A DNA stretch of 48,695 bases from an uncultured cyanobacterium (GTDB lineage Bacteria; Cyanobacteriota; Cyanobacteriia; Cyanobacteriales; Geitlerinemataceae): NCBI GenBank assembly GCA_937899645.1, contig CALCCD010000065.1:1-48695 (forward strand). The letters are read 5' to 3'. This document shows positions 1-48,695 of this stretch, one piece after another; the stretch's first letter is position 1; the number at the start of each line of letters is the position of its first letter. A program made the position numbers and the translations under genes. The notes under the pieces are model-generated. The model searched no databases, had not been told where the DNA came from, and saw only the letters and a list, made by a program, of their open reading frames with translations.

Positions 1-212
1 GTTTCCCCCCCTTTATTCGTTCTATCTTGCCTGCCCGCTGCGCTTTGTTAGCGACCATATTATTACTTATTCGCTATATGCGGCCTGCTTTTTGGTCTGG
101 CCGCTTTTCGGGGAGTTTCAAGACGCGCGAGACTGCTGTCAGACTCTTGCGAGAAGCCGGACATGGCCTCTTGGTAACTTTCTGGTGGCCCCTCGATAGT
201 CTCTCTCGAATG
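1..212. other. No gene recognised at left edge
   Basis: This stretch lies downstream of the minus-strand secreted-protein gene. The reading frames crossing it are compositionally poor and resemble no family I know. A C7 run sits at about positions 5-11. No convincing hairpin terminator was found. Confidence 0.4.
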
Positions 213-839
213 CTAGTTGAACATCGCCATCACGCTATCGCTACCGCCGGTGTTGCAGGCGTAGAGTTCTTCGCTTTCAGCCGATGCGAAACCAGGGCAC
301 GTGCCATAGGTACAGGACGCTGCGGCCATGTAGGCATCGTAGTCTTGGTCTTTGATGCAGTTCGCCCAGGCTTCCGGGTCGGTCATCTCGCCGTAGTTCG
401 CGGGGACTTGTGCCGCACAGACGAGGGAGATCTTGACGCCGATCGCGCCGAAGCCACAGCCCGCGTCAATACTGCAACCGCCTTTCGAGTAAACTCCGAA
501 GCCGCTCGGGGGTGCACCGCTGCCGTCAACGCTCGCACCTCCGTTATTTAAGATGGAGATTTGGTCGGGATCTTCGAGAATTGAGAGCGGCGAGAGGCTA
601 AAGCCACCCACTTCGTAGGCCAGTGCCTGAACGATCGTGCTTTGGTTGCTGTCTAGGGTGACACCGTTCGAGGTGTCGTCACCGCCAAAGACGTGATAGA
701 CATCCTCGAGCTGCGAGTTCGCATCGATGCTGCTCGCGTCGTCGCCGCTACCGAAGATCAGTGCAGAAGCGGGGCTTGCCAGTAGGCCAGCGGTCATCGC
801 TGCCGCAGCGGTGAGTGTGGTAAGAAGTTGCTTTTTCAT
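213..839 (-). CDS. Secreted Cys-rich hypothetical protein
   Basis: I do not recognise the family. The start is placed at the ATG at 839 because it opens a textbook Sec signal peptide (MKKQLLTT followed by an Ala-rich core and an ASA cleavage site). The frame stays open upstream to 953, but that part would put 38 non-signal residues in front. The mature protein of roughly 185 residues is acidic. Seven cysteines lie in its C-terminal half, including GGCSIDAGC and ASCTYGTC, which suggests disulfide bonds after export. No catalytic motif is visible. The nearest upstream gene is the co-directional exonuclease, over 300 bp away, so it is probably transcribed alone. Confidence 0.7.
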   Translation of the reverse strand: MKKQLLTTLTAAAAMTAGLLASPASALIFGSGDDASSIDANSQLEDVYHVFGGDDTSNGVTLDSNQSTIVQALAYEVGGFSLSPLSILEDPDQISILNNGGASVDGSGAPPSGFGVYSKGGCSIDAGCGFGAIGVKISLVCAAQVPANYGEMTDPEAWANCIKDQDYDAYMAAASCTYGTCPGFASAESEELYACNTGGSDSVMAMFN

Positions 840-1174
840 GGTTGACGACAGATGAGAGAACTCGGGTCGGGGTAGCCAGGAGATCGTGAAAGATACGAGC
901 GCGGGTGATGAAGCGATGCGTCCCCATCTGAAGCTTGGTTTAAACGTTCGCAAACGTTAGCTCCGGACTCGATACTCGACCCTGCGAGGCTCTGTTTGAG
1001 GCAACTTCGCAGTGACGATGCGGTAAAAACCGCGATGGTGCGTATCTTTGATAAACATCCTATCCAGCTTCACGAGGTTTCCTCATGAAGAGTCGGTAAA
1101 GCTGATGGACTGTAGATATAGTTTCTGTAAAGTCTGGGCGAACTGCCGTGATTTCGATCGTCCTTCGGGCTGTT
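840..1174. other. Intergenic region, 335 bp
   Basis: This region separates the secreted-protein gene from the exonuclease, both on the minus strand, so it should carry the promoter of the former. Apart from the AAACGTT direct repeat annotated separately, I see no gene and no clear RNA structure. Confidence 0.4.
942..958. promoter_or_regulatory. Direct repeat AAACGTT, 10-bp period
   Basis: AAACGTT occurs at 942-948 and again at 952-958, one helical turn apart. Each copy contains the palindrome AACGTT. The pair lies about 105-120 bp upstream of the secreted-protein start at 839, a plausible place for an operator. No regulator is identified; this is a position-and-spacing argument only. Confidence 0.25.
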
Positions 1175-1750
1175 TTAGGACAGGCTACTGGCGAGTGCTA
1201 AGGCGATTTCGGAGATGTTGCGCGCATCGTCGAGACCGCGATGGTGCGTGCCGAGCAGGGGCAGGTTGAGGTGTTCGAGCGCGAGTGCCATCGGCCAAGG
1301 GCGGTTGGGATCGACGCGATCGGTGAAGACCTGCTTGAGATTTAGATGCTCGTCGGGGAAGGGGTACGGCAGGCGGTGAAACTTGCAGTCCTGTTTGAAC
1401 TGATACTTGTCGTACGCGCCCCAGGACGCGAAGCGAAACGGGCTCGGCAGCGCTGCGAACCAACTTGCAAATTCCGGCAAGACTTCGGGGAAGGTTGCGG
1501 CTGCGTCTACGCCTGCTTGGGTGATGGTCGTGAGCTGGCGACAGAAGTCGGTGAGTTGCGGGTGACGGACGGGACGCACGAAGCGCTGAAACTCGGCGAC
1601 GGTCTGGCGATCGTGTAAGTCCAGGTACACTGCGCCAATTTCGATAATTTCCGTGTGGCGGCGGGGGAAGCTGCGATCGTCGCAGCAGGTCGCTTCTACG
1701 TCGATAACAAGTAGATAGCGCTCTGACTGCTTCAAAGGCGAAAGGGTCAC
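1175..1750 (-). CDS. DEDDh-type 3'-5' exonuclease
   Basis: A 191-residue single-domain exonuclease of the RNase T/DnaQ superfamily, closest in look to the ERI1/KapD-like group that trims RNA 3' ends. All acidic and His ligands for two-metal catalysis are visible: Asp17 and Glu19 in VIDVEAT, Asp114 in WGAYDKYQF, and His170 with Asp175 in THHRGLDDARN, the Exo III motif of the DEDDh subclass. There is no polymerase or helicase domain. It ends well before the secreted-protein gene and starts 48 bp downstream of purM, so it could be co-transcribed with purM. The substrate (RNA or DNA) cannot be told from sequence. Confidence 0.88.
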   Translation of the reverse strand: MTLSPLKQSERYLLVIDVEATCCDDRSFPRRHTEIIEIGAVYLDLHDRQTVAEFQRFVRPVRHPQLTDFCRQLTTITQAGVDAAATFPEVLPEFASWFAALPSPFRFASWGAYDKYQFKQDCKFHRLPYPFPDEHLNLKQVFTDRVDPNRPWPMALALEHLNLPLLGTHHRGLDDARNISEIALALASSLS

Positions 1751-1798
1751 GAGTCAAGGCTCCAAGAAAGGCAAGGAGCGGGAGAATTGCCCGAACTC

Positions 1799-2836
1799 CT
1801 ACCGTTCCACCACCGGAATTCCTTCGACGGTTCCGGAACCGGCGATCGTCTCACCGATCTGCCACGCTGCGATTTCGCTGGCCGCGAGGGCGTCGAGGGT
1901 TGCCGTCGCGCGATCGGGCGCGACAAAGACAACAAAGCCGATACCCATATTGAAGGTGTCAAACATGTCAGCGGGGCTAACTTCGCCCGCCGCGGCGATC
2001 CACGGGAAGATGTCAGGGCGCGTCCAACTTTCGGGATCGACACGCACGGCCTGACCTTCTCCGAGGCAGCGCGGCAGGTTTTCCGGCAAACCGCCACCAG
2101 TGATATGCGCCATGGCGTGGATGTCGATCGCCGCATCGGTCAGCGCCTTGACGGCGGAAACGTAAATCTGAGTCGGGGCAATTAGCGCTTCGCCGAGAGT
2201 TTTGCCGGTGAGTGCCGCGGGCGTATCGCTCAGGGTGTGACCGCCGCGATCGAGGATGCGACGTACGAGGCTGAAACCGTTGCTGTGGACACCGGTGCTG
2301 GCGATACCGATCGCCACGTCACCGATCGTTAGCTTGGAGCCATCGAGCAGAGCGCTCTTCTCCGCGATGCCAACGCAGAATCCGGCCATATCGTATTCAC
2401 CGGGCGGATAAAAACCGGGCATCTCCGCCGTTTCGCCGCCGAGCAACGCGCAGCCCGCCTGCTTGCAACCGTCCGCGACGCCACGCACCACCGCTTCGAG
2501 GTGATCGGAGTCGAGTTTGCCGGTCGCCAGGTAGTCGAGGAAGTACAGCGGCTCGGCTCCAGAGGTCAGCACGTCGTTGGCGCACATCGCCACCAGGTCG
2601 ATGCCGACGGTGTCGTGCTTGTCGAGCTGCTGGGCGAGCTTGAGCTTCGTGCCGACGCCGTCGGTTCCCGAGACCAATACTGGCTGGGTGTAGCCACTGG
2701 GAATCTCAAAGCAGCCGCCAAAGCTGCCGAGACCGCCCAACACGCCGGGACGGTGAGTGCTTTGTACGAGGTCGCGAATGCGATCGACGAAGGCGCGTCC
2801 CGCCGCAATGTCCACACCAGCTTCACGGTAGTCCAT
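1799..2836 (-). CDS. purM: Phosphoribosylformylglycinamidine cyclo-ligase (AIR synthetase)
   Basis: PurM converts FGAM to AIR with ATP, the fifth step of de novo purine synthesis. The 345-residue length is normal. It begins [10 protein letters not shown], a hallmark PurM N-terminus, and carries the glycine-rich nucleotide-binding stretch [10 protein letters not shown], then [23 protein letters not shown] and the [13 protein letters not shown] segment near residue 245. The ATG at 2836 is preceded by AGGAG about 13 nt upstream. It is divergent from rlpA across a 577-bp gap and lies just upstream of the co-directional exonuclease. Nothing is missing. Confidence 0.97.
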
Positions 2837-3413
2837 GAGAAACTCTTGCTCCTGAGCTTTCTATCTCTGGGCTTTTGCGCTTCGGCTCGATCGCGATCGG
2901 GGCTGCTCGATTTGGCCTGTCCCAGGGTCGGGCGAATTCTAGCGCGTTCTCGCGCGAAACTGCTGACAATGGTGCGATTCGGGCTGCGATCGGTCAAACT
3001 CATCGCACATATTGCAATCTTTTATACAAGACATCGACCGGTATGGAGGTCACAAAGTGGGACTTTGGGTATCCGTTGCCCGACGGTCGATCGCGGCGAT
3101 TGTTAAATTTCTGTAAATTTACGTGGCTCGTAAATGCAGTCTCGATTGAGGCTAGACACCACAAAAGTTCATGTTATTCTGTTGCAGCTTCCAAAAAAAG
3201 ACATGAAAACGGCCTGGGTTTGAATTGCTAGAAGCCTTGACAGTAAAGGGTTCTAGTCGCACTGAGGCGTTCGCCGTGGAGGGATGGCAGTACATGCTCG
3301 CTCTCCCGCAGAACTCAACTCAGCAATTCATGCTCGCCCCCTGTTTCACACTCGCGCTCGAAATGACGAGTTGCGCTGAGGCAGGGCTAGTAAGTGAAAA
3401 ACTTACCTATTAC
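2837..3413. other. Divergent purM/rlpA intergenic region
   Basis: This 577-bp gap separates two divergent genes and must hold both promoters. The open frame of rlpA runs back to 3225, but that part has no recognisable protein character. A 6-bp inverted repeat CTAGAA/TTCTAG lies at about 3229-3256 with TTGACA between the arms, and a hairpin abuts the rlpA start. No small gene is recognised. Confidence 0.4.
3390..3406 (+). promoter_or_regulatory. Hairpin just upstream of the rlpA start
   Basis: GTAAGT (3390-3395) and ACTTAC (3401-3406) form a perfect 6-bp stem with a GAAAA loop, ending 7 nt before the rlpA ATG at 3414. No Shine-Dalgarno sequence lies between hairpin and start. The stem occupies the place where one would sit, so it may influence translation initiation. 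The effect is inferred from position only. Confidence 0.35.
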
Positions 3414-4046
3414 ATGAACGCAAATTATTGGAGCGGCGCGATCGCCGCTGTTGCTCTCGCGGCCCCCATGCAGATTGCCTCTGCAAGCACGCCCGAACTG
3501 GCTCGCAACGCCGAAGCTAATAGCCCACTCGATCGCCCCACCCTTGCTAGTGCCGAAACGCGCGACTTGGAATCCGATCTCGGAGCCAGCGACGTTCCCC
3601 TCCTCGCCCGCGTGACCGAGTTCGCACTGCAACAGCCTTCTCCCGAACTTCCTCCGCTTCAGCACTTCCGCGAGTTCTTACTGGATGAATCCGGTCAGCT
3701 CGCTTATGTAGACACCACCGATCCCACTGAGGAAGAGACCTTCGAGGAAATCGTCGTCTATGAGAGCGGCGAAGCCTCCTGGTACGGCCCCGGCTTCGAT
3801 GGTAACTACACCGCCAACGGCGAAATCTACAACCAGTACGGCATCAGTGCGGCGCACCCGAGTCTGCCGTTCGGCACGGTCGTGCGCGTCACCAACGTCA
3901 GCAATGGCCGCAGCCTCGACGTACGCATCAACGATCGCGGCCCCTATGCCGGACGCCGCGTTATCGACCTGTCGCGTGGCGCAGCCGAAGAGCTGGGCGT
4001 TATCTCCAGTGGCGTCGCCTACGTTGAAATCTCGATCGTCGAGTAG
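3414..4046 (+). CDS. rlpA: RlpA-like double-psi beta-barrel protein, exported
   Basis: RlpA proteins act in the cell wall; some are lytic transglycosylases cutting peptidoglycan strands lacking stem peptides. The start is placed at ATG 3414 because it opens a signal peptide (MNANYWSGAI, hydrophobic core, SAS). The longer frame from 3225 adds 63 residues without export character. The first about 120 mature residues are a low-complexity acidic linker. The C-terminal 90 residues are the double-psi barrel: GEASWYGPGFDGNYTANGE, then HPSLPFGTVVRVTN and the conserved INDRGPYAGRRVIDLS. There is no SPOR domain, as in many cyanobacterial members. It precedes panC-cmk by 59 bp in the same direction. Confidence 0.9.
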   Translation: MNANYWSGAIAAVALAAPMQIASASTPELARNAEANSPLDRPTLASAETRDLESDLGASDVPLLARVTEFALQQPSPELPPLQHFREFLLDESGQLAYVDTTDPTEEETFEEIVVYESGEASWYGPGFDGNYTANGEIYNQYGISAAHPSLPFGTVVRVTNVSNGRSLDVRINDRGPYAGRRVIDLSRGAAEELGVISSGVAYVEISIVE

Positions 4047-4105
4047 CGCCTCTCCCGCCATCAGAACCATCGCGGTAAAGTTGCTGGGGTGAATCTGCCG
4101 AGGCC

Positions 4106-5659
4106 ATGTCGATGTCGATGCGTCTGCCTGCCGTTGTGACCGATACTGCCGCCCTGCGCGAATGGCGACGATCGCAGGTCGGCTCGCTCGGTTTCGTCCC
4201 GACGATGGGCAATCTCCATCGCGGCCATGCCAACCTAATCGAGCGAGCGAGCGCGGGGAACGACGTCGTTGCGGTCAGCATCTTCGTCAACCCGTTGCAG
4301 TTTTCGCCCACCGAGGATTTCGATCGCTACCCCCAGACTTTGGAGGCCGATCGTCAGCTCTGCGCGCAGCTCGGAGTCGATATTATTTTCGCGCCGACTC
4401 CGGCAGCCCTGGGCTTGATGGCACGGGCCGGTGGTGACCCTCAGCGCACTCGCGTCGTGCCACCCGAGTCGATGACCGTCGGGCTCTGCGGGCGATCGCG
4501 CCCCGGCCACTTCGAGGGCGTCACGACGATCGTGATGAAGCTGCTGAATCTATTACAGCCCGATCGCGCCTACTTCGGACGAAAAGACGCGCAGCAACTG
4601 GCCATCTTGCAGGCGATGGTGCGCGATCTCGACCTTCCCGTCACCATCGTGCCCTGCTCGGTCGTCCGCGAGCCGTCCGGCTTGGCCCTCAGCTCGCGCA
4701 ATCAGTACCTTCGCGACGCCGATCGCGAGCGGGTGGCGGTGCTGTTTCAGGCCTTGCAGCACGCTGAGGCTGCCGTTCGGGACGGAGAGCACGATGGCAC
4801 GGCACTAACCGACCGCGTGAGATTGCACTGTGCTACCGTACCCGAGCTGGATCTCGAATATGTCGAGCTGGTCGATCCGGTGTCACTCGCGCCGCTCGAT
4901 CGACTCGAACGTTCCGGCCTACTCGCCCTGGCCGCCTGCCTGGGATCTACTCGCCTTATCGACAACATCGTGCTGGAAACTCGCTCGCTCATTGTTATTG
5001 CCATCGACGGCCCCGCCGGGGCTGGAAAATCGACCGTGACGCGCGCTGTGGCCGATCGCCTCCGCCTGCTCTATCTCGACACCGGGGCAATGTATCGTGC
5101 AGCGACCTGGCTGGCGATGGATGCGGGCGTCAAGCTCGACGACGAAGCGGCGATCGCGAAGTTGGTCAACGACTGCGATCTCGACCTCCAGCCCCAGGAA
5201 AGCGGCGGCTGCACGGTGACGATGAACGACACGGACATCACTGCCGCGATTCGCACGCCCGAGGTGACGGCGAATGTCTCGACGGTAGCGGCACAAAAAG
5301 CCGTGCGGGAGTTTCTCGTGCGGCAACAGCAGGCATTCGGGGAGCGAGGCGGACTCGTGGCCGAAGGCCGCGATATGTGTACCTGCGTGTTTCCCAACGC
5401 CGAGGTCAAGATATTCCTAACGGCGACGCCTGCCGAACGCGCCCGTCGTCGCGCCCGCGACCTAGAAGCGCAGGGCTACGAGGTGGATTTGGAAAAACTG
5501 GAGGCGGAGATCGTCGAGCGCGATCGCAAGGACAGCACGCGGGAGATCGCGCCGCTACGGAAGGCGGAAGATGCGGTGGAGCTGGTGACAGACGGAATGA
5601 CGATCGAAGAGGTCATCGATCGCATTATCGATCTCGCCAATGACGCTCAAAGTGCCTAG
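4106..5659 (+). CDS. panC/cmk: Bifunctional pantoate-beta-alanine ligase / (d)CMP kinase
   Basis: A 517-residue fusion typical of cyanobacteria. Residues 1-290 are pantothenate synthetase, which joins pantoate and beta-alanine with ATP: the HIGH-like PTMGNLHRGH is at 32-41, FVNPLQF at 60-66, and the KMSKS-equivalent ALSSRNQYL ends at 202. Residues 295-517 are cytidylate kinase, phosphorylating CMP/dCMP: P-loop GPAGAGKST at 302-310, then LDTGAMYRA and the lid-region segment ATPAERARRRARD. Three in-frame ATGs lie at 4106, 4112 and 4118. GAGG at 4100-4103 is spaced better for 4112, so the true start may be 6 nt later. A strong hairpin terminator follows, shared with convergent ndk. Confidence 0.97.
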   Translation: MSMSMRLPAVVTDTAALREWRRSQVGSLGFVPTMGNLHRGHANLIERASAGNDVVAVSIFVNPLQFSPTEDFDRYPQTLEADRQLCAQLGVDIIFAPTPAALGLMARAGGDPQRTRVVPPESMTVGLCGRSRPGHFEGVTTIVMKLLNLLQPDRAYFGRKDAQQLAILQAMVRDLDLPVTIVPCSVVREPSGLALSSRNQYLRDADRERVAVLFQALQHAEAAVRDGEHDGTALTDRVRLHCATVPELDLEYVELVDPVSLAPLDRLERSGLLALAACLGSTRLIDNIVLETRSLIVIAIDGPAGAGKSTVTRAVADRLRLLYLDTGAMYRAATWLAMDAGVKLDDEAAIAKLVNDCDLDLQPQESGGCTVTMNDTDITAAIRTPEVTANVSTVAAQKAVREFLVRQQQAFGERGGLVAEGRDMCTCVFPNAEVKIFLTATPAERARRRARDLEAQGYEVDLEKLEAEIVERDRKDSTREIAPLRKAEDAVELVTDGMTIEEVIDRIIDLANDAQSA

Positions 5660-5683
5660 AGGCCAAACGTTTTAATCCAGACA

Positions 5684-5725
5684 GTAAGAAGCCGGACTTT
5701 CTAAATGAAAAGTCCGGCTTCTTAC
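5684..5725. terminator. Bidirectional terminator, 17-bp perfect stem
   Basis: GTAAGAAGCCGGACTTT (5684-5700) and its exact reverse complement (5709-5725) flank the 8-nt loop CTAAATGA. It lies between convergent panC-cmk and ndk, 24 bp after the first stop and 33 bp after the second. The T-rich end of each arm can serve either direction. Confidence 0.85.
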
Positions 5726-5758
5726 TTACCGAGCGTTAAGTTCTAGCTCGGACGAACC

Positions 5759-6205
5759 CTACTCGTAAATCCAAGGGGTCGCAGCGGGCTTCCACTCGAC
5801 GAGGTCTTCGCCGAACCACAGCGCGATCTCGCTTTGCGCCGTCTCGGGGGCGTCCGAACCGTGGATCAAGTTGCGACCGACATCGACGCCGTAGTCGCCG
5901 CGAATCGTGCCGGGAGCCGCGCTCAGCGGGTTGGTCGCGCCGATGATTTGACGCGAGCTGGCGATCGCGCCTTTGCCTTGCCACACCATTGCAACAACGG
6001 GGCTGGAGGTGATGAACTCGATCAGGCTACCGAAGAACGGACGCTCTTTGTGCACGCCGTAGTGCTTCTCGGCCAGCTCTTTGCTCACCGACATAAACTT
6101 CAGTCCGGCGAGGGTGAAGCCCTTTTGCTCGAAGCGTTTGATAACATCGCCGACGAGCCCGCGTTGAACGCCATCGGGCTTGATCATAATAAAGGTGCGT
6201 TCCAC
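5759..6205 (-). CDS. ndk: Nucleoside diphosphate kinase
   Basis: Ndk transfers the gamma phosphate of ATP to NDPs through a phosphohistidine. The 148-residue length is normal for the family. The N-terminus [19 protein letters not shown] is canonical, and the catalytic His115 sits in the signature [12 protein letters not shown]. The start codon is GTG at 6205, with a strong Shine-Dalgarno AAGGAGA ending 6 nt upstream. The gene is convergent with panC-cmk and shares its terminator. Both neighbours serve nucleotide supply (CMP kinase and NDP kinase). Confidence 0.98.
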
Positions 6206-6329
6206 TAGCAGTCTCCTTGTGTGCGCGGGACTGAGACGCCGATGGGCGCGCCCAGCCTGCGCTACGAAAATTTACAAAACCAAGACTACCCGCAAACGCT
6301 AGTCATTTGACAGAAGAGAGGGTGAAATT

Positions 6330-7169
6330 ATGCGCGATCGCGCCCAACTGTGCTGGTACGACGGCGAGCGTTACGACGATGGCCGCTTCCCGATCGCGGC
6401 GAACGAGCCGGGGCTGATATTCGGTGCAACGGTTTTTTCGACGATGCGCGTCTACGGCGGCGGCTTCGACGATCCGCGGACGGCGTGGCCTGCTCACCGG
6501 CGGCGGCTGGAGGGCGCGATCGCGGCGTTTGGTTGGCCGCAGCCGAGTTGGGAGAGCATCGATCGCGGCTTAGAAACACTGCTGCCGCACTATCCGGTAC
6601 TGCGGGTGACGCTGTTTCCGGACGGTCGCGAGTTGGTTTCGGGGCGCTATCTGCCGGACGATTTGGCCGATATGCAGCGTGAGGGGATTGCGGTTTGGGT
6701 TGCGCCGTCCGATCGTCACGCTCGATCGTTGGCGGGGTACAAGACTGGCAACTATCTCGGGGCGTGGTCGGCGCTGCAAGCGGCGCGATCGCGCGGGCTG
6801 CGCGAGGCGATCTTGACGGACGAGTCGGGCAACTGGCTGGAAACGAGTACGGGCAATCTTTGGGGTTATCGCGACGGGGTTTGGCACACGCCGCCGACCG
6901 ACGGTTCGATTTTGCCGGGGATTGTTCGGCAGCGGATTCTCGACTCGTTGCGATCGCGGCAGATTTCCGTGGACGATCGCGAGCCTTGGACGCCGGAGCT
7001 GTGGCGCAGTTTCGAGGTCTTGGCGTACAGCAACAGCGGGGTTGAGGTTGTGCCGATCGTGCGTGTGGAGTTTGAGGCAGCGGCGGGCGATCGCGCTCCG
7101 ATTGCTTCTGAGGGGGGCGATCGGGGTCGGGTTCTGGCGGTGTTGCGCCAGCCGTTTGCGGAGGGTTAA
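6330..7169 (+). CDS. pabC: Class IV PLP aminotransferase, probable aminodeoxychorismate lyase
   Basis: Fold-type IV PLP enzymes include 4-amino-4-deoxychorismate lyase (folate pathway), branched-chain aminotransferase and D-amino acid transaminase. The 279-residue length fits. The PLP lysine is Lys138 in AGYKTGNYLGAW. The family segments ILTDESGNWLETSTGNLWG and the phosphate-binding GSILPGIVRQRIL are present. The general form (FGATVFSTMRVYGGG at the N-terminus) resembles cyanobacterial proteins annotated as PabC, but residues for substrate choice cannot be judged by eye. The start is ATG 6330 behind a GA-rich ribosome-binding stretch. It is divergent from ndk. No other folate gene is nearby. 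Confidence 0.8.
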   Translation: MRDRAQLCWYDGERYDDGRFPIAANEPGLIFGATVFSTMRVYGGGFDDPRTAWPAHRRRLEGAIAAFGWPQPSWESIDRGLETLLPHYPVLRVTLFPDGRELVSGRYLPDDLADMQREGIAVWVAPSDRHARSLAGYKTGNYLGAWSALQAARSRGLREAILTDESGNWLETSTGNLWGYRDGVWHTPPTDGSILPGIVRQRILDSLRSRQISVDDREPWTPELWRSFEVLAYSNSGVEVVPIVRVEFEAAAGDRAPIASEGGDRGRVLAVLRQPFAEG

Positions 7170-7216
7170 TCCCAAGGTTCGAGATAGCGCCCAGGGATAG
7201 TCGCGATCGAGCGAAG

Positions 7217-7250
7217 GCCGCACGTTCGACTACGCTCAGTGCTCTTTGGC
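7217..7250. repeat. Short dispersed repeat (TTCGACTACGCTCAGTGCTC type)
   Basis: This copy contains GTTCGACTACGCTCAGTGCT flanked by GCCGCAC and TTTGGC. Closely related copies occur at about 26517-26548, 26605-26629 (inverted) and 30973-31000 in this window, always between genes. It lies between pabC and the EAD1 gene. Confidence 0.7.
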
Positions 7251-7329
7251 TTTTTTCTGGGTTTCTCTGTCTGATTAAAATGGCACAGACTTCTTTTTTC
7301 GATCGCGCGATCGCAGGTGTTGGCAAGCG

Positions 7330-8733
7330 ATGACCCAACTGTCACCGGATGAATTTAAGGCGTTGCGCGAGGCGATCCAGTCGGCGTATCGATCGCGGGA
7401 CGATCTGAAGATCGTGGTGCGGGAGGAGTTGGGGGTGTTGCTGAATGAGATTGCGGGCGATCGAGATTCGCTGCGGGTGACGGTGGCGAATTTGATTGAG
7501 TGGGCGGAGGCCGAAGGCGAGCTACGGAATCTATTGCAGCGGCTACCGGCACGATCGGGGAATCCCAGGTTGCGAGAGGTTTGCGAGCAACTCTCGCAGC
7601 ATCGTAAACCTCGGCGCTCCAAGTCGCCGCGATCGTCAACTGCAACCGTGAAGCGGCGCAGGGTGCTGGCGGATTTTAGGAACTGGCTGATGTTTGGCGC
7701 GACGGGCTTAACGGGGTTTGTCGGGTCGCGATTTTTATCGGGGAGTCCGCCAGAGCCACCTGAAACGACTCAATCTCTTCCTGTTTCCGAGCCGTCTCCA
7801 ACCCCGAGCCCAAGTCCGAGCCCGACACCAACACCGCAACCGACGCCAACGCCGGAACCTACACCCGTACCAACGCCAGAAACGCCACAGCTTCAGAGTT
7901 TTAGTGCGGAGACGGTGACACTGGACGAGACGGGCAAGGTCATCGATCGCAAGGCGATCGCGGTGCGGTATTTCACCGAGCGGGTCGGAGATGCGGGGAT
8001 GGAGATGGTTCCGATTCAGGGCGGGACGTATTTGCGCGGGTCGCCGGAAGGTGAAGTGGGGGGATATGACGACGAAAAGCCGCAGTTTCGGGTGACGGTT
8101 CCAGATTTTTGGATGGGGCGCTATGCCGTGACGCAGGCGCAGTGGCGGGCGGTGGCGCAGTTGCCGAAGGTCGATCGAGACTTGAATGCCGATCCGTCGT
8201 ATTTCAAAGGCGATCGGCGTCCGGTCGAGCGGGTGAGTTGGGACGACGCCCAGGAGTTTTGTGCGCGGCTGTCACAGGCAATGGGAGCCACGTATCGACT
8301 ACCCAGTGAGGCGGAGTGGGAGTATGTCTGTCGTGCGGGAACGACGACGCCGTTTGCTCTTGGCGCAACCCTGACAACAGATTTTGCCAATTTTGATGGT
8401 GACAATTCGCCCTATGCCAATGCCCCGAAAGGTGAGGATCGAAACGAGACGATCGTTGTAGGAAATTTTCCGCCGAATGCTTGGGGTCTGTACGACATGC
8501 ATGGCAACGTTTGGGAGTGGTGCGAAGACGCCTGGAAGAATAATTACAACGGTGTGCCGGTGGATGGCAGCCCCTATATTGATAACAGTACAGAATATAG
8601 GCTGCTGCGCGGCGGCTCCTGGTACAGCAATCCGAGGTACTGCTGTTCTGCGGTTCGCCACTACATTTCGCGCGATATCCGCCTCGGCAACCTCGGTTTT
8701 CGTGTGGCGTGCGATGCCCCGAGTGCCCTTTAG
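7330..8733 (+). CDS. EAD1 - TM - Pro-rich linker - FGE-sulfatase domain protein
   Basis: A 467-residue four-part protein. Residues 1-85 form an all-helical effector-associated domain (EAD1): it keeps the pattern F+ALR...YR...L.IVV.EEL...L.EIA...L...V.NLIEWAE of that family and matches the N-terminus of the STAND ATPase at 42963. Residues around 115-137 form one membrane span. Residues 140-185 are a PTPTP-type linker. Residues 205-467 are a formylglycine-generating-enzyme/sulfatase-modifying fold: GGTYLRGSPEGE, WMGRYAVTQAQWRAV, YRLPSEAEWEYVCRAG, GNVWEWCEDAW and GGSWYSNPRYCC. Compared with true FGE, the first active-site Cys position is Ser and only the second Cys remains, so formylglycine formation is unlikely. 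Such EAD-FGE proteins are proposed effectors or binding modules in NTP-dependent conflict systems. Confidence 0.85.
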   Translation: MTQLSPDEFKALREAIQSAYRSRDDLKIVVREELGVLLNEIAGDRDSLRVTVANLIEWAEAEGELRNLLQRLPARSGNPRLREVCEQLSQHRKPRRSKSPRSSTATVKRRRVLADFRNWLMFGATGLTGFVGSRFLSGSPPEPPETTQSLPVSEPSPTPSPSPSPTPTPQPTPTPEPTPVPTPETPQLQSFSAETVTLDETGKVIDRKAIAVRYFTERVGDAGMEMVPIQGGTYLRGSPEGEVGGYDDEKPQFRVTVPDFWMGRYAVTQAQWRAVAQLPKVDRDLNADPSYFKGDRRPVERVSWDDAQEFCARLSQAMGATYRLPSEAEWEYVCRAGTTTPFALGATLTTDFANFDGDNSPYANAPKGEDRNETIVVGNFPPNAWGLYDMHGNVWEWCEDAWKNNYNGVPVDGSPYIDNSTEYRLLRGGSWYSNPRYCCSAVRHYISRDIRLGNLGFRVACDAPSAL

Positions 8734-8753
8734 CCCTTGTGTCCTTTGCTCTT

Positions 8754-8769
8754 GGGCGATTTTTCGCCC
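8754..8769 (+). terminator. Small hairpin after the EAD1-FGE gene
   Basis: GGGCGA (8754-8759) and TCGCCC (8764-8769) form a 6-bp stem with a TTTT loop, 20 bp after the EAD1-FGE stop, followed by a pyrimidine-rich stretch rather than a clean T tract. A weak terminator is plausible. Confidence 0.4.
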
Positions 8770-8863
8770 CTCTTTGCCCTTCCTTCCTCGCCGTGAGGCG
8801 ATCGATTTTTTCGGAAATTCCCACCCCACGAAAACTCAAGCCAAGCTCATACCTGCTCCCCCT

Positions 8864-9280
8864 GTGCCCCGCCGCGACCTGTACCACGACACCGTCAAAC
8901 ACACCCTCATTAAAGACGGTTGGACAATCACTGACGATCCCCTCGTCCTTGCCGATCGCGGCCTCACCGTCTTCGCCGACCTCGGAGCCGAAAAACTCAT
9001 CGTCGCCCAGCGCCGTACCGAAAAAATCGCCGTCGAAATCAAAGTCTTCGGCACCGCCTCCGACATCACCGAACTGCAAAAAGCGATCGGGCAATATGGA
9101 CTGTATCGATACCTGCTCGAAACCAACGAACCCGACCGCAAGATTTACCTCGCCGTCCCCGAGCGCGCGTACCGCAACCTGTTCCAGCGGCCACCCGTCC
9201 GAGGTTGGCTACAGCGCGAGCATATCAACCTCCTCGTCTTCAATCCCGAAACCGAGACCTTGCAATGGATCGACTCCTAA
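8864..9280 (+). CDS. xisH: XisH family protein (PD-(D/E)XK-like)
   Basis: XisH was first described as a factor controlling excision of the fdxN element in heterocystous cyanobacteria, but homologues are common without that element and have a restriction-endonuclease-like fold. The GTG at 8864 gives 138 residues and the family N-terminus MPRRDLYHDTVKHTLIKDGW minus nothing; the frame upstream of it lacks family resemblance. Conserved pieces are VFADLGAEKLIVA, the nuclease-like IAVEIKVF (Glu-x-Lys), AIGQYGLYRYLL and the C-terminal LLVFNPETETLQWI. It overlaps xisI by 16 bp, so the two are translationally coupled. The recombinase XisF is not in the window. Confidence 0.9.
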   Translation: MPRRDLYHDTVKHTLIKDGWTITDDPLVLADRGLTVFADLGAEKLIVAQRRTEKIAVEIKVFGTASDITELQKAIGQYGLYRYLLETNEPDRKIYLAVPERAYRNLFQRPPVRGWLQREHINLLVFNPETETLQWIDS

Positions 9281-9582
9281 CCCTACGCAGCGCGATCGCG
9301 GCAACCCTACGCGAGTACGCCCAGCTACAACATCGCCAGCCGATCGAAACCATCGCCCTCTGCGACCCCGCCACCGATAACTACCTGCTGGTGAATGTCG
9401 GCTGGCAGCAGGATCGGCGAGTCCACGATATCGTCGCCCACCTGCGAATCGTCGATGGCAAAATTCAAGTGGAGTGGAACGGAACCGACACCCTGATTGA
9501 CGACCTCCTCGATCGCGGTCTCTCAGAATCCGACCTTACGGTTCCCCAACCGGTTCAGCCGCTGCCAGCCATCTCAAAATGA
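9265..9582 (+). CDS. xisI: XisI family protein
   Basis: XisI is the usual partner of XisH, encoded in tandem. The ATG at 9265 lies inside the end of xisH and gives 105 residues, a normal length. Family features are the MDRL...YREYAQ-like first helix (here LREYAQLQ), the core LVNVGWQQDRRVHDIVAHL, and DGKIQVEWNGTD followed by a C-terminal region that predicts an acidic helix (IDDLLDRGLSESDL). The biochemical role is not established; with XisH it may act as a nuclease and its control partner, which is inference. The stop lies 154 bp before ftsH, which has its own ribosome-binding site. Confidence 0.9.
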   Translation: MDRLLTLRSAIAATLREYAQLQHRQPIETIALCDPATDNYLLVNVGWQQDRRVHDIVAHLRIVDGKIQVEWNGTDTLIDDLLDRGLSESDLTVPQPVQPLPAISK

Positions 9583-9718
9583 GCCGCTCCCCGCCCGGTC
9601 TAGCGGTAATTCCAAGAAACGGTTAATATTAGTTAACAAAAGATTTCGTAAACCCAACGATTCACAGAGTCGTCGGCATCAGGCGTCGCAACGAGAAGGC
9701 GCGACCCGTCGAACGCAA

Positions 9719-9726
9719 CAAGGAGG
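9719..9726 (+). promoter_or_regulatory. Ribosome-binding site fixing the ftsH start
   Basis: AAGGAGGA lies 10 nt upstream of the GTG at 9737. It supports GTG 9737 over the upstream in-frame ATG at 9497, which would overlap xisI and add 80 residues without FtsH character. Confidence 0.8.
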
Positions 9727-9736
9727 AAACACGCCG

Positions 9737-11581
9737 GTGAATAAACGGTGGAGAAACGCAGGGCTGTACGCGCTACTCGCGATCGTCGCGATCGCGTTGG
9801 GTACGGCCTTTTTCGACCAGCAGCCCCAATCTGCGAAGACTGCTAAATACAGCGAGTTCATTCGCGCAGTCGAGACCGGCCAGATTGAAGGCTACGTCAA
9901 CATCAGCTCCGATCGCACGATCGCGACCTACACCGATCCGGACGGTCAGAGCAAAGTTGAAGTCAACCTGCCCAACGACCCGCAGCTCATTCAAATCCTG
10001 ACGGATAACGATCTCGACGTACGCGTTCAGCCCCCGTCGAGTGAAGGCACGGCGTTCCGCGTCCTGAGCAGCCTCTTCTTCCCGATCCTGCTACTCGTCG
10101 GCTTGTTCTTCCTACTGCGTCGCGCCCAGGGCGGCCCGGGCAACCCGGCCATGAACTTCGGCAAGTCGAAAGCGCGCGTCCAAATGGAGCCGCAAACCCA
10201 GGTCACGTTCGGCGATGTTGCCGGTATCGAGCAAGCCAAGCTCGAGCTGACTGAGGTCGTGGACTTCCTGAAAAACGCAGACCGCTTTACGGCGATCGGC
10301 GCGAAAATCCCCAAAGGCGTGCTGCTCGTCGGCCCTCCGGGTACGGGTAAAACCCTCCTGGCGAAAGCCGTTGCGGGTGAGGCAGGCGTGCCGTTCTTCA
10401 GCATCTCCGGTTCGGAATTCGTCGAAATGTTCGTCGGTGTGGGTGCGTCCCGCGTCCGCGACCTGTTCGAGCAAGCTAAGCAAAACGCGCCCTGCATCGT
10501 CTTTATTGACGAGATCGATGCAGTGGGTCGTCAGCGTGGTGCAGGTCTCGGCGGCGGTAATGACGAGCGCGAGCAAACCCTTAACCAACTGCTCACCGAG
10601 ATGGATGGTTTCGAGGGCAACACCGGCATCATTATCGTTGCAGCCACCAACCGTCCCGACGTGCTCGATGCGGCGCTGATGCGTCCCGGTCGTTTCGACC
10701 GTCAGGTGGTCGTCGATCGCCCCGACTATTCCGGTCGCCTGGAAATCCTGAATGTCCACGCGCGCGGCAAGTCGCTGTCGAAAGACGTCGATCTCGACAA
10801 GATCGCCCGCCGCACGCCTGGTTTCACCGGTGCGGATCTCTCGAACCTGCTCAACGAGTCGGCTATTCTGGCCGCCCGCCGCAGCCTGACCGAAATCTCG
10901 ATGGATGAAGTCAACGATGCGATCGATCGCGTTCTGGCTGGCCCCGAGAAGAAAGATCGCGTGATGAGCCAGAAGCGCAAAGAGCTGGTGGCCTATCACG
11001 AAGCCGGTCACGCTCTGGTTGGCGCGTTGATGCCCGATTACGACCCGGTGCAGAAAATCAGCATTATTCCGCGTGGTGCGGCTGGTGGTCTGACCTGGTT
11101 TACGCCGAGCGAAGAGCGTATGGACTCCGGTCTATACTCGCGCTCGTACCTGCAAAACCAGATGGCGGTTGCTCTCGGTGGCCGCATCGCCGAAGAGATC
11201 GTCTACGGCGATGAAGAGGTTACCACCGGCGCGTCGAACGACCTCCAGCAGGTCGGCAACGTCGCTCGCCAGATGGTCACGCGCTTCGGTATGAGCGATC
11301 GCCTCGGCCAAGTGGCGCTGGGTCGCCAGCAGGGCAACGTGTTCATGGGCCGCGACATCGCTGCCGAGCGTGACTTCTCGGAGCAGACTGCCGCGACGAT
11401 CGATGAAGAGGTCGGCAAGCTCGTTTCTGTCGCCTACGTTCGCGCCAAGGACGTGCTCGTCGAAAACCGCGCCGTTCTCGACAAGCTGGCGGAAATCTTG
11501 ATCGAGAAGGAAACGATCGACGCTGAGGAGCTCCAAGAGCTGCTCGCGACCAGCAACGTTAAGATGGCCGCGATCGCGTAA
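9737..11581 (+). CDS. ftsH: ATP-dependent zinc metalloprotease FtsH (FtsH3-like)
   Basis: A membrane AAA+ protease that extracts and degrades membrane proteins, in cyanobacteria including photosystem subunits and regulators. The GTG start at 9737 gives 614 residues. Order: membrane span 1 at about 9-26, thylakoid/periplasmic domain 27-107, membrane span 2 at 109-127, AAA+ module with Walker A GPPGTGKT at 199-206, the pore motif FVG and Walker [12 protein letters not shown], the second region of homology [12 protein letters not shown], then the zinc site HEAGH at 421-425. The N-terminus [16 protein letters not shown] matches the FtsH3 type of Synechocystis as I recall it. A strong terminator follows. 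All catalytic residues are intact. Confidence 0.97.
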
Positions 11582-11618
11582 TCGCCGCTTTACTTTAAAG
11601 CTCGCTAGACGAGCGATT

Positions 11619-11657
11619 CCCCGGATAGACGTTCGCGTTTGTCCGGGGCTTCTTTTT
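11619..11657 (+). terminator. Rho-independent terminator of ftsH
   Basis: CCCCGGA (11619-11625) pairs with TCCGGGG (11642-11648) across a 16-nt loop, followed directly by the T-rich CTTCTTTTT. It lies 37 bp downstream of the ftsH stop. Confidence 0.8.
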
Positions 11658-11683
11658 GCCAGCTTGTCTGGCAAGATCCAAAT

Positions 11684-11715
11684 ATTTCGCGGGCGCACTG
11701 CCGTGACGCCCCTAC
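11684..11715. repeat. REP-like 32-bp repeat abutting the FTR1 start
   Basis: These 32 bp are the exact reverse complement of 20389-20420. The core GGGCGCACTGCCGTGACGCC is an imperfect palindrome. It ends 5 nt before the FTR1 ATG, so the leader of that gene consists largely of repeat and shows no Shine-Dalgarno sequence. Confidence 0.8.
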
Positions 11716-11720
11716 GAGAC

Positions 11721-12620
11721 ATGCCAGATATCACAGCAGCATTGCCGACCTTTTTTATCACTCTGCGTGAGGGGTTCGAGGCGGCGTTGGTCGTCGGGAT
11801 CGTTCTGTCGTGCATCCAGAAAGCGGGGGCGCTGCCGCTGCGGCGCTGGGTGGCGGCGGGCGTCGCAGTTGGAGTGGCGGCGAGTGTTGCGGTCGGCTGG
11901 GTGCTACACGCGCTGCTGGTGGCGATCGATGCAAGCGAGCGCGCGACGATCCTCAAGCCCGCGATCGAGGCGCTGTTTGCGGTAATTGCGATCGCGGCGC
12001 TGAGTTGGATGCTGATTTGGATGACGCAGCAGGCGAAATCGCTCAAAGGCGAAATCGAAGGTGCGGTTCGGGCGTCGCTGGCTGGCGGCTCGGCGGCGGG
12101 CGTGTTCAGTCTGGTGGCGATCGCGGTGCTGCGTGAGGGCTTCGAGACGGTGATATTTGTCACGGCGCAGTTTTCCCAGGGCTGGCAGCCGGTGGCGGGA
12201 GCGGTGGCCGGTCTGGCGGGCGCGACGCTGCTGGGCGTGGCGCTGTTCGCCTGGGGCGTGCGGATCGATATCCGGCGCTTCTTTCAGGTGATGGGCGCGA
12301 TTTTAGTCGTTGTCGTGGCTGGGTTCGTTGTGTCGGCGCTCAAAAATCTAAACCTGGCGATCGAGTTGGCCGCGCAGGTGTACCCGCAGTGGTCGAGCCT
12401 TTGCAACCCCGACGCTAGCTCCTGCATCCTCGGCGCGCAGGTCTGGGATCTGAAAGCCGTGCTGCCCGATCGCGAGTTTCCCGGCGTCTTGTTTAAGCTG
12501 CTGCTGGGCTACCGCGATCGCATCTACGCGCTCCAAGCCGTCGGCTACGTGCTATTTCTTGGCGCGATCGGCGGGCTGTATTTCCAGAGCCTGAATGCTG
12601 GAACGCGCGCGGACGGTTAA
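11721..12620 (+). CDS. FTR1 family iron permease
   Basis: FTR1-type permeases import iron across the cytoplasmic membrane, in bacteria often as EfeU or Ftr1P19 types. The 299-residue protein has about seven membrane spans. It carries both hallmark iron-binding motifs: REGFE near residue 14 (FITLREGFEAALVVGIV) and a second REGFE at about residue 140 (VLREGFETVIFVTAQ). ATG 11721 is chosen because the first helix follows at once. No ferroxidase or EfeO/EfeB partner is adjacent. The C-terminus ends shortly after the last span. It converges on the PstS-like gene with an 18-bp gap. The metal is taken from family knowledge and not proven. Confidence 0.92.
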   Translation: MPDITAALPTFFITLREGFEAALVVGIVLSCIQKAGALPLRRWVAAGVAVGVAASVAVGWVLHALLVAIDASERATILKPAIEALFAVIAIAALSWMLIWMTQQAKSLKGEIEGAVRASLAGGSAAGVFSLVAIAVLREGFETVIFVTAQFSQGWQPVAGAVAGLAGATLLGVALFAWGVRIDIRRFFQVMGAILVVVVAGFVVSALKNLNLAIELAAQVYPQWSSLCNPDASSCILGAQVWDLKAVLPDREFPGVLFKLLLGYRDRIYALQAVGYVLFLGAIGGLYFQSLNAGTRADG

Positions 12621-12637
12621 AGCGTCGATCGACCGCC

Positions 12638-13834
12638 CTAGGGCAAATCGTAGCCGAGGATGTTGTAGAACTTCGTCTTGGCCGCGTCGAGCGCGGCGGC
12701 GTCCGCCGGGAAGTAACCCGTTTCGCCGATCGTTTGGTTGATGTTGGTCATCATGAACGAGAAGAACGCCTCGACCTGTTTCTGAGAGAGCGATTCATTG
12801 GCGACGTAGATGTAGAGCGGACGGGTGAAGGGATAGCGCCCGCTCGAAACCGAGGCCGCCGAGGCTTTGACGCCGTCGATAGCGATCGTCGCAAGTACCG
12901 AGCCGTTTTGCTGGTAGTAGGCGTAGCTAAAGAAGCTCAGGGCGTACTTGTTGGCGCTCGTTTCCTGGGCGAGGAACTCGACGCCGGAGTCGGAGGTGGT
13001 ATTGAGCGCATTGACGATTTCCGTGCGATCCGCGATGCCGACGCGCTCGGCGAAGACGTCTAGCGTGCCGGAGCCCAGGTCGGGGACGTAGCGCACGATC
13101 GGCTCGTTCGGCCAGTCCGCGTTAACATCCGACCACTTTTCCGCCGAAAACAGCTCTTTGAGCGTTTCCACCGACGCGTCCTCGAGCCAGTCATTGTCGG
13201 GGTGAACGACGACAACGACGGCGTCTTGGCCGATTTGAAACTCAGAGAGGGTACGACCGTTGGCTTGGCAGGCTGCCGTTTCTTCTGGCTTGGCTTGGCG
13301 GCTGGCCATCGTCATATCGGCCTCGCCGCGCTCGCAGTAGAGCGAAAAGCCCTCGCCGCTGCCCACGGCGTCGATTTTCATCAGGTCGGCGTAGCCCTCT
13401 TCGATAAAGCGCTCGTAGAGCTTCTCGACGATCGGGGCGATCGTATCGCTGCCAGTCACGTGCAGGTCGCCTTCGACATCGAGCGGATCGAACTCCGGCA
13501 TGGGAATATTACCGCTCGGCGGTGGGGGCTTGGGCGCTGCGGGCGGCGGCGGAAGCTGAGCTGAGGTTTGAACGGAGAAGAGATCTTCCGGGCTTTGCAG
13601 GCCGCTGTCGTCGAACTCGAACCGGCTCGCATCGCCGCATCCGGCGATCGCCAGTCCCAGACAAGCGCACAGCGAAGCGAGCCGCAGCTTCCGGAAAGTG
13701 GCGCGGCGGGCGCGACCGTGGCGGGAAGCTCGGTGGATGCGGGCGGCTGTCGTCACCGGTCCGGTCTCTGGTGCGGCGAGCGATACGACAATGGGCGCGG
13801 CGATCGGTGGGTTTTTCTCAGTCGTCATCTTCAT
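12638..13834 (-). CDS. PstS/SphX-like phosphate-binding lipoprotein
   Basis: A periplasmic solute-binding protein of the PstS family. Residues about 50-66 form a lipoprotein signal ending LGLAIAGC, giving a lipidated Cys. A 48-residue basic N-terminal extension precedes it, so the true start may be internal. After a Pro-rich linker the binding fold follows: VTGSDTIAPIVEKLYERF, then GSGEGFSLYCERGEAD and VPDLGSGTLDVFAE, with the Ser/Gly anion-binding loops expected of phosphate binders. The first ATG overlaps the end of the MscS gene by 17 bp, so the two are probably coupled. No PstC, PstA or PstB is nearby, so it may sense rather than transport. SphX-like sulfate or phosphate binding is the alternative. 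Confidence 0.85.
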   Translation of the reverse strand: MKMTTEKNPPIAAPIVVSLAAPETGPVTTAARIHRASRHGRARRATFRKLRLASLCACLGLAIAGCGDASRFEFDDSGLQSPEDLFSVQTSAQLPPPPAAPKPPPPSGNIPMPEFDPLDVEGDLHVTGSDTIAPIVEKLYERFIEEGYADLMKIDAVGSGEGFSLYCERGEADMTMASRQAKPEETAACQANGRTLSEFQIGQDAVVVVVHPDNDWLEDASVETLKELFSAEKWSDVNADWPNEPIVRYVPDLGSGTLDVFAERVGIADRTEIVNALNTTSDSGVEFLAQETSANKYALSFFSYAYYQQNGSVLATIAIDGVKASAASVSSGRYPFTRPLYIYVANESLSQKQVEAFFSFMMTNINQTIGETGYFPADAAALDAAKTKFYNILGYDLP

Positions 13835-15368
13835 CGTCCTCGAGACTCGAGTCGCTCAGGTCTTCCTGCGAAGGCTTTCCGCTTTTGGAGAAGCCCGCTG
13901 CTGCCAGCATGCGCTCGCTGGTGCGCGCCCGGTAGTCGCGCATAAACTCTAGGGTGCGGCGGCGATCGGCCAGCAAACTGTTGAGGTCTTGGGCGAAGCG
14001 GGGGTTGCGCTGAATTAGCTCGGCTAGGAGCGACATCGGCAGCGCGATCGCCCGCAGGTCTTGAGTCGTATGGACGGTCACGAGGCTGGCCTCGGTGGGC
14101 AGCAGCACCATCTCGCCGAAAAAATCTCCCGGCCCGAGCTGGGCGACGTCGAACCGGTCTTCGACGCCTTCGTAAATAAGCTGGGTGCGACCGGACAGGA
14201 TCACGTAAAACGACGCGTCTAGCTCGCCCGCTTCCACGACGTTTTCGCCGACGCCGTAATACTCGACGATGACTTCCCGAGCGACCCGCTCGATCGTCTC
14301 GGGACGCAGCGCCTGGAAGTAAGACAGGGACTGCAAGCGCTCGGCGATCGCGGTGGGTTGCTGGTCGGCAGGCACCAGATCGCGATCGACGGTGTACTGC
14401 AACGATACTGGCAGCGGCATCGTCAGACCGCTGCGCCGCGCCGCGTAATAAATCCGCGTCATGACCTTGTTGCGATAGCCGCCTTTTTTCGTGAAGTCGC
14501 GCACGTAGTACTTCAGCTCGTAGGAAATTGAAAAATCGTCGTAGGATAGCGTCCGCACCGACGGTGCGGGCTCGCGCTCGATGCCTTCGGTTTCCGCCGC
14601 GATTTCGAGCAATACTTCGCGCACGCGGTTCGGCGGATCGTCGTAGGAGAACCGAATCGAAATGCCCTGGCCGTGGAGGCCGTTGAGCAGGGTGTAGTTG
14701 TAGATCGAGCCTTTCGCTAGCACGCCGTTGGGGACGATCACCACGTCCTTGTTGCCGGTCATGATGCGCACGGCGCGCCAGTTGAGCTCGATCACTTCGC
14801 CTTCCACATCGCCGACCCGCAGCCAGTCGCCGACCTTAAACGGCGCTTCAAAAATCAGCAGAAAGCCGGAAACCAGGTTGCTGAGCGTATCCTGAAGCGC
14901 CAGGGCGATTACCAATGAGCCAACCCCCAGCGCCTGGGCAACCCGCCCGAGATCGACGTTCCAGACCGTCGCGAGGACGTACCCGCCGATGCAGAGGATG
15001 ACGAACAGCCGCGCGCACTGAAAGAGCAGGTTGGGAATTTGCAACTGCCAGCGGTATTGCGGCGAGTTTTCGACGCAGATCTCGCCGAGGAATTGCAACA
15101 CGACGAAGATGCTGGCGATACCGAGGAGCGTTGCGAGTGCCTTGACGGCCGGGTGCGTGACGGGAAGCTGCAGGATATTCACCGCCACGATCAGCAGCGC
15201 CGCCAGCGGCATTACAAAGTTGCGCAACTGCACGATCGGCTTCGCGATCGGGCTGGCGCGGCGCTGGAGGCGGGTGACGCTCTCTTCGAGAGCGAGCGTG
15301 ACGCAGGGGAAAACGATAACGACGATCGTCCCCCAGACGAGCATAGATTGGTTGACGTTTTCAAACAC
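13818..15368 (-). CDS. MscS-family channel with C-terminal cNMP-binding domain
   Basis: A 516-residue membrane protein. Membrane segments lie at about 9-27, 50-68, 77-96, 113-137 and the pore helix region 147-173 (LGVGSLVIALALQDTLSNLVSG). The MscS beta domain follows with FKVGDWLRVGDVEGEV and IVPNGVLAKGSIYNYT. Residues 350-460 form a cyclic-nucleotide-binding fold with FYVILSGRTQLIYEG and GPGDFFGEMVLLP. In that fold the phosphate-contacting Arg of CRP-type domains aligns with Glu426 (PTEASLVTV), so cNMP binding is doubtful. The tail is Ser/Asp-rich and acidic. The gene lies 161 bp downstream of the cyclase-like receptor and overlaps the PstS-like gene, suggesting one transcription unit. Confidence 0.9.
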   Translation of the reverse strand: MFENVNQSMLVWGTIVVIVFPCVTLALEESVTRLQRRASPIAKPIVQLRNFVMPLAALLIVAVNILQLPVTHPAVKALATLLGIASIFVVLQFLGEICVENSPQYRWQLQIPNLLFQCARLFVILCIGGYVLATVWNVDLGRVAQALGVGSLVIALALQDTLSNLVSGFLLIFEAPFKVGDWLRVGDVEGEVIELNWRAVRIMTGNKDVVIVPNGVLAKGSIYNYTLLNGLHGQGISIRFSYDDPPNRVREVLLEIAAETEGIEREPAPSVRTLSYDDFSISYELKYYVRDFTKKGGYRNKVMTRIYYAARRSGLTMPLPVSLQYTVDRDLVPADQQPTAIAERLQSLSYFQALRPETIERVAREVIVEYYGVGENVVEAGELDASFYVILSGRTQLIYEGVEDRFDVAQLGPGDFFGEMVLLPTEASLVTVHTTQDLRAIALPMSLLAELIQRNPRFAQDLNSLLADRRRTLEFMRDYRARTSERMLAAAGFSKSGKPSQEDLSDSSLEDDEDDD

Positions 15369-15529
15369 GTTCTGTTCTCGAGCGGGGGACGTGAACTGGT
15401 GGAAGGCGAGAGAGCGAAGCTAAGGAAGAGCCGGAAAACTCGCTCGCTCGGTGGAGATGCAGGGTGTGGAGGCGCGGGGTCGAAACGCGGAGCGGAGCGG
15501 TGGGGACAGGTCCGAAGGCGGCCGGCGCG

Positions 15530-17695
15530 TTAGCCTGCCGATGGGGCTGGGGACAGGCTGGCCTCGTCTTCGCTGCCCATGGCTTGGAGGGTAATTTCCC
15601 AGGCGTCGATGCGCTCGCCAGTATCGGCCACCCAAACAGGCTCGTGGGACGTAAAGCTGTAAGAATCTTGCAGGCGGTTGAAGACACTCGCAGAGACGAG
15701 CACCGAAGCCTGGGGAGCGGAGGCTTTCAGGGCCATCGCCAAGGTGACCGCAGGTCCCCAGATATTGTAAGAGAACTTCTCACGACCGATAATTCCCGCC
15801 TGAACGCTGCCGGAATAGACGCCCGCCCGCAGGCGCAGGCGTCCTTTATGGAGGTTGCCGAAGCGGATGATGGCGTCTTCGGCCTCAACGATATATTCAA
15901 GCAGGCGCTGGGTGTGATCCATGCGCGGGCGGCTCAGGCCGCAGACGGCGATAAAGTCGTCGCCGATTAGCGTCAGACGCTCGACGTCAAACTGGACGGC
16001 GATCGCGTCGAGAGTACCGATCAGCTCGTCGAGGAGTTCCGCACCGTTTTGGGCGTCGAGGTTATCGATCAGGTCGTCGAAGCCGTCGATGCTGGCCGCC
16101 ATCACGGTGATTTCCTGGAAGTCGCTGGCCGCGAGGCGATCGCCCTGCTGGCGGCGCTCGACGGCCAGCGCGGGCAGCACGTTTAGCAGCAGCGCCTCGT
16201 TTTCCTGAGTCTTCTGGCGGACGACATCATACTGCTGGCGCACCTTACCGACGGTGATATTGAAGCTCTCGGCCAGCTCCAGGAACTCATCGCGCGATTC
16301 GACCTTAACTTCGGCATCGAAGTTGCCGTCTTTGATGCGCCGCGCGCCTTCGATGGTTCGATCGATCGGCGTGACGAAGCGGGTCGCTACCAACCGCGCC
16401 ACGAACGTGATCGCCAAAATCAACAGCACCGTGGAAATCAGCAGAAACTCCTGAAGCTTGCGCACTGGCTCGTAGGCTTCGGAGGTGCCCATCTCGGCGA
16501 CGATCGCCCAGTCCACGCCCTGAATATCGAGGGGCGCGAACGAGCTGAGTACGGAGGTGTTGCGGTAGCCCTGAGTCACGCGGGTGTCTGCCGTGCCGCC
16601 GATCGCGGCCTGGGCGGCTTCGGTGCGGACGTTTTGCAGCAGGATCGAGGTGTTGAAGCGCTCGATAAGCCCGATCGTGCTTTCCGGGGTTCCGGCGGAC
16701 TGGAGATCTTTTTTATATTGCTCGGGATCTTCAATTAAGAAGCGCGAAATCGATCGCATTTTGTAGTCCGAGCCCACCAGGTAGGTCTCACCCGTGTCGC
16801 CGAGTCCGTCGCGTTTCCACTGCTCGTTGCCCGTCAGGACTTTGTTAATTTCGTCCACCGGGAGCTGGATCGCCAGGATGCCGATCGCGTGAGGTCCGTT
16901 GTAGATCGGCCCTGCGATAAACGCCGTTGGAGCCGCGTAGGACGGACGGTAGGGCGCGAAGTCCACGAGCTGGATCGAGCCGCGCTCGCGGTTCTCCAGG
17001 ACGCGCTCGACGACGGTGGCCAGGTTCGTTTTGAGGTACGCGCCGCGGTAGAGGTTCGAGCCGAAGTCGGTTTCTTTGCTGACGGAATAAACGACGTTCC
17101 CGGTTTTGTGGTCGATCAGGAACATGTCGTAGTAGCCGAAGCGCTCGGTCAGGTTCGAGAAGATTTCGTGGTACTTGGCGTGTACTTTGCTGTAGCCGCT
17201 GCCGTCCTGAGCGTCGCGCAGCTCGTCCTTCGAGCCGACATCGGAGCTGTTGTTGGCGATGTAGTGGTACTGGAGGTAGGTTCCGGCTTGGGTCGTGGGT
17301 CGGTAGTTCTCAAAATTGGGCTGGCCGCCGATGCTTTTCGAGAGGCGCGGAAAAAATTCGGTTTCGTAGTAGGTCTCGAGTTCGGTCGTCCACTCGTCGG
17401 AGATAAACTCGAAGTTGAGCTGCTTGAAGCTGCGGTTGAATTCCACCATCGCATCGACGATCATCCGATCTTCGGTGAGGGTGGCGACGTGGTTGTAGAG
17501 ATTCTGGAAGTACGATTCGATTTGGTACGCCTTTGAGGCGCGGACGCTGACGAGCTGGTTGGAGATTGCGGTTTTGAGGATATTGCGGGCACGGTTGCCG
17601 CTCAGGTAGCTCACGATCGCGATCGAGCCGAGACTGACCGACAGCAGCATCGCCATCAGCTTGGTTTTGATGCGGAGTTTGCCGAAGTCAATCAT
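15530..17695 (-). CDS. dCache-HAMP receptor with degenerate class III cyclase domain
   Basis: A 721-residue transmembrane receptor. Span 1 is at about 12-32, an extracytoplasmic double Cache domain at 40-410, span 2 at 415-436, HAMP at 437-490, a short coil, and a class III nucleotide cyclase fold at 526-702. Catalytic residues are largely lost: the first metal Asp is Ser535 (VMAASIDGF), the base-selecting Lys is Thr575, and the WGDxVN...R motif reads WGPAVTLAMA, giving Thr651 for Asn and Ala655 for Arg. Only the second metal Asp (Asp579, IGDD) remains. It is therefore best read as a pseudo-cyclase signalling domain. Downstream in the same direction are the MscS-cNMP channel and the PstS-like gene. 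The ligand of the Cache domain is unknown. Confidence 0.88.
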   Translation of the reverse strand: MIDFGKLRIKTKLMAMLLSVSLGSIAIVSYLSGNRARNILKTAISNQLVSVRASKAYQIESYFQNLYNHVATLTEDRMIVDAMVEFNRSFKQLNFEFISDEWTTELETYYETEFFPRLSKSIGGQPNFENYRPTTQAGTYLQYHYIANNSSDVGSKDELRDAQDGSGYSKVHAKYHEIFSNLTERFGYYDMFLIDHKTGNVVYSVSKETDFGSNLYRGAYLKTNLATVVERVLENRERGSIQLVDFAPYRPSYAAPTAFIAGPIYNGPHAIGILAIQLPVDEINKVLTGNEQWKRDGLGDTGETYLVGSDYKMRSISRFLIEDPEQYKKDLQSAGTPESTIGLIERFNTSILLQNVRTEAAQAAIGGTADTRVTQGYRNTSVLSSFAPLDIQGVDWAIVAEMGTSEAYEPVRKLQEFLLISTVLLILAITFVARLVATRFVTPIDRTIEGARRIKDGNFDAEVKVESRDEFLELAESFNITVGKVRQQYDVVRQKTQENEALLLNVLPALAVERRQQGDRLAASDFQEITVMAASIDGFDDLIDNLDAQNGAELLDELIGTLDAIAVQFDVERLTLIGDDFIAVCGLSRPRMDHTQRLLEYIVEAEDAIIRFGNLHKGRLRLRAGVYSGSVQAGIIGREKFSYNIWGPAVTLAMALKASAPQASVLVSASVFNRLQDSYSFTSHEPVWVADTGERIDAWEITLQAMGSEDEASLSPAPSAG

Positions 17696-17918
17696 TGGCG
17701 ATCGGGGTAGATTTGAAAAAACGAGCGCGCGACGCTTCGTCTCAGCCAGAGCGCGGACGGTGAAAGCCGCATCGTGAATGAGCTTCAGAAATTTTAAGCT
17801 GAATCGATCGAGGCGTCGGACAAGTTTCGTGAATGCTTCTTTAAAATGCTGGCAAGCGCGCCAATTCTGGGGACTTTCGGGACGTTTTCGGGGAGATGGG
17901 GAAGAGGACAGCGCCAGG

Positions 17919-18521
17919 CTACAGCGTCGAAAAATTCGCCGCCGCTTTGGTCAAGACAAACAGACTGCCGACGTTGCCGCGCCCGATCCGCAGCGTCTCG
18001 TCGAGGTAGGTGACATCGAGCCAGCCGCGCCGATCGCGCCCTGCAAGGCTAAAGTCCAGCGCCAGGAAGCGTTCGACCTGGCCGAGTTTGGCGATCCAGT
18101 CGTCGGGGTCGCGGTAGCCGACGGCGGTTTGCAGCCCGCCGACGAAGCGCTGAAAAATCACGTCCACGCGGCGATCGGAGACGGGCTCGAAGCGGGCCTC
18201 GACGCTGACTAGCCCACCGAGATAGGGGATGCCCTCGATTTCGGCAATGTTGTAGATCGATCGCGTGGCGGCGCGTACGCACTGGTAGATATTGCGCAGG
18301 CTGTAGACGGGCAGGCGATCGAGGCTGAGCAGCTCGTCGCTGGTGGTGTAGAGCAAGCGCCAGTTGCCCTCCAAGTCCGGGCTTTCGAGGGGTTTGGGGG
18401 TGGGGTTGCGCGCTTCGAGACGGGCGATCGCGGTCTGGATCGCGCTTTGCATCTCGCGATCGGCGCTGTTGCCGAGGCGGACGCCGTCGAGCAGTCGCAG
18501 TAGGTCGTCTTTCTCAAACAT
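17919..18521 (-). CDS. PAP/fibrillin family protein
   Basis: Plastid-lipid-associated proteins (fibrillins) bind lipids at thylakoids and plastoglobule-like bodies and help in photoprotection. The 200-residue protein has the family pattern: LEGNWRLLYTTSDELL near residue 50, VYSLRNIYQCV, a middle with VSVEARFEPVSDRRVDVIFQRFV, and the C-terminal signature WLDVTYLDETLRIGRGNVGSLFVLTK. No transit or signal peptide is seen. ATG 18521 is chosen because MFEKDDLLRLL begins the first helix; an ATG 12 nt upstream would add MRRF. The start codon sits inside a 16-bp tandem repeat. The glycosyltransferase gene ends 38 bp upstream. Confidence 0.93.
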   Translation of the reverse strand: MFEKDDLLRLLDGVRLGNSADREMQSAIQTAIARLEARNPTPKPLESPDLEGNWRLLYTTSDELLSLDRLPVYSLRNIYQCVRAATRSIYNIAEIEGIPYLGGLVSVEARFEPVSDRRVDVIFQRFVGGLQTAVGYRDPDDWIAKLGQVERFLALDFSLAGRDRRGWLDVTYLDETLRIGRGNVGSLFVLTKAAANFSTL

Positions 18522-18558
18522 GAATCTTCTCAAACGTGAGTCTTCTCAAGCATGAATC
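18511..18558. repeat. 16-bp tandem repeat, three copies, over fibrillin start
   Basis: Units are 18511-18526, 18527-18542 and 18543-18558, with consensus TTCTCAARCRTGARTC. The first unit contains the fibrillin start codon and first codons on the minus strand. The other two fill the 38-bp gap up to the glycosyltransferase stop, so the gene's start region has been copied upstream. Confidence 0.85.
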
Positions 18559-18559
18559 T

Positions 18560-20305
18560 TCAGACGTAAGACTGGAGGCGAACGATGTCGAACTTGAGCA
18601 GGTAGGCGATCGTCAGGTGGACGCGGCGGCGCAGGTTGACCGGGCGATCGTCGATCGACAGCACCTCTGGCTCTACGAGCGAGGCCGCCAGCTCGCGGCG
18701 ACGGGCGATCGCCTCGGTCAGGTCGCGAACGCGGCGATCGCCCTTGGAGAGCAGCTTTAGCAAGATACCCACTTCGTCCTCTGGTAGGCGGTTGCGATCG
18801 CCGATGCGGTTGTGCCAGATGCCGCGCAGGGCTTTGTAGCGCCGGGGGTCGGCGTTGGCTCCGAGGGCGATCGCATCGTCGTCGCGCAGGATTTGGCTGG
18901 GGTAGTGGGCAAAGGCGCGAAACGGATCTTCGATCGCGGGGATCGGCGGGCGACCGAGCTGCACTGGGGCGCTTTCGGTGGCCGAGCGGCAGCGATCGCG
19001 CATTGCTTCCCACAAGTCGTCGTAGCGCGCCATCACCTGCCGCCAGTCGTAGACCTCGCGGGCGCGCCGCTGGCCGTTTTCTCCCAAATTGCGGCGCAGC
19101 GCCGGATTTTCGATCAGCTCGACGAGGGTGGCGGCGCAGTTTTCGATGTCGATCGCGACGGCACTGGCACTTTCGGCGATATAGGTGCTGTAGTTCAGCC
19201 GCTCGTCGTAGTAGGCGTCGGCCAGATTGAGGCCGCTCCCCGGCGGCGGCGTCAGCGTCGGAATCCGGAAGCCGTCGAGGCCGTGACGCACCGACTCTTT
19301 GTAGCCGTTCCAGTCCGAAACGACGGTCGGCAAGCCCGCTGCCATTGCCTCGATCGGCGTCAGGCCGAAAGTCTCTTGGATATTGTCCGCCAGCGAGATG
19401 AAGATGTCCGCCGCCGACCAGATCGAGTCGCGGATATGGCGATCGCGCCCGTCGAGAAAGATGCCGTTAACGCTCGGACACAGCGTCGGCATCGCCTCTT
19501 TAAACATCTTTTCGTCGCGCTCTTCCTCGAACCAACCCGCCTGAATTAAATGAACGCGCTTGCCGGTTTGCCGCGCGGCCCGCTCGATTGCGTCGTACAT
19601 CGGCACGGGGTGCGCCTTTGCGTAAGCAATCAGCCGCCCGACGAACAAAACGACGATCTCGCCGTCGGCGATACCGAGCCGCTGTCGCCACTGCGCGCGG
19701 CGATCGGCTCCGGTTGGGGTGCTGGCGGGCGTAAAGCGATCGCACTCGACGCCGAGGGGGACGATCGGCAGCTCCAGCTCGATCCGTGGCCGCTGGCCGA
19801 AGCGTTGACCGAGGTATTCGAGCCAGTTGTCTAGCACGCGCTCGACGCCGTGGCGCACGGCCTGGGAGGTGCAAATTAGCGAGTCCCAGGGCTGCACTGG
19901 CGCGCTGACCATCTCGACGATCGAGTCCATGACGGCGCGACTGGCGGTGGTGTGGGTGACGCCGCAGATGCCGTAGCCGCGCTGGTCGATCGTCCGCCGC
20001 CGCCAGGATAGGGGCCCGAGGCCGGGGGACGGGTGGTACAGCACGTCGGCCTGTAGGGCGCTGGCCGGGTCGCCCGCTGCCAGCCAGTCGATGCCGTCTG
20101 GGTCGAGCCCCCAGTCGCGCGCGCGCTGTTGGAAGTCTTTAAATTCGGCGCGATCGTAGGCGTAGCAAAACAGGCGATCGCAGCGGCTGTGGCGCAGGAC
20201 GGCTCTCAGGAACCCTTCTCCGGCGGCTTGGCGACCGAGCAACCGCTTGCCGCCCGTTTCGTAGCCGTCGGGCGTATAGAAGATGGCGGCGGACAGTGGG
20301 GTCAT
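18560..20305 (-). CDS. GT4-type glycosyltransferase
   Basis: A long (581-residue) GT-B fold glycosyltransferase of the family 1/4 type. The N-terminal Rossmann domain begins SAAIFYTPDGYETGGKRLLG, which contains the donor/acceptor glycine loop. The C-terminal domain has IVVLFVGRLIAYAKAHP and the Glu-x7-Glu motif ETFGLTPIEAMAAGLP followed by VVSDWNGYKE, which binds the nucleotide sugar. The start is ATG 20305; the upstream ATG at 20338 adds 11 polar residues. The C-terminal 120 residues beyond the GT core are uncharacterised and helical. The sugar and acceptor are unknown. It lies 38 bp upstream of fibrillin in the same direction, though a shared function is not evident. Confidence 0.88.
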   Translation of the reverse strand: MTPLSAAIFYTPDGYETGGKRLLGRQAAGEGFLRAVLRHSRCDRLFCYAYDRAEFKDFQQRARDWGLDPDGIDWLAAGDPASALQADVLYHPSPGLGPLSWRRRTIDQRGYGICGVTHTTASRAVMDSIVEMVSAPVQPWDSLICTSQAVRHGVERVLDNWLEYLGQRFGQRPRIELELPIVPLGVECDRFTPASTPTGADRRAQWRQRLGIADGEIVVLFVGRLIAYAKAHPVPMYDAIERAARQTGKRVHLIQAGWFEEERDEKMFKEAMPTLCPSVNGIFLDGRDRHIRDSIWSAADIFISLADNIQETFGLTPIEAMAAGLPTVVSDWNGYKESVRHGLDGFRIPTLTPPPGSGLNLADAYYDERLNYSTYIAESASAVAIDIENCAATLVELIENPALRRNLGENGQRRAREVYDWRQVMARYDDLWEAMRDRCRSATESAPVQLGRPPIPAIEDPFRAFAHYPSQILRDDDAIALGANADPRRYKALRGIWHNRIGDRNRLPEDEVGILLKLLSKGDRRVRDLTEAIARRRELAASLVEPEVLSIDDRPVNLRRRVHLTIAYLLKFDIVRLQSYV

Positions 20306-20388
20306 GGCGCGGCGAGGTTCGTCTCGATCGGGCGTCAATCGATTGTGTCACGTGGCTGCCGCTTCGGGGCGATCGGGTGAAGATCGCG

Positions 20389-20485
20389 GTAGGGGCGTCA
20401 CGGCAGTGCGCCCGCGAAATTGGCGAAAAAAGTCCGGTTCTTCGCGCTTCCGGCCAATTTCGGGCGCATTGCCATGCGCCCCTAC
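20389..20485. repeat. REP-like 97-bp imperfect palindrome
   Basis: Each arm starts GTAGGGGCG read inward and continues to AAATTGGC, with the arms differing by a few substitutions and a 2-base gap. Inside is a smaller GCGAA/TTCGC hairpin around AAAAGTCCGG. The left arm is shared exactly with 11684-11715. It lies in the rsmG to glycosyltransferase gap, starting 83 bp before the start of the latter. Confidence 0.85.
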
Positions 20486-20493
20486 GCCTGAAC

Positions 20494-21231
20494 CTACACC
20501 TGCACGAAGACGCAGTGGCGCACCGCTTGGGAAATCGGCGTCTCGAACGCCTCGATCGCCAGCAGCCGACCTTCCATGCGCTTTAGCAGCTTTTTCAGCG
20601 TCGCCGTATCTTCGTTCGACCAGCGCCCGCGATACAGTACCGCGATGCCGTCGTCGATTAGAAACGGCAGCGCGAACTCCAAACACGCCTGAATCGACCC
20701 GACCGCGCGTACGGTCGCCAAGTCGTAGCGCTCGGCGTGCTGCGGCTGGCGCGAGAGCTGCTCGGCGCGTCCGACCAGGGTGCTGCAATTTTTCAGGCCG
20801 ATCGCCGCGATCGACTCCTGCACTACGCGGATTTTCTTTTGGGTCGAGTCGAGCAGCGTCACCGACCAATTCGGACGCGCGATCGCGATCGGCAAACCAG
20901 GAAAGCCGCCACCCGTCCCCACGTCAATCGCCTGAACCGGCTTGTCCGCATCCCAGTCCGATCGCTGCGCCAGCCCCAGATCGAGAGCGTTCGCCACGCA
21001 GCGGTCGAGAAAGTGCAGCCCGCTCAGCGAGTCCCAGACGTGCTTCTCCCAAAACTCCGTCGGCTCGACGATCCGGGTCAGGTTGACGCGGCTGTTCGCA
21101 TCGAGGGTTGCAGCGTAGAGCGCCTGAAGCTGCGCTTGCTGCTCCGGCGTCGGCGGTCGCTCGAAAGTGTCGCACCACAAGTCTTCGAGCTGGGGCAGAG
21201 TGGCCGTCTCCGGGCGATCGGTCGAAGTCAT
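20494..21231 (-). CDS. rsmG: 16S rRNA (guanine527-N7)-methyltransferase
   Basis: RsmG (GidB) methylates N7 of G527 in 16S rRNA using SAM. The 245-residue length is usual for cyanobacteria. The N-terminal half holds NSRVNLTRIVEPTEFWEKHVWDSL, a hallmark. The SAM site is IDVGTGGGFPGLPIAIARP, followed by LLDSTQKKIRVVQE, then ATVRAVGSI for the catalytic-site region. The start is ATG 21231. It lies 109 bp downstream of ssb in the same orientation; the gap carries a small GCGCAC/GTGCGC hairpin near 21309-21324. Confidence 0.96.
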   Translation of the reverse strand: MTSTDRPETATLPQLEDLWCDTFERPPTPEQQAQLQALYAATLDANSRVNLTRIVEPTEFWEKHVWDSLSGLHFLDRCVANALDLGLAQRSDWDADKPVQAIDVGTGGGFPGLPIAIARPNWSVTLLDSTQKKIRVVQESIAAIGLKNCSTLVGRAEQLSRQPQHAERYDLATVRAVGSIQACLEFALPFLIDDGIAVLYRGRWSNEDTATLKKLLKRMEGRLLAIEAFETPISQAVRHCVFVQV

Positions 21232-21340
21232 AGGTGAGGAAGGTGGACGACAGCTAGACCCTTACGGCGACGCAGAGCGTCGGTTGAGGCAACGATGTTT
21301 CCTGTAGGAGCGCACCGCTGTGCGCTTGGGAAGTCACCGC

Positions 21341-21928
21341 CTAGAACGGAATATCGTCGTCATCGAAGTCGGGGCTGCTGGCGGGCGGCGCGGGCGGCGC
21401 GTAGCTCGGCGCGGGTGCGGGCGGCACGGGTGGCGCGCTGGGAATCGAAGGTGGATTCGGTGCGGCGTTGGGCGCTGGGAACTGCGCGACGTTGTTCGGC
21501 GGCGCGCTCGGAGCCGAGGGCGGATAGTTCGCGGTCGGCGGCGCGTAGTTGGGCGCGGGCGGCGCGGCAACCCCTGCCCCTCCGGTCATCCCCGCAGCCA
21601 TCCCCCCGGCCATTCCGCCTGCCAGCGCTGACAGGGGGTGGATCCGCTGGGCGCGCAGCTCGGCGTGCTTCTCGCGGAACCCCTCCGGACGGTCGATCGT
21701 CACCATCGAGATGCGGCCTTCGACGAGCAGGCGATCGCCCACCTGGTAGCCTTGCTGCTCGACCTCGGTCGCCAGCCGGTTCCAAGCCACCATCTTCAGC
21801 GAGGCCGGGGGCTCGTTCTCGCGTGTGGACTCGAACTGGACGATCGCATCGGCCACGGGTACATTCTCGCTGGTGTAGCGGATTTGCGGTGGCTGCATGA
21901 CTTCCACGAGCAGGATGCAATGGTTCAT
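21341..21928 (-). CDS. ssb: Single-stranded DNA-binding protein
   Basis: SSB coats single-stranded DNA and recruits replication and repair enzymes through its acidic tip. The start is the ATG at 21928 (MNHCILLVEVMQPPQIRYT); the frame extends 37 codons upstream without family resemblance. The OB fold covers roughly residues 1-110, with PVADAIVQFESTRENEPPASL and NRLATEVEQQGYQVGDRLLVEGR. A Gly/Ala/Pro-rich flexible linker follows, and the protein ends DDDDIPF, the conserved acidic tip. The Ile-Pro-Phe end shows the C-terminus is complete. It is divergent from gmd over a 326-bp gap. Length is 195 residues. Confidence 0.93.
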   Translation of the reverse strand: MNHCILLVEVMQPPQIRYTSENVPVADAIVQFESTRENEPPASLKMVAWNRLATEVEQQGYQVGDRLLVEGRISMVTIDRPEGFREKHAELRAQRIHPLSALAGGMAGGMAAGMTGGAGVAAPPAPNYAPPTANYPPSAPSAPPNNVAQFPAPNAAPNPPSIPSAPPVPPAPAPSYAPPAPPASSPDFDDDDIPF

Positions 21929-22092
21929 GGTGTTGGGGAGATTCGCGTTGACGGACGGCGGGGCAGCATCGAAGCCAATGCTAATTCGATTATCGTACGG
22001 CAGCGGGAGATTCGGGAACTTCTCAACTGCGATCGTCACACATCTTTTCGGTGCATCGCAGCACTTGCGCTCGCGCCGAACCTACCACGGGC

Positions 22093-22134
22093 GCGACCGG
22101 AATTTCGCGACCGGGATTTCGCGACCAGGATTTC
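22093..22134. repeat. 14-bp tandem repeat, three copies
   Basis: Units GCGACCGGAATTTC, GCGACCGGGATTTC and GCGACCAGGATTTC run head to tail at 22093-22106, 22107-22120 and 22121-22134. They lie in the 326-bp ssb/gmd divergent gap, 120 bp before the gmd start. The rest of that gap shows nothing I can identify. Confidence 0.85.
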
Positions 22135-22254
22135 GCTAACCTAGCCACAGGCGAGCCGCGCCTCGAAACTCGGAGCTGGCCGCTGGTGTTCCAAACCGCT
22201 TCCCCGACTGTTTCATCCACTTAACCAATTGGCGATTCCCCCACCGACGACCCC

Positions 22255-23217
22255 ATGACCACAGCTCTAATTTGCGGCATATCCGGACAGGACGGATCGT
22301 ATTTGGCTCAGCTACTGCTCGAGCGGGGCTACCGCGTGGTGGGCACGTCGCGCGACGCGCAGATGTCGAAGTTCGGCAACCTGTTGCGCCTCGGCATCCG
22401 CGATCGCGTCGAGGTCGAGTCCATGAGCCTGACGGACTTCCGCAGCGTTATTCAGGTGCTGACGAAAGTCGAGCCTGACGAAATCTATAACCTCGGCGGT
22501 CAAAGCTCGGTCGGCCTGTCCTTCGAGCAGCCCGTCGAAACCCTTGCGAGCATCGCCACCGGCACGCTGAATTTGCTCGAGGCCGTGCGCTTCCTGGGCG
22601 GCAAAATCAAGCTCTACAACGCCGGATCGAGCGAGTGCTTCGGCGACACCAGCGGCGCACCAGCAGACGAGACGACGCCCTTTCGACCCCGCAGCCCCTA
22701 CGCTGTCGCCAAGTCGGCGGCCTTTTGGGAAGTGGCGAACTACCGTGAAGCTTACGGCCTATTCGCTTGTTCGGGGATTCTGTTCAACCACGAGTCGCCG
22801 CTGCGCCCGGAGCGCTTTGTCACGCAGAAGATCGTCGCGGCGGCCTGCCGGATCGCGGGCGGCAGCGACGAGATACTCGAATTGGGCAATACCAGCGTGC
22901 AGCGTGACTGGGGCTGGGCTCCGGAGTACGTCGAGGGGATGTATCTGATGCTGCAACAAGACGAGCCGGGCGACTACGTGCTGGCGACAGGCAAGACCAG
23001 CTCGCTGGAGGAGTTCGTGGCGGCGGTGTTCGCGAGCCTCGATCTGGACTGGCGCGATCGCGTCAAGACAAACCCTGCTTTTTTCCGTCCGACCGATATC
23101 GCGATCGGGCGCAGCAACCCCGCCAAGGCCAAGCGCGTCATGGGCTGGGAAGCGAAATATGCAATGGCGGACGTCGCGCGGATGATGGCGCAGGCGCATC
23201 GGGGCGGTGGAGACTGA
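22255..23217 (+). CDS. gmd: GDP-mannose 4,6-dehydratase
   Basis: Gmd converts GDP-D-mannose to GDP-4-keto-6-deoxymannose, the first committed step to GDP-fucose, GDP-rhamnose or related 6-deoxy sugars for exopolysaccharide and LPS. The NADP-binding loop GISGQDGSYLAQLL begins at residue 8. Catalytic residues of the extended SDR fold are visible: Ser126 and Glu128 in GSSECFG, Tyr149 and Lys153 in PRSPYAVAKS. FNHESPLRPERFVTQKI is a GMD signature. The 320-residue length is slightly short but normal for cyanobacteria. The glycosyltransferase downstream in the same direction suggests a surface-polysaccharide role. No epimerase/reductase partner (WcaG type) is in the window. Confidence 0.93.
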   Translation: MTTALICGISGQDGSYLAQLLLERGYRVVGTSRDAQMSKFGNLLRLGIRDRVEVESMSLTDFRSVIQVLTKVEPDEIYNLGGQSSVGLSFEQPVETLASIATGTLNLLEAVRFLGGKIKLYNAGSSECFGDTSGAPADETTPFRPRSPYAVAKSAAFWEVANYREAYGLFACSGILFNHESPLRPERFVTQKIVAAACRIAGGSDEILELGNTSVQRDWGWAPEYVEGMYLMLQQDEPGDYVLATGKTSSLEEFVAAVFASLDLDWRDRVKTNPAFFRPTDIAIGRSNPAKAKRVMGWEAKYAMADVARMMAQAHRGGGD

Positions 23218-23502
23218 GTAGGGAGCGAGCGGAGCCCACGACGCGGGGCACGAGTCGGGCTCGCGTTCCGTCGCGAACGGGGGATAATGGGCGCGGCTTT
23301 GGTCGAAGCGCGGCGAGTCTGGCGATCCGGCAAACTCGTCAGCAACCTCAACGCTCGCGCCAGCGTCCGGATTGTCGGGCGATCGCCTCGAACGACAAAA
23401 TGTCGGCGATCGCCTGCTGCTCGGGCAGCACGCTCGCTACCGCGTCCCGGCTTCACCCGTTACCGCTGGTTCTCCCGCACATTTCTCGCTTGAATCACTC
23501 TG

Positions 23503-24702
23503 ATGCGCGCTAGATCCCAATCATCTCCGCCCCGCCACCATCTTTTTACGTTCCTGGAGGTCTTCGGGTGTGAAGGCGGCATCCAGACTTACGTGAAAGA
23601 CGTGCTGAGCGCTTACGAAAACGCCGCGCGCCAGCCCGACGGCAGCTATAGCTATACCGCCGACGTACTGTTGCTGCGCGACCCGGAGAATTCACCCAAC
23701 CCCTTCGAGGAGCGCGATCGCTCATCCGAGGGGCTGTTCCGCTTCCACTACCTCAAACTCAGCCCACGAAGCAACGGCAAGGTCGCGATCGCGATCGGTC
23801 GGCTGCGCTTTGCCCTCGCGCTCGTCAAGCAGCTGCTCGTTCACCGTCCGAGTTGCGTTTTCTGCGGCCATATCAACGTTGCGCCGCTGACCCGAGAGCT
23901 ATGCGGCTGGTTCCGCGTGCCCTATGTGGTGATGACCTACGGCAAAGAGGTTTGGGGGACGCTGCCGCCGAAGCAGGTGCGATCGTTACTGGACGCGCGC
24001 GCCATCTGGACGATCAGCCGTTACAGCCGCGATCGCGCCGTCGAGTCCAACCATCTGCCGTCCGAGAAGTTCGAGATGATCCCCTGCATCGTGGACGGCG
24101 ATCGCTTTACGCCCGCCTCGAAGCCGCAGCATCTGATCGATCGTTACCAGCTCCAAGACTCCAAAGTGCTGATGACCGTAGCGCGGCTGTGGTCGGGTGA
24201 CCCCTACAAGGGCGTAGACGTCACGATTCGGGCGCTGCCGAAAATTGCTGAAGCTTACCCGAATGTGAAATACCTGGCGATCGGGCGGGGGGACGATATG
24301 CCGCGCTTGAAGCAGCTGGCGATCGACCTCGGCGTCGCCGATCGCGTCGTCTTTGCCGGTTTCGTCGCCACCGAAGACCTGGTCGATCACTATCGCGTCG
24401 CCGACGCCTACGTGATGCCCTCCCGCGAAGGCTTCGGCATTGTCTATCTCGAAGCGATGGCCGTCGGCTTGCCGGTGCTGTCCGGCGATAGCGACGGCTC
24501 GGCAGACCCGCTCCAGGACGGTCGCCTCGGCTGGCACGTGCCCCACCGCGACCCGGACGCTGTCGCCGCTGCCTGCATCGAGATGCTGCGCGGAGAAGAC
24601 CGCCGCTGCGATGGCGAGTGGTTGCGCAAGGAGATGCTAGCCAGCTTTAGCCCCGCAGCCCTGGGCCAGCGCGTCGATGCGGCTTTGTCCGATCGCATTT
24701 AG
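23503..24702 (+). CDS. GT4 glycosyltransferase, surface polysaccharide type
   Basis: A 399-residue GT-B glycosyltransferase. The N-terminal domain has the acceptor-side loop FGCEGGIQTYVKDVL. The C-terminal domain has VLMTVARLWSGDPYKGVD, YLAIGRGDDMPRLK and the Glu-x7-Glu motif EGFGIVYLEAMAVGLPVLSGD. It follows gmd by 285 bp in the same orientation, so it may use a GDP-sugar such as GDP-mannose or a 6-deoxy derivative; that link is inference. The start is ATG 23503 and has no clear Shine-Dalgarno sequence. The gmd-to-GT gap contains no recognisable gene. It is unlike the longer GT4 at 18560 outside the core motifs. Confidence 0.9.
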   Translation: MRARSQSSPPRHHLFTFLEVFGCEGGIQTYVKDVLSAYENAARQPDGSYSYTADVLLLRDPENSPNPFEERDRSSEGLFRFHYLKLSPRSNGKVAIAIGRLRFALALVKQLLVHRPSCVFCGHINVAPLTRELCGWFRVPYVVMTYGKEVWGTLPPKQVRSLLDARAIWTISRYSRDRAVESNHLPSEKFEMIPCIVDGDRFTPASKPQHLIDRYQLQDSKVLMTVARLWSGDPYKGVDVTIRALPKIAEAYPNVKYLAIGRGDDMPRLKQLAIDLGVADRVVFAGFVATEDLVDHYRVADAYVMPSREGFGIVYLEAMAVGLPVLSGDSDGSADPLQDGRLGWHVPHRDPDAVAAACIEMLRGEDRRCDGEWLRKEMLASFSPAALGQRVDAALSDRI

Positions 24703-24799
24703 GTCAGGATTCGAGCCGTCGTGCTTCTTGGGAAAGTTCGACTTCTGACGTGTGAGGCACGATGGTAGCGTTGGTGAGCCACTCCGCCGCACCGAGCCC

Positions 24800-25591
24800 A
24801 TGTCGATTTCTACTGCCACCATCGATCGCCTCGCCCCGATCGCGATCGTGCTGGTCTCTCCCCAGGGCGCGCGCAACCTCGGCTCGATCGCGCGGGTGAT
24901 GAAAAACATGGGGCTCTCGCGCCTGACGATCGTGGCTCCTGAGTGCGACCCCCACGGCGAAGAGGCGCGGCGGATGGCCGTTCATGCCTTCGATATCCTC
25001 AAAGCGGCGCGCATCGTCGAGACGATTCCCGAGGCGATCGCCGACGCCAACCGGACGATCGCCACCACCGGACGCACCGATATTCAAACCTCGCCGCTGC
25101 TGACGCCCGAAGTCGGCCTACCCTGGCTGCTCGACGCGCCTTCGGCGCTGATGTTCGGCCCCGAAAGTCGCGGTCTGAGTAACGATGAACTGGCCTACGC
25201 GCAGCGCCTGGTGAGCATCCCGACAACAGAGGCATACTCGTCGCTCAACCTGGCACAGGCCGTCGGCATTTGCGCCCGCGACCTAGTGCGTGCAGCGCCG
25301 TCGGACGATTCACCACCGGATGCGTCAATACCGCCGATCTCGGTCGATCGACTCAGTGGCGAAGCTGCGGCTCCCGTCGGTCAAATCGAGGGCTACTACG
25401 ACCACCTCGAACGTGTCTTGCTCGATATCGGCTACCTGCACCCACACACCGCCAGCGCGCGGATGAAGAAATTTCGCCGACTACTCAACCGCGCCCAGCC
25501 GTCCGGCCAGGAAGTGGCGATGCTGCGGGGCATTTTGCGGCAAATGGAGTGGGCGAGCCGAAACGGGGGCAGCGGCTCCGACAGCGCCTAA
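24800..25591 (+). CDS. trmJ: SPOUT RNA methyltransferase, TrmJ-like
   Basis: TrmJ-type SpoU enzymes methylate the 2'-O of nucleotide 32 in tRNA; the exact target here is inferred. The SPOUT knot motifs are clear: motif 1 LVSPQGARNLGSIARVMKNMG with Asn and Arg, motif 2 LMFGPESRGLSNDEL, and motif 3 VSIPTTEAYSSLNLAQAV. A C-terminal helical extension ends near RMKKFRRLLNRAQPS, as in TrmJ. ATG 24800 is chosen because MSISTATIDRLAPIAIVLVS starts right before strand 1. The length of 263 residues fits. Its stop overlaps the stop of the convergent CP12-like gene by 4 bp. Confidence 0.92.
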   Translation: MSISTATIDRLAPIAIVLVSPQGARNLGSIARVMKNMGLSRLTIVAPECDPHGEEARRMAVHAFDILKAARIVETIPEAIADANRTIATTGRTDIQTSPLLTPEVGLPWLLDAPSALMFGPESRGLSNDELAYAQRLVSIPTTEAYSSLNLAQAVGICARDLVRAAPSDDSPPDASIPPISVDRLSGEAAAPVGQIEGYYDHLERVLLDIGYLHPHTASARMKKFRRLLNRAQPSGQEVAMLRGILRQMEWASRNGGSGSDSA

Positions 25592-25812
25592 CGACGATCG
25601 CGTAGGTCGCGACGGTTGGCCTTGGCGTGCGAGATCGCGGCGAGGATCTCCTCCACCGCATCCCAAGCAGCGGCAGTATCCGGGGCATGCGCACCGTACA
25701 TCTCCGTGAGGCGGCGGGCGTGTTCGCGGGTGGCGCGCAGTTCCGAATCGAGCGCTTTGGTCGAAGCGAGCGCACCGACGGGCGGGCAAACGGCAATGCG
25801 GAAATCAAGCAT
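25588..25812 (-). CDS. CP12-like minimal protein lacking both Cys pairs
   Basis: CP12 proteins bind GAPDH and phosphoribulokinase and shut down the Calvin cycle in the dark. This 74-residue protein has only the central CP12 segment: APDTAAAWDAVEEILAAISH resembles the family core AWDAVEELQAEASH. The C-terminal segment YC...C that docks to GAPDH is absent, replaced by the basic tail ANRRDLRDRR. The N-terminal part has a single Cys. Redox switching of the standard kind is therefore impossible. The start ATG 25812 follows the pattern MLDFRIAV; the frame extends 32 codons upstream with no homology. It overlaps trmJ tail to tail by 4 bp. The function is unknown. Confidence 0.6.
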   Translation of the reverse strand: MLDFRIAVCPPVGALASTKALDSELRATREHARRLTEMYGAHAPDTAAAWDAVEEILAAISHAKANRRDLRDRR

Positions 25813-26034
25813 GATTGCGGTCTCTCGAAACCGAGAGGGCGAACTCGATGTCTTCAGTGTATCGAGGCAATTTTGGCCGCTGGAACGGGGCGACACAGGA
25901 TTTCGCAAACCGTTACGGTTCGATGCGATCGCGCCTTATTTCGCCGCAATCCCTACGCTAACGCCAGTTTTTGGCAAGAAATTTTTAAGATAAAAGCAGC
26001 GTAGAATACCGACAAAAGCGGAGCGAGGAAAACC

Positions 26035-26454
26035 GTGGAGCGAGGATTAATGTGGCTGCCGCTGCTAGCACTGTTTATTGGGCTAGCGTGGCTGGGCTGG
26101 CGCGAGTATCAAAAGGTCGAGATTTTTCAGGCGTGGGAGCGACAGTTCGATCGCGCCAAGTACGACATCCTCTCGGTGCTGGGCATGAAAGACATGCGCC
26201 TGACCTGGGGCGTGCCGAGCAGCAAGGGCATCCTCGAGTACGGCAGCTTCGAGCTGGCGGAGGTCAGCGAGATTTACCTGACGGTGGACGATCGTCGGGT
26301 TGAAATCGACCTCGATTTAGCCGATCTGCCGAAAGGGAAGCGGTTTGTGTTGCTGCTCGATCGGGCTGAAGACGAGGCGGTGCGTCTGCCGTTCACAGAT
26401 CTGGAACTGGCGGCGAAGTGGGGCAAGTTTTTGCAGGACGCGCGGCAAAGTTAA
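26035..26454 (+). CDS. Membrane-anchored hypothetical protein
   Basis: I do not recognise a named family. The protein has one N-terminal span (WLPLLALFIGLAWLGW) followed by about 110 soluble residues, mainly beta-rich, with repeated acidic segments such as YLTVDDRRVEIDLDLADLP and a final FTDLELAAKWGKFLQ. Two starts are possible: GTG 26035 (MERGLM...) behind GAGCGAGGA, and ATG 26050, five codons later. No catalytic motif is seen. The gene stands alone between the CP12-like gene and a region of dispersed repeats. It is probably a conserved cyanobacterial protein of the cytoplasmic or thylakoid membrane. Confidence 0.7.
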   Translation: MERGLMWLPLLALFIGLAWLGWREYQKVEIFQAWERQFDRAKYDILSVLGMKDMRLTWGVPSSKGILEYGSFELAEVSEIYLTVDDRRVEIDLDLADLPKGKRFVLLLDRAEDEAVRLPFTDLELAAKWGKFLQDARQS

Positions 26455-26516
26455 GGCGCGCTCTCTCCGCATGAAGCTTGGTGCCGACGCGAAAAACTTG
26501 TCGTCTTTGACCAAAC

Positions 26517-26629
26517 CCGCACTTCGACTACGCTCAGCGCTCTTTGACGTTCTTGATATTCAGGCTAGCGATCTTGAGTCGGCATCGAATGAAGCAATCC
26601 ACGAACACTGAGCTTAGTCGAAGTGCGGC
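26517..26629. repeat. Inverted pair of dispersed repeats
   Basis: The copy at 26517-26548 holds CGCACTTCGACTACGCTCAG, and 26605-26629 holds a near-identical copy in reverse (CTGAGCTTAGTCGAAGTGCG). Together they form a loose stem-loop with an arm of about 20 bp around 60 bp. It fills most of the 229-bp gap after the membrane-protein gene. No gene is seen there. Confidence 0.75.
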
Positions 26630-26683
26630 TTCCGCTAAAAGACGATGTCCTGGTCAGGTCGGTAGAAAGATTTGAGTGAAATG

Positions 26684-26914
26684 CTACTCGACAATCTCAA
26701 ACGACACCACCTCTAGGATCGGCCCGATCGCCGCCAGACTCATCACGTCATCGCGAATCTTGCCCACCACCTGCACCGTCGCCCCTTCCTGCTGGATCGC
26801 GCTCGGTTCGCCGTTGTAGATCTCGTACGTGACGCCATCCGACACCAGCGCCCACGCGCCCGTCCCCATCGACACGTACTCGATTTTGCCCGTCAGGGTT
26901 TTCGTATCTGCCAC
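26684..26914 (-). CDS. Small OB-like hypothetical protein downstream of subtilase
   Basis: The GTG at 26914 gives 76 residues and is preceded by AAGAGG 8 nt upstream, the best ribosome-binding site in the region; the longer frame from 27004 would overlap the subtilase. The sequence alternates strand-like stretches: TLTGKIEYVSMGTGAWALVS, VTYEIYN, GATVQVVGKIRDDV and ILEVVSFEIVE, which looks like a small beta-barrel resembling the OB fold. The pattern of a GTGAWAL loop followed by a YEIY strand recurs in small bacterial beta proteins of unknown role. It begins 44 bp after the subtilase stop on the same strand, so co-expression is likely. The function is unknown. Confidence 0.6.
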   Translation of the reverse strand: MADTKTLTGKIEYVSMGTGAWALVSDGVTYEIYNGEPSAIQQEGATVQVVGKIRDDVMSLAAIGPILEVVSFEIVE

Positions 26915-26958
26915 TGGTATTGCCTCTTGGTTTGCGATCGTCAGACTATCGACGAGGT

Positions 26959-28782
26959 TCAAGTCTCCGAGGGTCGCAGCGAGAGCTTCGCCAGACCGAA
27001 GCACAGCAGCGCATTCAGCCCCAAGAAGCCGCGCGCCACGAACCCCTTCCCCAACCAGAGCAGCTCCGGGTCGGCGACGGCGCTAACCGCGAGGCAGGCG
27101 CTGACGCCGAGCAGCGAGCCGATCGCCCACCACTTCAGATTGCGGTGTCCGAGCAGCAGCACCAGCAGCCCTGCCGGAATCAAGACGCTGGCGAAAATCG
27201 GGTTGAGCGCTGCGCTGCCTTGGACTGCCGTGCCTAGCTCGGGAATCGAGCTACCGGCCACTCGCAGCGGCCACTGGGGCAGGTCGAAGATGTAGAAACC
27301 GCGCAGGAAGAACAGACCCGAGCTGCCCATAACGATGCCGGTCGCCAGCGGCCAGCTCCAGCGAAACGGGAAATAGACACGCAACAGCCACGCCAGCAGG
27401 TAGCCACCGATTACCATCGCCAGCTTCATCGGCAGGGCGACAACGCCGCCATCGATCCAGAATTTCGGGTTTAGATAACCGTTGTCGCGCAGCCAGCGAG
27501 CGAAGTCGCGGGGCGTGATTTGGCCGTCGATCGCGAGCTTGACGGCGGCAGCGGCGTCGAGTTTGCCCGCGCCGAAGTGGTTGAGCGGGTCGTCGCTGGG
27601 TTCGAGCGCCGATTGCAGGACGATCTCGCGTATTTCATCGGGGTCGTCGATGCCAGCGGCTTTGACCAGCGCGGCAACACCGGCAACGTGGGGTGCGGCC
27701 ATGCTCGTGCCCTGAAGCGAGGCGAAGACGCTCTCGCCTTTGGCGTCGATCGTGTTTTGCAGGATGCCGCCGATTTGCGATTCTTTAGTGTTGCCGCCGG
27801 GTGCTGCGATATCAACGCCCGCGCCGAAGTTGGAATACGGAGCCTTTGCGCCGGTGGAATCCACTGCCGAAACGCCAACGACGCGCTCGTAGCGTGCTGG
27901 GTAGCCCGCTGAGTTTTGGTTGGCGTTGCCCGCTGCGGCGATGACGACAACGCCCTGACTGTGGGCGTGTTCGATCGCCTCTTTCATCAGCGAGCTTTCG
28001 CCACCGCCGCCGAGGCTCATATTAATGACATCTGCGCCGTTGTCCGCTGCAAAGCGGATTGCTTCGGCGATATCGGCCACCGTGCCGCCACCGCCTTTGC
28101 CCAGGACTTTCAGCGGCATAATCGTCGCGCCGTGGGCGATGCCCGCCACGCCGTAGCCGTTGTTGGTGGACTGGGCGATCGTCCCGGCGACGTGGGTTCC
28201 GTGGCCGTTGTCGTCGGTGGCGTCGGGGCGATCGTTGACGAAGTCGTAGCCGTCGGCAAGCTCGGTCTCTTTGAGGTCGGGGACGGGGCTAACGCCGGTG
28301 TCGATAACGGCCACCGTCACGCCACCGCCGTTGCTGTCGAGCCACGCCTGCTCGACGCCGATCGCTTTGAAGTTCCACTGTTTCGCATAGAGCGGGTCGT
28401 TAGGTACGGTGGGGCCGCTATCTTTGCCGCGACCGCCGCCGTCTAGCCCGACCGCCGAAATCTCAGGGATGCTGTAAACGTAGTTGGGCTCGACAAACTC
28501 GGTAACGTCGCGCAGTTCCTGGCGCAGCGTGTCGAGCAGTGCCGCGTCGCCGCGAACGATATAGACGTTATCTGCAGCGGAGAATTCACTGTTGAAGCGA
28601 GGGGCGAGACCGTATTCGTCTGCGATCGCGCCGATCGCGCGCTCCACCTCAGCTGGTGCGATATCTTCGCGGAAGTCGAGCACCAGCGAGTCGTAGGTTC
28701 CCTGACTGGCGAGGCCGTCGAAGCTGGCGATCGCCCAGCCGAGACCGAGGCAAAACAGCAGCGCGAGCAGAAATCTTTTCAT
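26959..28782 (-). CDS. Subtilisin-like serine protease (S8) with C-terminal membrane domain
   Basis: A 607-residue exported protease. The start at ATG 28782 opens a signal peptide or anchor (MKRFLLALLFCLGLGWAIAS). Residues about 30-105 form an inhibitor-like propeptide domain. The catalytic domain carries the full triad: Asp161 in AVIDTGVSP, His194 in NGHGTHVAGT and Ser360 in LQGTSMAAPHVAG; the oxyanion Asn286 is in AAAGNAN. Beyond residue 430, about five hydrophobic segments follow (for example PLRVAGSSI to LLVLLLGHRNL), which is unusual for secreted subtilases and suggests membrane anchoring of the protease. A small beta protein follows 44 bp downstream. The gene is divergent from the AI-2E family transporter. 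The substrate is unknown. Confidence 0.93.
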   Translation of the reverse strand: MKRFLLALLFCLGLGWAIASFDGLASQGTYDSLVLDFREDIAPAEVERAIGAIADEYGLAPRFNSEFSAADNVYIVRGDAALLDTLRQELRDVTEFVEPNYVYSIPEISAVGLDGGGRGKDSGPTVPNDPLYAKQWNFKAIGVEQAWLDSNGGGVTVAVIDTGVSPVPDLKETELADGYDFVNDRPDATDDNGHGTHVAGTIAQSTNNGYGVAGIAHGATIMPLKVLGKGGGGTVADIAEAIRFAADNGADVINMSLGGGGESSLMKEAIEHAHSQGVVVIAAAGNANQNSAGYPARYERVVGVSAVDSTGAKAPYSNFGAGVDIAAPGGNTKESQIGGILQNTIDAKGESVFASLQGTSMAAPHVAGVAALVKAAGIDDPDEIREIVLQSALEPSDDPLNHFGAGKLDAAAAVKLAIDGQITPRDFARWLRDNGYLNPKFWIDGGVVALPMKLAMVIGGYLLAWLLRVYFPFRWSWPLATGIVMGSSGLFFLRGFYIFDLPQWPLRVAGSSIPELGTAVQGSAALNPIFASVLIPAGLLVLLLGHRNLKWWAIGSLLGVSACLAVSAVADPELLWLGKGFVARGFLGLNALLCFGLAKLSLRPSET

Positions 28783-28934
28783 GGCGAGCGTGCGAGAGCG
28801 GATTGCTCCAACCATAGCCGATCGATTCCGGTCGGGTCGAATCCGTACCGTCGCCCGACAAGCGCGATACCATTTCAGCATTGGCGATATCGAGCGCCGT
28901 GCGATCGCCCCGTGAGTCGATCTAATCTCAAGCT

Positions 28935-30035
28935 ATGTCTAAGCCGCAGATTGCCGTTACGCTCCCGACCGTGTTGACCGTGGCTGCCGTTGTGTTGCTG
29001 AGTGTGCTGCTCTGGCAGCTGCAAAGCCTGATCGTGATTTTGATGACATCTGCGGTGGTTGCCGCCTCGATCGCACCGATCGTCACCGCCCTCGAGCGGG
29101 TCAAGCTACCGCGCTGGCTGGCGACAATTTTCGCGTTCCTCGGCCTGATTGCCACGGCTACGGGCATTGTCTTAATCGTCGGCCCGCCGGTGATCGCCCA
29201 GATCGAGCAGCTGATCAAGCAGCTGCCGACACTTTCCGAACAGACGATCGAGACGATTACCGAGCCACTCCAGCGGCTGACGGACACGCAGCCAGAACTG
29301 CTCGACCAGCTTTTCGATACACAGTCGATCGCTAAGTGGACGCTGTTTTCGTCGCGTCAGGTCGTTCTCAAGTCCTATGGCATCACGCGCGGCATCGTCG
29401 GCGCAACCTTTAGCCTGATTCTGGCGATTTTCCTGTCGGGGTATATGGTGGCCGACAGCCGCACCCTAATCCGTAGCGTGACGCAGATTTTCCCCGAGCC
29501 CTGGGACGATCGCCTCGAGTCGCAGATGGGCGTGGTTGGCGAGCGGATGGGCGGCTACATTCGCGGGCGGGTGCTGGTCTCGTCAATTCTGGCGATCGCG
29601 ACGGCGGCGGGGCTCAGCTTCCTCGGCCTCGAAGATTATGCTTTGGGTTTGGGCGCGATCGCGGGCGTAACGAACCTGATCCCGTTCCTCGGCCCGTTCC
29701 TCGGCGCGATTCCGGCGCTAATCGTGGCGCTCTCCCAAGGCGGTTTGCTGGTCTTCTGGGTGCTGCTGCTGTTCGTGATTATTCAAAACGTCGAAACCTA
29801 CGTGCTCGATCCGCTGTTGGTCGGTTCGTCGGTGGGGGTGCATCCACTGTTTCAGCTGCTGTCGGTGCTGGGCGGGGTACAGGTGTTGGGGATTATTGGC
29901 GCGCTGATCGTGCCGCCGTGGTTTGCGGGGGTGTCGGCACTGGTGGATGGGTTGTATTTGCAGCCAAAGCGGTTGTTGAAGCGCACGAAGGCGATCGAGG
30001 CGAAGCTGGTGCAGCCGAGTTCGGCTTCATCGTAG
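28935..30035 (+). CDS. AI-2E family transporter
   Basis: Members of this large membrane family (PerM/TqsA/YdiK type) have about eight spans and a cytoplasmic stretch between them; some export autoinducer-2, many act on unknown solutes or sodium. The 366-residue protein has spans at about 12-32, 42-60, 63-85, 148-170, 205-230, 235-260, 265-292 and 305-335. Typical family pieces are VGERMGGYIRGRVLVSSI and LIPFLGPFLGAIPALIVAL, and LLVGSSVGVHPLFQLLSVLGG near the end. The start is ATG 28935, directly after the divergent subtilase promoter region. The substrate is not predictable. Confidence 0.9.
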   Translation: MSKPQIAVTLPTVLTVAAVVLLSVLLWQLQSLIVILMTSAVVAASIAPIVTALERVKLPRWLATIFAFLGLIATATGIVLIVGPPVIAQIEQLIKQLPTLSEQTIETITEPLQRLTDTQPELLDQLFDTQSIAKWTLFSSRQVVLKSYGITRGIVGATFSLILAIFLSGYMVADSRTLIRSVTQIFPEPWDDRLESQMGVVGERMGGYIRGRVLVSSILAIATAAGLSFLGLEDYALGLGAIAGVTNLIPFLGPFLGAIPALIVALSQGGLLVFWVLLLFVIIQNVETYVLDPLLVGSSVGVHPLFQLLSVLGGVQVLGIIGALIVPPWFAGVSALVDGLYLQPKRLLKRTKAIEAKLVQPSSASS

Positions 30036-30190
30036 TGTTTGGAGACGGCCAGCGGATAGAGCTACTGATCTGAGAAACCCCAGAAAAATGCCGATCTGCG
30101 TGGGCGCTTTGTGACTAAACAAAATAACTTTTTGCAGTGTTACGCTGTTGGGCGATTGTAATCCTAAAACTCTGGGAGCTAGATTGACAT

Positions 30191-30769
30191 ATGCCAGTCA
30201 TCAGCGAATTTAACAATGGAATCGAAGGATGGAAAATCCAACACTTTGATGGTTCCATCGAAACGCCTACATTCAACAGTGATGGATATATTCAAAGTCT
30301 AGATAGCGTCGGTGGTGGCTTGTACTTTTATCAGGCTCCCGATAGACTTCTCGGCGATTTGTCTGAATTTTGGCAGGGGTACATTGGCTTCGATCTAGCT
30401 GCCGATCCAGTAGATGCAATGTCTCCTGCGGATATCATCCTTGGCAGTGATGGCGTTAATCTAGGTCTTGGCTTGTCTTTTATGCCGAGTTCTGAATGGC
30501 AGTCCTACAAAGTCAAAATTGACGTGAATGTCGGCTGGCGAAATCTCGAAACGGGTGCACAGGCGACAGAGCAGGAAATTTTCAGCGTTCTATCTGAAGT
30601 GAAAAGCCTACAGATTCGTGGAGACTGGAGTTCACAGAGTGGGACTGATGCTTCAAGGTTAGACAACGTTTTTGTGTCGGAGAGCGTGCCCGAACCCGGC
30701 TCAGCTTTGGCGATTTTACTTTTTGCCAGTGGCTACTGTATCTACTCAAAGTGGGTCAGTCGCTGGTAA
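30191..30769 (+). CDS. PEP-CTERM protein with laminin-B-like domain, no signal peptide
   Basis: A 192-residue protein ending with a PEP-CTERM sorting tag: VPEPGSALAILLF, a membrane span and a short basic end (KWVSRW). The body resembles the laminin B/carbohydrate-binding domains often seen in PEP-CTERM proteins, beginning FNNGIEGWKIQHFDG and ending SGTDASRLDNVFVSE. PEP-CTERM proteins are normally exported by Sec and then processed by exosortase. This one has no N-terminal signal: a stop codon (TGA, 30185-30187) lies one codon upstream of the ATG, and the domain begins within six residues. It may be truncated at the 5' end. GGGAG lies 11 nt upstream. The gene is visibly richer in A+T than its neighbours, hinting at transfer. 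Confidence 0.75.
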   Translation: MPVISEFNNGIEGWKIQHFDGSIETPTFNSDGYIQSLDSVGGGLYFYQAPDRLLGDLSEFWQGYIGFDLAADPVDAMSPADIILGSDGVNLGLGLSFMPSSEWQSYKVKIDVNVGWRNLETGAQATEQEIFSVLSEVKSLQIRGDWSSQSGTDASRLDNVFVSESVPEPGSALAILLFASGYCIYSKWVSRW

Positions 30770-30860
30770 AAGGCAGGCTAATTTACAGTCAAAGGCGCAA
30801 AAGTACAGGGAAAAAGGTATGCTTTGTTCTCCGTATCCCTGTACTGGGTCTTCATAGATT

Positions 30861-31034
30861 AGACCTCTTGCACAAAAATCTTTAGTGCAAGAAGGATGAG
30901 ATTGCGAAGGCTGAGCGGAGTCGTTCGCGAAGCGTCGGCCTCGCCGATAGCCTGGGTATCCTTGCGAAAAGTGGCCGCACTTCGACTCCGCTCAGTGCTC
31001 GAATATTGGCTTTTTTGATTCGTGCAAGAGGTCT
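30861..31034. mobile_element. MITE-like element, 174 bp, 13-14 bp TIRs
   Basis: AGACCTCTTGCAC (30861-30873) and its exact reverse complement (31022-31034) bound 174 bp with no gene. ATT flanks both sides (30858-30860 and 31035-31037), consistent with a 3-bp target duplication of the ANT form used by some IS5-family elements. Inside are a dispersed CTTCGACTCCGCTCAGTGCTC-type repeat (20 bp of it at 30979-30998) and an inverted partner (30910-30923). The right end lies 2 bp beyond the stop of the solute-binding gene. No transposase is encoded. Confidence 0.7.
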
Positions 31035-31036
31035 AT

Positions 31037-32350
31037 TCAACTTCCCCAAAAACGATCGATACGCTCCTGTGCCTGCGCCAACGCCACCTCCGGCGACTCA
31101 CCGAGCAGAGCCTGCTCGATCGCTCGACCCAGCGCATCCGACAGCCGCGTATAGCCCGAAACAATCGGCCGCGATCGCGCCACCACCATCTGATTTAGGA
31201 ACACATCCAACACCGGACGCGACGCCACGTATTCCCGATATTCCTGACTCTCGCGCGACTTGAGATTCACCGGCAGATAGCCCGTTCCGATCGCCCACTC
31301 CGTCTGGAACTCCTCGCTGAGGGCATACTCCAGGAACTCTAGCGCCGCCGCTTCTCGTGCCGGATCGGTCTTCATTACGAATAGGTGCTCGCCCCCGACG
31401 ATCGTTGCGGCCTCTTTTTGCTGAGGGATGGGCATCACGCCGTAATCGACGCCCGAAGCGTTGAGCTGCTCTAGAGTCCAGGGGCCGGTGAGCTGCATCG
31501 CCACCCGTCCGGCGAGGAAGTCGTCTAGCTCGAAGCCGCGCTCCGGCTGGGAGAGGATAGCCGAGTCGTTGTCGATCGCCGTTGCCCACAGCTCCAGCGC
31601 GCTCTGTGCCTCCGGCGTTGCCAGCGTCGGCAGACCGTCGCGAATCGGGTCGCCGCCAGCACTGTAAAGGAAGGGCAACCAAGTAAAGACCGTCCACTCG
31701 CCCTTGCCGAGGGGCAGCAACATCCCGTGGCGATCGGCGTCCGTCGAGAGCTGCTGCGAGACTTCGGCGAACTCCGCCCAGGTGGTGGGCAGCTTCTCAA
31801 TGCCCGCTTCTTCAAACAAGCTGGGGCGATAGAAAATGCCGACGTTGTTGGTCGCCATCGGCACGGAGCAGATGCGATCGTCCATCACCATCGCCTCGCG
31901 CAGGGCGGGGTCGAGGTTTTGGGCCGTTGTGGAGTCAGCGAACCAATCATCGAGCGGCACGATCGCGTCGAGGTCGATAAATTTGCCAGTGGCGGTCGGC
32001 GAAAACCAGAGGATATCCGGCGGCACGTCGCCGACGACAGCGGTCAGCACCTTGGGCATCTGCTGCTCGCTCTGTCCGGCGTAAATCGAGTTGACTTGGA
32101 TGTCGAGATGGTTGGCGTTGAAACGATCAACGAGGCGATCGAATACGTCGCGGTTAGGCGGCGGGTTGATGCCCTGCCAGAGATTGAGCTCGATCGGTTG
32201 GTTGCCAGTGGCCGGGTCTTGAGTCGAGACAGGCGTGCAGGCGTAGCAAATTAGACCGGTCGCAATCGCGCAGAGCCAAAAGACCCAGCGCTGCCGCAAC
32301 AGGCGGGAGCGAGGAGCGGACACGGTGGAAGATCTGGATGGGATTGGCAC
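31037..32350 (-). CDS. ABC transporter solute-binding lipoprotein (sugar type)
   Basis: An extracytoplasmic solute-binding protein of the maltose/sugar class (SBP family 1). The N-terminus (basic RLLRQRW, then a hydrophobic stretch ending LICYAC) is a lipoprotein signal. Family segments are ELNLWQGINPPPNRDVFDRL, DILWFSPTATGKFIDL, PMATNNVGIFYRPSLFEEAG and the C-terminal EFLEYALSEEFQTEWAIGTGYLP. Length is 437 residues. No permease or ATPase gene is adjacent; it is divergent from a second SBP (32499). The stop codon lies 2 bp from a MITE-like element. The substrate could be a disaccharide or compatible solute, which sequence alone does not settle. Confidence 0.88.
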   Translation of the reverse strand: MPIPSRSSTVSAPRSRLLRQRWVFWLCAIATGLICYACTPVSTQDPATGNQPIELNLWQGINPPPNRDVFDRLVDRFNANHLDIQVNSIYAGQSEQQMPKVLTAVVGDVPPDILWFSPTATGKFIDLDAIVPLDDWFADSTTAQNLDPALREAMVMDDRICSVPMATNNVGIFYRPSLFEEAGIEKLPTTWAEFAEVSQQLSTDADRHGMLLPLGKGEWTVFTWLPFLYSAGGDPIRDGLPTLATPEAQSALELWATAIDNDSAILSQPERGFELDDFLAGRVAMQLTGPWTLEQLNASGVDYGVMPIPQQKEAATIVGGEHLFVMKTDPAREAAALEFLEYALSEEFQTEWAIGTGYLPVNLKSRESQEYREYVASRPVLDVFLNQMVVARSRPIVSGYTRLSDALGRAIEQALLGESPEVALAQAQERIDRFWGS

Positions 32351-32498
32351 GTTCGGAGGGTTCGGAAGAGTGCAGTTAAACCTTCTTTAAATCCTAGGGT
32401 TTGTCCGTACGTTTCGCGCGCGGAAGCGATCCCCGCCACAGTGACAGAAGAATCGCGCGATAAAATCAAGACGACACTGAATCGAAGTCGCTGCTGCC

Positions 32499-33773
32499 AT
32501 GCTTTCGTTTTTCGCTCGCCGCCGCAATCGCTGGCTGACCGCGATCGCCGCCCTGTTCGCTGCCCTGTCGATCGGGGTGGCCATTGCCCGACAGCCCGTG
32601 ACGATTTCGCTGCTGATGCAGGCCCCGGAAGCCTCGAACTGGGAGTCGATCGTCGAGGCGTTCGAGCGGGAAAATCCCGATATTCGGCTGAACGTGGTGG
32701 CAGGGCCAAATGCCTCCAACCTCGTTGAGGATCTGTACACCTCGTCGTTTTTGCTGGGCAGCTCGCCCTACGACCTGGCGTATATGGATATCGTCTGGAC
32801 GCCGAAGTTCGCGGCGGCGGGCTGGCTGGAAGACCTCTCCGATCGCGCCGCCCCAGCGATGCTAAGCGAATTCCTCGCGGGCGATGTAAACGGCGGGCGC
32901 TATGACGGCGGACTGTATCGCATTCCCTTCCGCTCCGATGCCGGGATGCTCTACTACCGCAAGGATTTGCTCGACGCCGCCGATCGCGAGCCGCCCGCCA
33001 CCTTTGCCGAGCTGGCCGAAATTTCCCAGCAGCTCCAGGGCGGCGGTGAAGTGGAATGGGGCTATCTGTGGCAGGGTCGCCAGTACGAAGGGCTTTCGGC
33101 GATGTTTGTCGAGATTTTGGCCGGTTTTGGCGGCACGTGGATCGACCCGGAGACGAAGGCTGTAGGGCTGGACGCACCGGAGGCGATCGCGGCGATCGAG
33201 TTTTTGCAGTCCACCGTTACCGACGGCCTCACCCCTGAAGGGGTTACGACCTATCAGGAAGAAGAGTCGCGCCTACTGTTCCAGAACGGCAAGACGGCCT
33301 TTCTGCGGAACTGGCCTTACGTGTGGCGCTTGGCGAACGATCCGGAGTCGCCGATCGCGGGCAAGCTCGGAATTGTCCCGATGCCCAGCGTGCCAGGGGC
33401 GACGGGCGGCGCGTGCCAGGGCGGCTGGGGCTTGGGCCTCGTTAAGGGGACAAAGCACCCAGAGGAAGCGTGGCGGGCGATCGAGTTCATCACCAGCGAG
33501 GCGGTGCAGAAGCAGTTTTCGATCGATACCGGCTACGTCCCCAGCCGCACGGCGCTGTTTGCCGACCCGGAGATCTTGGCCGAATATCCCCACTACCCGC
33601 AGCTTCTGGAGGTGTTGGGGCAGTCGGTGTTGCGGCCACCGGTGGCGCAGTACGCCCAGGCGTCGGATATTTTGCAGCGCTATCTGAGTGCGGCGCTGAC
33701 CGGGCGGCTGGATGCGGAGACGGCGATGGCGCGCGCAGCGGGTGAAACGCGGCAGTTACTCGATGCGGGTTAG
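32499..33773 (+). CDS. ABC transporter solute-binding protein (trehalose/maltose-like)
   Basis: A second SBP family 1 protein of 424 residues, divergent from the one at 31037 over a 148-bp shared promoter region. The N-terminus has basic residues (ARRRNRW), a hydrophobic stretch (LTAIAALFAALSIGVA) and no lipobox Cys, so it is exported or anchored by an uncleaved segment. The fold markers are ISLLMQAPEASNWESIVEAF, LAYMDIVWTPKFAAAGWL, IPFRSDAGMLYYRKDLLD and GACQGGWGLGLVKGT, then DTGYVPSRTALF. It resembles the trehalose- or glucosylglycerol-binding type. No partner permease lies downstream; the MntA/HepT toxin-antitoxin genes follow 4 bp later. Confidence 0.9.
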   Translation: MLSFFARRRNRWLTAIAALFAALSIGVAIARQPVTISLLMQAPEASNWESIVEAFERENPDIRLNVVAGPNASNLVEDLYTSSFLLGSSPYDLAYMDIVWTPKFAAAGWLEDLSDRAAPAMLSEFLAGDVNGGRYDGGLYRIPFRSDAGMLYYRKDLLDAADREPPATFAELAEISQQLQGGGEVEWGYLWQGRQYEGLSAMFVEILAGFGGTWIDPETKAVGLDAPEAIAAIEFLQSTVTDGLTPEGVTTYQEEESRLLFQNGKTAFLRNWPYVWRLANDPESPIAGKLGIVPMPSVPGATGGACQGGWGLGLVKGTKHPEEAWRAIEFITSEAVQKQFSIDTGYVPSRTALFADPEILAEYPHYPQLLEVLGQSVLRPPVAQYAQASDILQRYLSAALTGRLDAETAMARAAGETRQLLDAG

Positions 33774-33777
33774 AGAT

Positions 33778-34092
33778 ATGAGCGCATTTATCTCCAGCAA
33801 AGCTGAGATCTGGCAGCAGTTGCAAGCGCACCACCAAGCGTTGCAAGGTTTCGGTGTCCGGCGCTGTGGTCTGTTTGGCTCTTTTCAGCGTGGCGAAGCG
33901 ACAGAGGCGAGCGATATCGATCTACTCGTTGTCTTTGAGCCAGAACTCAAAACTTTCCGCAATTTTATGGATCTTTGCTTCTTTCTCGAAGACCTGTTCG
34001 ATCGCAAGGTTGACGTACTGACGCCGGAATCCCTCAGCCCGATTTTCGGTCATAAGATCTTAGAAGAAGTTGAATATGTCTCGTTCCCCTAA
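33778..34092 (+). CDS. mntA: MntA-type minimal nucleotidyltransferase antitoxin
   Basis: MntA antitoxins are minimal nucleotidyltransferases that inactivate HepT by adding AMP to a Tyr near its active site. The 104-residue protein has the NT signature: GSF at 34-36 (GLFGSFQRGEATEASDIDLL) and the catalytic Asp46 and Asp48, with an LEDLFDRKVDVLT helix-strand pair after them. The start is ATG 33778, 4 bp after the SBP stop, so it may be coupled to that gene by chance or by promoter sharing. The hepT start overlaps its end. Base composition is more A+T-rich than the flanking genes, consistent with mobility. Confidence 0.92.
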   Translation: MSAFISSKAEIWQQLQAHHQALQGFGVRRCGLFGSFQRGEATEASDIDLLVVFEPELKTFRNFMDLCFFLEDLFDRKVDVLTPESLSPIFGHKILEEVEYVSFP

Positions 34093-34411
34093 AGATTTTC
34101 TGGGACATATCGCCGTGGAGACGGCTTTCATCATTGATGTTTCCAAGCGCTCCAGCAAAAGTGAATTCGTTGACGATCCGGTATTGACTCGCGCGATCGT
34201 GCGGAGCCTGGAAGTTATCGGCGAGGCAACCAAAAACCTACCGAATAGCCTGAAGAAACAATACCCAGAGATTCCCTGGCGACAAATGGCCGGGATGCGA
34301 GACAAACTCATCCATCAGTACTTTGGAGTTGATTACGATATCGTCTGGGACATCGTTACCGAGGAAATCCCTGCTTTGCACGCGCGAATCCGAACGATCG
34401 TCGAACAGTAA
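34070..34411 (+). CDS. hepT: HepT-like HEPN toxin ribonuclease
   Basis: HEPN toxins cut RNA with a conserved RX4-6H motif. Here it is Arg77, His82 and Tyr84 in RDKLIHQYF, the HepT form, where Tyr is the AMPylation target of MntA. The protein is 113 residues from ATG 34070, with an alternative start at 34076. It overlaps mntA by 23 bp, giving tight coupling in the order antitoxin-toxin. The remaining helices (IDVSKRSSKSEF, AIVRSLEVIGEATKNL) match the HEPN four-helix bundle. Both motifs are intact, so the pair should be functional. It is convergent with ftsQ. Confidence 0.93.
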   Translation: MNMSRSPKDFLGHIAVETAFIIDVSKRSSKSEFVDDPVLTRAIVRSLEVIGEATKNLPNSLKKQYPEIPWRQMAGMRDKLIHQYFGVDYDIVWDIVTEEIPALHARIRTIVEQ

Positions 34412-34439
34412 TCTCAGAAGTACGACCTCTGAGATTTTC
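34411..34439 (+). terminator. Terminator after hepT
   Basis: ATCTCAGA (34411-34418) and TCTGAGAT (34428-34435) form an 8-bp stem that begins at the last base of the hepT stop codon; TTTT follows. A short T tract makes it a moderate terminator. Confidence 0.65.
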
Positions 34440-34466
34440 GCGAGGTCGAAACGGGAAATCTTCGAT

Positions 34467-34483
34467 GAGAAGTCGGACTTCTC
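34467..34483. terminator. Hairpin between hepT and ftsQ
   Basis: GAGAAGT (34467-34473) pairs with ACTTCTC (34477-34483) across a CGG loop. It lies 34 bp past the ftsQ stop on the minus strand and after the hepT terminator, so it may end ftsQ transcription. There is no clean T tract. Confidence 0.45.
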
Positions 34484-34516
34484 GCCGATCGCGATCGGGG
34501 CAACCTGCACCAAATC

Positions 34517-35395
34517 TTAGGACTGGCCTTCGGGGTCGGCGCTGGGAGCGGGCGGTGACTTCGGCACTTGGATATACGGCGCGCGCGGGTCGCTGAGGTC
34601 GATATAGAGAATGCGATCGGCTCCCACCTGTTGCGGCAGGTTTCGCAGGCGATCGAGCGCCACAATCTGCTCCGGGAGCCGCGCGCCGATCGCGCCGAGA
34701 TGAACCGTGCCGATCTCGGTGCTGAGAATCACATTGCGGGCGTCGCGCCAGTCAATTTGGGCGATCGCGACGCTGCTGCGCGATAGCTCGGCGTAGACCT
34801 CAGTCCAGCGGTGCTTGTAATCGTCGTAGTCGCCCAGGGTTGCGAGGGTCGGCAGGGGCGGCATCTGCGGGCGCTCGACGTAGTCTTTGTAGGTCATCCA
34901 CTGGCCGCTGGCGTCGATCAGGCCGAGGCGATCGTCGAAGCGGGTGCGGCTGGGCAGCGCCACGGAGCCGGAGACCACGGGCGTATTGGCGGGATAGGCG
35001 ATCGCTACGGGCTGGCGTTCCTGTACCCAGACGCTCAGGCCGGGGGGCAGCAGCTCGCGAGCGATGCGGGCGTCGGAAATAGTCTCGGAGGTGCTGAGGC
35101 GCTGGGCGAGGGCGTTGGGATCGAGGTGCAATAACGACTGGGGATAGTCCAAGTCGAGCAGGGCGCGGACGGTGTCGTCCGGAAGCCAGCGGTTGCCAGA
35201 GACATCGATCGCGCTGCTATCGCGTAGCGTCCAGCCCGGCTGACGGATTAGGGCGATCGCCCCTGTCGTCAGGGCCGCGATCGCCAGCAGTCGCGCGACG
35301 CCCTTGAGGCGGTGAAAGCCGCGCTGACGCCTGAGCTGGCGGCGGCGATCGTCGAGTTCGTCGGGCGAGACAACGCTGAAGGGTTCGACACGCAT
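34517..35395 (-). CDS. ftsQ: FtsQ-type POTRA cell division protein
   Basis: FtsQ is a bitopic divisome protein linking early and late division proteins in the periplasm. The 292-residue protein has a basic cytoplasmic N-terminus, a span at about 33-50 (GVARLLAIAALTTGAIALI), a POTRA domain at 60-135 beginning SAIDVSGNRWLPDDTVRALLDLD and ending VWVQERQPVAIAY, then the FtsQ domain with DWRDARNVILSTEIGTVHLG and LPEQIVALDRLRNLPQQV. The start is ATG 35395. In many cyanobacteria ftsQ lies next to ftsZ; here neither ftsZ nor mur genes are adjacent. A Pro-rich C-terminal tail ends the protein. Confidence 0.92.
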   Translation of the reverse strand: MRVEPFSVVSPDELDDRRRQLRRQRGFHRLKGVARLLAIAALTTGAIALIRQPGWTLRDSSAIDVSGNRWLPDDTVRALLDLDYPQSLLHLDPNALAQRLSTSETISDARIARELLPPGLSVWVQERQPVAIAYPANTPVVSGSVALPSRTRFDDRLGLIDASGQWMTYKDYVERPQMPPLPTLATLGDYDDYKHRWTEVYAELSRSSVAIAQIDWRDARNVILSTEIGTVHLGAIGARLPEQIVALDRLRNLPQQVGADRILYIDLSDPRAPYIQVPKSPPAPSADPEGQS

Positions 35396-35754
35396 GGCGC
35401 GAAAGAATTGGGAAACGACTTGAAAAATAGCCGGAAAACGGCTGGAAAAACAAGAGAGTGGCGCGGGCTTTGACGTACCGTTCGTCGCGCCTGCCGCACA
35501 AGCCGGACGACCCGAGCGACTTATCGAACAACTCGCATGATAGTCGCCTGGGTTGCGACATGACAGGGCGATCGACAGATCGAAGCGAATCAGCGAATCT
35601 CGGGGCGAGCGAATCTTTCGGGCTCCTCGATGGTGTTACTCCTGTCGTCCCCGAAGTGCAGGGCGTACGATGGTCTCATGCAAAAGCGGCGCGCAGGAGG
35701 CCGCTCAAACCGATCGCCTGCGGTCGCTGCTCTCCTCGCTATCGAACGGGCTCT
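35396..35754. other. Divergent ftsQ/kinase region
   Basis: The 359-bp gap between divergent ftsQ and the hybrid kinase must hold both promoters. The kinase frame stays open back to 35458, but that part has no domain character. I see no RNA structure or small gene. Confidence 0.4.
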
Positions 35755-38418
35755 ATGTTTGCTGATTCCATTTCGCTGTCTCAAACTGACGTGCGGACGG
35801 CGATCGTGCGCGATCCGCTGACGCTCGGCGGCGATACGCGCATTGTCGATGCGCTCTCGCAGATGAGCAGCCTTCGGGGGGCGTGCCCGTCGATCTACGC
35901 GTTCTCCGGCGGGGAGGACGAGCTGTTCGTTAACGCGCGATCGAGCTGTATTTTCGTTACCAACGACTGTGGTAAGCCCGTCGGCATTTTGACCGATCGT
36001 GATATCGTCCGGCTCAGCACCGAGGTCGAGGATTTCCACCAGCGCCCGATTGGCGAGGTGATGAGCGTGCCGCTGATTTCGCTGAAGGAGTCGCAGCTTA
36101 CCGACCTGTTCGCGGCGGTGTCGCTGCTGCAAACTCGCGAGATCCGCCACCTGCCGCTCCTCGACGAGTCGGGCTTTTTAACAGGGGTGGTAACGCACGA
36201 GACACTGCGGCAGATGGCGCGCTCGCTCGACCTGCTTCGCCTGCGCTGCGTTGAAGAAATAATGACCCCGCAAGTGGTGACGGCCAAGCCGACGGATTCG
36301 ATCGCGACCGCCGCGCGATTAATGAACCAGCATCGAGTGAGCTGCATCGTGCTGGTGGAGGCGGTCGCTGATGTCAAAAGCGATGCTGGAGCCAGTGCTG
36401 GAGCCAGTGCTGGAGCCGAGCTGGAGGGCTCTGTGGAGGCCGAGATGGAGATCTCGGTGGAGGCCGATACGCCGCTGATGACACCGGTAGGGCTGCTGAC
36501 CGAGCGGGATTTGGTGCAATTTCATGCGCTGGGGCTCGACCTGGAGTCGCACACCGCCGGGTCGCTGATGAACCGGGAATGCCAGCCGATTTCGCCGCAG
36601 GATACGCTGCTGGACGTGCGCGAAGTGATGGAGTGCCACCGGCTGTATTACCTGGCGGTGACGGACGATCGCGGTGAGCTGGTGGGCATCGTGACCCAGA
36701 GCGATGTGCTCTCGCTGCTCAGCCCAATGGAGCTGTACCGCACAAACGAAGTGCTAGGGCAGCGCGCTAAGCAGCTCGAGGCGGAGAAGACGACGCTGCT
36801 GGCGATGCGAACCCAGGAGGTAGAGGAGAAGGTGCAGGAGCGATCGACGGCGCTATCGACGGCGCTGTGGGTTCGGGCCGAGCGCGAGACGCTGCTCGTC
36901 GAGCTGAGCAAGCAGATCCACGCGTCGTTTAACGTGCGCGACATTCTCGCGACAGCAGTGCAGGAGGTGCGGGCGCTGCTGGCGTGCGATCGCGTCACGA
37001 TTTGCCGTTTGGTGGACGATCGTCGCGTGCTGGCGCTGGTGGCGGAGTCGGGCGACCCGAACGGCACGCACGTCCCCGCCGATATCCCCACGGAACTAAC
37101 GACGCTCGATGACGAGTGGTTCGAGCGCTACGCGTCGGGCGAGCGCTGCGTGGCGTCGGATACGCGCGCCGAGAAGCGCGACGGCTGCCCGCCGAGATTG
37201 ACCCGCGACGGTAGACAAATTGGCGAGGATATTAGCGCCAAGGTGGTGGTGCCGATTTTTGTCGGGGTAGACCTTTGGGGGCTACTGATCGCCAGCGAAC
37301 GATCGCAGCCGCGCGATTGGGAGGCTAGCGAGCTGAAGTTCCTCGATCGATTGGTCGTGCAGATCGCGATCGCCGTCCGGCAGGCGACGGCTTACGAGCA
37401 GCTCGAACAGGAACTCCGCGAACGCAAGCAGGCAGAGCTGTTGCTCCAGTCGCTCAACCAATCGCTAGAGGTGCGCGTCGCCGAACGCACCCGGGAACTG
37501 GTCAACCTTTCGACGCTGCAAAACGCCATCCTCAACGGTGCGAACTATTCGATCGTCGCCACCAACCCTCAGGGCGTCATTTTGCAGATGAATGCTTCCG
37601 CCGAGGAGGTTCTGGGCTGCAAGTCCAGCGAAGTGGTGGGCCAGCGCTCGATCGAAAGCTTCCACCGAACCGACGAGATCGCCAACACCGCCGTGACGCT
37701 CTCCCTGGAGCTGGGCACGAAGATCGAGCCCGGGTTTGCGACGCTGGTGGCCAAGGCGCGGCGGGGGCTGGCCAGCGATCGCGAGTGGACGTACGTGGCT
37801 GAGGACGGCAGCCAAACCCCGATGGCGGTGTCGGTGACCGCGCTGCGCGATCGCGAGCTGACGCTGCTGGGCTTTGTGGCGATCGGGCGCAACCTCAGCG
37901 AGCGACGGCGATCGAAGGTGCGGCTGCGGCAACTGTCCGAGCGGCTGACGCTGGCGGTGATGGCGGCGCAAATCGGCATCTGGGACTGGGATATCACTCG
38001 CGATCGGCTGACCTGGGACGATCGCATGTACGAGCTGTACGGTGTCACCCGCAGCAGCGCGGACGTGACCTTCAACACCTGGGCGGACACGGTACATCCG
38101 GACGACCTGGAGCGCTGCAAAACGGCGATCGCCGCGACGCTGGCAGGCGGCAGCGAATTCGAGACGGACTTCCGCATCGTCCACCCCAACGGCACGGTTC
38201 GCCATATCCAGGCGTACTCTCAAACCACCTTCGACGCGACGGGCAGGGCGGTGCGGCTGATCGGCATGAACTTCGATATTACCGATCGCGTCCGTATCGA
38301 GCAGCAGTCGCGGGCACAGGCGCGGCGCGAAAAGCTGCTGCGGCAGATCGGCGAGCGTATCCGCCAAACCCTCGATTTACACAACGTTTTCGAGGTGGCG
38401 ACGCGGGAAATCCGCTAG
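35755..38418 (+). CDS. Hybrid sensor kinase, N-terminal part (CBS-GAF-PAS), ends at in-frame TAG
   Basis: The first 887 residues of a very large sensor. ATG 35755 (MFADSISLSQ) is chosen because CBS domains follow at once; the frame is open further upstream. Order: about four CBS motifs (for example CIFVTNDCGKPVGILTDRD, VVTHETLRQMARSL and VGLLTERDLVQF) at 30-330, a coil, a GAF domain at 390-560 (HASFNVRDILATAVQEV, CDRVTICRLVDD), a PAS domain near 600-710 and a second PAS at about 740-850. It stops in the first helix of a second GAF at REIR-TAG. The same frame continues without another stop for 2046 nt through the kinase core. Only this TAG separates the two parts. Confidence 0.85.
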   Translation: MFADSISLSQTDVRTAIVRDPLTLGGDTRIVDALSQMSSLRGACPSIYAFSGGEDELFVNARSSCIFVTNDCGKPVGILTDRDIVRLSTEVEDFHQRPIGEVMSVPLISLKESQLTDLFAAVSLLQTREIRHLPLLDESGFLTGVVTHETLRQMARSLDLLRLRCVEEIMTPQVVTAKPTDSIATAARLMNQHRVSCIVLVEAVADVKSDAGASAGASAGAELEGSVEAEMEISVEADTPLMTPVGLLTERDLVQFHALGLDLESHTAGSLMNRECQPISPQDTLLDVREVMECHRLYYLAVTDDRGELVGIVTQSDVLSLLSPMELYRTNEVLGQRAKQLEAEKTTLLAMRTQEVEEKVQERSTALSTALWVRAERETLLVELSKQIHASFNVRDILATAVQEVRALLACDRVTICRLVDDRRVLALVAESGDPNGTHVPADIPTELTTLDDEWFERYASGERCVASDTRAEKRDGCPPRLTRDGRQIGEDISAKVVVPIFVGVDLWGLLIASERSQPRDWEASELKFLDRLVVQIAIAVRQATAYEQLEQELRERKQAELLLQSLNQSLEVRVAERTRELVNLSTLQNAILNGANYSIVATNPQGVILQMNASAEEVLGCKSSEVVGQRSIESFHRTDEIANTAVTLSLELGTKIEPGFATLVAKARRGLASDREWTYVAEDGSQTPMAVSVTALRDRELTLLGFVAIGRNLSERRRSKVRLRQLSERLTLAVMAAQIGIWDWDITRDRLTWDDRMYELYGVTRSSADVTFNTWADTVHPDDLERCKTAIAATLAGGSEFETDFRIVHPNGTVRHIQAYSQTTFDATGRAVRLIGMNFDITDRVRIEQQSRAQARREKLLRQIGERIRQTLDLHNVFEVATREIR
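36385..36417 (+). repeat. 12-bp in-frame tandem repeat in CBS linker
   Basis: GCTGGAGCCAGT occurs at 36385-36396 and 36397-36408, then GCTGGAGCC at 36409-36417. It encodes a Gly-Ala-Ser-Ala-rich loop in the middle of a CBS motif, followed by an acidic stretch with a repeated SVEA. Copy number could vary without breaking the frame. Confidence 0.8.
38416..38418 (+). other. In-frame amber codon interrupting the hybrid kinase
   Basis: TAG follows REIR and precedes YLGVDRVGIFQF, which continues the GAF domain in the same frame. GAF domains of this kind usually read EIRQ before such a sequence, so CAG changed to TAG explains the stop. Sequencing error, strain-specific nonsense mutation or amber readthrough are all possible. 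Confidence 0.85.
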
Positions 38419-38499
38419 TATCTCGGTGTCGATCGCGTCGGGATTTTTCAATTCACAGGCGATCGCGCCGACTGCAAAGGAGAATTTATCGCTGAGTCC

Positions 38500-40464
38500 G
38501 TGCGCGAGGGCGTTCTCTCGGCGGCGCACGTGACACTCCACGATCCCTGCTTTGAAACCCAGAATCGCTCGGTATACGAAGGCGGAACGCTACAGGCGAT
38601 CGACGACATCGATACGGCTTCGCTCAGTGACTGCTACCGCCAGATGCTCCGGCAGCTCGAAATTCAGGCCAACTTGGTCGTGCCGCTGCGCCTCCACGAC
38701 AGCCAAGTCTGGGGGCTGCTGTGCATCCACCAGTGCGACACGCCGCGTCGGTGGTCGGCGGCAGATATCGACTTTGCCGAACAGCTTGCCGGTCAACTGT
38801 CGATCGCGGTGCAGCAGGCCAACCTGTTCGCCCAGGTGCAGCAAAAGCTCGCCGACCAGAAGCTCAAGCAAGCCGCGATCGAGCAGCAGCTTGCGGCGAT
38901 CGAGGCATCGATGGACGGCATCGCTATCCTCGACGACGGCAGCTTTCATTACGTCAACCCCGCCTGCGTCGAGCTGTTCGGCTACCCCAGCGCCGAGGCG
39001 ATGCTCGGGCAGCCGCTCGCGAGTCTCTACTCGCCCGAGGAGGCCGCGCGCTTCGATCGCGAGATCTTCCCGGCTCTCGCCGCCGACGGCCAGTGGCAGG
39101 GCGAGGCGATCGCCCGGCGTATCGACGGCCACCACTTTTACGAAGAGCTGTCGCTGACCCGTACTGACGGCGATCGCTCGATCTGCGTCTGCGTTTGTCG
39201 CGACATCAGCGATCGCAAGCGCAACGAGCAGGAACTCCAGCGCGCCAACCTCGAACTCGCCCGCGCTACCCGCCTCAAAGACGAATTTCTCGCCAATATG
39301 AGCCACGAGCTACGCACCCCGCTCAATGCCATTCTCGGCATGGCCGAAGGACTCCAAGACGGCATCCTCGGCGCGATTACCGACGAACAGCTTAAGGCGC
39401 TGCAAGTTATCGAGCGCGGCGGCACGCACCTGTTGGAGCTGATTAACGACATCCTCGATCTGGCAAAAATCGAGTCCGGGCGCGTCGAGCTGCATATCGA
39501 GTCCGCGCAGCTCGGGTCGCTGTGCAAATCCAGCCTGAGCTTCGTCAAGCAACAGGCTCAGAAAAAATCGATCGCGCTGCACGTCCGCACGCCCGATCGC
39601 GACCCGACCGTCCGCCTCGACAAGCGCCGTATCCGCCAGGTGCTGATCAACCTACTTAACAACGCTGTTAAGTTCACGCCCGATGGCGGCCAAATCGAAC
39701 TCCACGTGGCGATCGTCTCCGGCTCCGAAGCTGAATTTGCCGCCTCGGACTGTGCGTCGGGCGAAGTGTCCCAGTGGCTGCGCTTGAGCGTCACCGACAC
39801 CGGCATCGGCATCGCGTCGGAAGACCTCGATCGCCTGTTCCAGCCCTTCAGCCAGGTCGATAGCGCCCTCAACCGCCAGTACAACGGCACGGGTCTGGGG
39901 CTGGCGCTGGTCAAACATATCGCCCAGCTCCACGGTGGCACGGTCGGCGTTCGCAGCGAAGTAGAGGTCGGCAGCGAATTTTGGGCGGTGGTTCCGTTCT
40001 TGCCGGTCGAGCACGAGCCCGGACTGTCCGCCGTCGCATCCGCCGCGCCAGCCGACGGATCTAGCACTTCCAACGGCGGCAGTGCGCCGCTGGTCCTTCT
40101 GGCCGAGGACAACGAGGCGAATACCCTGACGATGTCAAACTATTTGCAAGCTAAGGGCTATCGTGTGGCAATCGCCAAGAACGGCCTCGAAGCGATCGCC
40201 ACGACCCAGTCGCAGCTCGTCGATTTAATTCTGATGGACGTACAGATGCCGACCATGAATGGCTTGGAGGCGATCGGACAAATTCGCCAGGATCCCATTT
40301 ACGCCGAAACGCCGATCGTCGCCGTCACGGCCCTAACGATGGGCGGCGATCGCGAGCGATGTTTGGCAGCGGGGGCGGATGAATACCTCTCTAAACCCGT
40401 CGCGCTCGAGCAGCTCGTCCGCACGATCCGTGCTCTTCTAGACGGCACGGAGGAGAAGCCTTAA
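38500..40464 (+). CDS. Hybrid sensor kinase, C-terminal part (GAF-PAS-HisKA-HATPase-REC)
   Basis: The kinase core of the interrupted sensor, in the same frame as the part before the TAG. GTG 38500 is the first usable start shown here, but it lies inside the GAF domain and its only AAGGAG is about 16 nt upstream, so independent translation is weak. Order (numbered from the GTG): rest of GAF to about 110, PAS 130-245, HisKA with His269 in MSHELRTPLNAIL, HATPase at 370-500 (NLLNNAVKFTPDGG, VTDTGIGI, GTGLGLALVKHI) and a receiver with Asp580 in LILMDVQMP and Lys in YLSKPVAL. All catalytic motifs are intact, so the stop is recent or is read through. A receiver remnant follows. Confidence 0.88.
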   Translation: MREGVLSAAHVTLHDPCFETQNRSVYEGGTLQAIDDIDTASLSDCYRQMLRQLEIQANLVVPLRLHDSQVWGLLCIHQCDTPRRWSAADIDFAEQLAGQLSIAVQQANLFAQVQQKLADQKLKQAAIEQQLAAIEASMDGIAILDDGSFHYVNPACVELFGYPSAEAMLGQPLASLYSPEEAARFDREIFPALAADGQWQGEAIARRIDGHHFYEELSLTRTDGDRSICVCVCRDISDRKRNEQELQRANLELARATRLKDEFLANMSHELRTPLNAILGMAEGLQDGILGAITDEQLKALQVIERGGTHLLELINDILDLAKIESGRVELHIESAQLGSLCKSSLSFVKQQAQKKSIALHVRTPDRDPTVRLDKRRIRQVLINLLNNAVKFTPDGGQIELHVAIVSGSEAEFAASDCASGEVSQWLRLSVTDTGIGIASEDLDRLFQPFSQVDSALNRQYNGTGLGLALVKHIAQLHGGTVGVRSEVEVGSEFWAVVPFLPVEHEPGLSAVASAAPADGSSTSNGGSAPLVLLAEDNEANTLTMSNYLQAKGYRVAIAKNGLEAIATTQSQLVDLILMDVQMPTMNGLEAIGQIRQDPIYAETPIVAVTALTMGGDRERCLAAGADEYLSKPVALEQLVRTIRALLDGTEEKP

Positions 40465-40466
40465 AC

Positions 40467-40613
40467 GCTTCCCAGATTCTCGTCGTCGATGACGAGTCGG
40501 ATAATTTCGATGTCAGCGAAACGCGATGTCGAACGCCGATTGGGGTGAGACGCGAGGGGCTGGAGACCGCGTTGTTCGCACGGCGAATAGGCCAGCAGCT
40601 CGACACTCGCTGA
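40467..40613 (+). pseudogene. Receiver-domain remnant after the hybrid kinase
   Basis: Read from 40467, the frame gives ASQILVVDDESDNFDV (to 40514), the exact form of a CheY-like receiver N-terminus with its acidic DD pair. After SE the similarity stops, and the frame ends at TGA 40611-40613. No ATG is present. It begins 3 bp after the kinase stop, in another frame. Kinases of this type are often followed by a response regulator, so this is likely a 5' stub of a deleted gene. Confidence 0.65.
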
Positions 40614-40741
40614 AGTTGCGAGCGGGCGATCGCCAGCCCTGCGCCGACCAAAACCGTCGTCTGCTGGCAACTACCGATCGCCGCTCTTCCCGTACCCGTA
40701 GACCGATCGCAAACCTCAGCTGTAAGCCCCAGTCGCCAGAT

Positions 40742-41350
40742 CTAGTCGTACATGCGAGCTTCAGGCGCGCTCGGGTTCTCTTCGCAATACATCTCGAAGG
40801 CTGTTTTGGTCAGCGGTGCGTCGGTTTGGTGCGCCGCCTCGGCTTGGAGTTCTTCGACGGTATCCCAGGCGATCGCGCTTTCCCGCGAGCTTGCGCCTTT
40901 CTCTTTCGTGATGCGACGCGCTTCGGCGGTTGCCGCAGCGATGCGCTCGCTCAGCTTCAGGCTGGCCGGAGCTTCGTCGAAGTCGCTCTGGGTGATGATA
41001 TCGGTGACGGAGAGAACACCACGCAGCTCGGTATCGACCACCGGCGCGCGACGGATGCGGGTGTTGGCGAACAGGCGCGCGACGTACTCCACGCCCAGGT
41101 TCGGCGGCACGGTGATGCAGGGCTTGGTCATAATCTCGAAGACGCGCATCGCTTTCGGGTCTTTGCCGTAGGCCACCACTTTGTAGGCGATATCGACCTC
41201 GGTGATGATGCCGTAGGTGTCGTCCTCGGTGCGACGATCGACGATCAGCGCTCGCAGCTTGCGATCGCGCATCAGCTTGACCGCTTCGGACACGCGCGCC
41301 GACCCTTTAATCGTGACGACACCGGTGGTCATGATATCGCTCGCTTTCAT
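40742..41350 (-). CDS. CBS-CP12 fusion protein with one remaining Cys
   Basis: CBS-CP12 proteins join an adenylate-binding CBS pair to a CP12 tail and are found in cyanobacteria; they are thought to tie energy state to carbon fixation enzymes. CBS 1 spans about 1-60 (MKASDIMTTGVVTIKG, ALIVDRRTEDDTYGIITEVD) and CBS 2 about 72-130 (TKPCITVPPNLGVEYVA, APVVDTELRGVLSVTDI). The CP12 part has AIAWDTVEELQAEAAHQ and ends MYCEENPSAPEARMYD. The usual C-terminal pair is C-x8-C; here Cys189 is kept, but the second position is Ala198, so a disulfide cannot form. A good ribosome-binding site (AAAGGA) lies 8 nt upstream of ATG 41350. Confidence 0.9.
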   Translation of the reverse strand: MKASDIMTTGVVTIKGSARVSEAVKLMRDRKLRALIVDRRTEDDTYGIITEVDIAYKVVAYGKDPKAMRVFEIMTKPCITVPPNLGVEYVARLFANTRIRRAPVVDTELRGVLSVTDIITQSDFDEAPASLKLSERIAAATAEARRITKEKGASSRESAIAWDTVEELQAEAAHQTDAPLTKTAFEMYCEENPSAPEARMYD

Positions 41351-41458
41351 GGTGTTATTCCTTTCGAGAAATGAACTGCGGCCAGTATAGGGCTGTAACC
41401 CGCCCTAGGAATGCGAACGATGAGTTTTTTGCATAGTTTATATTTATGAAACGAATTA

Positions 41459-42766
41459 TTATTTGACTCGATCGCGCTGGGGAACCACATCGGGCGAGAC
41501 GCCGTACCGGGCGGCGGCGTGGGTCATCGTTAGCGTCAGCAGCGCTTTGTCACCGGGGACGATCGCCCGCGTGGGTCGGCTGGGGGTAACGCCCAGCGCC
41601 TCGACGATCGCGCCGCCCACCGCCCGACCGAGACGCGGCGGCACGGAATTCCCGATCTGGCGTCCGCCGTGCCATTTGGTGGCGTGGAAGCGGAACCAGT
41701 CCGGATAGGAGTGCAGCCGGGCAGCTTCGCGGATCGTGATGCAGCGCGGGGGGCCGTAGTGAATCGGGCGCGGCGAGGTGAATGCACCGCGCGTGCTCGG
41801 CGTCCCGGCGCGCAGCGTATTGGAAACACCGTCGGGATCGAGCTTGTGGAAGCGGCTGACTGGCTCTTTGTGGCCCGGTTCGGTTTTTTTGAAGCGCGCG
41901 ATCGACTTGGCGCTGTGGTTCGTCCGCAGGCTGTCGGTCAGCAGGCCGGGGTCGAAGTGGCGCATGTAGGCAAAGTTTCCGGGCTCGCCGCTCGGGTCGC
42001 GCAGGGTGCGGGCGTAGTCGCTCGGTGCGCCGAGCTCGGCGGCGATCGCGTCGCGATCGAGCAGGCCGCGAAACTTGTCGGCGTCGGGAATATCGCCGAT
42101 CGCGTCGCGTACCGTCGGGCTGTTCGGCGTTTTGGCCGCCGATTTTTTCGACTTCGCGGCAGATTTTTTCGGCTTGCGACCGGCGGGCTGAGAAATCGGC
42201 TCGGGATAGTTCGGTAGCGGCAGCCCCTCGCGCGCGCCGAGTAAAAACAGCCGCTCGCGGTGTTGCGGCACGCCGTAGCAGGCGGCATTGAGCACTTGGT
42301 AAGGCTCGACGACGCGATAGCCCATCGCCGCGCAGGCTTCGATCGCCTCGCGCAAAAACTGCCGGTGCTTGCCGATCGCCATTCCCTTGACGTTCTCCAT
42401 CACGAAATATTTCGGCTGGAGTTCGCGTACCAGACGCAAAAAGTGCGACGCCAAGGCGTTACGCGGATCGTCGAGCACCCGCTTGCCCATCAGCGAGAAT
42501 CCCTGACAGGGCGGCCCGCCGCACACCAGGTCGATTTCGGCGTCGCGATCGTTGCCCTGTTCGGCCAGCGCCGCGCGGATCTCGGCTCCGGTGACATCGG
42601 CGGCGCTGCGGCAAATGACGGCGCAGTCGGGGAAGTTAAACTCGTGGACGGCGCAGTGGACGGGATCGACTTCGATCGCCGCGACCACATCGAATCCGGC
42701 CTGCTCGAGCCCGAGGCTGAGGCCACCCGCCCCTGCAAAAATATCCACCGCGATCGGTCTGGTCAC
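41459..42766 (-). CDS. DNA (cytosine-5-)-methyltransferase, orphan
   Basis: A C5-cytosine DNA methyltransferase of 435 residues. Motif I (VDIFAGAGGLSLGLEQAG), motif IV with catalytic Cys87 (GGPPCQGFS), motif VI with Glu-Asn-Val at 124-126 (MENVKG), motif VIII (PQHRERLFLLGAR) and motif X (GNSVPPRLG) are all visible. A Lys-rich insert with two KKSAAK copies lies at about 196-215, before the target recognition region. No restriction enzyme is adjacent. Cyanobacteria with many HIP1 sites often carry an orphan C5 enzyme of this kind acting on CGATCG, the HIP1 core; assigning that specificity here is inference. It is divergent from the STAND ATPase gene. Confidence 0.92.
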   Translation of the reverse strand: MTRPIAVDIFAGAGGLSLGLEQAGFDVVAAIEVDPVHCAVHEFNFPDCAVICRSAADVTGAEIRAALAEQGNDRDAEIDLVCGGPPCQGFSLMGKRVLDDPRNALASHFLRLVRELQPKYFVMENVKGMAIGKHRQFLREAIEACAAMGYRVVEPYQVLNAACYGVPQHRERLFLLGAREGLPLPNYPEPISQPAGRKPKKSAAKSKKSAAKTPNSPTVRDAIGDIPDADKFRGLLDRDAIAAELGAPSDYARTLRDPSGEPGNFAYMRHFDPGLLTDSLRTNHSAKSIARFKKTEPGHKEPVSRFHKLDPDGVSNTLRAGTPSTRGAFTSPRPIHYGPPRCITIREAARLHSYPDWFRFHATKWHGGRQIGNSVPPRLGRAVGGAIVEALGVTPSRPTRAIVPGDKALLTLTMTHAAARYGVSPDVVPQRDRVK

Positions 42767-42962
42767 GCTGTCGCCTCCCTGGTGCGGCCTGAGTGTTCCC
42801 TAGGACATTTTAATGTACCGAAATCTTTGCCGTAAAACCCATCAGTTCGATCGTCGGGAGCAGATGTCTTCGATCTTGGCACGAGAAAAGCGGCGATCGC
42901 GGCGAGGTCGTCGGCGCGTCGGGTGAGTTACGGTTGAGGTGCAACATTTGTCGCTCGCGCCG

Positions 42963-45191
42963 ATGTCCGATCGCCCCAATTTCAATCGAGATTTTCGTGC
43001 CGCATTGCTCGATGTCTATCGCGACTACAGCAAGCTGCAAATATTCGTTAACGAAGCGCTGGACAAGAATCTGGCGGAAATCGCCGATCGCAACGAAGGT
43101 TTGGAAACCGTCGTTTTCAAGCTAGTCGATTGGGCAGAATCGAAAAAGCGCCTGCCCGACCTGTACGGCTACTTTTGCGAGGAGAATCCCGCGCATGAGT
43201 TTGCGACCGGCGCGGACGAGGCCGAGAGCGCGCGCGCTCTCGAACACAACGCGCCTACGAATCTAAGTCGCTACCGCCGCGCGATCCCGCAGTTCGTCGG
43301 GCGCGATCGCGATATGGTGCAGCTCGGTGAGTGCATCGCGGCGGCTGGGACGATCGCGATCGCGGCGGCGGTCTCGGGTATGGGCGGCCTCGGCAAAACG
43401 GAGCTGGCGTGGCAGTGGGCGAGCCGCGAGCACCGGGCGGGGCGTTTTCCCGGTGGCGTCGTTTGGCTGGATGTGGCGGCGGGGAATCCGGGGGAGCAGT
43501 TGATTTTGTTTTGCCAGTCGGAGTTTGGCAAAGACAACGAAAACCTGGTGCCGGAGCTGCCGACGATCGCGGGGCGGGTGGCCTACTGTTGGCAGCACTG
43601 GGCGGAGTGGCAATCGGGTGATGCTTTGGTCGTGTTCGATGACGTATCGCGCGATCGCGATGCGGCGAAAATCAAAGGGTTACAGCCTAGTGGCGAGCAG
43701 TTTCGCACGCTCTGGACGACACGGGACGAGTGGGCGGGAATTCGGCGCTACCGACTCGATAAGCTCGATGATGACGCAGCGCGATCGCTGCTGGCGAGCT
43801 ACATCGACGAGGTGCGGCTGGAGGCAGAACCGGAGGCGGTCGAGGAGCTGTTGCGCTGGTTTGGTGGGTTGCCGCTGGGGCTGGAGCTGGCGGCGCGATA
43901 TCTGGCGCTGGATGACTGGCTGACGATCGCGGAGTACCTGAGTGAGCTGACGCTGACGCACGAGTCGCTCCAAGAGAATCCGGAGATGCGCTATCCGGAT
44001 GGGGTGGAGGCGGCGATCGCGATTAGCTGGGCGCGACTGAATCCGGAGACGGAAGACGGGCAGGCGGCGCGGCGGCTGGCAATGCGGTTGGGGTTGTTTG
44101 GGGCTGCGCCGGTGCCGGTGTTGCCGGAGTGGCGGCGGGAGTGGCGCAAGCCGTTGCAGCGGTTAGTGAATTTGAATTTGGTGGAGCGGGATCGGGATGC
44201 GGCGGCGCTGCATCCGTTGGTGCGGCAGTTCGTGCGGGGGCGGCTGGCGGTTGAGTTGGAGGCGCAGTATTTGGCGCTGGATGACGGGCTGCGGCGAGAG
44301 GTGGCGGCGGCGATCGTGGAGCGGGGGAAGCAGATCGAGCAGACGTTCACGATGGCGCAGGCGCGGGAGTATGCGCCCTGGATTCCGCATTTGGAGGCCG
44401 TGGCGGCGGGGTTGATGGCTTGGGTGGTGGATGAAGAGGCGATCGCGCCCTGCACTCGGATTGCTCGGTTTTATGAAGGGCAGGGGCTGTATGAGTTGGC
44501 GGAGCCTTGGAAAGAGCGGTGTGTAGCGGTGGCGCGGGAGCGGCGGGGCGATCGGCATGCGGACACGGCGACGGCGCTCAACAACCTGGCGGCGTTATAT
44601 GAGTCGCAAGGGAAATACGAGGAGGCCGAACCGCTCTACACCGAAGCTTTGGCGATCGATCGCGAGAGCCTCCCGGCGAATCATCCCCAGTTAGCCACCC
44701 ACCTCAACAACCTGGCGGCGTTATATGAGTCGCAAGGGAAATACGAGGAGGCCGAACCGCTCTACACCGAAGCTTTGGCGATCGATCGCGAGAGCCTCCC
44801 GGCGAATCATCCCCAGTTAGCCACCCACCTCAACAACCTGGCGGCGTTATATGAGTCGCAAGGGAAATACGAGGAGGCCGAAGCGCTCTTCACCGAAGCT
44901 TTGGCGATCGATCGCGAGAGCCTCTCGGCGAATCATCCCTCTTTAGCTATCCACCTCAACAACCTGGCAATGTTTTACGAAGCGCAAGGGAAGTACAACA
45001 GGGCGGAAGAACCATACCTTGAGTCTCTACTAATCAAGGTTGAAGCTCTGCCAGAAGATCATCCCAGCGTTGAAACCGGCTGGTACAACGTCATCGACTT
45101 CTACCAAACCGCCCTCGCCGCCGGACACCCCGACACCCGCCTCCGCAACCACCCCCTCGGCGATCTCATCCGCTCCCGCCTCTCCCGGTAG
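42963..45191 (+). CDS. EAD1 - NB-ARC - TPR STAND ATPase
   Basis: A 742-residue STAND protein. Residues 1-80 are an EAD1-type effector-associated domain (FRAALLDVYRDYSKLQIFV, GLETVVFKLVDWAESKKRL), homologous to the N-terminus of the protein at 7330. Residues 110-450 are NB-ARC: P-loop GMGGLGKT at 139-146, Walker B ALVVFDDVSRD, the GLPLGLELAARYL motif and a winged-helix region. About 520-710 hold TPR repeats of 42 residues. The protein has no enzymatic effector of its own, so the EAD probably recruits one. The start is ATG 42963; a GTG at 42939 is the alternative. TPRs are likely the trigger-sensing part. Repeats 1 and 2 are identical in DNA, indicating recent copying. Confidence 0.9.
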   Translation: MSDRPNFNRDFRAALLDVYRDYSKLQIFVNEALDKNLAEIADRNEGLETVVFKLVDWAESKKRLPDLYGYFCEENPAHEFATGADEAESARALEHNAPTNLSRYRRAIPQFVGRDRDMVQLGECIAAAGTIAIAAAVSGMGGLGKTELAWQWASREHRAGRFPGGVVWLDVAAGNPGEQLILFCQSEFGKDNENLVPELPTIAGRVAYCWQHWAEWQSGDALVVFDDVSRDRDAAKIKGLQPSGEQFRTLWTTRDEWAGIRRYRLDKLDDDAARSLLASYIDEVRLEAEPEAVEELLRWFGGLPLGLELAARYLALDDWLTIAEYLSELTLTHESLQENPEMRYPDGVEAAIAISWARLNPETEDGQAARRLAMRLGLFGAAPVPVLPEWRREWRKPLQRLVNLNLVERDRDAAALHPLVRQFVRGRLAVELEAQYLALDDGLRREVAAAIVERGKQIEQTFTMAQAREYAPWIPHLEAVAAGLMAWVVDEEAIAPCTRIARFYEGQGLYELAEPWKERCVAVARERRGDRHADTATALNNLAALYESQGKYEEAEPLYTEALAIDRESLPANHPQLATHLNNLAALYESQGKYEEAEPLYTEALAIDRESLPANHPQLATHLNNLAALYESQGKYEEAEALFTEALAIDRESLSANHPSLAIHLNNLAMFYEAQGKYNRAEEPYLESLLIKVEALPEDHPSVETGWYNVIDFYQTALAAGHPDTRLRNHPLGDLIRSRLSR
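44577..45080 (+). repeat. 126-bp TPR-coding tandem repeats
   Basis: Units start at 44577, 44703, 44829 and 44955. Units 1 and 2 read as identical over 126 bp, unit 3 differs at a few sites, and unit 4 is clearly diverged. Each unit encodes one 42-residue TPR (LNNLAALYESQGKYEEAE and so on). The pattern is of recent unequal crossing-over. Confidence 0.92.
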
Positions 45192-45355
45192 GGTGTGTTT
45201 TGGCCGCCCGCCCCGTGGGCTACCCGCGACAAACCTCCCCCGCCAAAACGCACCGCGACAACGTACCGCTTCCCCGCAACATCCTCGGTGCGTTACGGCC
45301 TCGCCACACTTCTCGTCTCGATCGCTATCGATCGTCGCCGCAACACACCCTACCG
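45186..45355. repeat. TIR-bounded nested palindrome, 170 bp
   Basis: CGGTAGGGTGTGTT (45186-45199) and its exact reverse complement (45342-45355) enclose two inner hairpins: GTTTTGGC/GCCAAAAC (45197-45204, 45242-45249) and AACGCACC/GGTGCGTT (45247-45254, 45287-45294). Cyanobacterial genomes carry repeats with GTAGGGTGTGTT/AACGCACC motifs. The left arm contains the last codon and TAG stop of the STAND gene. It may be a non-autonomous element. Confidence 0.75.
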
Positions 45356-45373
45356 AATCAATCCGCCAAAGCT

Positions 45374-45949
45374 ATGGTCACCACCACCGCAAAACTGACC
45401 CCAGACGAATACCGCGATCGAGAAGCGATCGCCGAAATCCGCCACGAATACCGCGATGGAGAAATTTTCGAGATGCCCGGAGGCTCAATCGACCACAGCA
45501 GCATCATCACCGACCTACTGCTAACACTTGGCCTTCTGCTACAAGACACAGATGCCAACCTTTACGTCAGCGACATGCGCCTCTGGATTCCAGCGTGCAA
45601 TGTCGCGACCTACCCCGACGTGACAGTCGTAACCGGCGACCCTGTCCTCAACGGCAACCGCACCGACGAAATCCTCAACCCCACCCTTATCGCCGAAGTC
45701 CTCTCGCCCTCGACGTCCGGCTACGATCGCGGCGACAAATTCGCAGCCTACCGAACCATTCCCAGCTTCCGCGAATACCTGCTCGTCCGACAAGACCGAC
45801 CCGCGATCGAGCATTACTGGAAAATTGACGAAAACCGCTGGCAGCTCGAAGAAATACACGGACTAGACGCGATCGCCGAGCTTCACCATCTCCCCGCCCA
45901 GTTGCCCCTCGCGAAAATCTATCGCCGCGTGCAATTTGAAGCGGGTTAG
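45374..45949 (+). CDS. Uma2 family endonuclease
   Basis: Uma2 (DUF820) proteins have a PD-(D/E)XK nuclease fold and are very numerous in cyanobacteria; their role is unclear. The 191-residue protein begins MVTTTAKLTPDEYRDREA at ATG 45374. The core DMRLWIP...YPDVTVVTGD carries the acidic metal ligand, and LIAEVLSPSTSGYDRGDKFAAYR is the family signature with the Glu residue. The C-terminal YLLVRQDRPAIEHYW is typical. The frame upstream runs through a repeat element and is not used. It is convergent with the large ATPase gene, with a 32-bp gap containing a C9 run. Confidence 0.92.
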   Translation: MVTTTAKLTPDEYRDREAIAEIRHEYRDGEIFEMPGGSIDHSSIITDLLLTLGLLLQDTDANLYVSDMRLWIPACNVATYPDVTVVTGDPVLNGNRTDEILNPTLIAEVLSPSTSGYDRGDKFAAYRTIPSFREYLLVRQDRPAIEHYWKIDENRWQLEEIHGLDAIAELHHLPAQLPLAKIYRRVQFEAG

Positions 45950-45981
45950 GCGCACTCGATCGCACTGCGGAGACCCCCCCC

Positions 45982-48063
45982 CTACGACGCCTCACAAACG
46001 AGCTGCGCGTCCGGCGGCGCGCTCGGATCGAGGACGCCCACCGCCCCCTCCGAAATCAACCGATCGATCTCGCGATCGATTTGCTCCACTGACAGCGCCT
46101 CAAACTGCGCCGCCGCCGTCTCGCGCAACACCACCCGCCCCATCAGCTGCTGCGTCTGCACCAGCGCGAAGATAAAATCCGCCACCGCGCGATCGAGCCC
46201 GTCCTCGCGGTGTTCCTCGCGATCGGGCGTCAGCAAACTGCTCAGGTCCGAGCCGAACGCACCCAGCTCTTGCAGCAGTCCGCAGTCTTGCAGAACACCG
46301 GTGTCGCGCACGAGCTGCTGGAGTTCTGGCGGCGCGATCGGGCGATCGGCCAAAATCAAATCGCCGCCCAGCGATGCTGTCAGCAAATCGTGGTACGTCG
46401 CCAGCGTCTGCATCGACGCCAGGTCGGGGACGATATGGCGGTGTACCGAATCGACAAACAGCTCCCGATAGCGCCGATAGCCCTGGTTGCGCGGCACGCC
46501 CAAACTCTCGGCGCGAATCAGATACAGATGCTCGCAGGCGTTGTCGCGAATCGCCTTCTGGCAGGCTTTCATCACGTTGCAAAAGCTGACCAGATTTGGC
46601 TCCTCGACCCAAATCGTGCCGACGCGACCGACCTCGAACGACCAGTAAAACCCCAGCGAGTAGCGGCTGTAGCTGCGCCCCGACAGGAACTTCGGCTGCA
46701 CGCCGCAAACGCCCAGCACCTCCAGCACTTCGCGCAACATGCGGATGCGCTCGGGCTCCGAGAACTGGCGGATGGCGGTGACGCGATCGCGAGCTTTCTG
46801 GAAGGCGTCGCGCCAGCGGAGGAGGAATTCTGCGCTCGGGCTGGGCGCTTCGGCGGCGGCGGGCGCGGCGGCCACCGGTGTTGTAGGTTTCGGTGGCGCG
46901 GTGGTGTCGGTATTGGTGTTGGCCTCAGGCGCGATCGGCGATCGCCCGGTTTGTAGCGCCTGCTTGGCATTCTGGAACGACTGCCGCCCCAGCATCAACA
47001 CCGATCGCGGCAATGCCCGCCCGCCGGGGAATTTTCCGATCAGTGCCGCGCGCGTGCAGGGATAGATTGCAGACTTTGGCGGCGGCGTTGCCCGCTCGTG
47101 CAGCGGCGCGAGACGCAGCGTCCAGAGCTGTTCGGCTAGCGACAGCGAAATCGGTTTGAGGCGTAGCTGTTCGTCGATGCGCGCCAGGTCGGCGGGCTGG
47201 ATGTGCCTGGCGTTGTCGTTCCAGGTGTTCGTGATGATGCTGACGATAACAACGAAGTTCTTCAGCTTTTGGTTGTGGACGATCGAGTTGACGTTAAACA
47301 GCGCCTGGAGATCGATATAGCCGCGATCGGAGCGATCGACGTTGTCGAGGTTGTCGAAACACAGCACGATCGGCTGGCTGGCGCTGGCGATCCGCCCGAA
47401 GTTGCCGAGGATATTTTGCGCCTTGTTTTCCGTGTCGATCGCGCTGTTGACGTTGAGCAGCTTCAGGCTCTCGTCGTCTAGCTCGTCGCCCTTCAGCCAC
47501 TCACAGGCCAGGGCGTAGCGCTCCGGGTCGGTGAGGTGAAACAGCACGCTAAAGAACTCGTTCGCGTTGTAGATACCCACCGGATGCGCTGCTTTCAGGT
47601 TCCGCACGAAGGTCGATCGTGCGCCGAGCAGCTTGCCGAAGACGCCGCCATCGTTACTGGGAATCAGCCCCTTCAGCCACAGCAAAAGCTGGGACTCGCG
47701 CCGCCCCTCCGGCACGTACATCAGGCTATCGATCGTGTAGCGCAGCGTGTGTCGCCAGATGTAGTCGCTCTCCGGCCAGGGGCCGATATAGGCGAAGAAT
47801 GCCTTGCGGTTGAGTTCGCGTTTCAGCCTGCCGAGCAGGTGACTTTTGCCCGCGCCCGAGTCGCCGGAGAGCAGGATCGTCCGGCTGCGACGATCGGCGA
47901 TTGTCTGCTTGACCGTGGCGTCGATCGCCGTGACGACTTCGCCGTGGATTTCGTCGATCGCGCGCTGGGTGTCGTGGGTCTCTTGCCAGAAGTTGCCGGG
48001 ACGAAACAGTGTCGAATCGAACGGGTTGACGGTCTCGCAAATCAGGCGGTCGATCGAGGTCAT
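45982..48063 (-). CDS. P-loop ATPase with uncharacterised C-terminal domain
   Basis: A 693-residue protein. The N-terminal half (about 20-370) is an AAA/ORC-like P-loop ATPase: Walker A GDSGAGKSH at 67-75 and Walker B PIVLCFDNLDNVD at 231-243, followed by VVIVSIITNTWND near sensor 1. A Thr/Pro/Ala-rich linker spans 380-410. The C-terminal half (411-693) begins EFLLRWRDAFQKAR, includes YSLGFYWSFEVGRVGTIWVE and ends with a helical region (EQIDREIDRLISEGAVGVL) that looks like a winged helix. I know no named family for that half. The gene lies in a cluster with a DNA methyltransferase, a STAND ATPase and a Uma2 nuclease, so a role in DNA or phage response is possible but unproven. Confidence 0.75.
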   Translation of the reverse strand: MTSIDRLICETVNPFDSTLFRPGNFWQETHDTQRAIDEIHGEVVTAIDATVKQTIADRRSRTILLSGDSGAGKSHLLGRLKRELNRKAFFAYIGPWPESDYIWRHTLRYTIDSLMYVPEGRRESQLLLWLKGLIPSNDGGVFGKLLGARSTFVRNLKAAHPVGIYNANEFFSVLFHLTDPERYALACEWLKGDELDDESLKLLNVNSAIDTENKAQNILGNFGRIASASQPIVLCFDNLDNVDRSDRGYIDLQALFNVNSIVHNQKLKNFVVIVSIITNTWNDNARHIQPADLARIDEQLRLKPISLSLAEQLWTLRLAPLHERATPPPKSAIYPCTRAALIGKFPGGRALPRSVLMLGRQSFQNAKQALQTGRSPIAPEANTNTDTTAPPKPTTPVAAAPAAAEAPSPSAEFLLRWRDAFQKARDRVTAIRQFSEPERIRMLREVLEVLGVCGVQPKFLSGRSYSRYSLGFYWSFEVGRVGTIWVEEPNLVSFCNVMKACQKAIRDNACEHLYLIRAESLGVPRNQGYRRYRELFVDSVHRHIVPDLASMQTLATYHDLLTASLGGDLILADRPIAPPELQQLVRDTGVLQDCGLLQELGAFGSDLSSLLTPDREEHREDGLDRAVADFIFALVQTQQLMGRVVLRETAAAQFEALSVEQIDREIDRLISEGAVGVLDPSAPPDAQLVCEAS

Positions 48064-48264
48064 GGCGCGCGGGGTTGCGGTCAGCGTCTCATTTTATCGG
48101 CCAGGGCAAACCCATACGCTCGATTTTCCATTTCGATACTGGTCTGGCGCGCACACGCTCGCCCAAAGACCCTCACGTCATCGGCTTCTGACGAGCGTCC
48201 CATCGTACCGGCTCGGGAGTATGATGCTGCCCATCTGCACACTTCCGCGCAACGCACATCCCCG

Positions 48265-48657
48265 ATGACATTACGACACCTCCAACGCTGGCTCCTGCTC
48301 TGCGGCACACTGACCACCGTCGCGGCCTGCCAGTCCGCCCCGTCCGATGTTGCCACCAGCCCAGCTCCACCCCCGGCAGCATCCAGCACTCAGACGAGCA
48401 GCGCCGCTCCCGGCCAGGTCGATCCCAACGCCTCGACGCAATCGGCCCCTCCTCCGGCGAACCAACCGCCTGCCGTCCCCCCAGCGACCCAGCAGCCGCC
48501 CGCGCCGCAACCGGCCGCGCCCGCGCCGAACCAGCAGCCTGCAGTTCCGCCCGCGCCGCAGCCCGCCGCACCCGCGAATGTGCCGGTTACCCGGGGCGTC
48601 CCGCGCTCGTTCCCGGAAGGTGACGGCCCGATGTACATGGGGGCACTGGTCGCTTAA
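48265..48657 (+). CDS. Pro/Ala-rich lipoprotein
   Basis: A 130-residue protein. The start at ATG 48265 gives a lipoprotein signal (RWLLLCGTLTTVAAC) with the lipidated Cys22 in a VAAC lipobox. Most of the mature part is a Pro/Ala/Gln spacer (PPANQPPAVPPATQQPP style), ending in RGVPRSFPEGDGPMYMGALV. Such proteins are often linkers or anchors with no enzymatic function. It is divergent from the ATPase gene over about 200 bp. An AAGGAGGT ribosome-binding site lies right at its stop, pointing to a following gene outside the window. Confidence 0.75.
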   Translation: MTLRHLQRWLLLCGTLTTVAACQSAPSDVATSPAPPPAASSTQTSSAAPGQVDPNASTQSAPPPANQPPAVPPATQQPPAPQPAAPAPNQQPAVPPAPQPAAPANVPVTRGVPRSFPEGDGPMYMGALVA

Positions 48658-48686
48658 GGAGGTAAGTCATGCAAGCCCCTCAGTGA
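48656..48686 (+). other. Perfect Shine-Dalgarno and five-codon mini-ORF at right edge
   Basis: AAGGAGGT (48656-48663) overlaps the lipoprotein stop and lies 5 nt before ATG 48669, which opens MQAPQ and a TGA stop (48684-48686). It could be a leader peptide, the start of a gene with a frameshift, or a real start misread near the window edge. The sequence stops 9 bases later, so this cannot be settled. Confidence 0.4.
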
Positions 48687-48695
48687 GAGCATTTC

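Follow-up and report, generated by a model that had tools for sequence, protein, structure and literature searches.

Bacterial cyclic nucleotide-gated (bCNG) channels, members of the MscS superfamily reportedly described by Caldwell in 2010 and Malcolm in 2012, combine the MscS membrane and beta domains with a C-terminal cyclic nucleotide-binding domain (CNBD). The locus described here encodes a channel of this architecture and lies in a window of 48,695 nucleotides, the whole stretch of DNA analysed, from an uncultured cyanobacterium. Unlike bCNG channels, its receptor-linked family has the cassette Arg replaced, mostly by Ser, and is constantly paired with a Cache-HAMP-cyclase receptor. That receptor shares the fold of class III nucleotide cyclases (Z about 24–25 to CyaB 3r5g, 5o5k, CyaC 1wc0 and membrane ACs), but in the window it lacks five of the six catalytic residues and it carries the receptor family-specific R597 and W699. 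The CNBD also shows weak similarity to Pycsar effectors (PADLOC PycTIR, E 1.5e-7), whereas the receptor matches PycC only at E 0.0036 and no TIR domain was found. With only this similarity and no sign of a defence role, a defence system was set aside. No description of the receptor-channel pair was found in the titles and abstracts of the open-licence papers searched, and a search of open-licence papers for cyclase pseudoenzymes gave nothing.

The earlier note had described three co-directional genes, and these are real, all being minus-strand open reading frames:

15530..17695, minus strand: dCache-HAMP-pseudocyclase receptor (721 aa ORF; Pfam domains; family co-occurs with the channel)
16496..17581, minus strand: dCache-like extracytoplasmic sensor, receptor residues 39–400 (Pfam dCache_1, 24.8 bits)
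16238..16393, minus strand: HAMP domain, receptor residues 435–486 (Pfam 39.9 bits, E 5e-10, above cut-off)
15626..16129, minus strand: class III cyclase fold, receptor residues 523–690 (Pfam Guanylate_cyc, alignments, AF2 model)
13818..15368, minus strand: MscS-type channel with C-terminal CNBD (516 aa, GTG start; Pfam; structure model)
14691..14891, minus strand: MscS beta domain, channel residues 160–226 (Pfam 76.9 bits)
14004..14261, minus strand: cNMP_binding domain, channel residues 370–455 (Pfam PF00027, 45.9 bits; Glu419 kept, Arg replaced by Ser428)
12638..13834, minus strand: PstS-like lipoprotein, lipobox IAGC with Cys66 (398 aa; Pfam PBP_like_2, NCBIfam TIGR02136)

The receptor and channel genes are separated by 161 bp in the window, and their pairing recurs, with order and strand conserved, in records whose titles name several phyla among the matches listed. 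Of 91 non-redundant receptors followed by at least 1300 bp of sequence, 87 have a channel gene immediately downstream in the same orientation; 86 of these passed the filter and L102 was added because its channel was placed just past the receptor stop. Distances in relatives were measured between open frames rather than start codons. The non-redundant set was derived from 134 relatives by removing 21 at ≥97% sensor identity and 3 fragments, leaving 110, of which 10 without a cyclase domain or cut short were excluded to give the 100 receptors counted below. As the 80 loci collected from named records are the best 80 of at least 507 relatives and favour close kin, a 386-genome cyanobacterial sample provides a more even and less biased view. 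Here 26 genomes contain the cyclase-form receptor family, and the channel family is found in exactly these 26; 27/28 receptor loci have the channel next to them. These profiles (A1, A3) were built from family members with at most 4 candidates scored per genome, and the channel family was delimited by an E-value gap (hits at 3e-148 or better, the next at 4e-94) chosen after the search. Recurrence across several phyla and in the even cyanobacterial sample means that the pairing is more than chance. Two receptors with the same sensor and an MCP output instead, L093 and L181, have no adjoining channel, so it is the cyclase fold that the channel accompanies.

One apparent receptor-channel fusion, L133, was set aside as evidence of direct coupling. 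If the channel N-terminus lies outside, as in MscS, a cytoplasmic HAMP domain joined to the third membrane helix of the channel would, on our reading, put the beta domain outside. A search of the 386 genomes with L133, scoring at most two candidates per genome, gave no further stop-free single-frame fusion. Frames of ~1200 aa in that search are not fusions, receptor and channel having been counted through a stop or spacer, and the long ORF that surrounds a channel in G103 is an artefact of reading from stop to stop. Scans for promoters and terminators were near chance, with 1 promoter-like site against 1.6 expected and 10 terminator-like sites against 6.7.

The window receptor has a cyclase homology domain (Guanylate_cyc, 97.4 bits against a cut-off of 21.9, E 1e-27). 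Its AF2 model (pLDDT 84.6) superposes on CyaB 3r5g with Z 25.0 and 1.9 Å over 184 residues. The sensor scores 22.9–24.8 bits against dCache_1, below the Pfam gathering cut-off of 45, while 21/22 receptor family members match dCache_1 at E ≤ 0.001. There are 25 near-full-length homologues in other genomes among the matches listed. The cyclase domain retains its fold and is under purifying selection: between L054 and L055 its dN/dS is 0.10, within a range of about 0.10–0.21 across the receptor domains, and between the window and L052, where dS is saturated, it is ~0.13 or less if dS is at least 1.5.

Alignment to solved cyclases and to those of the same genome places the six catalytic positions at S535, T575, D579, N644, T651 and A655; all residue positions in receptor and channel come from such sequence alignment. 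Of the metal-binding Asp pair of active enzymes, the first is replaced by S535 and the second is kept as D579, about which the earlier note was silent. T575 and N644 stand at the purine-selecting Lys and Asp/Thr positions, and T651 and A655 at those of the transition-state Asn and Arg. The Ser, Thr, Thr and Ala already noted thus hold against both the solved enzymes and 11 other cyclase-domain proteins of the same genome, 9 of which read DKDDNR and 2 DKDTNR, against STDNTA in the window. The change of the purine-site Asp to N644 is a fifth loss that the earlier note did not include. With these residues gone, the fold probably makes no cyclic nucleotide, as had been proposed. Most of the losses are common to the close relatives L052 and L053.

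Across the family all six residues are intact in 10/100 receptors, so a cyclase product may have served the circuit ancestrally. The transition-state Arg is kept in 18/100 and the first metal Asp in 46/100, and the tree requires at least 10 and at least 11 changes of these residues, respectively. R597 is present in 96/100 receptors, at a position that is Ala in 14/18 ordinary cyclases, and W699 in 89/100, where 17/18 ordinary cyclases have Tyr. Both exceed every catalytic residue, the best of which is kept in at most 72/100, and the cyclase domain consequently appears, from its residue conservation, to be constrained for something other than catalysis. R597 is also kept in 3/4 relatives without an adjacent downstream channel, so its conservation does not establish channel contact. 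The purine-site pair (Lys with Asp/Thr/Ser) is kept together in 68/100 receptors, which makes nucleotide binding likely in many relatives, though not in the window.

The channel has the MscS superfamily pore helix and beta domain (PF00924, 76.9 bits; PF21082, 40.2 bits) and, as we read the helices of the predicted model, about five membrane helices. Its CNBD model resembles the CNB-B domain of PKA RI-alpha (5kjy; Z 18.1, 2.2 Å over 139 residues) and retains the phosphate-binding cassette Glu as Glu419. The cassette reads G418-E-M-V-L-L-P-T-E-A-S428, and the column of the Arg that contacts the cyclic phosphate is occupied by Ser428. The earlier note had placed a Glu at the Arg of CRP; that Glu lies two residues upstream. 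With the Arg replaced, the suggestion that this domain probably does not bind cyclic nucleotide in the usual way is supported. The Arg is missing in 83/83 readable partner channels as aligned, one of which (L077) is ambiguous in alignment; Ser replaces it in 75/83 and the cassette Glu is kept in 71/83. The nearest unlinked MscS-CNBD relatives keep the Arg, and some other unlinked MscS-CNBDs are likewise without it. That the replacement is a nearly invariant Ser suggests a functional exchange, not decay. The channel is less constrained than the receptor, with dN/dS of 0.31 for the CNBD and 0.39 for the membrane part in the one pair measured.

Joint degeneration of the cyclase and channel, as the earlier note worded it, is rejected. 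Of the 10 fully intact cyclases, 8 have a readable partner channel, and none of these channels has the Arg either, while the nearest unlinked relatives keep it, so that its loss is a fixed trait of the family. The first metal Asp is lost in 11/12 receptors whose channel has lost the CNBD Glu against 31/71 where the Glu is kept (Fisher p 0.003), an association represented by 5 independent pairs on well-supported branches, too few for a tree-based test.

The lipoprotein belongs to the PBP_like_2 superfamily (106.7 bits against a Pfam gathering threshold of 27, E 2e-30) and is related in sequence to PstS family phosphate-binding proteins (TIGR02136, 4jwo; E 5e-35 to 4jwo). Unlike them, it falls under the TIGR02136 cut-off of NCBIfam (188.2 bits against 206.6) and adjoins a channel gene; no pst transporter gene was found among the window neighbours examined. 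Its proposed 17-bp overlap with the channel gene stands if the first ATG is used; another ATG, at −11, or a GTG, at +61, could also serve as the start. A PstS-like gene occurs within 5.5 kb downstream in only 18/100 relatives, confined to a single part of the tree, which argues against a conserved cyclase-MscS-PstS triplet. The candidate signalling unit is supported in the form of the receptor-channel pair, without the PstS-like gene as a conserved part. The first metal Asp is lost in 18/18 PstS-linked receptors against 24/61 of those that have no such link over at least 4 kb of downstream sequence (Fisher p 1e-6). All linked members fall in one 33-member tree group (an unresolved fork, support 94; at least 5 changes) with only 3 independent pairs, and PstS linkage was discarded as independent evidence of cyclase decay.

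That the pairing recurs even where the cyclase looks dead suggests that the fold has been retained to relay a signal and not to make a messenger. Our preferred model, held tentatively at a little below an even chance, is a receptor-operated MscS-type channel pair in which the Cache receptor relays through the cyclase fold without cyclic nucleotide. The direction of signalling would be inward: the dCache sensor would read an extracellular cue, perhaps offered in the window's lineage by the PstS-like lipoprotein, and the HAMP domain and coiled-coil would transmit the change to the cyclase fold, which in the window is probably catalytically incapable. The fold may then alter the state of the neighbouring-gene channel via its cytoplasmic CNBD, through physical contact or local complex formation. 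The intact active sites of a minority of receptors, the purine-site pair kept in many relatives and the weaker constraint on the CNBD weigh against this model. A broader version is possible but rather doubtful, namely that this is a widespread receptor-operated channel in which the cyclase fold, impaired mostly and dead in the window, is a non-enzymatic relay and the CNBD has been refitted, Arg to Ser, from binding nucleotide to contacting the relay.

Signalling may alternatively work through bound ligands on both sides, with the cyclase fold binding ATP or GTP without turnover in much of the family, the Arg-less CNBD binding a different small molecule, for instance a nucleoside, and no product involved. 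Retention of the purine-site pair in most receptors, together with the frequent cassette Glu and Ser, is consistent with this. There is also precedent in the trypanosomatid PKA regulatory subunits, in which, according to PMC10959531, the Arg is likewise replaced by polar residues and purine nucleosides are bound. A structure of this kind, 6hyq, ranks 16 among the matches of the channel model, with a Z of 17.1 near those of ordinary cAMP binders. However, the window lacks the purine-site Lys and Asp. The Glu that contacts the nucleoside ribose in trypanosomatids (PKA Ala202 position) is also missing, the window having Val421 there and its relatives often Ala or Ser, and the protein is moreover a channel, not a kinase. 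We consider such sensing unlikely, and a working cyclic-nucleotide circuit more unlikely still. Such a circuit would require residual or heterodimeric catalysis, or cAMP from other cyclases, acting on an Arg-free CNBD. The intact minority of receptors and the 11 other cyclase-domain proteins of the genome, with their residues intact, would allow it, and L220, a more distantly related MscS-CNBD gene that has the usual Arg, adjoins a cyclase gene in which alignment shows the metal Asp pair, the Lys, the Asn and the Arg to be present. Against it, the window domain supplies neither half of a shared site, its metal half lacking the first Asp and its other half the Lys, Asp, Asn and Arg, and the Arg is absent throughout the readable partner channels, allowing for the ambiguity of L077.

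Receptor and channel might instead be co-regulated neighbours that serve one response without interacting. Adjacency alone does not prove contact, and the window pair is separated by its 161-bp spacer, yet constant order and strand in several phyla among the matches listed and exact genome-level co-occurrence across the 386-genome sample make this improbable, to a slightly greater degree than a working circuit. Plain decay of an old cyclase gene would account for the missing catalytic residues of the window but not for an open frame, a retained fold, low dN/dS across the receptor domains, or losses mostly common to L052 and L053, and is very improbable.

If the preferred receptor-operated model is true, bacteria would have a modular, receptor-based means of opening an MscS-type channel from outside, needing neither membrane tension nor a diffusible messenger, and one of the major enzyme folds would repeatedly have become a relay. 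The family includes intact, Arg-lost and fully dead sites, a natural series for asking when catalysis stopped mattering, and CNBDs with a conserved Ser for Arg provide a defined set in which to seek a new ligand.

The conserved unit to which the window's genes belong is, judged from gene order, a pair: a receptor with dCache, HAMP and cyclase-fold domains, and an MscS-type channel with a C-terminal cNMP-binding domain (CNBD). As the earlier note described, three co-directional genes are present in the window, with Pfam domains as follows.

15530–17695, minus strand: receptor, 721 aa; dCache_1 (weak), HAMP, Guanylate_cyc
13818–15368, minus strand: channel, 516 aa; MscS beta domain, cNMP_binding
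12638–13834, minus strand: lipoprotein, 398 aa; PBP_like_2

Pfam places a fibrillin-family gene and a glycosyltransferase upstream of the set on the same strand, and a convergent FTR1 permease gene downstream. Elsewhere in the window are a DUF5942 domain fused to a subtilase (26959–28881), two adjoining divergent solute-binding protein genes of SBP_bac families (31037–33773) and a multi-sensor protein with CBS, GAF and PAS domains (35458–38418).

Receptors were drawn from 99 kin genomes, including the window's own, from the top 80 among at least 507 relatives in a genome-contig scan, and from an even sample of 386 cyanobacterial genomes. Leaving out near-identical entries and fragments reduced the set from 134 to 110, of which 100 have a cyclase domain. 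The channel is the next gene, on the same strand, in 87 of the 91 receptors that have 1300 bp or more of sequence downstream (86 by filter, plus locus L102, which the filter missed). The four exceptions are L073, L141, L182 and L108, where the channel is divergent upstream. In the 386-genome sample the sensor occurs in 28 genomes at 30 loci; at two of these (genomes G158 and G386) it has no joined cyclase domain, the one examined by Pfam, L181, being an MCP, and the channel is next at 27 of the remaining 28. The 26 genomes with a cyclase-form receptor are exactly those with the channel family, whose best hits there are 6e-160 or better, the best elsewhere being 4e-94. By record title, pair members come from Cyanobacteria and from MAGs labelled Poribacteria, Gammaproteobacteria, Saprospiraceae and Chloroflexi, labels that can err.

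Several loci depart from the usual arrangement. At L093 (6932–9421) and L181 (3270–5735) a sensor of this family carries an MCP signalling domain in place of the cyclase, and no channel gene adjoins it. The channel frame opens in frame right after the receptor stop in 9 of 90 pairs (L060, 5916–9540, and eight others), where stop read-through would yield a single receptor–channel polypeptide; chance expects some such cases among close pairs. At L165 (3412–6710) about 950 bp splits the receptor gene within its cyclase part, and the channel still follows. Both frames are interrupted at L053 (3112–7055), likely through sequencing error, since the title of the matching record L083 gives a coverage of 2.9.

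Across relatives, cyclase decay is graded and repeated, with receptor and channel staying together throughout. The six catalytic positions, which we take from the class III cyclase literature to be two metal Asp, a purine-site Lys and Asp/Thr, and a transition-state Asn and Arg, are all kept in 10 of the 100 non-redundant receptors. The transition-state Arg is the sole loss in 21, which we do not call dead because activity may survive loss of this Arg alone. Overall it survives in 18 receptors, the first metal Asp in 46, and the Lys and purine Asp in 72 each. A quick tree of 99 sensor domains, with SH-aLRT support only and several long branches, requires at least 10 changes for the transition-state Arg and at least 11 for the metal Asp.

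Alignment of the window receptor to solved adenylyl cyclases and own-genome paralogues gives Ser535, Thr575, Asp579, Asn644, Thr651 and Ala655, where all 11 other cyclase-domain proteins found in its genome have D, K, D, D or T, N and R. This bears out the four substitutions claimed earlier and adds a fifth, purine-site Asp to Asn (N644). With five losses, the domain is predicted to supply neither half of a shared active site. The cyclase fold is nevertheless kept in an AF2 model of HAMP and cyclase (mean pLDDT 84.6), which matches CyaB (Z 25.0, 1.9 Å over 184 residues) and 5o5k (Z 24.9, 2.4 Å over 215 residues).

Substitution rates show that the cyclase domain is constrained. Between L054 and L055, dN/dS is 0.10 for this domain, 0.19 for dCache and 0.21 for HAMP; between the window and L052, where synonymous sites are saturated, it has an upper bound of about 0.13 assuming dS of at least 1.5. 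The L054/L055 values for the channel are 0.10 (pore and beta domain), 0.31 (CNBD) and 0.39 (outer membrane helices). R597 is kept in 96 and W699 in 89 of 100 receptors, above the most conserved catalytic position (72); 18 ordinary cyclases have Ala at the former position in 14 and Tyr at the latter in 17. As R597 is retained in three of the four relatives without an adjacent downstream channel, we do not propose that it contacts the channel.

In the window channel, the phosphate-contacting Arg position of the phosphate-binding cassette aligns with Ser428, and the Glu previously read in place of the CRP Arg was a mistake. Ser occupies position 428 in at least 90% of 54 aligned channels. Among 83 non-redundant readable partner channels the Arg column holds Ser in 75, Asn in five, Gly in two, Thr in one and Arg in none, L077 being an outlier in which other gap placement would bring Arg into the column; the cassette Glu is retained in 71. 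Ser is found in L218 and L219, two family channels not adjoining a receptor, and the usual Arg in all of the closest unlinked channels (L214–L217, L220, L221). In the receptor-linked family the change from Arg to Ser appears to be a derived state that has become fixed. Loss of the Arg is not unique to that family, since more distant cyanobacterial MscS-CNBDs have Arg in some cases and Ser, Tyr or Cys in others. At L220 (4228–7913) a cyclase gene and an MscS-CNBD gene that has the usual Arg (GEPRAATV) stand in reversed order, the channel gene overlapping the cyclase's open frame. As aligned, this cyclase has both metal Asp, the Lys, the Asn and the Arg, and the locus may be a conventional cyclic-nucleotide counterpart of the receptor–channel pair.

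The product of the third gene resembles PstS-type binding proteins and has a lipobox. Of the three-gene unit proposed in the earlier note the receptor–channel pair stands, and the lipoprotein falls away as a constant member: 18 of 100 receptors have a gene of its family on their own strand no more than 5.5 kb downstream. Mostly this gene follows the channel immediately; in L130, L155 and L160 it stands farther off, and in L108 it comes straight after the receptor. The first metal Asp has been lost from all 18 receptors, a link that is not independent evidence as they fall in one part of the tree. If the first ATG is the start, the 17-bp overlap of lipoprotein start with channel stop is present as noted; it recurs in L084, with 4-bp overlaps in L067, L070 and L074. 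The lipoprotein N-terminus has a dN/dS near 0.5 (window versus L053). Channel and lipoprotein lie away from the receptor gene in one genome (G062), where at L218 (5387–7928) the channel adjoins the PstS-like gene without a receptor, with a gene for a LysR-type regulator upstream.

bCNG channels and class III cyclases are already known kinds; a conserved pair in which an MscS-CNBD channel lacking the Arg accompanies a receptor whose cyclase is mostly impaired had no description in the literature searched, chiefly open-licence papers. One locus, L133 (665–3406), is a single open frame in which dCache-HAMP runs directly into an MscS-CNBD channel at its third membrane helix, the cyclase missing. 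A natural fusion of this kind would have strongly supported receptor–channel coupling, but we set it aside: it was seen once, on a 5.6-kb MAG contig, and its topology looks inconsistent, which argues against a functional fusion.

The best rival account is that cyclase fold and CNBD each bind a small molecule. Nucleoside binding is possible for a CNBD without Arg, as trypanosomatid PKA demonstrates (PMC10959531); the channel CNBD likewise lacks Arg, but the Glu with which the PKA binds nucleoside is absent here. We favour instead a non-catalytic relay, in which the receptor would pass its signal to the channel through the cyclase fold, possibly by direct contact, because pairing persists without catalysis, fold and family-specific residues are both conserved, and it is the cyclase fold, not the sensor, that the channel accompanies, the two MCP forms of the receptor having no channel beside them.
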